Of a DNA stretch of 46,679 nucleotides, positions 1-46,679 are shown piece after piece. The position numbers and the translations under genes were made by a program. Numbering within the stretch: position 1 is the first letter of the stretch; each line of letters starts with the position of its first letter. Source of the stretch: Cytophagales bacterium. Its GTDB lineage: Bacteria > Bacteroidota > Bacteroidia > Cytophagales > Cyclobacteriaceae. Location of the stretch: positions 1-46,679 of the forward strand of contig JAKSDO010000034.1 of the NCBI GenBank assembly GCA_022360055.1, read 5' to 3'. Below the pieces are notes generated by a model. The model was not told the DNA's origin. It worked only from the letters and a program-made list of their open reading frames with translations, and made no database searches.

Positions 1-957
1 ATTTAAAGCTCCCCTACGGCTTATGCTCCTGTTTTTAGCTCCGGCATCCGGATACTTCCCGAAAACAGCGGTTTTACAGATGCCATCCAAAAAGTAATCT
101 ACCAGTTGCTCAAGCTTGCTATCGGAAAATGAATATTTCGTGCCGGCGGTATAAACCGCCCACTCCACAAACGCATCCGCATACCCCAATCCGTAAGACA
201 GGGTATTATTTACGCCATCCGCCCGGTGGTGGAAACTATTGTCGTATTGAATACCTCGCCCCCCGGCAGATCTGTTTGAAAATCCGCCCCTGGTTTCCCG
301 ATACGTATATCCGTACTTCATTCCGATCCATTCCACATACTTTATCTCATTTTCGATCACTTTGATGACTGTCTCGAACTTTTGCTCCTCGCCAAGAAAA
401 AGTAAATGTTTTGCTTCAATCCCGGCAATTTTAATTCGATCTCCTCCGGGACGGGCGCCCCCGGCATTTATATTTGCCCTGTTAATTATCGGATGTGTTT
501 TCCCGGCAAGTTCCGCTGGCAAGTCATCGCCGACAAGCAGCATGAGATTCACCATGTTATTCGGTGTGCCTATCTGGTTGTGCCACCAGTTGTCGCAGAT
601 GTAATCGTTATCCACCCAATTTTTAAGAGCGCGTTCTATTGCGGACTTCACCTTGTTCTTTTTAAAGTATTTGGAGGATCTCGATTTATAGGCCCTGGCG
701 AGCATGACCATATTAGCGGCATGCAAACGGTGCTCAAAGCCTGTTCTTGATACATCCCGATAATTAATTCCCGGCCAGGTTCCGTCTTCAAGTTGGGCAT
801 CGATAAGCCCCGATATTTCAGAATCTTTCACCTCCGGTTTCATAAGTTCATCGACCACACGTTCGCTTATGGCGCGGAAATCATCCCCGGCAATTCCGGT
901 AAACGGAAACAGGATCAGCCACAAAAAGATGAACCGGTGCGTATTAAAGTTTTCCAT
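1..957 (-). CDS. Polysaccharide lyase, PL8-like (5' part; runs off the left edge)
   Basis: The reverse strand is open from an ATG at 957 to the window edge, giving the first 319 residues of a larger secreted protein. Residues 1-23 look like a signal peptide (hydrophobic FLWLILFPFTGIAG). The rest resembles the N-terminal alpha/alpha-toroid of family 8 polysaccharide lyases (chondroitin AC, hyaluronate or xanthan lyases). Residues 122-133 (DNWWHNQIGTPN) match the NWW..IG.P block carrying the catalytic Asn (N127), and 239-257 hold the His/Tyr pair (H243 or H244, Y255 in LSYG). PL8 enzymes cleave uronic-acid-containing chains by beta-elimination. The beta-sandwich domains lie outside the window. 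It is the last visible gene of the first SusCD locus. The family call is by motif memory; the exact substrate cannot be stated. Confidence 0.65.
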   Translation of the reverse strand, partial: MENFNTHRFIFLWLILFPFTGIAGDDFRAISERVVDELMKPEVKDSEISGLIDAQLEDGTWPGINYRDVSRTGFEHRLHAANMVMLARAYKSRSSKYFKKNKVKSAIERALKNWVDNDYICDNWWHNQIGTPNNMVNLMLLVGDDLPAELAGKTHPIINRANINAGGARPGGDRIKIAGIEAKHLLFLGEEQKFETVIKVIENEIKYVEWIGMKYGYTYRETRGGFSNRSAGGRGIQYDNSFHHRADGVNNTLSYGLGYADAFVEWAVYTAGTKYSFSDSKLEQLVDYFLDGICKTAVFGKYPDAGAKNRSISRRGALN

Positions 958-1006
958 ATTGCATTTTACCTTTAAGATCAATAATTTCTAAAAACTGTCC
1001 TCATTC

Positions 1007-1195
1007 CTAAATATTCTTCATCCGCCGGGCGTCAAGGTTTACCGATTCGGCGTTGTTCCACTGAGACAGGATGGAACCTCCCGGGCGATCGTCACGTCCC
1101 GGATAGGCTCTCGCACATTGCCTTCCATTGATGAATAGCCCGACCACACTTTTATCGACCGGGATTCCGAGCTTAACATTTTCCGGTGTTTCCAA
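1007..1195 (-). pseudogene. Relic of a GH32 enzyme (C-terminal beta-sandwich only)
   Basis: A 62-codon open stretch starts with TTG right after the stop of the upstream heparinase-like gene. Its residues DKSVVGLFINGRQCARAYPG, followed by an SVNLDARRMKNI end, match the C-terminal beta-sandwich of family 32 glycoside hydrolases (levanases/invertases: DRSVVEVFxNxG...YP...SLDAWxM). The catalytic five-blade propeller is absent, so this cannot be an active enzyme. It sits in the 240-bp gap between the heparinase-like gene and the PL8-like gene, on the same strand. The likeliest reading is the tail of a deleted fructan-acting gene. A functional small protein is unlikely, since there is no signal peptide or ATG. 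Confidence 0.6.
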
Positions 1196-1198
1196 TAC

Positions 1199-3094
1199 TT
1201 ATACTTCCGAAAGTCTGACTTTTATGTTGCAACGGCCTCCTTCCACCGTCCAGGCCGGGATCCGGATCTCCAATCGTTTCAACCCTTCGATCTGACGGTC
1301 GAGCTCGAGCGGTGCGGGATACAGCGAAACAATGGATATGCTAAGACCGGCATGGGAAAGATTTTCTAATTTCAATAGTTTCCCGTCTTGTTTTAACAAT
1401 GCTCCTCCGTCCGTAATCTCAACATCGGCCTGCGTCATAAGTTGCCAGGTGATCAGTTTCGTATCATCCGACAATTCAATATGATCTTCGATTACCAAAG
1501 AGGTCGGGCTGTCCTTTACGAATTTCCGCGATGCGCCTGAAACACTTTCCCCTAAGGTCGCCGACATATCAAAGGTGGCTTCCGGCCGGTCGCCGGCTTT
1601 AAAATCACTCAGCGTAACCAGGCCCTCCGTCCTATGCAGCTCATCGTTAATAGTGATTGTGCTGTGCCCGTAATTGTTTTTTGTAAGCAGGATCCAGCGT
1701 TGGCAATCCTGACATCTTCCCCATAAGTCAAATCCCGTCTTTTCAAGGGCATGATAAGACTGGTTGCCCGGATCAATGACCCATCGTACGCCGTTGAGCT
1801 CAAATATGAAGGAACCTCCGTCCATATTTCCATGATTTACCATTCCCCTGCCTCCTTTACCTCCAAAATAATAATCGTGCGAATCATTTTCTCCCCCGGT
1901 AAAGAAAACAACAGGATTCGCTCCTTCTCCCTTCCATTCCGTCGGGACCTTGACTTCACCCGTCTCTTCGTATTGGGCCAGCCATACCAGTCCGGCGCCG
2001 TCCAGCCGTCTTAATTTTCCCATTTGATCGGCGGGTCTCAAAAATCGCGCTCTTTCAAAAAAGGTTTTATTACCTGTTTTCACGGCAAACCACGCCAGGG
2101 TAACATCTCCGTTTTCTCTTCTTCGGTCTCCGCAATCCGCAAAATTGTAATACCATCCGGAAGGCGCATTCGAAAGAGATCTGAATATCGCGCTCTCTTT
2201 AAAGGCCGGATATTCCAAATGGCCAAAGTCAGTGCCAAATGCGCTCTCGCACATGGCAGCAGTCACCACTGAGAAGGTCGTACCATATGCCCAATACGTC
2301 GATCCCTCTGGATAAACGCCATCCGGGCCATATTCCACCAGGGAATGGGGTATCCCGTCCAATGCGCGATGTATGGTCCTGGAAGCGAGTTCCGGATCTA
2401 CCTCGGCAATAGCAATCGAAGCGGCAATCATGCCTCCGTTACACACCTGGTTCCAATTGTTCGTTCCGTGCGACCAACCGGGATTTTTGCCACTTGCCGG
2501 CCAGCTTGGCTTGATGCCTTTTTCAATGATTGCCTTCCTGGCCAAATCGATGGTGGATGCAGGTAAATCGCCGGCCGTCCAATCCAGCGCAAATGCAACC
2601 GCCATGGACATTTCGGCAACATCGAGGAAATGGGATGGATTCCAGTCGGAAAACTTACAGACCGAAATCACCTCATTATTAATTCGGCCCAAAACCTCGG
2701 GATCTTTATCAATGCGATACACCATGCCCAGCATGTTGATCCGGAAGAGCATTTCCCTGGAAGTGCCCAACAGCCTTCTGCCGATGATGTTTCGTTCCAG
2801 ATAGGGCGCATTCATAACTTCCCGGGCATTTAGCTGAATGGCTTTATACATATTCCGGACGACCGGATCCGTCTTTATTTTTTTCCGGAGGTTTTTCTCT
2901 GTTCTGGAGTTCAACACCAGCCTGGGTTGTGATTTTCTAAGATTTTTCCTGAGATACTGAACCGACATCGGATTTTGGAGCACCGGAATGCTTTTTTCTT
3001 CTTCCTGAGGACGATCCGGCATGGCGGTTGACGCCGTGATGAACGTCAGCATGATAAACACAAAGCCGACAATTTGATTTATATTTGTTCTCAT
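1199..3094 (-). CDS. Secreted heparinase II/III-family polysaccharide lyase
   Basis: A 631-residue protein with an N-terminal signal peptide (about residues 1-24, ending TASTA). Residues ~60-330 look like the alpha/alpha-toroid of heparinase II/III-type lyases, including GWSHGTNNWNQVCNGG and GPDGVYPEGSTYWAYG, which carry the Asn and Tyr positions typical of the active site. Residues ~390-630 form the Heparinase_II_III beta-sheet domain with the signature NHGNMDGGSF (N420, H421), followed by WVIDPGNQSY. Such enzymes cleave glycosaminoglycans, alginate or related uronates by beta-elimination in the periplasm. It follows a truncated heparinase N-domain by 76 bp and SusD by ~0.7 kb, so it fits the PUL. 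The PL subfamily and substrate are not determinable here. Confidence 0.85.
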   Translation of the reverse strand: MRTNINQIVGFVFIMLTFITASTAMPDRPQEEEKSIPVLQNPMSVQYLRKNLRKSQPRLVLNSRTEKNLRKKIKTDPVVRNMYKAIQLNAREVMNAPYLERNIIGRRLLGTSREMLFRINMLGMVYRIDKDPEVLGRINNEVISVCKFSDWNPSHFLDVAEMSMAVAFALDWTAGDLPASTIDLARKAIIEKGIKPSWPASGKNPGWSHGTNNWNQVCNGGMIAASIAIAEVDPELASRTIHRALDGIPHSLVEYGPDGVYPEGSTYWAYGTTFSVVTAAMCESAFGTDFGHLEYPAFKESAIFRSLSNAPSGWYYNFADCGDRRRENGDVTLAWFAVKTGNKTFFERARFLRPADQMGKLRRLDGAGLVWLAQYEETGEVKVPTEWKGEGANPVVFFTGGENDSHDYYFGGKGGRGMVNHGNMDGGSFIFELNGVRWVIDPGNQSYHALEKTGFDLWGRCQDCQRWILLTKNNYGHSTITINDELHRTEGLVTLSDFKAGDRPEATFDMSATLGESVSGASRKFVKDSPTSLVIEDHIELSDDTKLITWQLMTQADVEITDGGALLKQDGKLLKLENLSHAGLSISIVSLYPAPLELDRQIEGLKRLEIRIPAWTVEGGRCNIKVRLSEV

Positions 3095-3170
3095 TTCTGT
3101 GCGTATATATAAATGTTCCGTTTCAATTTCTACAATACATATCCAATATGTTTTTTCTTATCGTGTTCCT

Positions 3171-3707
3171 TTATTTGAAGGTCCATCGTGTTTGATCCGG
3201 GCTCCCGGTCTGCGCATATACTTTCCCCATTGAGTTCCAGAAATACATCCGGTTCAGTTGCCAAACCCATTCCATATCGGGTACCGGCCTGAAATTCCAA
3301 TCGATGTCCGCTCCGCAGAAATACGAAGGGTAGGCCGGCTGACCTACGAAAATGTGTTCCAAAGCGTCCCCGGCATACTTAAAATCCCTTTCCGTAGCCG
3401 GCAGGTCCGCGGACTTACCCTCTGAATTTTCGGTTATCGGATGTTTGACGGACCTCCTGTTTTTAAAATAATAAGGTAAGCTTTCAACCGCCTGCTGCCG
3501 ATTGTCCGGTAATCCCTTTACCTCCTCCAGGTTTTTCAGGTCTAATCTGGATAAAAGCAAGTCAATTTTCTGAGCATATCCGGGTGTTGTATCCAACGAT
3601 TGCTCATTGGTGGCATTTACATCCGGAACAATAAGGCAAACAAGCAATATTTGACAACAAAAAATCCTGAATGGCTTTGAGCAACTCAGATTCGTGCGAT
3701 TCGACAT
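3171..3707 (-). pseudogene. Truncated heparinase II/III N-terminal domain
   Basis: This 178-residue frame has a signal-like hydrophobic stretch near residues 12-32 and then a region resembling the Heparinase II/III N-terminal domain. Residues ~125-165 contain PSYFCGADIDWNFRPVPD and EWVWQLNRMYFW, the pattern of the N-domain of heparin-sulfate-lyase-like proteins. It stops shortly after MGKVYAQTG, where full enzymes continue for another ~450 residues. The downstream 76 bp do not continue the family in any frame I checked. The next gene has its own signal peptide and toroid, so the two are not halves of one frameshifted gene. I read it as a lyase truncated by deletion. A stable N-domain fragment cannot be excluded. 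Confidence 0.6.
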
Positions 3708-3736
3708 TTATGTAAATAAAAAAATGAATATAAAAA

Positions 3737-3770
3737 CAAAGCCGCAATTACCGAAACAATTACGGCTTTG
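3737..3770 (-). terminator. Intrinsic terminator after susD (first locus)
   Basis: CAAAGCCGcAATT at 3737-3749 pairs with AATTaCGGCTTTG at 3758-3770, a 13-bp stem with one mismatch and an 8-base loop. On the minus strand it is followed by TTTTTATATT. It lies 46 bp beyond the susD stop codon, so it plausibly ends the susCD transcript. Confidence 0.75.
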
Positions 3771-3815
3771 AATCTTCAAAAACGACACGCATTCGCTACC
3801 GTCTTATCTTTAAAT

Positions 3816-5609
3816 TTACCATCCCGGATTTTGACCGAGGTTTGGATTTTGTGAAAGCGCACTTAATGGAAGCGGCCATAAATAGTGTTTGCTCTCGTCG
3901 AACAGGGGATTCTCGTAATCCGTACCTTGATAAACTTCAAGATATTCCACGCCATCAACCGTTGAATAACCTACGGTTACATCTCCTGTTGGATCAACCC
4001 GATCGCGGTTTGCCTGATCCCAACGCATGCCGTAATCCTTATTCTCAAGCATTTTACCCCATTTCCAGCGTCTCAGGTCATCATAGCGAAAGCCTTCCAT
4101 GAAGAGTTCCACCCTTCTTTCGCGACGTATTTCGACAATTAACGGATCGCCGTGCCAGGAGGTATACCGCGGATCTACCGGAACATTCGATATATCCAGA
4201 TGGGGCATGCTGACCCGATCGCGCAACAGATTGACGCTCACATCAAGATCAGCTTGAGTGATCGTTCCCAATTCTGCTTTGGCTTCGGCATAATTCAGCA
4301 ATGCTTCCGCAAACCTCATGGTGATCGCCGGGGTTTGTGAAGAGTTGTATGAAGCATGAGCGGTATTTACATCATACACCTTGATGATGTGGTACCCGGT
4401 ATAGGTTTTTTGCCCTCCTGGCATTCCCTGCACCCGAGGATAGGGATATACGTCAAAATCATGATTGCCATACCGGTAAATCGCCTGGTCCTCCGGATGC
4501 AAGATCGTTTGCCTCAGCCTTGGATCGCGATCTACAAAGATATCTTCGTACACGGCATCTCCCTTGTACAATGGCGAAAGGGTTATGGGCAGACCATCCG
4601 TGCAGAGATAGTCTTCGACCATGCTCTTGGTAGCACCTCCGTTGTATCCGCGGTGATAACTCTGTACGTGATTGGTAAAAATACCCCGCTCGTATCTTCT
4701 CCAGTAGATCACTTCCGGATTTCCGGTCAGATCATCCGGTATTCTGTGAAGGCCATTATAATTCCGGCCGTCCGGATCATTGGTATACAATGAATACGGT
4801 CCGTTATCCATCAACTCTTTAGCGGCATCGGCGGCTTCCTGCAACCACATATCCGCATCGGACCCGACCCCGTGATACTTGCGCCAGGTTCCCTCAAATA
4901 AGCAGACCCGCGATTTTACCAAAAGTGCTCCCCATCGGTTAATTCTTCCCGGGCCGCCGCCGTCTCCCCAATCGTCGGGAATCCACTGGCAAGCAAAATT
5001 CAGGTCTTCCAGAACTTTTTCCATGACAAGCTGCCGGTCATCCCGCTGTCCGTAGAGGATGTCTTCGTCGTCGACATTTAGCTCCGTATCGACCCATTGC
5101 GCCGCCCCGAATTTTGATATCTTATCGGCATAAAACCAACCGCGCATTAAACGCGCTTCGCCGATATATTTACTCCGGGCTTCATCCGAGACATTGGCAT
5201 TCCCATAATTATCCATACCGACATTAATCCCTCTTAAAAAGTTCCAACCTCTCCAACCATACCAAAAAGGATCGTTTGGAATGGTATGCCTGCCGGCGCG
5301 TACTTTTTGGTAATTGTTATGCCGGGAATGCCTTGGTGCAGTGTCGTCCGAAAATCCTGAAAGATGCCAAATCCCATATCGATGGCTGTCAAAACCATCG
5401 TCAAAGGCCATGAAAATCGGCACATCATTATCATTTCTGGCAAGATCATACAAACTATTGTTGTACACTGCCAGGTCGTTTTCCGTATTCCAGAAAGATT
5501 CGTTGCTGATCTCATCCAGCGGTTGTCGGTCTAAGAAGCTATCGTTGCAACCAAAGGACAACAATGTAGCAACAACAACCAGGCAAATTTTTATTATATC
5601 GTGTTTCAT
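3816..5609 (-). CDS. SusD/RagB-family outer-membrane glycan-binding lipoprotein
   Basis: A 597-residue lipoprotein with a signal peptide and lipobox LLSFGC (Cys21). It has the SusD-like layout: an N-terminal SusD-like segment beginning SFLDRQPLDEIS, TPR-like helices in the middle, and a C-terminal RagB/SusD end with ERRVELFMEGFRYDDLRRWKWG, a highly conserved family block, followed by LWPLPLSALSQNPNLGQNPGW. SusD proteins sit on the cell surface and lid the SusC channel to capture glycans. The partner SusC is directly upstream. The start is the ATG at 5609. The space between susC and susD is filled by two structured repeats (see 5610-5790), so translation of susD relative to susC may be altered. 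Confidence 0.95.
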   Translation of the reverse strand: MKHDIIKICLVVVATLLSFGCNDSFLDRQPLDEISNESFWNTENDLAVYNNSLYDLARNDNDVPIFMAFDDGFDSHRYGIWHLSGFSDDTAPRHSRHNNYQKVRAGRHTIPNDPFWYGWRGWNFLRGINVGMDNYGNANVSDEARSKYIGEARLMRGWFYADKISKFGAAQWVDTELNVDDEDILYGQRDDRQLVMEKVLEDLNFACQWIPDDWGDGGGPGRINRWGALLVKSRVCLFEGTWRKYHGVGSDADMWLQEAADAAKELMDNGPYSLYTNDPDGRNYNGLHRIPDDLTGNPEVIYWRRYERGIFTNHVQSYHRGYNGGATKSMVEDYLCTDGLPITLSPLYKGDAVYEDIFVDRDPRLRQTILHPEDQAIYRYGNHDFDVYPYPRVQGMPGGQKTYTGYHIIKVYDVNTAHASYNSSQTPAITMRFAEALLNYAEAKAELGTITQADLDVSVNLLRDRVSMPHLDISNVPVDPRYTSWHGDPLIVEIRRERRVELFMEGFRYDDLRRWKWGKMLENKDYGMRWDQANRDRVDPTGDVTVGYSTVDGVEYLEVYQGTDYENPLFDESKHYLWPLPLSALSQNPNLGQNPGW

Positions 5610-5700
5610 CTGTTTAAAATTTGTAGAAACCTCACCGTGCGCTGTTGATAATCATGATCTTGTGCATCTCAATAATTATCTCAGGCATGGCCTGTTTCAT
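5610..5700 (-). repeat. Structured start-codon element A, copy 1
   Basis: A 91-bp unit read on the minus strand, beginning ATGAAACAGG and ending AAACAG immediately before the susD ATG. It has a CAGGC-CAT-GCCTG hairpin near its start, a second hairpin GATAATTAT/ATGATTATC, and GAAAC/GTTTC outer arms. A second copy lies at 16935-17025 with about ten differences. In the second hairpin a T.G pair becomes C-G in the other copy. It directly follows element B. Confidence 0.8.
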
Positions 5701-5790
5701 CTGTTTATATTTTTTAAAGTTGCTGACACACAAAGAAATATAATCATGCTTGTGTGTGTCCAGAATTTGCTCCGGTCCTACCGGTTTCAT
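5632..5790 (-). other. Possible 52-codon leader ORF formed by elements B+A upstream of susD
   Basis: Elements B and A join in frame into one reading frame, from the ATG at 5790 to a TGA at 5632-5634, ending 22 bp before susD. A good ribosome-binding site (GGGAGAAAGA) lies directly before the ATG. The equivalent frames at the second locus are only 22 codons (A) and 14 codons (B). Most differences between copies change the amino acid, so a selected protein is unlikely. It could act as a translated leader coupling or attenuating susD translation. This is inference. Confidence 0.35.
5701..5790 (-). repeat. Structured start-codon element B, copy 1
   Basis: A 90-bp unit on the minus strand, beginning ATGAAACCGG and ending AAACAG at the ATG of element A. 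It has a perfect hairpin CCGGT-AGG-ACCGG, then a long hairpin GACACACAcAAG/CTTTGTGTGTC with one bulged base. The copy at 16846-16934 keeps the same bulge and shows an A-U to G-C compensatory change. It lies 20 bp after the susC stop, just after a purine-rich GGGAGAAAGA that probably was the original susD ribosome-binding site. Confidence 0.8.
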
Positions 5791-5810
5791 TCTTTCTCCC
5801 TTTTGAGTTA

Positions 5811-8800
5811 CTAGAATGTAATGTTCAAACCAAGAGAATAAATACGTTGCTTGTAGTATTCCTGAGTCAGTGTCGGTCTTACTTCAGGATCAAGCGGCTT
5901 ACGCATTTTGGTAGCTTCCCACAAATTCTCACCGGCAAAATAAATTCGCGTACTTACCATTCCGATCTTTCTGGAGATTTCAGGAGGCAGCGTATAGGCC
6001 AACGTCAGGTTTTTCAGCCGTATATAAGCCGCATTTTGCACGTACCTTGATTGCGGTTGCACATTTTGCTTGGTATTTGTTGAGATATGCGGATGAGGGA
6101 AGTATGCGCCCCGATTATCCTCGCTCCAGGTATCCGTAACATAGTACCATTCCACATGCCCGGCATTGAATGGATAGAACGCTACCCAGTTGTTATTGGG
6201 TGGCCAGTATTGATATTTCAGTGTCCCCTGAAAGAAGAGGTTTAATGTAAGCCCTTTCCATCCCAGGTTTCCATTCAGACCAAAGTTGTATCGGGGTTCT
6301 TCATTGGCAATGATTTTTAGATCACCGTGATCTTCCAGGGTGCGCTCTCCTTGTGTAATGGCATTATCTCCGTCGAGATCGGCATAGCGAATGTCGCCCG
6401 GCCGCCAGTTTGCTCCGTCGGGCACCTCCGACTGGTCCGGTGCATTGAGGACCTCCTCTTCGGTCTGGAATATCCCATAGGTTTCATATCCCCATCGGTC
6501 ACCTATTCTGTAACCCACATAATATTCATCAATCGAGCCGGTCGGATTATCGTACTTGGTAATCTCACTTACATTATCGGAAAACGCCAGGGTAACACCA
6601 TAGTTCCAATCCGTATTGATCCTGTCCTTCCAGGTGGCCGCCAACTCCCATCCGGAAGTCCGAAGGTCGGCGGCGTTTGCCTGTGGAGCCGATGTTCCCA
6701 GAATTTCCGGGTAGGTCACGTCGGTCAGCATATCCTTTGTATCTCGGGTATACACATCAAAGGATACATCCAATCGGCTGTTCAACATCGTAAAATCCAA
6801 ACCGATATTCCTGGTTACGACCGTTTCCCAGGTCAATGAAGGACTCACCAATCCGGCTGGCGACACAAAAGGTGTGCGTGATCCGCCCGACATCATGTAG
6901 GGAGAGGTTCCGGACCCCATGGTTGGAATATACGGATAATATATCGGGTTGTTATCCTCATCAAATAACAATTGATTTCCGAGCGTTCCGAATGATGCGC
7001 GAATCTTAAGGTTATCCAGCCAGTTGGCAGTTCCGCTCATGAACGACTCATTGGAGATTCTCCAGCCGACAGAGAAAGAAGGGAAAAACCCAAAACGATC
7101 GTCTTCGGGAAACCTGGATGTACCGTCATAGCGCCCGTTAGCTTCCAACAGGTACCGGTCCTTGAAAATATAATTCACGCGATAAAATACGCCGCGAAGC
7201 GCCACTTCCTCTTTACCTCCATAGGTTTCCTGATTGCCTGTGGTCGCATTCAAATCCGCTATCTGAGGGGTAATAAGACTAAAGGCTCTCGACCTTATAT
7301 ATTGGAAACGGCCCCACTCCTGGTTAAATCCAACCATGGCCTTTAAAAAATGTCCGTTGTCGTTGTCAATGGTATAGTCTGCGTATGTATTGAACACATA
7401 ATACTGATCGTTATCGGATCGGTTGTTTATGTAATCCGGGTTGCTGAATCCTTCTACGATATTCAGCGCATTCAGATCCTGATTTTCGATTACATTCACC
7501 TTACTCCGGACATCCTGGTCGTTAATGTTCGTAAAATTAGCAGAGAATTCCCCCCTGATATTCAATCCTTTTAACGGATTTAAGGTTACTCCCTGGGTCA
7601 ATATCAAATTGTTTCTTGTGAAGGTATCCCGCCCTCCTTGCTCGAGGTATGGCAGGAAGTTCACACTTTGAAAATGCATGCCGATGTATTGCTCGTATTC
7701 CTCGCGGTCCCCGGGGGTTTGGTAATACGGCAGATCCGGAAAAGTAAGGGGATTAATGGGATTTACCCGGGCAGTGGTGTTGATGTTCACATCCCAGTTG
7801 TAAAAATGCGGTTTGTCGCTATCTTCAATGGAAGCCATGGCCCGGCTGTCCATCCTTAGCCATTTATTGATCTCAAAATCACCTTTCGTCAGTATGTTGT
7901 ACCGTGTGAACTTTTCATTTTTATCTTTGTTTTTGAGATAGCCGTCTTTACTCAGATACCCGAAAGAAACATAATATGAAGCCTTATCGGTAGCGCCCGA
8001 AATATTAAAATCATATTTCTGCTGTGGGGCAAAATCCGTAATTATTTTATCCTGGTACTCATTATAACCATAGAAACGAAGTTGTCCGTTGTACACACCC
8101 CAGGCATTTTCTTCCGTAGGATTTTCACTCCACCTCTTTGTACCATCCAAATAGTCCTGGTCAAAACCATTGCCATTGGTACGATAGGTTGCCAGATCTC
8201 TTGCTAAGACATACTGATAAGGGTCCGTAATGGGATCGATAAACATAATGGGTTTTGCCGCGGCAAATTCAGCGTTGAAAGAAAGATTGATTTTATCTCC
8301 TTGCTTTCCCTTTTTTGTCTCGACCAGAATCACACCGAAAGCTGCTCTGGCTCCGTATACGGCCGAGGCCGCCGCATCTTTTAATACACTGATATTTTCA
8401 ATATCATTCGGATTTAATCTGTTGATGTCCATCGGCACACCATCTACCAGGATCAATGGATTACCTCCGTTGATCGATTCATATCCGCGAATGTTGAAAT
8501 CCGTCCTTGCATCTGCGGGATCGCCATTTCGAATCGTGATGTTCAGGTTTGGGATCACTCCTTGCAAACCGTTACCCACGTTGACAATCGGTCTGCTTTC
8601 CAGGACTTCTCCTTTCGCGACTCCGACAGCTCCGGTCAGGTTTACTTTTTGCTGGGTACCGTACCCGACCACAACGATTTCTTCAAGCGCCGTGACATCC
8701 GCTGCTAACGTAAGATCTATTACGGTTTGAGTACCAATAGCAACTTCCTGGGTTACAAATCCGACCGAGCTGAATACCAGGGAGGTTCCGTCTTCCGGTA

Positions 8801-9341
8801 CATTTAAGGAGTAATTGCCATCGATATTCGTAACAGTTCCTGTCGAAGTTCCTTTGACGATTACGTTTACACCGGGCAGGGCAGAATTATCTTCCGAAGA
8901 CAAAACTGTTCCCGTGACTGTTCGCCCTTGAATAACCTCGATCTGTTTTGCTTTTGCATTGCGTGAGACGGCTTTGACGTGGATGTTGTTATTAACTTGC
9001 TTAAATTCGACATCCGCATCCCTGGCAATTTCGAGAAGTATTAAATCCAGTGCTTTGTTTCTAGCCTTTACATTAATACCTTTCCTTCTCAATAGGTCTC
9101 TTTCTTCAAACGTAAAGCTCAAAGAAGTCTCCGATTCAATCGTTTTGATTGCGTCTTCCAGAGATGCATCCCGGAGTTTCACAGAAATGGTTATGTCCCT
9201 CAGGCTTTCATATTGTGCTACTCCTTCGTTAGCCAATAGTGCTGTCATGCACACCAATAGGACAACAAATCCATAAATTGTTCTTTTTGCGACCATAATT
9301 AATAGTCTGAGTAAATCATTTTTCATAACTTTGCACTTCAT
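5811..9341 (-). CDS. SusC/RagA TonB-dependent transporter with STN transducer domain
   Basis: A 1176-residue outer-membrane transporter. It has a hydrophobic signal (residues ~20-42), then an STN domain (~45-105, ending KQVNNNIHVKA) as found in TonB receptors that signal to FecR anti-sigma factors. A CarboxypepD_reg-like domain follows (~125-210, LPGVNVIVKGTSTGT), then the TonB box region EEIVVVGYGTQ, a plug with ILVDGVPMDINRLNPNDIEN and SVLKDAAASAVYGARA, and a beta-barrel ending in Phe (SLGLNITF). It imports oligosaccharides with SusD. FecR and an ECF sigma gene lie immediately upstream on the same strand, giving a complete sigma/anti-sigma/transducer set. The start is ATG 9341; an internal ATG at residue 6 is also possible. 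Confidence 0.96.
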   Translation of the reverse strand: MKCKVMKNDLLRLLIMVAKRTIYGFVVLLVCMTALLANEGVAQYESLRDITISVKLRDASLEDAIKTIESETSLSFTFEERDLLRRKGINVKARNKALDLILLEIARDADVEFKQVNNNIHVKAVSRNAKAKQIEVIQGRTVTGTVLSSEDNSALPGVNVIVKGTSTGTVTNIDGNYSLNVPEDGTSLVFSSVGFVTQEVAIGTQTVIDLTLAADVTALEEIVVVGYGTQQKVNLTGAVGVAKGEVLESRPIVNVGNGLQGVIPNLNITIRNGDPADARTDFNIRGYESINGGNPLILVDGVPMDINRLNPNDIENISVLKDAAASAVYGARAAFGVILVETKKGKQGDKINLSFNAEFAAAKPIMFIDPITDPYQYVLARDLATYRTNGNGFDQDYLDGTKRWSENPTEENAWGVYNGQLRFYGYNEYQDKIITDFAPQQKYDFNISGATDKASYYVSFGYLSKDGYLKNKDKNEKFTRYNILTKGDFEINKWLRMDSRAMASIEDSDKPHFYNWDVNINTTARVNPINPLTFPDLPYYQTPGDREEYEQYIGMHFQSVNFLPYLEQGGRDTFTRNNLILTQGVTLNPLKGLNIRGEFSANFTNINDQDVRSKVNVIENQDLNALNIVEGFSNPDYINNRSDNDQYYVFNTYADYTIDNDNGHFLKAMVGFNQEWGRFQYIRSRAFSLITPQIADLNATTGNQETYGGKEEVALRGVFYRVNYIFKDRYLLEANGRYDGTSRFPEDDRFGFFPSFSVGWRISNESFMSGTANWLDNLKIRASFGTLGNQLLFDEDNNPIYYPYIPTMGSGTSPYMMSGGSRTPFVSPAGLVSPSLTWETVVTRNIGLDFTMLNSRLDVSFDVYTRDTKDMLTDVTYPEILGTSAPQANAADLRTSGWELAATWKDRINTDWNYGVTLAFSDNVSEITKYDNPTGSIDEYYVGYRIGDRWGYETYGIFQTEEEVLNAPDQSEVPDGANWRPGDIRYADLDGDNAITQGERTLEDHGDLKIIANEEPRYNFGLNGNLGWKGLTLNLFFQGTLKYQYWPPNNNWVAFYPFNAGHVEWYYVTDTWSEDNRGAYFPHPHISTNTKQNVQPQSRYVQNAAYIRLKNLTLAYTLPPEISRKIGMVSTRIYFAGENLWEATKMRKPLDPEVRPTLTQEYYKQRIYSLGLNITF

Positions 9342-9367
9342 TAATTAATTTACAATTGATTAATACT

Positions 9368-9426
9368 GGTATTCCGGGAAGTCTCTATGCGCCAACATGT
9401 TAGCTTTCCGGATACCTACTTTTCTT
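9368..9426 (-). promoter_or_regulatory. Hairpin between fecR and susC (first locus)
   Basis: On the minus strand GGTATCCGGAAAG (9414-9426) pairs imperfectly with CTTCCCGGAATACC (9368-9381), with a ~32-base loop. No U-run follows, so it is not a classical terminator. A comparable hairpin occupies the same fecR-susC gap in the second system (38881-38924). Partial termination or RNA processing that sets the fecR/susC ratio is possible. Confidence 0.45.
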
Positions 9427-9436
9427 TATTCTTTTT

Positions 9437-10507
9437 TCATAGGCATTTTGAGTTTTGGCCAAACATCAGTTTTATATTTTTATCGTTGATCTCAAAGCAG
9501 AACCCCTTAACGTAGCCAATACCTGTCAGTACATTTTCGAGATTTTGATTGTCAAATTTACCGGTATAGGTCCAATCTATATCATCAATTAGGTGTTCAT
9601 CCATGATTGTGATTTTTACATCGTACCATACTTCAAGTTTCCGAATGATCTCCTGTATTCCCGCTTCCTTGAAATAAATAATCCCATCTTTCCAGGCGCC
9701 TGTTTCCAACGGATCAAATGCGCCGGTAGAAAATGAATCATCATCAAAGTTATAGATCAACTGCTCACCGGGGATCAACCGAACCTCCTGCACATCTCTG
9801 GTTTCGTTCTCCCAGGTTACTTCCACCAACCCCGAAAACAAGGAGATTTCGGAAGTATGCATTTTATCGGAGTAATTGATGTTGAAGGATGTCCCCAGTG
9901 CAGTAGTAGAAACCGCTCCGGTCCGTACTCTGAATGGTCTTTTCGAATCTTTTGCAACTTTAAAAAATGCTTCGCCCGACAAACGAACGACTCTGGAAGA
10001 ATCGCTAAAATGTTCCGGAAAGGATAATCGGCTGTTGGCATTTAAGGTGATTTTTGTGCCATCTTCCAGCGTAAAACTCAGATGCTGACCATTATGTGTT
10101 GATTTGGTTATGAATTCAACGGCATTTGAAGGTTTGTGATTGCCGACCATCAGTTTAATGATGAACAAAGGTATGAGTACGACTAAAATAACCGAAGCAT
10201 ACCTCAACCACGAATATATTTGCCATACCGATCTTTCCAAGGGAGCGTGCAGGATCTTTTTCCGGACCCTCACCGGATTTTGATCCCCCCTGTTGAGTAT
10301 CCTTCCTTGAATAATATTGAAAATCCTTTCTTCTCCGCCAAGTATTATTTCATGTCGCTCTCCCGCTTCTTCCCAGATTGCCCTCATCCATTCTTCCTCA
10401 TGCTCGTATCGCCCCGACTTGAGCCAATCCTCAAATTCCAGCCGCTCTTGTTCCGTACATTCTTTGTTGTAGTATCTCCTTAGAAATGATTTGTCAAACA
10501 TATGCAT
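9437..10507 (-). CDS. FecR-family anti-sigma factor
   Basis: A 356-residue protein. The N-terminal ~95 residues are cytoplasmic and acidic (YYNKECTEQERLEFEDWL, a typical FecR N-domain), followed by one membrane segment (~residues 102-122, ASVILVVLIPLFIIKLMV). Next comes the periplasmic FecR domain with FTLEDGTKITLNANSRLSFP, RLSGEAFFKVAKD and RPFRVRTGAVSTTALGTSFN, then a C-terminal DUF4974-like domain (GAWKDGIIYFKEAGIQEIIR, then a TYTGKF block). It should hold the neighbouring ECF sigma factor until the STN domain of SusC signals substrate. The start is ATG 10507, with a second ATG two codons in. It lies between the sigma and susC genes on the same strand. Confidence 0.95.
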   Translation of the reverse strand: MHMFDKSFLRRYYNKECTEQERLEFEDWLKSGRYEHEEEWMRAIWEEAGERHEIILGGEERIFNIIQGRILNRGDQNPVRVRKKILHAPLERSVWQIYSWLRYASVILVVLIPLFIIKLMVGNHKPSNAVEFITKSTHNGQHLSFTLEDGTKITLNANSRLSFPEHFSDSSRVVRLSGEAFFKVAKDSKRPFRVRTGAVSTTALGTSFNINYSDKMHTSEISLFSGLVEVTWENETRDVQEVRLIPGEQLIYNFDDDSFSTGAFDPLETGAWKDGIIYFKEAGIQEIIRKLEVWYDVKITIMDEHLIDDIDWTYTGKFDNQNLENVLTGIGYVKGFCFEINDKNIKLMFGQNSKCL

Positions 10508-10624
10508 TGGACACCCTTACCTGACTTTGTTATAACTACGTTCAAAGGGATGCCGTACCCCCACTCCATTTCAAAAAAAGTCGCTTATTCCGGAAGAGGC
10601 AAACGCCCGGAGGATTTCCTTATT

Positions 10625-11215
10625 TTACAAATCGATAAATATGCCGTAACGATTTCTCAGGCTTGAGGTGAGCGAATGCAATGCCTTGCTCATTTGTTTT
10701 TCAACGGTCCCCTGGGAAATTTTCAATACATCCGAGATTTCTTTGTAAGTCAGCCCCTTCTCCCGATTGAGCTTGAATATCGCTCTGCGTTTGATTGGAA
10801 GTTCTTCCACAAGCCCTGAAATAATATTGGTAAGCTCATAAAAGTTTACCAGTTGCTCCGTGGTATTGGACGTTAATACTTTCGGGTGTTTACGCTCGAA
10901 ATTATCAAAATGTCTGCTGACTGCGATATTTTTCCTAATTCTGTCAATTACCTGATTTTTAGAAATTTTATACAGATAATTACAAATGTTTTTGTCCGTA
11001 TTCAGGGAGGATCTGTTTTCCCACAGCTTCACAAAAACATCCTGAACTATTTCTTCGGTTTCTTCTCTTGTGACTGAAAAACGATTGACGAAATGAAATA
11101 CCCGACTGAAAAACAGACGATAAATTGACTTAAACGCCGAATGATCCCCGGAAATCAGTCTTGTTACCAATTCCGGTAGGTCCGAATCATTGTGTGTCTT
11201 AGTTTTTGCGTTCAA
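10625..11215 (-). CDS. ECF RNA polymerase sigma factor (SusCD-linked)
   Basis: A 196-residue sigma-70 family ECF protein. Region 2 is at ~35-100 (FVNRFSVTREETEEIVQDVFVKLWENR) and region 4 at ~140-190 with the helix-turn-helix KGLTYKEISDVLKISQGTVEKQMSKAL. It is probably controlled by the FecR protein encoded 117 bp downstream and drives the first susCD locus. No ATG lies near the start of the domain; the best start I see is TTG at 11215 (TTG AAC GCA), and the upstream codons give no ATG in frame. Confidence 0.93.
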   Translation of the reverse strand: MNAKTKTHNDSDLPELVTRLISGDHSAFKSIYRLFFSRVFHFVNRFSVTREETEEIVQDVFVKLWENRSSLNTDKNICNYLYKISKNQVIDRIRKNIAVSRHFDNFERKHPKVLTSNTTEQLVNFYELTNIISGLVEELPIKRRAIFKLNREKGLTYKEISDVLKISQGTVEKQMSKALHSLTSSLRNRYGIFIDL

Positions 11216-11269
11216 TTCAATGTTGGTTTGATAGTTAATTTATTAAAATAACTTCAGTTATTTATCATC

Positions 11270-11321
11270 GAACAAAAAATAATTGCCTCGGTAGACGAAT
11301 AAAATAAATCTACCGAAGCAA
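11270..11321 (-). terminator. Intrinsic terminator after the Gfo/Idh gene
   Basis: TTGCcTCGGTAGA (11283-11295) pairs with TCTACCGAaGCAA (11309-11321), 13 bp with one mismatch. On the minus strand it is followed by TTATTTTTTG. It separates the oxidoreductase gene from the ECF sigma gene, so these belong to different transcripts. Confidence 0.75.
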
Positions 11322-11388
11322 GGTTAGTTAAAATTCAGACTGAAACCACTAACTGTATGCATATAAAAATCTTTGAGCACCGGAATGC

Positions 11389-12765
11389 TTAAACCTTATC
11401 CGGAACGATATACGGTTCCCTGTACTCACGCGTAAGCATATCATTTGCTCCTTCATTGTTAATGAATTTCTCGGCAATCGGATTAAAATCCAGCGACGCT
11501 CCACCCAATCTGTACGAAATATTTGCCAAATGCGGAAGCGCTGATGATAAGAATCCCTCATAAATATCGCATGTCAGATCGGCCTTATTGCCGGATCTGA
11601 GGGCAGCGATGAAGTTTGCATAATGGCCGCCCCCTCCGGGAGCTGCGAGATAACCAACTACCTTGTCTTCTCCACCTTCTACATCGGATCCTTCTCCGGG
11701 TTCCCCGTTTTTACCTCTGAAAACTCTCCATTTACTTCCATTTACTTCCATCCACCCTTCGGTGCCATAGAAAATATTGCCAATCTTGACGCCAAAATTT
11801 CCTTCTCCGTTTGTATCCAGACCCCGTGTTTCGAACTGGAGTATCTTCCCGTCTGCATATTCCAGTACCGACGATTGGGTGTTTGGCGTTTCCTGGCTGC
11901 AATCCGTATACTTGTAGTATCCGCCCGAGGATTGAATCCGAACCGGGTGCTCATCTTTTCCCAGACCCCAACGCGCTATATCAAATTGATGCGGCCCCTG
12001 GTTTCCCGTATCTCCGTTGCCGGTATTCCAATGCCAATGCCAGTTGTAATGGCCTCTCTTTTCGTTGTATGGCCTCCACTGGGCCGGTCCCAGCCACATA
12101 TCGTAATGCAATCCTTTTGGCGGGAGGCTATTTTCAGATCTTCCGAACGATCCTCTTGGTTTATAGCAGAGCCCTTTCGCCATGTAAACATCGCCAATGA
12201 TTCCGTTCTTTAGCTCCTGCATCGCTTTCATAACATTTGGAATCGACCTGTTTTGAAATCCGACCTGAACGATGCGGTTGTATTTTCTGGCTGCCTCAAT
12301 CATCTGCCGCCCTTCCCATACATTGTGCGAGCACGGTTTTTCAACGTATACATCTTTCCCTGCCTGTACAGCCCAGATCGTTCCGAGCGCATGCCAGTGG
12401 TTTGGCGTGGCGAAAGACACGGCATCAATATCGGGATCCTCGAATACCTTCCGCATATCGATCTCAGTCCCCGGTTTTTCACCCTGGATCTTACGGATCT
12501 CATTCACTCGCTCGGAAAACAAGTTCTCGTCGACATCGCAGATGGTCCTGACGTATACATTTTTTTCCTTGGCCATGCCAGCCCACCGCTTTAAATGACC
12601 GTATCCCTGTCCTCGCACGCCAACGACACTCATGTTAATGCGATCATTAGCGCCCTTGATCGAACTGTAGCTTTTTGCACTGAGCGCAAAGGTTGAAGCT
12701 CCCAGGGTAATACCTGTTGTACCCAGAGCTGTTTTTTTGATGAATGATCTTCTGTTATCTTTCAT
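11389..12765 (-). CDS. Tat-exported Gfo/Idh/MocA-family oxidoreductase
   Basis: A 458-residue NAD(P)-dependent sugar oxidoreductase. The N-terminus has a Tat signal (NRRSFIKKTA then a hydrophobic stretch to ~residue 30). The Rossmann dinucleotide motif is GVRGQGYG (49-56), the conserved EKP is at 142-144 (VYVEKPCSHN), and the C-terminal domain carries WHWHWNTGNGDTGNQGPHQF, typical of exported members. Such proteins oxidise sugars, or in GH109 cleave glycosides with a bound NAD. It is the last gene before a terminator, after the methyltransferase lipoprotein and the GH106-like hydrolase, so a role in processing a sugar released by that hydrolase is plausible. The substrate is unknown. Confidence 0.9.
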   Translation of the reverse strand: MKDNRRSFIKKTALGTTGITLGASTFALSAKSYSSIKGANDRINMSVVGVRGQGYGHLKRWAGMAKEKNVYVRTICDVDENLFSERVNEIRKIQGEKPGTEIDMRKVFEDPDIDAVSFATPNHWHALGTIWAVQAGKDVYVEKPCSHNVWEGRQMIEAARKYNRIVQVGFQNRSIPNVMKAMQELKNGIIGDVYMAKGLCYKPRGSFGRSENSLPPKGLHYDMWLGPAQWRPYNEKRGHYNWHWHWNTGNGDTGNQGPHQFDIARWGLGKDEHPVRIQSSGGYYKYTDCSQETPNTQSSVLEYADGKILQFETRGLDTNGEGNFGVKIGNIFYGTEGWMEVNGSKWRVFRGKNGEPGEGSDVEGGEDKVVGYLAAPGGGGHYANFIAALRSGNKADLTCDIYEGFLSSALPHLANISYRLGGASLDFNPIAEKFINNEGANDMLTREYREPYIVPDKV

Positions 12766-12921
12766 TTTGGGTAAATTTTAATTCTAAAAAAATTGAACTG
12801 TAAGTTGTAAATTTTACATCAAAAAACAAACGTTTGCAGTATTTACTATTTCAAAAAGGGAGCATGCTATCCGGCGCATTTAAATTTCATTATTCATCAT
12901 TTTAGGAGGTAAAATGAACGG

Positions 12922-13590
12922 TTACTTATACAAAAATGTATAATATGTCACAAGTGAAATCTTCTCTCCGACATCTCGTTTTGAAAGCTTAAATCCAAAT
13001 TGACGCATCTCTTGTAAAAAATCGGGTTCATATAACTTGAGATGCTTGCAATTGGCATGAAGGTCTCCCGCCTGCTTCGCCATTGGCTCCATGATTACCA
13101 ATTTCCCATTTTGTTTCAGCAATTTCGAAATATCATTCATCATTGCTTCTCTATTCGTCAATTCATGGTAAACGTTGACCATTAGTATCCGGTCGAAAGT
13201 CGATTCCGGCAGATTTGTGGAAGATTCCGTTCCCAACACCAAATTAAAATTCGCTTCAGTTTTTTTTCCGTACAGCTTTTCAAAATATTCCCGCACCCGG
13301 TGAAACTCAAAAAGTCTTGCGGAGTCGATTTCCTGTAAATACCAATCGATACGATCTACAAAACAGGATATCGCCACTTCAGTGGTGCCATTTCCGGCGC
13401 CAATACTTGCGATGGTTTCCCCCTTTCTGCATCCTAACATTCGGACGTATTTGTCATAATGTGTCCGGATTTCTTTAAAATTCTTGGGGAGCCAACTGTA
13501 TTCATACGGCCTTTTTGATTTTTTTAACAAAGTGCAGCCCGACAGACTAACGATCAGGAGTAAGACCATCCCAGAATATTTTATTCCCAT
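12922..13590 (-). CDS. Lipoprotein with class I SAM-methyltransferase domain
   Basis: A 222-residue protein whose first 19 residues form a lipoprotein signal peptide (VSLSGC, Cys19). The rest reads as a class I methyltransferase: motif I at ~58-70 (ETIASIGAGNGTT), acidic motif II region (QEIDS), motif IV-like RILMVNVYHEL, and a post-motif region LLKQNGKLVIMEPM. Related proteins are annotated as methyltransferases, mostly cytoplasmic. Export is odd because SAM is not known to be available in the periplasm. It may bind another ligand, or the signal may be a membrane anchor of a cytoplasm-facing protein. It lies 81 bp after the GH106-like gene and ~160 bp before the oxidoreductase. Confidence 0.8.
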   Translation of the reverse strand: MGIKYSGMVLLLIVSLSGCTLLKKSKRPYEYSWLPKNFKEIRTHYDKYVRMLGCRKGETIASIGAGNGTTEVAISCFVDRIDWYLQEIDSARLFEFHRVREYFEKLYGKKTEANFNLVLGTESSTNLPESTFDRILMVNVYHELTNREAMMNDISKLLKQNGKLVIMEPMAKQAGDLHANCKHLKLYEPDFLQEMRQFGFKLSKRDVGEKISLVTYYTFLYK

Positions 13591-13671
13591 AATAATGCTT
13601 TTGAAAAATTACCCTACGCCGTGCCGAATCATACGCTGCTTTGAATGGCATGGTTCCGACAGGCAGGCGCG

Positions 13672-16600
13672 TTAATAACCAATTAAACTAAAATCCTCAA
13701 ACAACCCGTAATCCATTAAATCGTACGCTGTGCCCGCCGGTTGACGGGCCTGGCCCTTAAAGAAACTCCATGGAGTTACAAAACCTCGTTCCGGATTGAA
13801 GTGATGCGGCCCCATTAGGTTTTTGAGGCTTCCGGTTACGATCACCTCCACCAGATTTTCGCCTTCCTTCAAATGTTCTGAGATGTCGAGCTCAAACGGT
13901 CGCCACGCCACGATGCCTGCAGATGTACCGTTCACTTTTACCTCGGCCACAGTACCTGCCCAATCGTTCAGCTTTACTTTTACCCGGTCATTCGATGTAT
14001 GCATAAACGTTTTTGAATAAGAGATGCCGTGCGCATAAAACGGCAGGCCCTGCCGCTTCCAACTGCCCGGGCAAACGAGCGTATCTGCACTCAAAAGCCA
14101 TCCTTTTCTGATAGATTCGACCTTGAAGTCGCCCACGAGGTATATTGGCTCCACTTCGGCAAGTATGTCCATTCGGGGGGCAGTGAGGCTGATTACATTG
14201 TCCCCGGATTGCAGGTTTCCGGAAAGATCAAAAACTCCAAAGCTCTTATCCAGCCACCACGCTCCGGGTTTCGGAGCTATTTTTTGTCGGTTGATGCGGA
14301 CCTCATAAAAATGCGGCCACTCCACAACCGCTTCTAAGGCAACGGGATCAAATCCGTGCTCAATTTGAAAATGATAGCTCACCTCGAACCCCGAAGCACT
14401 GTCAAAATTATTCTTGTCCAGAATCCGGGATCTATACTGGACCGCATTGCTCCAGGGGTTGTAGTTGAATCCGTATATTTCCTTCAGATAGGTTTCGTAG
14501 ATGGTTTCAGCGGCATTGTAAAAATACATATCCTTATACGTTTTTCCTTCAATTGCCAGGTCGCAATAGTCCAGCGTAAGTGTATTTGGCTCGAGCCGCT
14601 TTGCCATGGCCGGCGAAGTTTCCAATTCTTTTCCCTGCGGTCCGGGCTGCAGGCTTATTTGCTTGCCGCTTTCTCCGGCCCCGGAGAAAAACAACAGCTT
14701 TGAACCCGAAGGATGCAATTGAAAACTCAAATGAATCATTCCGTCAACGGGCTTTGCCTCAACGACAAAATACGTTCCGGATAACGGATCAAACTCAATC
14801 ACGCTTTTCCCTTTCCCGCTAAACGAGATGCTTGCGATTTCCTCCTTATCATAGTTTGTAAAAAAAAGGAGTTGCCCGTCTTTAAGTATCCTCCTGTGAT
14901 GGAAAACATTCCCGCCCCAGTTCTCAGGATCTTTTGCCACAAAATCCGATTCACTCAAATGCCGATCGATCATATCATCATCCATTTCATCGGCCATGAT
15001 CCATTGGTCGGCATATTGTCCGAGCTTTTCTGTCATGGACTGTGAACGGTTACCATCCAATCTTTCCGGGATGCCGGACATGGAAATTATCCTGCCGCCA
15101 TGCGCAAGGTAGTCCAGCAACAACAAATAGGTAGAATCCATCAGGTTTTCAAACATCGGAGGAAGCACTATGAGATCGTAAGCTCTGGAGCCGATCACAA
15201 ATTTGTTTCCCCGAACTGCCCCGTGACTTTTTATAATACTTTCACAGCCCAAATCATATTCTATTTGTCTGTTTTCCAACTTTTTCAATAAGCTATGAAA
15301 TTGATCTTTCAACTCGTAGATTGATCGTGAGGCGGTTCCTATAGCTTTTTCCCGGATCGGCGAATACAACATCCAGCTTGTCGAGGTCGGTTCCATGACC
15401 AGGATCCGGTTCACCTGTTTTCCCGCTGACAAGGCGAAGGAAAGCCTGTGGAAGTACTCATTGAGCGGTTTATAGTTGTCCCACCAGGGCGTATGATACG
15501 ACATCGATTGCGGATAATCACGCTTTCTGGCTCCCTTCAACGTCATATGAGACAAATGCTGGTTGAGGAAATTTACGCCCAGGACGTATTCCCAGTCTCC
15601 CAGCCTTTTCATATCGTTAAAGGTGAGTTCCCAACCTGCGCCGCCATATGTTTCCGACAGTGCCCGTGATTTATCCAGTTGATTCACCACACTGCTCAAT
15701 TCCTTTACCGCCCGTATGTTGCCAAACTGATCCGGCCTGCTGTCGGTATTAAACAACATATCGATCCCAGGATATTGATGGTAAGCATACATTGCCATAT
15801 TGTCACCACCATGCTTGGGGTCGGGCCAGCCGTGCTCCCAATAGTGTCCGGTCCATTTCAGGTGATGCGCATCGGTGTACTCATTCCAGGGTTTTGACCA
15901 ACGTTCGAGAAACAGATCGAGCAGCATGGAATAATAGTCATGGCGCACATTTTTCCAATCGCCGATTTCATCATAGAGGCAGGGTAAATATGTTTGAAGC
16001 TGATAACCGTATTTTTTTTCAAAGCGATTGAACAACACAGGCGTGAAGCGAATGACAGAACCCGAACCGCCAATGGTGCTAATGTTTGGCTCATCCGTGA
16101 AAATTCCCGGCATGGTTTTGCCAAATTCGTCTCCGATGTACTCCTCATATCCGTCCATGGTAAGCTTAATGAATTTCTCGGTGATTCCATAGGCCAGCAA
16201 ATCGACATACGAATATCCGCCATACCAACCCTGACCTTTTGGATAATACCACTTGGTAAACGCGTAGTATTTCCCGGGCTGGTTTACATACTTCATTCTA
16301 CTGTTGGTAATATTGGCAAAACTGTTTCCCACTTGCTTTATGATCAGGAAGTACCGGTTGGTATCACTTTCACTTAAAACTTCCAATCTATGTAAATTGA
16401 GACCGGCCACAGGATCCGAGGCCGAAAAAGTTGCGGCGGGCACATGTCCGCCGGCAAAGCCGCTGGGGTATGAGTTTTCATCGTAAAGCCAGATTTTCAT
16501 ATTCAATGCCCGGGCTTTGTTTACGGAATATTCTACAAGCTCGAACCATTCCTTGCCCAGGTATTCGGTAATCAAACCGGGCCTTGGATGAATAAACACC

Positions 16601-16845
16601 ATATGAATGCCTTTTTTCTTGAATTCCTCCAGTTGAAAGTCTATTTTTTCTTCCGTCACCCTGTCGTTCCAGACCCAGAAAGGGGCCGTGCTAAAATCAA
16701 TTGGCGGCGCCCTGAAACCTGCTTTCAATTCCTCCAGGCTGTTGGCCATTTCCGGATTCCAGTTGAGATGCCGGTCGACACCGGTATCGCAAGAAGAATA
16801 GATAATAATGCTTAGGAAGCAGATAAAAAAACTTATATTTTTCAT
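13672..16845 (-). CDS. GH106-like secreted glycoside hydrolase (putative alpha-L-rhamnosidase group)
   Basis: I take the ATG at 16845 (MKNISFFICF), giving 1057 residues; the frame stays open upstream only because it reads into element B. There is a lipoprotein signal peptide (IIYSSC, Cys19). Residues 55-60 (PFWVWN), 79-90 (GIHMVFIHPRPG) and 120-133 (LYDENSYPSGFAGG) match the N-terminal barrel of GH106-type hydrolases, with further blocks GIFTDEPN and SETYGGAGWELTF. The C-terminus has a galactose-binding-like sandwich (LNDWAGTVAEVKVNG, WRPFELDI). GH106 includes alpha-L-rhamnosidases, but many relatives are uncharacterised. Elements A and B lie exactly at its start codon. Confidence 0.85.
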   Translation of the reverse strand: MKNISFFICFLSIIIYSSCDTGVDRHLNWNPEMANSLEELKAGFRAPPIDFSTAPFWVWNDRVTEEKIDFQLEEFKKKGIHMVFIHPRPGLITEYLGKEWFELVEYSVNKARALNMKIWLYDENSYPSGFAGGHVPAATFSASDPVAGLNLHRLEVLSESDTNRYFLIIKQVGNSFANITNSRMKYVNQPGKYYAFTKWYYPKGQGWYGGYSYVDLLAYGITEKFIKLTMDGYEEYIGDEFGKTMPGIFTDEPNISTIGGSGSVIRFTPVLFNRFEKKYGYQLQTYLPCLYDEIGDWKNVRHDYYSMLLDLFLERWSKPWNEYTDAHHLKWTGHYWEHGWPDPKHGGDNMAMYAYHQYPGIDMLFNTDSRPDQFGNIRAVKELSSVVNQLDKSRALSETYGGAGWELTFNDMKRLGDWEYVLGVNFLNQHLSHMTLKGARKRDYPQSMSYHTPWWDNYKPLNEYFHRLSFALSAGKQVNRILVMEPTSTSWMLYSPIREKAIGTASRSIYELKDQFHSLLKKLENRQIEYDLGCESIIKSHGAVRGNKFVIGSRAYDLIVLPPMFENLMDSTYLLLLDYLAHGGRIISMSGIPERLDGNRSQSMTEKLGQYADQWIMADEMDDDMIDRHLSESDFVAKDPENWGGNVFHHRRILKDGQLLFFTNYDKEEIASISFSGKGKSVIEFDPLSGTYFVVEAKPVDGMIHLSFQLHPSGSKLLFFSGAGESGKQISLQPGPQGKELETSPAMAKRLEPNTLTLDYCDLAIEGKTYKDMYFYNAAETIYETYLKEIYGFNYNPWSNAVQYRSRILDKNNFDSASGFEVSYHFQIEHGFDPVALEAVVEWPHFYEVRINRQKIAPKPGAWWLDKSFGVFDLSGNLQSGDNVISLTAPRMDILAEVEPIYLVGDFKVESIRKGWLLSADTLVCPGSWKRQGLPFYAHGISYSKTFMHTSNDRVKVKLNDWAGTVAEVKVNGTSAGIVAWRPFELDISEHLKEGENLVEVIVTGSLKNLMGPHHFNPERGFVTPWSFFKGQARQPAGTAYDLMDYGLFEDFSLIGY

Positions 16846-16934
16846 GTGTTTATGTTTTTTAGTTTGCTGACGCACAGAGCAATGTAATCCTACTCATGCG
16901 TGTCCTGAATTTGCTCCGGTCCTACCGGTTTCAT
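16846..16934 (-). repeat. Structured start-codon element B, copy 2
   Basis: An 89-bp unit on the minus strand, ATGAAACCGG to AAACAC, ending right at the ATG of the GH106-like gene. It keeps the CCGGT-AGG-ACCGG hairpin unchanged. The long hairpin is GACACGCAtGAG/CTCTGTGCGTC: the bulge position is retained, one A-U pair has become G-C, one has become G.U and one A.C. It is roughly 80-85% identical to copy 1. Its own frame is only 14 codons. Confidence 0.8.
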
Positions 16935-17025
16935 GTGTTTAAAATTTGCAGAAACCTCACCATGTGCTGTTGATCATCATGATCCAGTGTATCTCAATGA
17001 TTATCCCAGGCATGGCCTGTTTCAT
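16935..17025 (-). repeat. Structured start-codon element A, copy 2
   Basis: A 91-bp unit on the minus strand, ATGAAACAGG to AAACAC, placed before element B here but after it at the susD locus. The first hairpin CAGGC-CAT-GCCTG is identical; the second is GATAATCAT/ATGATGATC. Upstream of it the sequence is A-rich ordinary intergenic DNA (TAAATACCCTA). Confidence 0.8.
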
Positions 17026-17255
17026 TAGGGTATTTAAAAATTTAATTCGGGTTTTCCCTTTCACTTCGCATTGTGAGAAACAACAGGTAAATATATTAAT
17101 TATTGCTCAGCCTTTGCCGGTCTTCCCGGGAACAATTTTTCCCGGCTTTCCAATGATTCATCTTACGGATTCGATGAAAAATACGGAGCGTCGATTGATA
17201 CAATAGTTCCCGGGTCACCGGTCGATGTACCGGCCCTCCACAGTGCCGGGAAGCA
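17026..17255 (-). other. Intergenic region with a GC hairpin upstream of element A
   Basis: 230 bp between the large FG-GAP gene and element A2. It contains a perfect hairpin CCGGGAA/TTCCCGG (17126-17132 and 17139-17145) without a clear U-run on the minus strand, and a CCGGT/ACCGG palindrome near 17219-17234. No coding frame looks real. A weak terminator or promoter region is possible. Confidence 0.4.
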
Positions 17256-20200
17256 TCACTTATTTCGCTCAAAGACTTTCAGGCTATCCCTGTTTTGCGA
17301 AACAATGAACAAATCCCTGTCATCGGCCAGCTTTAATTTCACAAGGGATCTGGCATTTCCGGGCACATAAAATCCCGATTGCGCATAAGTCCTGCATTCA
17401 AAACCTCCATGGCCGTCTCCCAGCATCAGCAATCCGTTCATGGCATCCATCGGCCCCCAAAAAACGCTGTTGCTACAGTTATTCCCAAGTATTAAAGCAT
17501 CCGGATTTCCGTCTCCGTTGAGGTCCTCGACAATCATATCGTTCACCGGGGCCATCTGGGACAATAAAGGCAATTTTGATATTTTAAATCGGCTATTGCC
17601 GAGATTTTCCACGTAGCTGTTCGCCATCCAGGTCGCCATGGATTTTTGGGCGTTTTCCAACTCCTGCGGTGTAAACAGATCCTCGATCGTCGCCTCACCG
17701 TACCCCGCATATGTCGGGAACTTCCGCTTCATCATTTCCAACTGCTTTCCCAGGTCAGATTTAAAATGAACCGGGAAAGCTCTTCTTGTTCCGTCAGAGC
17801 TCAACTGATAACTTGTCAACACGACATCAAACCTTCCGTTATGATCAAAATCCGAAGCATAGGCGATCATAGGTTCCGACGCACTGGCTTTAAACCAGGA
17901 ATTCAACCCTTCGTTTCCCGCAATAAAATCAACATCGCCATCCCGGTCAAAATCACCCGGTTCAATGCAGTTCCACCATCCTGTTCGATTTGAAATACCT
18001 GTATTTTCCGTGATGTTCACCAATTTCCCATTACGATGTTCAAAATATGTTATTGGCATCCACTCGCCCACCACAACCAAATCTACCTGACCGTCATGAT
18101 TAAAATCGATCCATATGGCGTCCGTTACCAGGCCGATATGTTGAAGCTCAGGACAAACCAAGGGTGTGATGTCTGTGAAATTCAGCGCGTCTTTTTCCGA
18201 ATCATTTCTCAGGACAAAGCTGCCCGCCTTCTCCGGATATCTTCCGGGGATCAATCTGCCGCCGACAAACAAATCCAAATCTCCGTCTTCATCAAAATCG
18301 ATGGCCCGCACGCATGATCCGCTTACCGGCATTTCTGGCAGGGCGCTTTGGGAAAACCGGAAATTTCCCTGGCCGTCATTGACAAATACCCGGTCCTGGT
18401 AATCGGACGGATTTAAGCCCGCTTCCATGCTCCCGTTTACCAGATACAAATCCGGATCATGATCATTATCGGCATCGAAAAGCAAGGCATCCGTATCTTC
18501 CGGTACAGGATCATGATCAAATACTTTTAATTTGAATCCATGATTTTTCTGCAGAAAAAAAGCGGCAAATTCATTGGCGCTTCCTCCGATAAGCACATCT
18601 TCCAGTCCGTCCCCGTCAATATCCCCAACCGCTAACGGCGGACCTGATTGAGAGAATTGATGCGGGACGGTTTCCTGAACCCGGAAATCATCAAAGATTT
18701 TTTCTTTGTGCCTGAATTTGATGGTGTTTGACGAAACCTCTTTGAACAGATAGGTTAGGGAATCGGCCATTGAAGCAACCCCTTCCGGGGGACCCGTCAG
18801 ATTCGGCGCATACGCTACTTCCAGGGTCTGATCCCCGGAAATATTGTACAGTTGTTGCCTTTTGCCGTCCGGCCATACAATCATCATCGAATCAATTTTT
18901 TCGACCTCCCCAAGCCCAAAATGAATTACAGGCTCGACCGTTGATCGGTACCCGCGGAAATTTGAATGGTCGGCACATTTGATCTCATTATTTGAGAACA
19001 GGTACACCCTAGCGCCCAAAGCCCCGGAACCGGCCAAGCGGGCGGGGTGGCTTTTGCCATGTAGCTTTAGCCTGAGGTAATGATTTGTTATTTCTTTGCC
19101 ATGGTCATTCAAGGTATTTTCATAAACCAAAGCGGGTTCGTTGTAATTGCTGGTGATCAAATCAAGATCACCGTCATTGTCCAAATCGACATAAGCAGCG
19201 CCGTTGGAAAATGACGGTTTGTCCAGCCCCCAGCTTTTTGTATTATTCGAAAAGGTCAGATTACCGTTATTTTTGAACATGTAATTCGACATGCTTCGCA
19301 CGGGGATCATCATCATTTGCTCTTCATTGCTCATTCCCCGTCCCCGGCTCATGCCTGAAACAGCATAATCCAGGTCGGTTACATCCCTGGGATAGCCGTT
19401 ACTCACGAACAAATCCCTGAACCCGTCGTTGTCGAAATCTGCGAGCAAAGCCGCCCAACTCCACTCTGTGGCATGTACGCCTGCGTAGAGGCCGATCTCA
19501 CTAAAAATATGATTTCCAAAAGCATCCGTACCGTTGTTGAGTTGAAGCATGTTCCTTTTGTATTGCGGTTGATAGCCCAAATCACGATTTAATTGTTCAT
19601 ACTCAAACCGGGTAACCCCGTGCATTTTCTTCATGCCCTGATTGTCCTCAGGCAACATGTCCAAAGTAAAAATATCTACCATTCCGTCGTTGTTGATATC
19701 CGCAATATCGTGTCCCATGGCCGAATGGGTCTGATGCTTGATGTATTGATCAATCCTGTTGGTAAAGGAACCATCCCGGTTATTGATGTACATCAGGTCG
19801 TTGGTAAGGTAATCATTTGTAATGTATAGGTCGCTCCAGCCATCCTCATTAAAATCCACGATGCTGATCCCCAGCCCGTATCCTTCGTAAACGATCCCTG
19901 CCTCCTGCGTCACATTCACAAAAACGTTCTCCCCCTTGTTGCGGTACAACCGGTCGTTGGACTCCGCGGACCCATCCGTTTTTTTCGGGCGATACTTATT
20001 GGGGGTCGGAGTATCCAGAAAGTTGGTCAGCACATACAGGTCCAGGTCCCCGTCATTGTCGTAATCAAAAAATGCGGCGTGTGTCGAATAGCCTTCATCA
20101 TCAATTCCATATGCTTTGGACTGTTCGGAAAACACCGGGATCCCCTCATCATTCAACCCTTCATGGATATATAATTGATTTCTGCGCATCTCGGGGTCCA

Positions 20201-20603
20201 GGTGGTTGGAACTGCAAACATAAATGTCTGTCCATCCGTCCCCATTGATGTCGACCACGGCCACCCCGGTGCTCCACCTTGATCTTCCCGAAATTCCGGC
20301 ATCCAACGAAATGTCTTCAAAATTCAGATTTCCGCGGTTCAGATAAAGACGGTTCGTAACCTGACTTCCACTAAAGAATACGTCCATGAGGTCGTCCTTA
20401 TCGAAATCCCCAATGCCAACTCCCGCTCCATTATAGATGTATTCATTTGAAAGAATATTGAGGTACTCGTCCTCCATCACATCGTTTTGAAAGTCGATGC
20501 CGGTTTTTTCCGGAGGGAGGAGGTTAAAAAGCGTTCCGGGTTCTTTCGAGCAACGGATCAGAAGGAGGGTAGATGCGAGTGCTAAAAGCAGTATTTTTGT
20601 CAT
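17256..20603 (-). CDS. Large FG-GAP/VCBS-repeat surface protein with ASPIC/UnbV domain
   Basis: About 1115 residues from ATG 20603 (MTKILLLALASTLLLIRC). An ATG at 20621 also exists but abuts a palindromic repeat. The N-terminus is signal-like, with Cys after LLIR, a poor lipobox. The body is a chain of about 14 FG-GAP-type calcium motifs (for example DINGDGWTD, DYDNDGDLD, DFNEDGWSD, DLNGDGNPD), forming beta-propeller blades. An ASPIC/UnbV-like block is inserted near the middle (RSTVEPVIHFGLGEVEKIDS, then IVWPDGKRQQL). These proteins are common next to SusCD in Bacteroidota and are thought to be exported binding proteins. The function is unknown. Confidence 0.85.
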   Translation of the reverse strand: MTKILLLALASTLLLIRCSKEPGTLFNLLPPEKTGIDFQNDVMEDEYLNILSNEYIYNGAGVGIGDFDKDDLMDVFFSGSQVTNRLYLNRGNLNFEDISLDAGISGRSRWSTGVAVVDINGDGWTDIYVCSSNHLDPEMRRNQLYIHEGLNDEGIPVFSEQSKAYGIDDEGYSTHAAFFDYDNDGDLDLYVLTNFLDTPTPNKYRPKKTDGSAESNDRLYRNKGENVFVNVTQEAGIVYEGYGLGISIVDFNEDGWSDLYITNDYLTNDLMYINNRDGSFTNRIDQYIKHQTHSAMGHDIADINNDGMVDIFTLDMLPEDNQGMKKMHGVTRFEYEQLNRDLGYQPQYKRNMLQLNNGTDAFGNHIFSEIGLYAGVHATEWSWAALLADFDNDGFRDLFVSNGYPRDVTDLDYAVSGMSRGRGMSNEEQMMMIPVRSMSNYMFKNNGNLTFSNNTKSWGLDKPSFSNGAAYVDLDNDGDLDLITSNYNEPALVYENTLNDHGKEITNHYLRLKLHGKSHPARLAGSGALGARVYLFSNNEIKCADHSNFRGYRSTVEPVIHFGLGEVEKIDSMMIVWPDGKRQQLYNISGDQTLEVAYAPNLTGPPEGVASMADSLTYLFKEVSSNTIKFRHKEKIFDDFRVQETVPHQFSQSGPPLAVGDIDGDGLEDVLIGGSANEFAAFFLQKNHGFKLKVFDHDPVPEDTDALLFDADNDHDPDLYLVNGSMEAGLNPSDYQDRVFVNDGQGNFRFSQSALPEMPVSGSCVRAIDFDEDGDLDLFVGGRLIPGRYPEKAGSFVLRNDSEKDALNFTDITPLVCPELQHIGLVTDAIWIDFNHDGQVDLVVVGEWMPITYFEHRNGKLVNITENTGISNRTGWWNCIEPGDFDRDGDVDFIAGNEGLNSWFKASASEPMIAYASDFDHNGRFDVVLTSYQLSSDGTRRAFPVHFKSDLGKQLEMMKRKFPTYAGYGEATIEDLFTPQELENAQKSMATWMANSYVENLGNSRFKISKLPLLSQMAPVNDMIVEDLNGDGNPDALILGNNCSNSVFWGPMDAMNGLLMLGDGHGGFECRTYAQSGFYVPGNARSLVKLKLADDRDLFIVSQNRDSLKVFERNK

Positions 20604-20623
20604 GTAAACTTGTTTTTCCATCG

Positions 20624-20692
20624 GTCATCCCAACTGAAAGGAGCGAAGGCCCCTCTATTGCAAGTAAGATCTCTCACCTCGTCCGGGATGAC
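20624..20692. repeat. MITE-like palindromic repeat
   Basis: A 69-bp unit with perfect 8-bp inverted ends GTCATCCC/GGGATGAC (20624-20631 and 20685-20692). The interior contains GGAGCGAAGGCCCCTCTATT and CAAGTAAGATCTCTC, in the style of short interspersed repeats common in Bacteroidota. It lies directly upstream of the FG-GAP gene. Confidence 0.65.
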
Positions 20693-20843
20693 GCCGTGTT
20701 TTTCATCGCTGTCCCTGAAGGACACACCCCTGGGAAGCCTTTAAAATGTTCAGGCAATTGAAAATTCCCGCCGATCGCAAGCAAATCCCATCCCGGAATC
20801 CGGCACGACAACGCCCGGTTTCTCCGGCCCCGATTCCGGTCTG

Positions 20844-23800
20844 TTAAGGGGCGCCCTTTCGCACAAACTCCTGATAATCTTTTGTCCCAACCTTACGGGT
20901 ATTGTATCTTTTCCGATAATCCGTATGAGCTTTGTCGGTTGGGTAGTGCTCATCATCTCCATAGGGATATTTGCTCATGCCATGGAAAGGCAGCGGTTCT
21001 ACGGTCTGACCCAATGCGGTGTTCAGGTCGCCGTCTTTCACCCAGCCAACACTGTAGATCAGGAAATCGCGCTTCCAGCCTTGCCTGAGCTTCGGTAAGC
21101 GCTCCGCGTCAAAGCTGATCGTAGTCTCATCGCCGGCATTGGCAATAATGTACCTGTCATCGGCCTCCTGCAGCAATTCCGTCACATCGCCATACCTCGT
21201 ATACATCCCTGTGAGATCCCGCCACTTTTGCCCGGTTGTCACGTCATGATAATCAAACCAATGAGGTCCGTACCTGCCTCCCTTCCTCGATTTGGCGGAG
21301 AATCCCCGGTAATGATAGTCTGCCGAAACCGGTGCCATGGCAGTCATTTCAATTTCCATATCCTCGTCACGTGCGAAGAAGATAAAATCCCAGTAAATCT
21401 CCATATTCGTTCTGATCCTCACTTTCCTTTCCTTGGTCAGGAATTTATCCGAAAGATCCACGATCACCGTTTTATTCTTACCGCTCGGGAAGCCAATGCC
21501 GGGGATCACTTCCTGCCACGCTCCCTTTTCGTTAATGACTTCAAGCGACGGATGTTTGATGTTGATTTGGTTGGATTGAGAAATGGCCACATTGATGCTG
21601 GCATCCGTTGGAAAGATCCATCCGTTCAAAAACAAATGCAGATTTTCGGTATCCTCAACATTCCCCAGATCCAGGATCAGGTCTTTCATCTCGGTGATGC
21701 CCTGGAATTTCATACGACGGAAGTTCGAAATATACCGGTTGTCTTTTTCGCGGATAAGCGCGCTTAAATCATTGCCCTTTTCATCTACTGCAGATACCGG
21801 CTGACGGTGCTCTTTTACTTTAAATACTTTCAATTCCGGGTACGGAGGCGCCGCAAACTTCTCATCCACATAGATCTCCGCATCTGCATGATGATCCACC
21901 GCGATCAATTTGATCTCGTCGGCATAGATGGTTTCCCAGAGTTCTTCGGTCATCTGGATGATATATTCCCCATTCCTCGGCTGCAGCAGCTCGCCCGGGA
22001 TCTTCAAATATTCTTCCGAAGCATCCGCAAAGGCATAGGCTTGCTTGCCTCCCATGATGCCCAGCGGCATCCCCAGGGCACTCCGCCACATCATATCTTT
22101 TACAAATACATATTCTTTCCCATTCCAGGTGTAGAGAAACGGGCAGCTCCCCTTGAGTTCCTGTTCTTCGATGAGATTGCGGTCGCTGTCCGGGAAGAAC
22201 ATATTCTGCGGAACCCCGTTTGTCCACATAATTCTTACTACGTCGGCCTTGGTGCGATTGCCCATACCAAAATGCACATTGGGCGAAGTCACCACCATCA
22301 TTTGATAAAGATCGCCTGCCCTCACCTCCACTTTCGCACCAATGCCGAAATGGTTGTTCTTGCCACTGCCGGTGCGCAAACCTACCAATTTCATTTTCAG
22401 GTGATGATTGCCATTTCCGCCATCGTTTCTCAAGAGCCGGAGTTTTCCTTCCAGATCAACGAGGTAAAGATCCAAATCTCCATCCTCATTGTAGTCGGCA
22501 GGCTGCACCCGGGTACCTCCGCCAAACTCCGGAGGTAACAACCGGCTTTCATCTTCGAAATTGCCCCAACCGTCATTGTGGAACAGGTAGGCTCCTTTTC
22601 CACCGGCTTCTACAGGCGCTCCAATTACCAGAATATCCAGATGGCCGTCGTTATCAAAATCGAAGAAAGTCGCATCATAACCTTTCAATGATTTCAACAC
22701 TTCGAAAACACCGCTCGAAGCTTTGTCTTCCTCATAAGTACCGTCGCTTTTATTCCTGTACAACCTGTAACCGGAACCGTCCAGAGCGGTCAGGAACAGA
22801 TCCAGGTAACCGTCGTTATTATAATCACCAACGGTCACGGCTCCCGAAGAGCTCATGGGCTGAAGGCCGGATTTTGAAGTTGCATCTTCAAAACGACCCT
22901 GGCGAAGATTGGAGTAAAGTACATTTTGTCCGTTTTCATGGACAACGATAAAATCAACATCTCCATCGTCGTCAAAATCTCCGAGGGCAAGGTCTGCGAC
23001 CCCGGTGTTGTTCGGAACAAATCCTACCTGATCCGTCTGATCGCTAAAAGCGCCATCGCCGTCATTTCTGAGCAACTTGCCGGCCACTCCTCCCACCACC
23101 AAATCCAGATCTCCTTCATGATCGATATCCAGATACAATGATGTGCGCCCCTGTGTCTCCGAAACACCGGGAAATGCGTCGTCCGTCACCCGGCCAAATG
23201 TCCCCTCGCTCTCATTTCGGTAGAGCTCGAGACCATTTTCTTTCAAAATCAGAATGTCCAAGTGTCCGTCATTATCATAATCGGCAAATGCGGAAAATAC
23301 CTCTTTGCCTTCATGATCGATTCCCCCTGTATTTTCGGATGCTTTGAACATGCCGAGTTCGTTGAATAAAAGGTATCTTTTATAGCCGCTGTTTGCGTTG
23401 CTCGCAAAATAAATATCCTGATCGCCGTCACCATCCAGATCACCGACCGACAGGTGCGCATTTTCAGGGGCAAAATCCGCCCCAAAATCCAACCCCGCTG
23501 TAGGAGTGACATCCGTAAATTTCATGGCGTCGATAAGCGATTCCCCTTCTTGTACAAATGAAGTTGTAGATTCGCTAAAGGAGATCACCGGGAAGCCGAT
23601 CAATGCTCCGCCGGGCCCTTTCAGCTCTTTTATTCCGGCCTGGTACGGCGTGGTCAGTTTCAGGAAGTTATGAAAGATCAATAGCGATGTGAGCGCTTCT
23701 TTGACGCGTCCGTTGTGAAGCTCGTCGACCGTCTTTTCGTAAAAATCGGCGGCCTCCGGCGTAAATGATGGGAATTGCTGACCGATCTCCTCCAAACTCT

Positions 23801-24494
23801 TCAGGGCAAGATCCAGGTCTCCCGTCTGCAATTGCACTTCTATCAGTTGCAACCGAGGAACGATATTTTGCGGAGATGTCCCGGCCACTAGCGTGAGATA
23901 TTCAATTCTTTTCGATTTTGAATTTTCATCCGGCCCCTTGGCGTATAACTCAGCCAGTTGATACAACACTTTAGGATCGTCAGGCGCAAAGTTCAGGGTA
24001 GTTTCCAACTCTTTTACGGCGCGTTCGGTATCGTCATTGAGTTCAAAAGCTTTGGCCCGGATGAGCCTTATATTTGCATCCTTCGCATCGATCTCTATGG
24101 CTTTATCCAAATGTTTCAACGCTCTCGGATAATCATCCATTCTCAGATACACCAAACCGAGATTGGCAAAACCAAGGGCTTCATCGGGAGCCAGGTCGGT
24201 GAGCTTCAGAAACTCCGCTTCAGCCTCCTCCAGCTTGTTTTCTTCAAGATAGGCCAGGCCAAGGGTACGCATGGTAATCTTATCCCTGGCCAACTGTTTC
24301 TCATCAACCGGTTTTTCCCTGCAGGATTGGAATGCCAGCAATCCGATCAAACAGATTATTATGAGCCTTGAAGCATATATATTGACATCATCGGGAAGGG
24401 CGAAGTGATCTCTTTGCAAACGGTTTACCGACGGTTTCGCTGCGTTCGCAATGACGGACTGATGATAACTTTTTTTAGTAGCACGTTTTCTCAT
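20844..24494 (-). CDS. TPR + FG-GAP + ASPIC/UnbV lipoprotein with long C-terminal domain
   Basis: 1216 residues from ATG 24494. The lipoprotein-like signal (ASRLIIICLIGLLAFQSC) begins only at ~residue 42, because a palindromic repeat lies in frame ahead of it. TPR helices span ~residues 60-260 (AYLEENKLEEAEAEFLKLTD, LGLVYLRMDDYPRALKHLDK). Seven FG-GAP motifs (e.g. DLDGDGDQD, DYDNDGHLD, DFDDDGDVD) run to ~720, then ASPIC/UnbV (VHFGMGNRTKADVVRIMWTN). The last ~430 residues are a conserved-looking region I cannot assign (KDMMWRSALGMPLGIMGGKQ, then W/Y-rich). CRTAC1-type proteins are exported; TPRs suggest assembly. It lies downstream of the LivK-type genes. Confidence 0.85.
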   Translation of the reverse strand: MRKRATKKSYHQSVIANAAKPSVNRLQRDHFALPDDVNIYASRLIIICLIGLLAFQSCREKPVDEKQLARDKITMRTLGLAYLEENKLEEAEAEFLKLTDLAPDEALGFANLGLVYLRMDDYPRALKHLDKAIEIDAKDANIRLIRAKAFELNDDTERAVKELETTLNFAPDDPKVLYQLAELYAKGPDENSKSKRIEYLTLVAGTSPQNIVPRLQLIEVQLQTGDLDLALKSLEEIGQQFPSFTPEAADFYEKTVDELHNGRVKEALTSLLIFHNFLKLTTPYQAGIKELKGPGGALIGFPVISFSESTTSFVQEGESLIDAMKFTDVTPTAGLDFGADFAPENAHLSVGDLDGDGDQDIYFASNANSGYKRYLLFNELGMFKASENTGGIDHEGKEVFSAFADYDNDGHLDILILKENGLELYRNESEGTFGRVTDDAFPGVSETQGRTSLYLDIDHEGDLDLVVGGVAGKLLRNDGDGAFSDQTDQVGFVPNNTGVADLALGDFDDDGDVDFIVVHENGQNVLYSNLRQGRFEDATSKSGLQPMSSSGAVTVGDYNNDGYLDLFLTALDGSGYRLYRNKSDGTYEEDKASSGVFEVLKSLKGYDATFFDFDNDGHLDILVIGAPVEAGGKGAYLFHNDGWGNFEDESRLLPPEFGGGTRVQPADYNEDGDLDLYLVDLEGKLRLLRNDGGNGNHHLKMKLVGLRTGSGKNNHFGIGAKVEVRAGDLYQMMVVTSPNVHFGMGNRTKADVVRIMWTNGVPQNMFFPDSDRNLIEEQELKGSCPFLYTWNGKEYVFVKDMMWRSALGMPLGIMGGKQAYAFADASEEYLKIPGELLQPRNGEYIIQMTEELWETIYADEIKLIAVDHHADAEIYVDEKFAAPPYPELKVFKVKEHRQPVSAVDEKGNDLSALIREKDNRYISNFRRMKFQGITEMKDLILDLGNVEDTENLHLFLNGWIFPTDASINVAISQSNQINIKHPSLEVINEKGAWQEVIPGIGFPSGKNKTVIVDLSDKFLTKERKVRIRTNMEIYWDFIFFARDEDMEIEMTAMAPVSADYHYRGFSAKSRKGGRYGPHWFDYHDVTTGQKWRDLTGMYTRYGDVTELLQEADDRYIIANAGDETTISFDAERLPKLRQGWKRDFLIYSVGWVKDGDLNTALGQTVEPLPFHGMSKYPYGDDEHYPTDKAHTDYRKRYNTRKVGTKDYQEFVRKGAP
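24384..24457. repeat. Palindromic interspersed repeat inside the 5' end of the TPR gene
   Basis: On the minus strand it reads CCGTCATTGCGAACGCAGC, through CCGTCGGTAAAC, to GATGATGTC, and encodes residues ~13-38 of the TPR protein. It shares its left part with the repeat at 25822-25909. No in-frame ATG or TTG lies between the repeat and the signal sequence, so translation must start upstream of the repeat. Confidence 0.6.
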
Positions 24495-24575
24495 GATTCG
24501 TCTTGAATATTCATTGGAAATTTACCAGCAGGCAATTTAAAGAAAATTGTGGATGATGATGAGGAAAAATAAGTT

Positions 24576-25619
24576 CTAATCCATCTTTCTATTCCCAAAA
24601 TTATCAAATTCCACGTAGCCGGTTTTGCCGTTATACTTCAAATTCCCGAATCCTTTTCTGATGGCTTCCGAATCGTTGCCGAATCTTCCGATGGCTTCGG
24701 CAGCCAGCATAATTCCGTCATAAACATAATCTAAGGTCGGTGAATAAAGATTTTTAATAGTTGTGGTATGTTTCCGTATACGCGGAAAACCGGAATGGTT
24801 TAAAAAGGCATAAACATGCTCGTTTTTAATAGCGGCCAGGATGGTTTCTTCATATTTGGACGTTCCTGCCAGTACGATTGCGTCCCAATTTCCATTTCCA
24901 AGTCCTTCTGCAATTTGATCCGGTTTTAAATCAACCAGCAGCTCGGGCCGTGGATACCTCCTGCTCTTAACCTCTATTTCAAAAGCTTTCGCAGATTGCT
25001 TACCGTCGTAATCATCCAATGCAACCATTGCAACCCTGGCTGAACTATTTTGCCCGTATATATGCTTAACCAATGCATTCGCCTGTTGTTTATCGTCGGG
25101 AACCATCCTGAAATACCACGGGACATAGGCCCTGGAGAGCGTTGGGTCGCTGGATATCGTGGACAACATTAAAACATGTGATTTGGCGGTAACTTGCTCT
25201 GCCAAGTGTGCATTTCTCCCGTCGAGCGCTGTGACAACGATCGAAACCTGATCCTCGTAGATCAAGGCGACCGTTTGCTTCGACGTTTGGCCCCAGGGGC
25301 CATCACAGGAACGGACAATTAGTTCGAACTTTTTCCCTTGATCCCCTCTCTTTTCATTGACTTCACGAATTGCCCGCTCTGCGGTTTCGATGATATGCTC
25401 GTCATTTTTATCCCGGACCAAAAATCCGATTTTTATGGTTGGTTGGGCGTGGGAACTGCTCGTAAACAAAATGACCTGTGCCATTACAAAGATTAGGATG
25501 CCGATGAGCTTTAAGACATTACTTCGCCCTTTGAGCCCGCAGTAACGGCCTTCCGGAGCATCAATGCGAGTAATGTGCGGCAAGAAGCAATTCGTATTTT
25601 TATCGCGCAATTTTATCAT
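24576..25619 (-). CDS. Periplasmic LivK-type substrate-binding protein (second copy)
   Basis: 347 residues of the branched-chain-amino-acid-type binding fold (Peripla_BP_6): TIKIGFLVRDKNDEHIIETA, AIREVNEKRGDQGKKFELIV, a hinge block ending MLSTISSDPTLSR then PWYFRMVPDD, and DYVYDGIMLAAEAIGRFG near the C-terminus. The hydrophobic signal (LIGILIFVMAQVILFTSSSHAQ) starts only at ~residue 37, after a charged leader. The leader start overlaps the stop of a decayed GIY-YIG frame (ATGA), so the true start may have been disturbed by that insertion. No ABC permease or ATPase is nearby, so it may act in sensing or as an accessory protein. It pairs with the copy at 26935-28221. Confidence 0.85.
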   Translation of the reverse strand: MIKLRDKNTNCFLPHITRIDAPEGRYCGLKGRSNVLKLIGILIFVMAQVILFTSSSHAQPTIKIGFLVRDKNDEHIIETAERAIREVNEKRGDQGKKFELIVRSCDGPWGQTSKQTVALIYEDQVSIVVTALDGRNAHLAEQVTAKSHVLMLSTISSDPTLSRAYVPWYFRMVPDDKQQANALVKHIYGQNSSARVAMVALDDYDGKQSAKAFEIEVKSRRYPRPELLVDLKPDQIAEGLGNGNWDAIVLAGTSKYEETILAAIKNEHVYAFLNHSGFPRIRKHTTTIKNLYSPTLDYVYDGIMLAAEAIGRFGNDSEAIRKGFGNLKYNGKTGYVEFDNFGNRKMD

Positions 25620-25805
25620 TCCTGTTCGATTTTTTCAATAAGATCCATCCATTTGGGTTTATCCTTTCAACCGGTTCCATCTTTTTTTCGAGGTCCTGCT
25701 TTGATTTGTTTTTCCTGTTTGGTTGCTTCATCAACGGTAGCGCAGGGCTCAAAATAAACTACTCATTGATTAAGATGATGCCCGGCTGTGAAGCTTCCGG
25801 ATATT
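25616..25805 (-). pseudogene. Decayed GIY-YIG nuclease (C-terminal part)
   Basis: Minus-strand frames read SFTAGHHLNQ, a stop, then VVYFEPCATVDEATKQEKQI, KAGPRKK, a frameshift, and PKWMDLIEKIEQE. This matches the C-terminal half of small GIY-YIG proteins (FTxxYNLxxLVYFE..., REKQIKxxSRKKK, NPxWxDLY). At least one stop and one frameshift break it, and the N-terminal GIY-YIG motif is missing. It fills the gap between DAHP synthase and the second LivK gene, and its stop overlaps the LivK start. Confidence 0.65.
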
Positions 25806-25821
25806 TTTTTGTTTTGTGTTT

Positions 25822-25909
25822 CGTCATTGCAAATGCGCAGCATAAAGCGATCCGTAAACAACATATTCGTTTAAACAGATCGCCGCGGCATGTTTCGGCA
25901 AGGACGGGG
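25822..25909. repeat. Palindromic interspersed repeat
   Basis: Plus strand CGTCATTGCAAATGCGCAGC, then AAGCGATCCGTAAAC..., GTTTAAACAGATCGCC, to AAGGACGGGG. It shares CGTCATTGCRAAYGC and SGATCSGTAAAC-type words with the repeat at 24384-24457. It may have disrupted the 5' part of the GIY-YIG frame. Confidence 0.5.
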
Positions 25910-25928
25910 AGTTAGTTGGTCATTGCCA

Positions 25929-26813
25929 TTAATTCTTCAGTATACCTTCGTCCTTACCGACCTTTCTCCCGACCGAAGGCGCCAAAACCTTTAACTCTTC
26001 CATCAGCTTTTGGAACTCTTCAGGGGATAAAGACTGTGCTCCGTCGCAAAGCGCTTCTTCCGGCCGGTAATGGACTTCCGTCAGCAATCCGTCGGCACCT
26101 GCTGCGATAGCCGCCTTTGCCATGGGGGCCACCATCCATCTGTGTCCGGTACCGTGACTCGGATCTACAATCACGGGAAGGTGGGTCATACTTTTGAGCA
26201 TAGGCACTGCATTCAGATCGAGGGTATTGCGATAGGCGGTTTCAAATGTGCGGATCCCCCTTTCACAAAGCACTACCTGATCGTTTCCCCGGGATAAAAT
26301 ATACTCGGCCGCCATGACAAACTCTTCGATCGTAGCATTCATCCCACGCTTCAGCAGTATTGGCTTTTGCGATAAACCCGCTTCCATCAACAAAGGGAAA
26401 TTGCTCATATTTCTGGAACCTATCTGAAGCATATCCGCATACGCTCCGACCAGCCCGACCTGACGGGTATCCATTACTTCGGTGACAATCGGCATTCCGG
26501 CTTCCAGGCCGGCCAGCTTCAAATATTTCAGCCCTTCTTCTTCCAGGCCCCGGAAGCTGTACGGAGAAGTTCTGGGCTTAAAAGCACCTCCGCGTAGAAT
26601 TTGTCCTCCAAACCGCTCTACGCTTTTGGCGGTCTCCAACAATTGCTTTTTACTTTCCACCGCACAGGGACCGGCCATAATCGTCAGGGCGGAGGCGCCG
26701 ATTTTTATATGGCCGACACGGACAATTGTTGTGTGATCGACGGATCTTTTAGCAGCCAGTCTATAAGCCGGATCTATTTTGATGTTGGAAATGTTGCAAT
26801 CCAGGGTGTTCAT
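25929..26813 (-). CDS. aroF: 3-deoxy-7-phosphoheptulonate (DAHP) synthase, type I-beta
   Basis: 294 residues with the KDO8P-synthase-like type I-beta DAHP synthase core: IMAGPCAVES, GGAFKPRTSPYSFRGL, TEVMDTRQVG, LLKRGMNATIEEF, VVLCERGIRTFETAYRNTLD, PVIVDPSHGTGHRWMVAPMA, and ADGLLTEVHYRPEEALCDG. It condenses PEP and erythrose-4-phosphate, the first step of the shikimate pathway. It has no chorismate mutase or ACT domain, so feedback control is not obvious. Only a ~40-residue N-terminal part precedes the barrel. It is a cytoplasmic enzyme inside a group of exported-protein genes, between two LivK-type genes and near a RidA-like gene, which is unusual. Confidence 0.93.
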   Translation of the reverse strand: MNTLDCNISNIKIDPAYRLAAKRSVDHTTIVRVGHIKIGASALTIMAGPCAVESKKQLLETAKSVERFGGQILRGGAFKPRTSPYSFRGLEEEGLKYLKLAGLEAGMPIVTEVMDTRQVGLVGAYADMLQIGSRNMSNFPLLMEAGLSQKPILLKRGMNATIEEFVMAAEYILSRGNDQVVLCERGIRTFETAYRNTLDLNAVPMLKSMTHLPVIVDPSHGTGHRWMVAPMAKAAIAAGADGLLTEVHYRPEEALCDGAQSLSPEEFQKLMEELKVLAPSVGRKVGKDEGILKN

Positions 26814-26849
26814 TGTATCAATAATTATTCGCGGACCGGTTCCGGATTT

Positions 26850-26883
26850 GTCAAGCAGATCCCGGCATTACGGCCGGGGTGAC
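26850..26883. repeat. Half-size palindromic repeat
   Basis: GTCAAGCAGATCCCGGC att ACGGCCGGGGTGAC, an imperfect palindrome upstream of the DAHP synthase gene. Its ends (GTCA/TGAC) and GATCCCGG core fit the interspersed repeats at 20624 and 24384, but it is shorter. Confidence 0.45.
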
Positions 26884-26934
26884 TTTGTCATTTAATACTA
26901 CCGTTAAGTAAAAAGTAAAGTGTCATTTTTAATT

Positions 26935-28221
26935 TTACTTAACACTACCTGTATACGCCTGATACTCAGCCTCGAAAGGCTTATAGTGGAAATCATTGCC
27001 TTTGATATCCACCATGTAGATTTGTCCGACATCGTTCCAGGTGGCGTCAAAGACGATCTCGCCGGATGCGCCTTTGTAATTCTGGAAAGTCTCCATATCT
27101 GTCAGCAAATCCCTGATCTTGGTTCTGTTCAGCCCGGCCCTTCGGATCGCTTCAATCGTAATATTCATGGCATCATAGGAATGAACGGCGAAAACATCGG
27201 GGTCCGTATTGAACCGCTCTTTATACTTCGTTACAAATTGATCATACTTCGGATTGGGCAATTTCGGATTGTATTGGCACGTTGTTGTCACCCCATCCGC
27301 ATTTTTGCCTGCCACTTCCAAAAACTCTCCGGTAACAGCCCTGTCGCAGGCGTAAACCGGGTGATTCATGCCCATTTCCCGCATTTGATTAATGATCAGT
27401 CCCATTTCCTTGGCATCTCCCCAAAGTACGACGGCATCCGAATTATTTTTCTTGATCGTATTCAACTGGTCCGTAAAATCGGTATGTCCGTCTTCAAACC
27501 GTACCTCAACTGCCACCGGATGTCCCATTCTTCTCGAAGCATCCTTGAATTCACCCGTACCTACGCGTCCATAACGATTATTCGCTCTGAGCAATGAAAC
27601 GCGCTGATGGTTATCCACCTTGTAAATCCGGTTGGCCAATGCATAACTGCTCTGACGGTCGTCGCTAATGACCCGGATCACCCAGGGAATATTGGTCTCC
27701 GTCAATGTCGGATCGGGGTCCGCCATATTCACCACTGAAATCTCGCATTTCAAAGCTACCCTGATGGCCACGTGCGTCACAATATCATTGAGCGAACCAA
27801 GTATTGCCCAAACGCCTTCGTCATCCATGGTTACCACTTCATTCGCGGCAGCGCCCCACAGTCCGACGTCATTGTGCGGCATCAACTCAAAAGGAATTCC
27901 CTTATATCCTCCTTTGGCATTTGCCTGTTCCAGCGCCAGCATCGCGCCCTGCTTCATTTGCATGCCCTTAGGCACATCTTTGGAGTTTTCCAGTGGGGCA
28001 AGCAGGCCAATGCGCACCGTCTCCAATCCGGCCGGTTCGGCTTTTTCCCTGCCGGATCCCCTGAACGGCCAGGGTTCCAGAAAATGCTTTTTATAAGCAT
28101 TTTGAAAATTGGCATAAGGCACGATCTCATTTGGAGTATTGCCGTAGTTTTTCTCCTTGTATTGAGCATAAGTATCAACGGAGAAAATCAGGATGATCAG
28201 AAATGGAATCAGTCTTTTCAT
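26935..28221 (-). CDS. Periplasmic LivK-type substrate-binding protein (first copy)
   Basis: 428 residues; signal peptide MKRLIPFLIILIFSVDTYAQ. The fold is Peripla_BP_6: VRIGLLAPLENSKDVPKGMQ, ALEQANAKGGYKGIPFELM, AILGSLNDIVTHVAIRVA, VVNMADPDPTLTE, RVSLLRANNRYGRVGTGEF, and VYACDRAVTGEFLEVAG. It resembles branched-chain amino acid or amide binding proteins, but no transporter subunits lie in the window. It is co-oriented with a second, weaker relative (24576-25619), and DAHP synthase sits between them. The ligand is unknown; a small aromatic or amide compound is only a guess. Confidence 0.9.
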   Translation of the reverse strand: MKRLIPFLIILIFSVDTYAQYKEKNYGNTPNEIVPYANFQNAYKKHFLEPWPFRGSGREKAEPAGLETVRIGLLAPLENSKDVPKGMQMKQGAMLALEQANAKGGYKGIPFELMPHNDVGLWGAAANEVVTMDDEGVWAILGSLNDIVTHVAIRVALKCEISVVNMADPDPTLTETNIPWVIRVISDDRQSSYALANRIYKVDNHQRVSLLRANNRYGRVGTGEFKDASRRMGHPVAVEVRFEDGHTDFTDQLNTIKKNNSDAVVLWGDAKEMGLIINQMREMGMNHPVYACDRAVTGEFLEVAGKNADGVTTTCQYNPKLPNPKYDQFVTKYKERFNTDPDVFAVHSYDAMNITIEAIRRAGLNRTKIRDLLTDMETFQNYKGASGEIVFDATWNDVGQIYMVDIKGNDFHYKPFEAEYQAYTGSVK

Positions 28222-28295
28222 GATTTATATTCTTTTGAAATTACGAACACTTGAACATTCGATTTTTGAATTAAAAATTTTTGCTTTTGGCAGTT

Positions 28296-28586
28296 GAAAT
28301 AATTGAATGAGAGAATGAGGGATCACGGATCTTTAATTTATTTATGATTCGAAGGCGAGGTCCCGGATCTAAGAAGCTGTCCTCCTAAATGAACCGCTGA
28401 TTTGGAATATTCTCAACCATATGAATTACCTGGACTGCATCATCAATTAACCTGCCTTCGATATCGTTTTTATCACGCTTCACTCAACTTCCAAATTCAT
28501 AATTCCCTCGCTCTCTAGTTCTCTCATTCCCTCATTACTTCATTCAATTATTCCCTCATTACTTCATTCCCTCATTCAATTATTTC
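28296..28586. repeat. Inverted-repeat-bounded segment with CATTCCCTCATT-type short repeats
   Basis: GAAATAATTGAATGAG (28296-28311) is the exact reverse complement of CTCATTCAATTATTTC (28571-28586). Near the right end the words TTCCCTCATT, ACTTCATT and CAATTATT recur several times. Purine-rich repeats of this kind are familiar next to S23 four-helix-bundle genes, a relic of which lies inside. The right arm covers the stop codon of the RidA-like gene. Confidence 0.6.
28338..28483 (-). pseudogene. Decayed four-helix-bundle (S23/IVS-type) protein gene
   Basis: Minus-strand frames read KRDKNDIEGRLIDDAVQVIH then MVENIPNQRF, a frameshift, and HLGGQLLRSGTSPSNHK followed by a stop. This matches the 23S-rRNA-intervening-sequence family (FAxRIxxLVExLPK... 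HIGxQLLRSGTSxxxNY). The reading frame changes once and the C-terminal helices are missing. It lies between the RidA-like and LivK genes inside the inverted-repeat segment. Confidence 0.7.
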
Positions 28587-29164
28587 TGCGTACAAACAGC
28601 AATCGCTTCGATTTCCACCAACAAGGTCTCCCAGCACAACCTTGCCTGGATTCCGGTGGCTGCCGGCAGCGGATCAAGGCCCAGCCACGAATAAAACGTA
28701 GTCCGGATCTTATTAAACTCCGCATAATCGCGCTCGATATCCCTCAGATAATTCGTTGTTCGCACGACATCGTGCCAGGTCATATCCTCGGCCTTGAGCA
28801 GGTTGGTGATGTTGCAATACGTCCTCCACAACTGCGCTTTAAAATCTCCGATATGCTCGGGTTTGCCCTCCTCGTTCACACTTGCCGTTCCTGAAATAAG
28901 GACCACTTTGGTATCGCCAAAGTTCATTTTCAGCGCCCTTGAAAACGAAGACGGCTTTTCATAATTATAGGCTTCATTGATGGTATGCGGCGCATGAACC
29001 GCAAATTTTTCAATGGGCGGCCTTTCATAATGAATCTCCGGATATTTATAATCCCCAATCTGATTATCCTCAGAAAGGATCCCTAACTTTCTCATTTCAA
29101 CTTTTTCCCCTTCCGTCAGATTGTTTAAATCTATTAGAACTCTTGGTTTTGTCTCAATCATCAT
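28580..29164 (-). CDS. RidA/YjgF-family protein with N-terminal extension
   Basis: 194 residues. Residues ~60-190 are a RidA-like fold: KVVLISGTASVNEEGKPEHI, AQLWRTYCNITNLLKAEDMT, DVVRTTNYLRDI, and ARLCWETLLVEIEAIAV, with the Arg and Glu typical of the RidA pocket (ARL..., EIEA). RidA proteins hydrolyse reactive enamines; related folds occur in chorismatases, but those are longer. The ~60-residue N-terminal extension (LTEGEKVEMRKLG, IHYERPPIEKF) is unusual. It follows the beta-propeller gene by 22 bp and is cytoplasmic. Its end overlaps the inverted repeat, so its last residues may be new. The link with DAHP synthase hints at handling an aromatic or imine intermediate; inference only. Confidence 0.88.
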   Translation of the reverse strand: MMIETKPRVLIDLNNLTEGEKVEMRKLGILSEDNQIGDYKYPEIHYERPPIEKFAVHAPHTINEAYNYEKPSSFSRALKMNFGDTKVVLISGTASVNEEGKPEHIGDFKAQLWRTYCNITNLLKAEDMTWHDVVRTTNYLRDIERDYAEFNKIRTTFYSWLGLDPLPAATGIQARLCWETLLVEIEAIAVCTQK

Positions 29165-29186
29165 CTTCCCGTATTATTTATAGTGT

Positions 29187-30305
29187 TTATAATTTCGATG
29201 TCTTTGTTTCGGTCGAGCCGATCACCTCTCCACGGCATAAACCTTTTGAGGTGGCCACCCAGATTTCATTTTCCGTTAGATCCACACCTATTGTAAAATC
29301 GTGACTAATGGAAGAGGTAGCGTCTAGCGACCTTTCACCGGCAGAGTTTCCGTCGATGATCACCTTACCTCCTTTATAGGTTACCCAGGTTTCTCCGTTG
29401 AAACTGCTCAACCCGTTGTCCGTGCACATAAAGGCTATCCCGTCTTTTGCCCGGATGAAATTTATAAAATTACTCGCAAGGCCACTGTCATGATCAAAAT
29501 AGCCTTTCCAATGGGTGCCGTCATAAGTACTCATTCCAAAATAGGTGGCTACCCACAACATATCGTTGCTATATGAAACGGCTGTCGTGATGTCGTGAAC
29601 CACTCCGTCGTCCGGGAATAGGTCGATCTCCATTTCACCGTCGGGATCCGTATAATCCCTGAACCGTTGGGTTTCCTTATTCCATTCAATCACTCCGCCA
29701 CCCCATGCGGCAATAAAAATCTTGTTTCCTCCGGCACAAATGCTATAGGTCCAGGGTTCGTGCATCGGGGCGTTTTGCTCCGTATAGATGCCCCATTTTC
29801 CGGTATAAGTATCCAAAACACCGGCGCCTCCTCCGGTGGCCACCCACACATCCTTTCCATCGCAGATTACGGAATAAATGACATCATTGGCCAATCCGCT
29901 ATTAAACTGGGTAAAGGTTTCGAATTTTCCCCCGGAAAACCTGTTTAAGCCGCTCATTGTCGCAATCCACACATCGCCGGTTACCGGGCTTACATCAATT
30001 GCCAGTACACCTCTGTGCGCGAGACCGTCTTCTTCGGTGTAAACCGTCCACACTCCGTCTTCCAGCAATGCCAGTCCCTGATTAGTCCCAACCCACAACC
30101 GGTCCCCATCGGCTCTTACGGCGTAAATTTTATCGGACGGAAGCCCGTCTTTTTTCCCATACGTTTTCCAGTTTCCATAAAGAGGCATGCTTTCTGACTT
30201 CTTCTCTTCCTTGGATTCATTTCCGTTTGGCCGGGTAAAGCCGAAAAGCAATACGGCAGTGATTATCAATCCGGATACGGTGTAAGTGTTTCGAGCGTTC
30301 ATCAT
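29187..30305 (-). CDS. Exported beta-propeller protein (Reg_prop-like repeats)
   Basis: 372 residues with an N-terminal hydrophobic segment (LIITAVLLFGF). Repeats such as RLWVGTNQGLALLEDGVWTV, DVWIATMSGLNRF, DVWVATGGGAGVL, MLWVATYFGMSTY and EIWVATSKGLCRG form blades of a seven-bladed type propeller, the pattern seen in the sensory part of hybrid two-component proteins, but with no kinase here. A stand-alone periplasmic sensor or binding module is likely. The start ATG overlaps the stop of the upstream cytochrome gene (ATGATGA, 30302-30305), which suggests translational coupling. Confidence 0.85.
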   Translation of the reverse strand: MMNARNTYTVSGLIITAVLLFGFTRPNGNESKEEKKSESMPLYGNWKTYGKKDGLPSDKIYAVRADGDRLWVGTNQGLALLEDGVWTVYTEEDGLAHRGVLAIDVSPVTGDVWIATMSGLNRFSGGKFETFTQFNSGLANDVIYSVICDGKDVWVATGGGAGVLDTYTGKWGIYTEQNAPMHEPWTYSICAGGNKIFIAAWGGGVIEWNKETQRFRDYTDPDGEMEIDLFPDDGVVHDITTAVSYSNDMLWVATYFGMSTYDGTHWKGYFDHDSGLASNFINFIRAKDGIAFMCTDNGLSSFNGETWVTYKGGKVIIDGNSAGERSLDATSSISHDFTIGVDLTENEIWVATSKGLCRGEVIGSTETKTSKL

Positions 30306-32317
30306 AATTGACCTTTGTTTATTTTGTAATTCAAATCTTTTTTGTAATACCTTTCCGCGCTTAAAGACTTAAGATATTCGACTAAATCATTGAGTTGATC
30401 TTTTGTCATATCGTTCGCATAGCCATGGGTATCATGGTCGTTAAATTTGGTCCATATTTCCTCCAATGTGGCAGCGCTTCCATCATGAAGGTAGGGCGCG
30501 GATTCATATATGTTGTTTAAGTTCGGAGAATCAAACAGGCTTTCATCCTCGTTTTCCTTATTGGTTCCTACGTCTGCCATCTGAAAATTCGAGTAATTGG
30601 GCCCGTTGTGGCATGTTGTACAACGATCTTTCTCAGGTATCTCCCGGCCGTCGTTCGTAACCGTTCTTTCGTAGATCGCCTTGCCCCGTTGCTGGGCTTC
30701 TGTCAATGCTCCGTTAGGTAAACGGTGAATGTTTGGCGGGTGTGTCAGCTCCCGCATGATATATGCCACGACAGCGTCGAGGTCTTCCGGAGAGAAAGAT
30801 TCGGTACGGGTTACAAACCTGGAAAATCGCATGCCGCATTGTTTATAGACACTTTGATTGGTCCCTATCCACTTGAAAGGAGCTGTTCCGTATAGATCCC
30901 GAAGCGTTTGCACATTTGCGAGGTTTCTTCCCGATCCGGTCAGATCATAGGTCAATCCGTCCTCATGACCATCCGGGTGACAGGTGTAGCAACTGTATTG
31001 ATTGTGGAAAGTGTGTCCTGCATTGCTGAATAATTGCCCTCCCCTTCGCGTATAACTGATCCTTGACGGCCCTCCGAGATCAATGGTATTCACAATCTCC
31101 GATACGTCCGTATCAATCACGGAAACCCGGTCTTCCATGCGCTCTACCACATAGACGAATTTTCCATCGGCGGACATCGCTAATCCCTTCGGATTTGATC
31201 CGGTTTTAATTCTGTCGACCACAAATTCTCCGCTCATGCCAAGGTGATTGGCGTACAGTTTCAACTCCTCTTCGGAAGCGTCGGCCAACAAACTTCGAAT
31301 GCGATCCAGATTGACAACTGAAACCATGTCGACCCCGGAATGACTCACATACGCCCGCTTTCCATCCGGGTGAATAACTATATCGTACGGATCCGGATAG
31401 AATGCATTGGGTTCATCCAGTAAAAGCTGGGCCGTTCTGCCGTCTTTCAAGATCACACCTATTCCGTGATTGATCATCCATCCGCGCTCGATCTGGGCCG
31501 ACGGCACATTGTTTTTCGGTCTTACCATAGTAGCAACAGCCATATCTCCGCTGGGCGAAACTGTGACATTCTCCATGATGTGCGCAGAATTGAAATACTT
31601 TCGCTCGGAAACCCGCTGGCTGGAAGCATTAAGAATTGTCACTTCCGTCATGGGCTCGGTTCTAAATTCAATGGGTACTGTCCGCTGGCTGGCCACAAAC
31701 ACAAAGTCATCATTCGGGGAGGCCGCGACACTTGTCGGGTAGTTCCCTCCGTGCAGCCGTCTTATTTCCTGTTTCGTCCGGAGATCAACCACGGAGATAT
31801 TGTTGGTATAGGTATTTGCAACATACAACAAATTACCATCGACACTTAAATCCATACCTGCCGGACCACCTCCGACAGGAACCGAATCCGTTATTTCCTT
31901 TGTTTTCAGATCAATAAAATAAATGTTATTGGCCCACTGGTTGGTGACAACCGCTGTCTTTTGGTCCCTGGTCAGGATTGCGGAATGGGGCCTCCGGCCT
32001 ACTTTTGTATTCGACAGGACCTCCCGGCTATTCAAATCAACCTCAATCAGCAGATCGGCGTCCTGGGCAATGACGTAAAGCCTGGAGCCGTCTTCGCTAA
32101 CCGCAGCATTCAATGGAGATAAATAATCCTCATTGAGCATATTGGCCAACAGTCCGTCACGTTCGGGATATACATGACAGGAAACGCAACCTATCGGATG
32201 ATCCACCCCGCCCGTAATGTATAAAACATGATCCACCGACCATTTGTGAAATGCACTGTATCCAACTCCGATGACAAAAGCTATAATTACGAGTATGTAC
32301 AACCTGTTCTTTCTCAT
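30302..32317 (-). CDS. YVTN beta-propeller fused to three c-type heme motifs
   Basis: 671 residues with an N-terminal signal anchor. Heme motifs: C44VSCH48, C443YTCH447 and C566TTCH570. Between the first two lies a YVTN-type propeller (for example LLIEVDLNSREVLSNT, VTNQWANNIYFIDLKTKEI, LLYVANTYTNNISVVDLRTK), as in exported quinoprotein-like or cytochrome-peroxidase-related proteins. The C-terminal half, with the last two hemes and SAPYLHDGSAATLEEIWTKF, resembles the di-heme cytochrome c peroxidase/MauG group. It probably moves electrons in the periplasm. The partner gene upstream also carries a heme motif. The substrate is unknown. Confidence 0.88.
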   Translation of the reverse strand: MRKNRLYILVIIAFVIGVGYSAFHKWSVDHVLYITGGVDHPIGCVSCHVYPERDGLLANMLNEDYLSPLNAAVSEDGSRLYVIAQDADLLIEVDLNSREVLSNTKVGRRPHSAILTRDQKTAVVTNQWANNIYFIDLKTKEITDSVPVGGGPAGMDLSVDGNLLYVANTYTNNISVVDLRTKQEIRRLHGGNYPTSVAASPNDDFVFVASQRTVPIEFRTEPMTEVTILNASSQRVSERKYFNSAHIMENVTVSPSGDMAVATMVRPKNNVPSAQIERGWMINHGIGVILKDGRTAQLLLDEPNAFYPDPYDIVIHPDGKRAYVSHSGVDMVSVVNLDRIRSLLADASEEELKLYANHLGMSGEFVVDRIKTGSNPKGLAMSADGKFVYVVERMEDRVSVIDTDVSEIVNTIDLGGPSRISYTRRGGQLFSNAGHTFHNQYSCYTCHPDGHEDGLTYDLTGSGRNLANVQTLRDLYGTAPFKWIGTNQSVYKQCGMRFSRFVTRTESFSPEDLDAVVAYIMRELTHPPNIHRLPNGALTEAQQRGKAIYERTVTNDGREIPEKDRCTTCHNGPNYSNFQMADVGTNKENEDESLFDSPNLNNIYESAPYLHDGSAATLEEIWTKFNDHDTHGYANDMTKDQLNDLVEYLKSLSAERYYKKDLNYKINKGQL

Positions 32318-32324
32318 ACGCTGT

Positions 32325-33671
32325 CTATCTGATCATAACAAATGGCGCGCTTTCCAATGCTTTCGGCACTACATTATATGGAGCAATCTCCCGGTCCTGA
32401 TGGCAACCCGCGCATCCTCTTCTTTCATCCGGGCGGACCCACATCCAGGACGAAGGCCCACGCAGGATTTCTCCGGAGGCATCGACGGTTTGAAATCTCA
32501 CCGGAAGATCCGAGGTCAATTCAAGATAAAACGAACCGTCTTCCTCCACAGCGGTTTCTCCGATAATACCATTCATACCAAGTACACGGACTTTTGCCGT
32601 TTTCCCTTCAATCTCAATATCCGAAGCATCGGCATTCATACTAAAAAGATAGCCCGAACTCATATCGGAATTCACCCTCGAAGGGAGCTTTCTGGGGACG
32701 GACCGCTCACGAACCTCGGTCGCCTCAAGAATATGATATTCGGGATCACTGAAATAAGACTTTTCGCGACTAAAATCTTCCACACTAAGCAAGGCCAGTC
32801 CAAATGTTTTCTCGTCCGGCTTTTTCAATGAAAGCAACAGGTTTTGTTCGTCAAATGAACGGATCGAATTCACCTGGATCTGCCCGCCGGTCAACAACCT
32901 TTCCCTCGAATGCAGGGGTCTGTTGAATTTGACCGAAGTCAATTCGTCCGCTTCATGAAAAAAGACCTTTTCATTATTTTCAAATGCTTTGTCCATCATT
33001 CCCGATGTGGCGTGCGCCAAATGGAAAACCTCCGCCTTTGTACCGTCCGGTCTTAAGGCCAGATATTTATACGGCCCGCTTTCGGGATAAACCTGTTTGC
33101 TGGCCACCAGTATCCTGCCGTCATGTAAAACGCTTGCATTGATATCCTCATGCGGCTGGAATGTGATCCGTTGTTCGCAACATCCGTCGACGCCGATCGT
33201 AAACAGGGCGTGATACTTTAAAGAATGATCATCCGTCACCATTTTACTGAAAGTAATATCCCCATTCGGCAGCCAGGCCGGATCCGTGCAATTCGTTCTG
33301 CTATCCGTAACCTGGACAATTTCTCCGGATTTCAGATCCATTGTCCAGATTTGCCAGGCACCTTCTTCATTCTTCAAACCGGAAAATACCAGCAGGGAAC
33401 CATCAAAGGACAATTCCGGCGCCCGGGCAGAAATAAAATCACGCGTCAGTACCTCCGTATGCTCTGGTTTTTCGCCCATGAAGGCCATGGCGATTTCCAT
33501 ATTTGTCGCATACTTATTTTCAATGGAATTGATCCGGTCACCCGATACGGACTCCACAGGCAGCCGGGTGAAAATCACTTTACCTTCATGAGGAAGATCT
33601 TTGCTACAGCCGAACAATAGCAGGACTATAAAAAATAATTTATACGAACTAAATCTACGCGGCATCCTCAT
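32325..33671 (-). CDS. HzsA-like PD40-repeat lipoprotein with one heme motif
   Basis: 448 residues, lipoprotein signal FIVLLLFGC (Cys22). The N-terminal part carries PD40/WD-like blades (RAPELSFDGSLLVFSG, QIWTMDLKSGEIVQVTDSRT, DPAWLPNGDITFSK). The C-terminal WMWVRPDERRGCAGCHQDRE has a CxxCH heme motif at C420-H424. This combination is typical of proteins annotated as hydrazine synthase alpha-subunit related, though I see no reason to expect hydrazine chemistry here. Its start overlaps the end of the CRTAC1 gene by 17 bp and it is 7 bp from the cytochrome gene, so all three are co-transcribed. Confidence 0.82.
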   Translation of the reverse strand: MRMPRRFSSYKLFFIVLLLFGCSKDLPHEGKVIFTRLPVESVSGDRINSIENKYATNMEIAMAFMGEKPEHTEVLTRDFISARAPELSFDGSLLVFSGLKNEEGAWQIWTMDLKSGEIVQVTDSRTNCTDPAWLPNGDITFSKMVTDDHSLKYHALFTIGVDGCCEQRITFQPHEDINASVLHDGRILVASKQVYPESGPYKYLALRPDGTKAEVFHLAHATSGMMDKAFENNEKVFFHEADELTSVKFNRPLHSRERLLTGGQIQVNSIRSFDEQNLLLSLKKPDEKTFGLALLSVEDFSREKSYFSDPEYHILEATEVRERSVPRKLPSRVNSDMSSGYLFSMNADASDIEIEGKTAKVRVLGMNGIIGETAVEEDGSFYLELTSDLPVRFQTVDASGEILRGPSSWMWVRPDERRGCAGCHQDREIAPYNVVPKALESAPFVMIR

Positions 33672-35352
33672 TTTCGGTTATGGTGATAATTTTACCGGCT
33701 TCAACGTTTTCAAGGACCTGGGTTGCGCCCGATGGCCAAATAATCTCTATGCGCTCAACCGTGGTCCGGTCACCCAGGCCAAAATGGATTCTCGGATCGC
33801 TTTGCGATAAATATCCGCTGGCGCTTTTCTTTTGAGCAATCTGCACCATTTCGCCGGAAACAATTTTTATTCGGGCTCCGATGGCATCTCGATTGCTGGC
33901 AGTCCCGACCAAATGCAGCTTTATCCAGTTTTTGTCGTTGCCGTGATCGTTCCTCAGGAGCACGCCGTGGTCGTGAAGGTTAACGATATAGACATCGATG
34001 TCTCCGTCGTTATCGTAATCTCCGAATGCAGCTCCTCGTCCGACCAATTCTTCTTTAAAATATTCCCCGCAGGTCACCGACACATCCTTGAATTTACCTC
34101 CTCCGACATTCTCAAATAACTGGTCTTCCTGTCCGTATAAATGCTTTAATTCTCCATTGGCCTTGAATATATCCACATCTCCGTCATTGTCGTAATCAAT
34201 AAAAGCGGATGACCAGCCTACATGCTGCGCGGCGGCGACGGCAATTCCGGAAGGATAAGCCATTTCGGTAAATATTCCGTTCCCCTGGCTTTCGTACAAC
34301 GAACAATAGCCGTCATCTGAGACCCACAGGTCCAGGTGGCCATCGTTGTTATAATCTCCAAAGTCAACGGCCATACTGATGGTGCCTTCCCCCACCTGGT
34401 TGAAGGCTGTTCCCGAAGGTATCCCCACTTCCTTGAAGGCCTTGCCGCCTTCATTTTTATACATATAATTTACCATATGGTCGTTCGCCACATAGATATC
34501 TACGAATCCATCGCCATCGTAATCGGCGGCTCCGACCCCCATGGCCCGGCCGTTCTCATTGAATACGCCCATAGCTACGGTTACATCCTCAAATTTGTCA
34601 TTCCCCAGGTTTTTATACAGTCTGTCAATTTCGCCGTCAAAGGACATCGGCCCCGGGAAACCATCCGGCGCGTAATAAAATTCATAATCGGGATCGAAGC
34701 TCAGGTAGTTGCCGACATACAGATCGAGCAATCCGTCGTTGTCATAATCCAGCCATACCGCGCCGACACTGCTTTCATCACCTGCAACACCGGCCTTTTT
34801 GGAGATATCCGAGAATGTGCCGTTTCCATTGTTTTTGTAAAGCACATTAGGCCCATGATTACTCACATAGATGTCTGGGTAACCATCGTTATTAAAATCA
34901 CCAATTGTTACGCCCATCCCGAATCCTTCGTGACCGATACCAGCCTTGCGCGTCATATTTTCAAAGGTTCCGTCACCTCTATTTCTGTAAAGCTGATTCG
35001 TATGCACCTGCTCGGGTTCGAACTCCCGGTCACTCAGTCTGTGATGGAAATTTCCATTCGCCATATAGAGATCCACAAATCCGTCCTGATCGTAGTCGAG
35101 AAATGCGCCTCCTCCTCCGACCGATTCTATAATGTTTGTCAGATGATCATCTCCGATGGTATGCCTAAAATCGATTCCGGAGCTCTTTGTCACATTCAAA
35201 AAGAAATCCGCCCCGGCCGGAGGAATCGGATCGTTGAATAGTGAAACCGATGAAGTTGCACTTTTTTCACCGGACTGACAGGCTCCGGCAAGTACAAAGA
35301 TCAAAAAACAGTATGCAGATATTTTAAATCGTCCAGTAAAATTTCGGCTCAT
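33655..35352 (-). CDS. CRTAC1-family FG-GAP/ASPIC-UnbV lipoprotein
   Basis: 565 residues from ATG 35352 (MSRNFTGRFK); an upstream TTG at 35376 is less likely. The lipobox is LAGAC. The body contains seven FG-GAP calcium motifs (DYDQDGFVD, DFNNDGYPD, DYDNDGLLD, DYDGDGFVD, DYNNDGHLD, DYDNDGDVD, DYDNDGDID), then an ASPIC/UnbV domain (SQSDPRIHFGLGDRTTVERI, EIIWPSGATQVL). Such proteins are exported propellers found in redox and carbohydrate loci of unknown role. It is the first gene of the packed cytochrome/LivK array, and a 660-bp gap precedes it, so the promoter should be there. Confidence 0.9.
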   Translation of the reverse strand: MSRNFTGRFKISAYCFLIFVLAGACQSGEKSATSSVSLFNDPIPPAGADFFLNVTKSSGIDFRHTIGDDHLTNIIESVGGGGAFLDYDQDGFVDLYMANGNFHHRLSDREFEPEQVHTNQLYRNRGDGTFENMTRKAGIGHEGFGMGVTIGDFNNDGYPDIYVSNHGPNVLYKNNGNGTFSDISKKAGVAGDESSVGAVWLDYDNDGLLDLYVGNYLSFDPDYEFYYAPDGFPGPMSFDGEIDRLYKNLGNDKFEDVTVAMGVFNENGRAMGVGAADYDGDGFVDIYVANDHMVNYMYKNEGGKAFKEVGIPSGTAFNQVGEGTISMAVDFGDYNNDGHLDLWVSDDGYCSLYESQGNGIFTEMAYPSGIAVAAAQHVGWSSAFIDYDNDGDVDIFKANGELKHLYGQEDQLFENVGGGKFKDVSVTCGEYFKEELVGRGAAFGDYDNDGDIDVYIVNLHDHGVLLRNDHGNDKNWIKLHLVGTASNRDAIGARIKIVSGEMVQIAQKKSASGYLSQSDPRIHFGLGDRTTVERIEIIWPSGATQVLENVEAGKIITITENEDAA

Positions 35353-36012
35353 AGGCGCTCGTAAAAAATGTAACAATCCGTAAAAAGATTTTATTCAAAT
35401 GTCATTTCAATCGATCGAGAAATCTGCGACAAGAAAGCATCCGCCCTCCATTGGGTAGATAGCCTATCCCTTTGCCCGCAAAGAATGATCGATATAACAC
35501 TTGAGTTTCCATCTATAATTTTGGGTACACTTATCCTCTTAAATCAGTATACACGCAACATGTAAAACACCCCCATTCGGTATGAAAATTATTTTTCATG
35601 GTTTGCAAATAGCAGAAAATGAAATAGTTAAAAAATGATCTTGGTCAGGGTTTGAGAAAAAACAGGTTTGGGAGTAAGACATAATGAAATATCGAAATAT
35701 TCATGTTCACACTAAAAAGGCGGATCGGTCCTAAAACTTGGGGGCACACCTGAATTTCGCACCCCTATATTATGGGGATTCACATGGATGCCAATCGGAA
35801 AGCGCGTCTGTTGAACTTTCCAGTTCGAACGAAACGCTCGAACCGGAAAATGCCAACAGATCCAAAAAACAGTCTGAAGTAAGTTGTTTGGTTGATGTTC
35901 AAAATACCAAAGCAAATCCGCATCAAGATTAATGCTTTGGTATTTTACCTTGTTAACACGAATTATTCATACCTGATTTGATTATCTTAAGCACAAACAA
36001 AAGGATGTATTT
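35353..36012. other. Intergenic region between the CRTAC1 gene and the PA14-like gene
   Basis: 660 bp with no convincing gene. It should hold the promoter of the minus-strand array starting at 35352. Short open frames around 35712-35932 on both strands match nothing I know. Noted structures: ATGAAAAT/ATTTTTCAT near 35582-35600, CCCC/GGGG near 35762-35777, TTCGAACGaaaCGCTCGAA near 35823-35841, and a strong terminator stem at 35901-35946. Confidence 0.5.
35901..35946 (-). terminator. Strong hairpin terminator after the PA14-like lipoprotein gene
   Basis: AAAATACCAAAGC (35901-35913) and GCTTTGGTATTTT (35934-35946) form a perfect 13-bp stem with a 20-base loop. It lies 67 bp beyond the stop codon of the 36013-36636 gene; the stem itself ends in TTTT on either strand, so it may work both ways. 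Confidence 0.75.
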
Positions 36013-36636
36013 TCAGAGGCGCTTCCAATCCATAGCTACGTCCGGATGCGGGTTTTCGGAGTTTTTCACCCCATCCGGCAAAACTGAGATTTTGCTGCTA
36101 TGATCGGTGTTACCACCATCCTTTTCCCCATTCAACTTTTGGTAATATTCGATAATCTTCTCAACTTTTTGCTTGTTGTTTAAGTTGTACAACACCTTTA
36201 GCCGGTGGATGCCTTCGAGCGTAAGCTTTGTCTTGTAAGCCGTATCCGGATCCATATTCGATCCTTCGAATACAACCGCATCGTCGATCAACACTTTGAT
36301 CGTTTCATCAGACTTGATATTCAATTCATAGTCCCCGGATTCAAATTCAAAATCGCCCGTCCAGAACACGCCCAGGTCATCATACATCGTTCGATTTGTT
36401 CTAAAATTATGATTAATATTCGTTTCGGAGCGGTGTTGAACAAATTCCTGCCGATCGCCGGAATAATAGTAGAACGCCGAATACGCATTATGCGGGATAT
36501 CATTTAGTGCTCCCTTGAGGTCCGCAGCGGAGATACCCTCCACCTGGGATGAAACTACTGCGTCTATTTCATGGAGTTCATCGGTACATTGCTGAAAAAT
36601 GACCGAAATACATAAGCAAAAAATAACCTTTTTCAT
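36013..36636 (-). CDS. Putative lipoprotein with PA14-like domain
   Basis: 207 residues; short hydrophobic start (VIFCLCISVIFQQC, Cys17, a poor lipobox). Residues ~60-165 resemble a small PA14-type domain: GVFWTGDFEFESGDYELNIK then SDETIKVLIDDAVVFEG, the usual two-line pattern of PA14 (surface binding domain of glycan-related proteins). The last ~40 residues look disordered. It stands alone between two terminator-like regions on the minus strand. The fold call is a guess from the motif spacing; the rest is unrecognised. Confidence 0.55.
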   Translation of the reverse strand: MKKVIFCLCISVIFQQCTDELHEIDAVVSSQVEGISAADLKGALNDIPHNAYSAFYYYSGDRQEFVQHRSETNINHNFRTNRTMYDDLGVFWTGDFEFESGDYELNIKSDETIKVLIDDAVVFEGSNMDPDTAYKTKLTLEGIHRLKVLYNLNNKQKVEKIIEYYQKLNGEKDGGNTDHSSKISVLPDGVKNSENPHPDVAMDWKRL

Positions 36637-37130
36637 AACTGCATTCTTAAGTCAACTTTACTGATTCCTCAAAGGCGCGGCTTACTGAAATTCTGCTTCA
36701 AAAAAATCGATCCCCCAACTCTGCGTGCCCATACGGACCATTTAATCATTCGGATCGATACAAAGTTGAGGGCTTTGATCTTAGGATACTTATTATAATT
36801 GGCATCAATTTGAAGTATGTATGCAAATCAAATGGCAAGATTAATTGACGTGAAATAGTAATTTTATCCGGTGTAACTGTACGCGTGGGTTATATAAACA
36901 TGAGAGAAAATGATTGCACTTTTCCAATAACAAAACGGGCTTTTACTCAAGTCAAGCGATCTGGAATTGTAAAATTTTTAAAAGCTTACATTGTTATAAG
37001 ATATCAATAATGTTGCATTGGCTCTCTCCAACACCCATCCTATCGAATATATTTACTTCCTATTGGAAATGAAAAAAACTTTCTCCGGACAAAAAATGTC
37101 GTGCGCCCGAGACCTCCGCATCCTATCTGC
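36637..37130. other. AT-rich intergenic region, no gene seen
   Basis: About 490 bp between the PA14-like gene (starting at 36636, minus) and the end of the ECF sigma gene (37131, minus). AT-rich stretches are frequent. I see no convincing coding frame or repeat. It should contain the promoter of the lipoprotein gene and the end of the sigma transcript. Confidence 0.5.
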
Positions 37131-37679
37131 TTATTCCATATTCTCTAAGTTTATGTTACCATAAAAACTTCTCATTTTTTTCAGAGCGCGGTAGATTTGA
37201 TTTTCAACTGTTCGCTTTGAGATGCCGAGTCGCTTGGCTATTTCGTCATTGCTCAGGCTTTCGTTCATCCTCAGCCCGATGATATTCTTCTGCTTTTCCG
37301 GAAGACGGCTAATAAAAGCCTTTAAGTGCTTTTCGAGATCCTTTTTCTCGACATTTTCTTCCGTATTTCGGGTATAAGGAGGGGGATCGGTTTTCCAATA
37401 TTTTTCGAGGGCGATCGAATATGCCCGCTTTCGTATTTTCTGGAGTACAATATTTTTAGCGATGGTAAAAATGTAACTGTTCAGAGACTTGCTTTCGTCA
37501 AAACTGCCGCGCATCTCCCACAATTTGAGAAAAACTTCCTGGCATACTTCTTCCGCGTCTTCATACCGGAGGTGCATCCGAAGGCTTAACCCGTAGATCT
37601 TGTCGGCATAGTGGTGAAACAGCGTGGTGAATGCGTCTTTATCACCTCTTTTCAGGGAAAGGATAAATGATCGATCCAT
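37131..37679 (-). CDS. ECF RNA polymerase sigma factor (second locus)
   Basis: 182 residues from ATG 37679 (MDRSFILSLKRGDKDAF); a TTG seven codons upstream also opens the frame. Region 2 (YEDAEEVCQEVFLKLWEMRG) and region 4 (ESLSNDEIAKRLGISKRTVE then NQIYRALKKM) are clear. It is divergent from the fecR-susC-susD operon, the two starts being ~150 bp apart, so both probably share the same control region. It should activate that operon when FecR releases it. Confidence 0.94.
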   Translation of the reverse strand: MDRSFILSLKRGDKDAFTTLFHHYADKIYGLSLRMHLRYEDAEEVCQEVFLKLWEMRGSFDESKSLNSYIFTIAKNIVLQKIRKRAYSIALEKYWKTDPPPYTRNTEENVEKKDLEKHLKAFISRLPEKQKNIIGLRMNESLSNDEIAKRLGISKRTVENQIYRALKKMRSFYGNINLENME

Positions 37680-37826
37680 ATTTATTTTTTTCCTTACCAA
37701 AGCCGGAAGACAAGATTTTAGCAGTAAGAAGAGGCTAAATTACTTTTTTTTTCAATTCGCATGAGTAAAATCATTGCATCGTGCATATATATACCAAAAT
37801 AATATGGAATAATTCTATTTGGATTG

Positions 37827-38843
37827 ATGGATCAAAAAATAATGGACCGGTTTTTCAAAGGACAGTGCACGGAGGAGGAAATGAAGGAGGTGATGAAGTG
37901 GATGCATTCAGACGCTTCAACCAGTTATTTGTCCAAAAGAATGGAGGAATTTTGGGACCGGGAAGATCCATCGGATGTGACTGAATCGCTGTCCGCAGAT
38001 CGCATTGCACAAAGAGCGATAAATACCATCTTTGAGCCGGAACAGGATTTGACAGATGTTGTCACCGGCAGAACGTCAGGGTTTATATGGAAGGTGGCCG
38101 CAGCGATCGTTTTCTTCCTGGCGGTCGGCTTTTTGTTCCGGCAGCTTATTACATCCGACCCGGAACAACCTTCCGTAACAGAAGATGTCCCTTTGATAAT
38201 CAAGCAAAACCCTAAAGGGCAGAAATCCAAAGTGTTTTTACCGGACGGATCGACGGTATGGCTTAATTCCGAGAGCCGCCTCAGCTACGCAAAGGGCTTT
38301 CGTGATCACCTCCGTCAGGTTCATCTCGACGGGGAGGCATTTTTCGAAGTGGTTCGAAATGCGGAACAACCGTTTATCGTTCAAACCGGCAAAGCCAGGA
38401 TTCAGGTGCTGGGGACCAAATTTAATGTAAATGCATACCGGCAAGCCTCCGGAACTGCCGTTTCGCTGGTGGAAGGTAAAGTGAGGGTGGTCATGGAGCG
38501 TGCTAACAACGGGGACAATGCTATGGAATTGTCTCCGGGAGAAGCGGTGCTTATCCGGTCCGGTGCATCCGATATGTCCAGGTTTCAGTTCAATCCGCAA
38601 GAACACATTGGCTGGAAGGACGGGGTATTGTATTTCAACAAGGATGACCTGAATACGGTCATATCAAAACTGGAGCGATGGTACGGTGTTGACATAAAGC
38701 TCCGCAATGACGACCGGAAGGTCTGGAGTTTTACAGGTGAATATAAAAATGAATACCTGGAAAACGTGTTGATGAATATGAGTTTCACCCGCGATTTTGA
38801 TTTCGAGATCAACAATAACGAAGTAATTATAAGTTTTAAATGA
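37827..38843 (+). CDS. FecR-family anti-sigma factor (second locus)
   Basis: About 338 residues from ATG 37827 (a TTG three bases earlier is in frame). Cytoplasmic N-domain (DRFFKGQCTEEEMKEVMKWM), membrane segment ~92-112 (VAAAIVFFLAVGFLF), then FecR domain (VFLPDGSTVWLNSESRLSYA, HLDGEAFFEVVRNAEQPFIV, TGKARIQVLGTKFNVNAY) and C-terminal DUF4974-like block (YFNKDDLNTVISKLERWYGV, SFTGEYKNEYLENVLMNMSF). It faces an STN-bearing SusC and the divergent sigma gene, a complete signalling set. Confidence 0.95.
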   Translation: MDQKIMDRFFKGQCTEEEMKEVMKWMHSDASTSYLSKRMEEFWDREDPSDVTESLSADRIAQRAINTIFEPEQDLTDVVTGRTSGFIWKVAAAIVFFLAVGFLFRQLITSDPEQPSVTEDVPLIIKQNPKGQKSKVFLPDGSTVWLNSESRLSYAKGFRDHLRQVHLDGEAFFEVVRNAEQPFIVQTGKARIQVLGTKFNVNAYRQASGTAVSLVEGKVRVVMERANNGDNAMELSPGEAVLIRSGASDMSRFQFNPQEHIGWKDGVLYFNKDDLNTVISKLERWYGVDIKLRNDDRKVWSFTGEYKNEYLENVLMNMSFTRDFDFEINNNEVIISFK

Positions 38844-38880
38844 TGATGCCTATGTAAAACCCCTTCTTCTAATAGAAAAA

Positions 38881-38924
38881 GGTGATTATGACTCATTCTT
38901 GGCCTTTATGAGTTCATAACCACC
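38881..38924 (+). promoter_or_regulatory. Hairpin between fecR and susC (second locus)
   Basis: GGTGATTATGACTCAT (38881-38896) pairs with ATGAGTTCATAACCACC (38908-38924), ~15 bp with one bulge and one G.U pair. No U-run follows. It corresponds in position to the fecR-susC hairpin of the first locus (9368-9426), although the sequences differ. Confidence 0.5.
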
Positions 38925-38958
38925 CTTAACGAATTTATTAATTTTAATTATCAAAACT

Positions 38959-41900
38959 ATGAAAATTAAACTACTAAAAAAAGTAGCGATGTATTCAAAA
39001 TACACGCTGGCAGGGACTATGCTTCAATGTGTCTTTTTGAGCCTGCTATTGGCCTCGGAAGGCCTTGGACAAAAAGTGAGCAGTGTGCATGAGGTCTTCA
39101 TAGACCTTGATGTGAAACAAATGAGACTGATAGAAGCTTTCCGGTTTATTGAAAGTAAAACCGACTATCGGTTTCAATATCAATACGAAGATATTAAGCG
39201 AAATGTACGTGTAGATGTTCAATCCCGGCGTCAGACCGTAGCAGATTTATTGATGAACATATCTTCACAGACCGATCTGAAATTCAAACAGGTCAACAAC
39301 AACATCAGCGTGAAGCCAAAAGACATCAAAGCTCCTGAAGATAAAATGTTGGAGATCTTGATCGATGGCATCACCATTACCGGCAAAGTCACCTCACTCG
39401 AAGACAGCGACGGACTGCCCGGAGTTAATGTATACATCAAAGGTACTACCCAGGGTACGGTAACAGATGCAGGAGGAAAATATTCGATTGAAGTTCCGAA
39501 TGAAAATGTAATTCTGATGTTCAGTTCGGTAGGATTTATTACCGAAGAGATCGTGGTTGGAAACCGGTCTGTCATCGATATTAATATGGCTCCGGACATT
39601 ACAGCTTTGGACGAAATCGTAGTTGTCGGTTATGGAATCCGGGAGAAAAAATCCGTTACCGGGGCAGTCTCTTCCGTGGATAGTGAACAACTCCGGGCAG
39701 TACCGGTTGCAAACGCCGCTGCTCGTTTGCAAGGCCGCGTATCCGGGGTAACGATTACAACCGACAATTCTCCGGGAGGCGATGCCACGGTTAGGGTCCG
39801 CGGTTTTGGCTCGATTAACAACAACGACCCTCTTTTCATTATTGATGGTGTCCCGACGACCGGCGGGCTAACTCGGATCAACCCGAACGACATCGAATCG
39901 ATGACCGTATTGAAAGATGCGTCGTCTTCGGCAATTTACGGGGTACGCGCTGCAAACGGGGTGATTATCATTACCACAAAACGCGGTAAAGCAGGAGCGC
40001 CGAAAATTGCCTTTGATGTGCGCTATGGTATTCAAAAAGCGATTAACAAGCTGGACCTGATGAACACCCGGGAATATGGTGACATGTTATTCCTCGAGAT
40101 GAGAAACACTGGATTATCTCCAGGTGATCCCGGTTGGGGGACACAACAGTATGGAAATGGCGCTACGCCCGTAATCCCGACTTACACCAACCCTGTTGCA
40201 AATTCAGTGGATGAAAGTACTTACAGCTATCCGGAAAATCTCATTATGAAAGCTTCGGTTCCCGGAACCGACTGGTATGATGAAATCTTTGATACTGCAC
40301 CAATTCAGGAATACAACTTCTCCATCACTGGCGGCACAAACAAAGGGAACTACTCATTCTCATCCGGATACCTTAATCAGGAAGGTACTGTTATCCATAC
40401 GGGTTTTGAACGCTACGCTGCACGTATGAACGCGGATGTGATATTAAAAGATTGGTTCGAGATCGGGGAAAGCCTTGGTATTACTTATACGGACCGCGTT
40501 GGGCTTGACAACAACCGTGAAGGGAACCCGATTTCACACGCTTACCGGATGCAGCCGATCATCCCGGTTTATGACATTGCAGGAAACTTCGCCGGCACAA
40601 AAGCTCCGGGTACCGGTAACGGACAAAATCCGGTCGCCATGCTTTATCGGGATAAAGATGATTACAGTCGCCAAATGCGTATTATCGCCAATGCTTATGC
40701 AAAGATCAATATCCTGGACGCACTTTCCGTTAAATCATTGTTTGGCGTTAATTATGAAAGTCAAAGGGAGCGTGACCGCTTCATTAAAAACCCGGAATTC
40801 TCCGAAGCAAAACCAACGGACCGCCTTACGGAACGCTACCGCGGCGGTCTGCAATGGAACTGGTCAAACACGCTGAACTATACGAAAACAATCAACGATC
40901 ACAGGTTTGACGTATTGCTGGGTACCGAGGCGGTAAATTACTACTGGGACCACTTTAATGCAGGCCGTACTTCTTTTATTTCCACCGATTTGGATTATAT
41001 GGTATTGGATGGTGGCGAATCGGACCAAAGTTCGGAAGGCTCATTTGACGAATGGGCCACATTTTCCTACTTCGGCCGGATCAACTATAGCTATCAAACT
41101 AAATATTTAGCAGAAGCAGTGGTTCGTCGCGATGCTTCTTCCCGCTTCTCCGAAGATAACCGATGGGGGACGTTCCCTGCATTCTCGGTAGGCTGGAGGA
41201 TTTCCGAGGAAGTGTTTATGGATGGTGTCCGCAATTGGCTGGATGATTTAAAACTCCGATTTGGCTGGGGGCAAAACGGCAACGACCGTATTGGCAATTA
41301 CAACATCTACAGTACTTACCGCGCCAATATTGACGAATCTTTTTATGATATTGGCGGCTCCGGTACTTCCACCCGGTCGGGTTTCCGCAAATATAAGCTG
41401 GGGAACCCGGATGCGCTCTGGGAAACCACCACCACCACCAACTTAGGGGTCGATGCCGCATTCTTCGACAACCGCCTGGAAATTAACCTGGATGTTTACA
41501 CCAGAAAAACCGAAGACATGCTTTATAAACAACAACTGCCAAATACCTGGGGACAGCTTCAGTTAGCCGATGTCAATGTTGGTAAAATGGAAAACAAAGG
41601 GCTCGATTTGATGCTGACTTACCACGGAAACATTGGCAACGGCTTGACATTTGACGTTCGTGGAAACATCTCTCATTACAAAAACGAGGTGGTCAAGTTG
41701 AATGACAATGCCAACGAAATTCTTTATGGAACTTCATTGCGTCAAAATATATATACTGCCTCCACAACCGGTGAAGCAATTTCTTCTTTTTACGGTTACA
41801 TCGTCGAAGGTATTTACAATTCCTGGGAGGAAGTTTATGCACACGTACCTTACAGTGCTGACGATTTTGCCAACGACACTTACAGCAAACCTGGTGTATT

Positions 41901-42495
41901 TAAGTACAAGGACGTGAGTGGTCCGGATGGGGTACCGGATGGTAAAATCACAGGTGACGACCGGGCTTTCATCGGTTCGCCTCACCCCGCATTTACTTAC
42001 GGTTTAAATATTGATGTTCAGTATAAAAACTGGGATATGACCATGTTCTTCCAAGGAATACAAGGTAATGACCTGGTTAACTACGTGAACCGTTGGACAC
42101 TATTCACAAACTTCCAAGGCAATCGTCTCCCAAGAAGACTTTATGAATCATGGACTGAAGAACGCTATGCCTCCGGCGCTAAAATTACCATGCCGATAGC
42201 GCTTCAGGAGGACAGTGAAATGCAGAAAAACTCATCCTTCTTTGTTGAAGATGGTTCATATTTCCGTATGAAAGACCTTCAAATCGGATACACTTTACCG
42301 GAAAGTTTGTCGACAAAAACGAAGATTGACAGGCTCAGGGTTTACCTGCAGGCAACGAACCTGTTTACGATCTCTGATTACAGTGGGCTGGATCCCGAAA
42401 TCCGCACCGGGAGGAATGACCGCATCTTTGGTGTGGACGAAGGCGCTTATCCGACATCCCGCATGTTCATGGTGGGTATCAGCCTGAATTTATAA
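38959..42495 (+). CDS. SusC/RagA TonB-dependent transporter with STN domain (second locus)
   Basis: 1178 residues; signal peptide to ~residue 38 (SLLLASEGLGQ). STN domain ~45-122 (MRLIEAFRFIESKTDYRFQY then DLKFKQVNNNISVKPK), CarboxypepD_reg-like domain ~140-220 (LPGVNVYIKGTTQGTVTD), TonB region DEIVVVGYGIREKKS, plug (DPLFIIDGVPTTGGLTRINP, VLKDASSSAIYGVRAANGVI), and a barrel ending MVGISLNL. Imports oligosaccharides with the SusD encoded 20 bp downstream, and signals to FecR. It is only moderately similar to the first SusC, so the two import different glycans. Confidence 0.96.
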   Translation: MKIKLLKKVAMYSKYTLAGTMLQCVFLSLLLASEGLGQKVSSVHEVFIDLDVKQMRLIEAFRFIESKTDYRFQYQYEDIKRNVRVDVQSRRQTVADLLMNISSQTDLKFKQVNNNISVKPKDIKAPEDKMLEILIDGITITGKVTSLEDSDGLPGVNVYIKGTTQGTVTDAGGKYSIEVPNENVILMFSSVGFITEEIVVGNRSVIDINMAPDITALDEIVVVGYGIREKKSVTGAVSSVDSEQLRAVPVANAAARLQGRVSGVTITTDNSPGGDATVRVRGFGSINNNDPLFIIDGVPTTGGLTRINPNDIESMTVLKDASSSAIYGVRAANGVIIITTKRGKAGAPKIAFDVRYGIQKAINKLDLMNTREYGDMLFLEMRNTGLSPGDPGWGTQQYGNGATPVIPTYTNPVANSVDESTYSYPENLIMKASVPGTDWYDEIFDTAPIQEYNFSITGGTNKGNYSFSSGYLNQEGTVIHTGFERYAARMNADVILKDWFEIGESLGITYTDRVGLDNNREGNPISHAYRMQPIIPVYDIAGNFAGTKAPGTGNGQNPVAMLYRDKDDYSRQMRIIANAYAKINILDALSVKSLFGVNYESQRERDRFIKNPEFSEAKPTDRLTERYRGGLQWNWSNTLNYTKTINDHRFDVLLGTEAVNYYWDHFNAGRTSFISTDLDYMVLDGGESDQSSEGSFDEWATFSYFGRINYSYQTKYLAEAVVRRDASSRFSEDNRWGTFPAFSVGWRISEEVFMDGVRNWLDDLKLRFGWGQNGNDRIGNYNIYSTYRANIDESFYDIGGSGTSTRSGFRKYKLGNPDALWETTTTTNLGVDAAFFDNRLEINLDVYTRKTEDMLYKQQLPNTWGQLQLADVNVGKMENKGLDLMLTYHGNIGNGLTFDVRGNISHYKNEVVKLNDNANEILYGTSLRQNIYTASTTGEAISSFYGYIVEGIYNSWEEVYAHVPYSADDFANDTYSKPGVFKYKDVSGPDGVPDGKITGDDRAFIGSPHPAFTYGLNIDVQYKNWDMTMFFQGIQGNDLVNYVNRWTLFTNFQGNRLPRRLYESWTEERYASGAKITMPIALQEDSEMQKNSSFFVEDGSYFRMKDLQIGYTLPESLSTKTKIDRLRVYLQATNLFTISDYSGLDPEIRTGRNDRIFGVDEGAYPTSRMFMVGISLNL

Positions 42496-42515
42496 TCAAT
42501 CAAAATCTTACCATT

Positions 42516-44234
42516 ATGAAAAATATAAATGCAATTATATTACCAATTCTATTCATCGCCGGCCTTTTCTACACCTGTGGAGACGATTACTACACCATCA
42601 AACCTAAAGGACAGGCATCTTTATCGACCTTCTACAGCAAAGATGGAGTAAATGCGCTGCTCACCGGCGCTTATGCTGTAGTTGATGGCGGAAATACCCG
42701 TTCAGGTTCAATCTGGGCTGCATCTGTTACAAACTGGGTTTGGGGAAGTGTTGCTTCAGACGATGCCTATAAAGGCTCATCATCCGGTGATCAGGCAACG
42801 ATCAATCCGGTTGAAGGCTTTTTTGCAGATGCGGACAACGGTTATGTGTCCAATCACTGGAGGGCACTTTACGATGGCATTGTCCGATGTAACGATGTCA
42901 TGCTTGTACTTCCCGAAGCCAAAGGTATGACCGACGCAGAGAAAACATCCGCAGCCGCTCAGGCCCGTTTTATCCGGGCCCACTTGTACTTTGAATTAAC
43001 CAAGGTTCACCAAAAGGTGCCCTGGATTGATGAAAACACCGAAAATGCGACTGTCGTTCCAAATGACCACATCGTTTGGCCTGAAATCGAGGCAGACCTT
43101 CAATTTGCCGCATCAAACCTTCCGACAAACTGGCCGGGAGAGCCCGGACGTGCTACTCAATGGGCTGCTAAGACCATGTTGGCCCAGGTGTACATGTTCC
43201 AGAGTAAATTTAATGAAGCGAAAACACTCCTGAGCGATGTTGTATATAATGGCGGTTTTACCCTGATGGATAGCTATGAAAAGAATTACCTGGCGGCAAC
43301 ACGCAACAACACCGAATCAATCCTTGAAATTCAGTATGCGGTCAACGACGGATCAAATGGATCGTACAACGCGGGCTGGGGAGATGCGTTGAATTTCCCC
43401 CACGGTGGTAAAATCGGGACTTGCTGCGGTTTTTTCCAGCCCTCCCAAAACTTTGTGAATGCCTTTAAAACCGATGCAAACGGGCTTCCGTTGCTCGATA
43501 CGTTCAACGATGAAATCTTGCCCTGGGCAGATGTATGGAACGGAGAAGCTTACTCAAAAGATTTCTATCCCGGAAATGTTGATCCCCGGCTGGACCATAC
43601 TGTCGGACGCCCCGGTGTGCCTTACCTTGACTGGGGGCCGATTGATGACCGCCAGCCGGTACGCGACATCCAAAATGGCGGGCCCTATCACTTCAAGAAA
43701 AATATGTTCCTGAAAGCAGACAAAGGTACCGGCAGTACCACTACGGGCTGGGCCACCGGTGTCAACAACAACTCATTCCGCAAATACCGCCTGGCAAACG
43801 CAATGCTCTGGCTTGCCGAATGCGCCGCCGAAACCGGCGACCTGCCCCTCGCATTGAGCATGGTGAACCAAATCCGTGAACGAGCCAAAAACAGTGATGT
43901 AGTAACTTTTGACGACGGTACTCCTGCCGCAAACTACATGGTTGAACCCTATCCTGATTTTTCATCAAAAGAGTTCGCGCTAAAGGCGATCCGTCACGAA
44001 ATGCGCCTTGAGTTCGGCATGGAAGGATACCGTTTTTTTGACCTGGTACGCTGGGGAATCGCAGCAGAAATAATCAATGACTACTTACAAGTTGAAGGCC
44101 GGTTTATGGGACACCTTAGCGGTAAAACCTTTGTTGCCGGCAAACATGAATACTGGCCAGTGCCTCAAACACAAATAGACCTTTCCGTTGATGAAACCGG
44201 AGCAAGTGTATTAACCCAGACTCCAGGCTATTAG
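42516..44234 (+). CDS. SusD/RagB-family outer-membrane lipoprotein (second locus)
   Basis: 572 residues; signal peptide with Cys21 (LFIAGLFYTC, Thr at -1, a weaker lipobox). SusD-like blocks include TAAQAR-like SAAAQARFIRAHLYFELTKV, AAKTMLAQVYMFQSKFNEAK, and the C-terminal HEMRLEFGMEGYRFFDLVRW then EYWPVPQTQIDLS. It follows susC by 20 bp in the normal way, unlike the first locus. No polysaccharide-degrading enzyme lies downstream in the window, so the target glycan is unknown. Confidence 0.96.
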   Translation: MKNINAIILPILFIAGLFYTCGDDYYTIKPKGQASLSTFYSKDGVNALLTGAYAVVDGGNTRSGSIWAASVTNWVWGSVASDDAYKGSSSGDQATINPVEGFFADADNGYVSNHWRALYDGIVRCNDVMLVLPEAKGMTDAEKTSAAAQARFIRAHLYFELTKVHQKVPWIDENTENATVVPNDHIVWPEIEADLQFAASNLPTNWPGEPGRATQWAAKTMLAQVYMFQSKFNEAKTLLSDVVYNGGFTLMDSYEKNYLAATRNNTESILEIQYAVNDGSNGSYNAGWGDALNFPHGGKIGTCCGFFQPSQNFVNAFKTDANGLPLLDTFNDEILPWADVWNGEAYSKDFYPGNVDPRLDHTVGRPGVPYLDWGPIDDRQPVRDIQNGGPYHFKKNMFLKADKGTGSTTTGWATGVNNNSFRKYRLANAMLWLAECAAETGDLPLALSMVNQIRERAKNSDVVTFDDGTPAANYMVEPYPDFSSKEFALKAIRHEMRLEFGMEGYRFFDLVRWGIAAEIINDYLQVEGRFMGHLSGKTFVAGKHEYWPVPQTQIDLSVDETGASVLTQTPGY

Positions 44235-44257
44235 GACCTGCTGAAATTTAGAAGAAA

Positions 44258-44285
44258 GGGCTGCCTGTCATGGGATGGGCAGCTC
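44258..44285 (+). terminator. Putative terminator hairpin after susD (second locus)
   Basis: GGGCTGCC (44258-44265) pairs with GGCAGCTC (44278-44285), 8 bp with one G.U pair, 24 bp after the susD stop. It is followed by TCAAAAAATCC rather than a U-run, so efficiency on the plus strand is uncertain. Confidence 0.45.
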
Positions 44286-44734
44286 TCAAAAAATCCTCCG
44301 GTAGTCCGACTAAAACAGGTTGAAGAAGAAAGCTGGTATGCGCCGCAAAAAGTTGAACTTTGGGTAACCGCAAAAGATGGAAAACATTACAAATCAGCTA
44401 TTTGGAAGCCCCGGTTGGGGAGTAAAAATTCCGGGATAAATGAAAATCCAGTTGCGCCATTAATAGAATTGCCGATGCGATGGATATCGCTGTGCGATTA
44501 GAAATGAAATTGAGGAAGAGAAGATTGCCCGGTCCTTCTATCAACTTGCTGCCGCTGCCGTTTAATTCTTAAAATCAATGCTCCGGGGGCTAGTTATACC
44601 CTTCCTTTCATTCTTGAGTTTGCCCTTTTCTTTTGATTTTTGCCAGGTGTTCGCGCATTAAGTTGAAACTTAGATCTTCAATTTTGTGAAAACTATTTAC
44701 TCTGTCATCGAAAGGAATGTGGGCAGTGAGTTGA
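44286..44734. other. Intergenic region with short coding-like relics
   Basis: About 450 bp between the susD terminator and the broken dehydrogenase gene. A plus-strand frame near 44308-44440 reads QVEEESWYAPQKVELWVTAK and continues DGKHYKSAIW before stopping, which looks like a fragment of a carbohydrate-binding or discoidin-type domain; this is weak. A minus-strand frame near 44600-44720 (SFHKIEDLSFNLMREHLAKI) is unassigned. No intact gene. Confidence 0.3.
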
Positions 44735-45285
44735 ATAAGCAAGGATCCGATTTTTCAATTTCTTTTGGCATTATTGGAACCATCTTTCCAATACTTGTTT
44801 CGACCATGCCGACATAATCCCGAACGGGTATTTTTTGAATGATTTTTTTTCGAGTTCTTCGAAAGCAATTTCCGAAGCATTTCTCATACTTTCCGCTAAT
44901 ATTATATCAAGAGGAGCATCGGGGAATAATATGTATCTTCTTTCAATCCCCTTCGCAATAACTGGGAAAATATACCTGAAGGCATTTTTCCCCACGGAAA
45001 CAGCAAGCAGAGCACAATGGGCAACAGCATAAATCACTTTATCTGTTTCATTTACAGAAATACCCGATACGTTCTTAACTTCCAAAACCTGTTCAACTTC
45101 CGATTTAATAATGACCTGATATGATTGCCGGCGGTTAAGCTCCGAAACTATGGTTTGGTTTATATCAATAAAACCACCATATGGCCCACTCTGCTAAATA
45201 GTTGTGCAATAAATGATTTGCCTATCTTACCAGCACCAAAAATGGCGATTTTTTTATTTTCCAATTTGCTTAAGGTATTTTTCAT
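44735..45285 (-). pseudogene. Broken mannitol-1-phosphate 5-dehydrogenase-like gene
   Basis: From ATG 45285 the frame reads KKIAIFGAGKIGKSFIAQLF then SRVGHMVVLL; after a one-base shift at the T-run near 45171 it continues IDINQTIVSELNRRQSYQVI, APLDIILAESMRNA; after another shift at the A-run near 44833 it reads RDYVGMVETSIGKMVPIMP. These are hallmark blocks of MtlD-type polyol-phosphate dehydrogenases (Rossmann FGAGNIGRSF, GLVETSIGKMVPIMP). The remaining ~200 residues of the family are absent, so the gene is also truncated. It overlaps the end of the PfkB pseudogene upstream and shares its damage type. Confidence 0.75.
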
Positions 45286-46430
45286 GATAAGCTTTAATCT
45301 TCTGCCATTTTTCCCCAACTTCTTTTTCGAAATAAGTCCCACCCAGGTAAAAACAAGCAAATCCTCCTGATACAATGCCAAGAACAACGACGGCTTCTAG
45401 GTTTAACTTATTAGCTTTTAGTTGCCGGGCTATTCCTACAACAAAACCACCGACAAAATTGTCGCTGCACCCTGTGGTATCTCCCCGAGTATACTTTAGT
45501 TGATCATTGGAGATATCCTTTGATATTGGCATTTCGGTTAAGCTTAGCCTGGGGAATATGTTGCCAGAAGAATATAACAAGATATTGTTGGCTCCATTGG
45601 TAATAATAAAGCAGGTACTTTTTCGCTGATAAAATATTCTGATGCTTTTTTAACAGCATCTGTTCCACTTATTTTTAGGGCTTCTTCGTGATCTACTATC
45701 AATAAGTCAATCAGTGGAAAACTTTTTTCTGTCTCAACCAATGGCCATGGTTTGCCTGGATTGTTTTTTTCATTCCTGAAATCGAAAACTGTATGGACAA
45801 TAGTAAGACATCCGTTTCTTTTTGCTTTTTCAAGTAAGATTTGGAGTTTATCATGGATATTTGGTACCAAGGCAGTCCCTCCAAATACAGTGATATAAGA
45901 ATTGAAAAACGAGTCATCAATATTTCCGGGTTTAAAGTCCTTGGCAATACCGATATTGTTGATAAATGCTCTTTCTCCCTTTCCCCCGGCATACCTGGGA
46001 TCCAAAAGGACAAGCGTATAAGGAGTTAAGTCTTCCCTTTGTTGATATGATTCTGTATTTAACTGTGTTTTTTCAATGACTCCAACAGGTAATTTGCAGC
46101 TTCATCATTACCGTAAAAGCCAAAAAATTTAACTTCAGCATGCTCATATGCTAATATCTGGGAAGCGTGGATCAGGGAAACAATATCGGGCCCGCCAATG
46201 TTAATTGAGTCAGGTTCTTTGCCTCCTGTAAGTTCGGATAAGATATTTGAAAACCTTTTTTTAGTCAGTTGTTCAAATTCATGAGTAAATACTAATCTTC
46301 CTGGGCTAATACCTCCATCGTCGATAAACTTTGATTCATATTTTTTGAAAACCGGACTGCCAAAATCAATATCTGGATAAAGGTAGTCAACTAAAGAACG
46401 ACCTATTCCGGTAATTACAATATTATTCAT
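45254..46430 (-). pseudogene. Broken PfkB-family sugar kinase gene
   Basis: From ATG 46430 (MNNIVITGIGRSLVDYLYPD) the protein reads FFGFYGNDEAANYLLESL; after a one-base shift at the A-run near 46070 it continues TQLNTESYQQ, LLDPRYAGGKGERAFINNIG; after another at the T-run near 45609 it reads FIITNGANNILLYSSGN and ends with RGDTTGCSDNFVGGF, the catalytic PfkB signature (normally DTTGAGDxFxxG). All functional blocks are present if both shifts are corrected, so the break is recent or a sequencing error. It lies just upstream of, and overlaps, the dehydrogenase gene: a sugar/polyol catabolic pair. Confidence 0.8.
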
Positions 46431-46679
46431 CGATTGACTGATTTTATATTTTCACAAACAACTTCTGCTTATACATCCAATAACAGATGTGTTCTCCAGG
46501 AACAAATAATGATAGCAATTTTTTTTGACGCATGCTTGATCCTGCCAGAGCAGGCCCACTGTGTAGCCTTCCCTTTTTTAGGACAGCTCTAAGTTCAACT
46601 TTTTTCATTTTAATATTACTATTAAGGCTGTTAATTGTGGTAAAGTTAGGCGGCTGGTTTGTGCACGGGCACTTTTCCA
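46431..46679. other. Right-edge intergenic region
   Basis: About 250 bp upstream of the kinase gene. A 54-codon minus-strand frame (46444-46608, MKKVELRAVLKKGRLHSGPA...) ends 13 bp before the kinase start but has no recognisable family and could be chance. The rest is AT-rich and probably contains the kinase promoter. Confidence 0.35.

Follow-up and report, generated by a model that had tools for sequence, protein, structure and literature searches.

Two arrays of 90-bp units at gene starts

The window, by which we mean the whole 46,679-nt stretch analyzed (contig JAKSDO010000034.1), contains two arrays of ∼90-bp units, at 5610 to 5790 and 16846 to 17025, each of which abuts the ATGAAA of a gene. 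We distinguish two unit types by alignment, A (beginning ATGAAACCGG) and B (beginning ATGAAACAGG); our A apparently corresponds to element B of a preliminary description of this DNA, and vice versa. The two types are homologous, and a profile built on A picks up B as well. At the first locus, read on the minus strand from 5790 to 5610, an A unit (ATGAAACCGG...AAACAG, 90 nt; 5701 to 5790) is followed by a B unit (91 nt; 5610 to 5700) and then directly by the ATGAAAC of a SusD/RagB-family gene (minus strand, 3816 to 5609). Upstream lies the gene for a SusC-like TonB-dependent receptor (minus strand, 5811 to 9341), whose stop is 20 nt from the array; these 20 nt contain GGGAGAAAGA, in agreement with the short gap and ribosome-binding site noted previously upstream of the elements.

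At the second locus, on the minus strand from 17025 to 16846, the order is reversed: a B unit (16935 to 17025) precedes an A unit (89 nt; 16846 to 16934), which directly abuts ATGAAAAAT of a GH106-like gene (minus strand, 13672 to 16845; 1,057 aa). We place the start of this gene at the ATGAAA 3′ of the array; the listed ORF starts at a GTG 30 nt upstream, within the A unit. The preliminary description thus correctly saw two structured repeats of this size exactly at gene starts, in opposite order at the susD-like (A-B) and GH106-like (B-A) loci, once the swapped names are allowed for.

Copy number and distribution

The further copies that the preliminary description proposed looking for are numerous. 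Within the draft genome, 7.55 Mb in total, a 201-bp query gave at least 55 matches, all with E values of ≤3.7 × 10−17 (40 of 281 candidates scored); an A model gave at least 156 (150 of 5,270 candidates scored, a lower bound) and a B model at least 66. Rates were taken from a 1.605-Mb sample comprising the window and pieces of 14 contigs with hits to the 201-bp query or the A model; because all sampled contigs had hits, unit density in this sample is biased upward. Here 59 arrays were recovered with nhmmer (E ≤ 0.01), made up of 83 units, of which 66 are A and 17 are B. By composition, the arrays are A (n = 38), AB (n = 6), AA (n = 6), BA (n = 3), and B (n = 2), with a single example of each of ABAB, ABB, BAA, and AAB. 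Arrays picked earlier with an AB query were left out of all rates. Several contigs of the draft (C191, C198, C196, C66, and C242) begin within or beside units, and breaks in the assembly are probably due to these repeats.

The AB query matched 8 of 39 genomes: the source genome, four of its genus (G001, G003, G004, and G005), and three of the family (G015, G020, and G022), with one copy in G015 and one weak match in G020. For the remaining congeners, G002 and G006, the A model found no match in either, and the B model found one weak match in G006 (E = 0.001) and none in G002. Across 390 genomes of the order only the source genome matched, a weak negative because two candidates were scored per genome and the query was close to the source species. 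No unit was matched in the phages and plasmids searched, and a pattern scan for units returned four stretches.

Two of the family genomes deserve separate mention. The single unit in G015 (C88:7364-7458; L051/L076) is near the A type of the source genome, belongs to another genus, and is followed by another short A-unit piece; it represents either a transfer or a binning error. Splendidivirga corallicola (G022:C33, L074), placed by NCBI in the Splendidivirgaceae, Cytophagales, carries the 5′ part of a B-like unit at an ATGAAA that adjoins an apparent ORF end, not a start.

Placement at ATGAAA

An ATGAAA lies at the 3′ boundary of 47 of the 59 arrays, at offset 0 in 43, −1 in 3, and +4 in 1; for comparison with the 43 arrays sharing one exact offset, the per-position frequency of the hexamer is 8.9 × 10−4. 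Forty of these 47 boundaries open an ORF of ≥40 aa (39 of them ≥80 aa), and the other 7 open no ORF of 40 aa, one (C66:24) being cut by a contig end. The 12 arrays lacking the boundary hexamer comprise six with ATG plus other letters, one with ACGAAA, three 5′ fragments, and two in which the site is lost. The boundaries of these six read ATGAAG (twice), ATGAAT, ATGAGA, ATGACA, and ATGGAA, and all six arrays have ATGAAA at their own 5′ end. This 5′ hexamer thus probably belongs to the element itself and is less likely to be re-supplied target sequence. Insertion into ATGAAA with re-supply of the same letters, as originally proposed, is accordingly borne out in its exact placement at the hexamer and less so in its account of the 5′ copy.

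No array of the 59 lies within a stop-to-stop ORF of ≥200 aa, and none stands in the opposite orientation before a start (no TTTCAT within 8 nt of the 5′ end). Using crude gene calls (1,296 genes), we sorted all ATGAAA sites in the sample: 40 array boundaries versus 259 free sites were start-like, 7 versus 295 were intergenic and nonstart, and 0 versus 2,189 were coding and nonstart (start versus intergenic, P = 2.1 × 10−7). Thus, 40 of 299 ATGAAA starts in the sample (13%) bear an array. The base after the hexamer is A in 31 of the 36 element-bearing starts used versus 120 of 213 others (P = 7 × 10−4). The target is better described as a preference for ATGAAA than as a strict requirement for a start codon; we believe that the bias toward starts is explained by selection. 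The 40 downstream proteins, judged from sequence without full annotation, look functionally mixed and do not seem to share one function.

Empty sites at orthologous genes

Empty sites in relatives, which the preliminary description had suggested seeking, were found at four genes other than the two of the window. Adenosine kinase orthologs from six congeners are 68 to 81% identical. Their starts have no unit in G002, G003, G004, and G006, one (81 nt) in G001, and two in G005, and the source genome carries four (ABAB); wherever units occur, they immediately precede ATGAAAAA. The units stand between the native leader and the ATGAAA: a promoter-like stretch and the leader up to the insertion point are common to G005, G001, G002, and G003; the upstream region of the source genome aligns poorly, and G006 carries another small insert. 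At trpD, the source genome has a BA array, and G001, G002, G003, and G006 have none in the 300 to 330 nt read; no trpD ortholog was found in G004 or G005.

The other two genes bear on the boundary itself. In a wcaF-like gene, a unit is followed by ATGAGA; all six congeners are unit-free in 175 nt and begin MGK, MAK, MK, MTAK, MAE, and MAN. Because these starts vary, an ATGAAA target is doubtful here, and the case would favor an element that owns its 5′ ATGAAA. In an iron-sulfur protein gene, a unit is followed by ATGGAA; the four congeners read are all unit-free, and their starts are ATGAAA (three) or ATGAAG (one), so a later mutation to ATGGAA is possible. Comparison of these species at orthologous genes leads us to infer that units have moved, probably recently. 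Neither of the first two outcomes named as counting against the preliminary description, a genome with just two copies and orthologs of relatives sharing them in place, occurred.

How such movement would look if the units were classical miniature inverted-repeat elements (MITEs) can be set against these data. A DDE transposase duplicating a 6-bp ATGAAA target would account for the hexamer found on both sides of most arrays. However, the unit ends in our alignments, ATGAAAC and AAACAG, bear no inverted-repeat relation to one another; the six arrays ending at ATG plus other letters have unequal flanking hexamers (ATGAAA 5′, other letters 3′); and, although the ATGGAA case may reflect later mutation, the congener starts of the wcaF-like gene make duplication of an ATGAAA target there questionable. 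We consider this origin unlikely.

Hairpins and leader properties

A units have two hairpins, and the folds of B units differ from copy to copy. In the A unit of the susD-like array, the short hairpin 1 (5 bp, 3-nt loop; minus strand, 5772 to 5784) was assigned from the fold and from pair swaps across unit types, and the long hairpin 2, with one bulged base (minus strand, 5725 to 5760), from the fold, with weak covariation. Columns 8 and 18 of hairpin 1 swap C-G for A-T between unit types and are paired in 52 of 58 distinct sequences, against 0.57 expected if independent; columns 11 and 15 are paired in 47 of 58, against 0.70 expected. RNAalifold on A units retains hairpin 1 only. Hairpin 2 has 86.1% of cells paired over 40 A units. 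For both helices together, 88.6% of cells are paired, compared with 87.9% after shuffling (30 of 500 shuffles reach this value). The covariation score, reached by 8 of 500 shuffles, and the number of cells changed on both sides, reached by 15 of 500, are toward the high end, but further pair types do not exceed the shuffled level (matched or surpassed in 450 of 500). Pairing support is good for the short hairpin only, and long-stem covariation is weak.

The comparison of pairing with shuffled sequence, which the preliminary description had called for, therefore splits: the column swaps of hairpin 1 support the structure, and the further pair types over both helices do not. The compensatory A-U to G-C change that it reported in the long hairpin was not upheld, since the changes fall on different pairs and yield one G-U and one unpaired A/C in the fold of the second copy. 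Its expectation that insertion leaves the gene intact behind a structured leader is supported by the ORFs opened at most ATGAAA boundaries and by the two hairpins of A.

When eight single units were folded as RNA, z scores ranged from −0.58 to −3.64. The 20 nt 5′ of the ATG are 58% A at element-bearing starts versus 42% at other ATGAAA starts, and the unpaired fraction from −15 to +12 is 0.682 versus 0.526; right around the ATG the difference (0.560 versus 0.524) is not significant (P = 0.09). Native leaders with the array left out have an unpaired fraction of 0.573, on a shorter window. Bacteroidota rarely depend on Shine-Dalgarno sites. A second palindromic repeat (CCTGCCTG...CAGG type) occurs inside some units, in G003 (L097, L078, and L085), G005 (L059/L099), and the source genome (L033); it sits in the hairpin 1 loop in G003 and G005 and deeper in the unit in L033.

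These features raise the question of whether the units are a cis-regulatory RNA leader that selection keeps in a regulon and that spread because it is regulatory. Their constant leader position at starts, the paired changes that maintain hairpin 1, the lower pairing from −15 to +12, and the A-rich 20 nt before the ATG are all consistent with such a leader, but the downstream genes look functionally mixed, congener orthologs lack units, Rfam gave no match (whole window at the gathering threshold; 5580 to 5820 at E ≤ 1), pairing immediately around the ATG does not differ, and the long stem covaries weakly; we regard this explanation as improbable. Still less credible is a coding module, in which the upstream ATG would start either a small conserved peptide or an extension of the protein's N terminus. 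The ATG frame of A units does have fewer stops than the other two (mean, 0.83 versus 2.15 and 1.95), and it runs open along the whole unit in 30 of 78 A units. However, the other 48 contain a stop, the frame in B usually ends at codon 23, and variability does not peak at third codon positions (bits at positions 1/2/3, 0.511/0.365/0.453 for A and 0.300/0.210/0.217 for B), so we do not interpret the units as peptides.

Search for a mobilizing enzyme

We found 73 Y1 transposase matches across the 16 genomes searched. None of the 32 that were read, including all 4 of the source genome, has a unit beside it (1.5-kb flanks or to the contig end, E < 0.2). Nineteen Y1 loci were checked by eye, and four of them had no gene readable by motif. 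Y1 matches do not track the units across genomes: they occur in 14 of 16 genomes, unit-free ones included, and G015 has one unit and no Y1 match. A link to REP sequences and their RAYT transposases was likewise rejected, given the 32 unit-free loci and the different palindromes at the RAYT-like genes of the source genome.

Those two RAYT-like genes (L048 in C265 and L049 in C59), recognized by NHIH and Y[VI]HNNP motifs, each lie beside distinct palindromes that are unrelated to A and B and constitute further REP-like families in this genome. In G003 (C84, L144), the region 3′ of a RAYT-like gene contains a tandem duplication of ∼100 bp that includes an ATGAAAC gene start as well as a palindrome of the type found at the Y1 gene itself; this is another repeat that re-supplies a start.

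The bottom strand of the A consensus reads TTTCAT, a T-rich stretch, TTTGCT, hairpin, CTGAA, TTTGCT, hairpin, TTTCAT. TTTGCT thus precedes both hairpins, a regularity noticed post hoc (chance of ∼5 × 10−4 by composition); the two hexamers do not vary together. In IS200/IS605 elements, guides at the feet of hairpins choose the cleavage sites, as outlined in PMC5934647, and the A layout, with equal guides and equal cleavage sites, recalls the ends of such elements by analogy. IS608-like guide pairing is not evident: under the rule as we derived it from PMC5934647, the TGCT 5′ of the hairpins does not match TTTCAT.

Relation to known systems

Among the closest known systems are the IS200/IS605 family and its nonautonomous derivatives, the PATEs (PMC3119063). 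As IS608 is portrayed in PMC5934647, the units share with it a fixed short target kept in one flank, a fixed orientation, subterminal hairpins (imperfect in the units), and no evident target duplication. They differ in that the guide-pairing rule as we derived it (PMC5934647) seems not to hold, their target falls at start codons, and no transposase gene with unit ends was seen among the 32 of 73 Y1 matches read. REPs and REPtrons, in the account of PMC6006769, resemble the units: they are structured extragenic repeats, present in many copies, whose mobility in trans is attributed to a Y1 protein encoded by one gene copy. In the same source, TnpA_REP (RAYT) subclass 2.6 of Bacteroidetes has atypical structures on its flanks, copies of which occur at other places in the genome. 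The units, in contrast, are 90 bp with two hairpins, end at ATGAAA, and are absent beside the Y1 loci read. At the 5′ foot of hairpin 1 stands ATGAAA (top strand) or TTTGCT (bottom strand), not the REP tetranucleotide GT[AG]G, a feature that does not apply to subclass 2.6.

The TAACTGA repeats described in PMC4679880 also lie a few bases upstream of the start codons of unrelated genes, in some Bacteroidetes among others, but these are heptamers in direct repeats, whereas our units are structured, 90 bp long, and have ATGAAA at each boundary.

Rickettsia palindromic elements are hairpin-forming repeats that genes tolerate in frame inside them; our arrays differ from these in-gene elements in their absence from long ORFs. 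The preliminary description knew of no element with this habit, and we likewise found no description of one in open-licence PMC papers.

A probable mobile repeat that docks at start codons

Considering the dispersal of the units, their exact boundary, the empty and additive sites at orthologous starts, the single orientation, and the absence from long-ORF interiors, we think it probable that they are a nonautonomous, target-specific mobile repeat of ∼90 bp, similar to REPs or MITEs, whose insertions lie immediately 5′ of an ATG and share a single orientation. ATGAAA followed by A would be preferred, and the element would bring its own ATGAAAC at its 5′ end. Insertion would disturb neither the start codon downstream nor the native promoter and leader upstream. 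The gene would therefore survive, and its new leader of ∼90 nt would comprise two hairpins, one additional ATG, and, just ahead of the gene's own ATG, a tail rich in A. Because each unit starts with the preferred target, a later copy could land before a resident one and produce head-to-tail arrays. Local duplication probably also enlarges arrays, since A-unit identity is higher within arrays (mean, 0.873; 13 pairs, 0.784 to 0.967) than between them (0.829). Copies in coding ATGAAA sites would be removed by selection, and copies elsewhere would decay.

As to what moves such a repeat, we tentatively suggest a single-strand transposase (Y1/HUH, of the IS200/IS605 or REP kind) acting in trans. It is conceivable, though somewhat short of an even prospect, that the mobile repeat is specialized for start codons: the very common ATG AAA A start of the host would be its target, its own end would repeat that start, and its A-rich tail would serve as a portable translation start. 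Under such specialization, it would insert where it does least harm and would have replaced the leader of about one-eighth of ATGAAA-starting genes in the sample. Alternatively, units could be common at starts because selection favors a leader that is useful.

Related bacteria of marine type thus look to carry many copies of a seemingly undescribed kind of mobile repeat, one that supplies new leaders to unrelated genes. If this is true, it would be a clear case of a bacterial repeat made nearly harmless by its choice of target, docking at start codons, and its mobilizing enzyme would be a start-codon-directed DNA integrase. The element-bearing genes would also provide a large set of natural experiments on the effects of leaders on expression in Bacteroidota.
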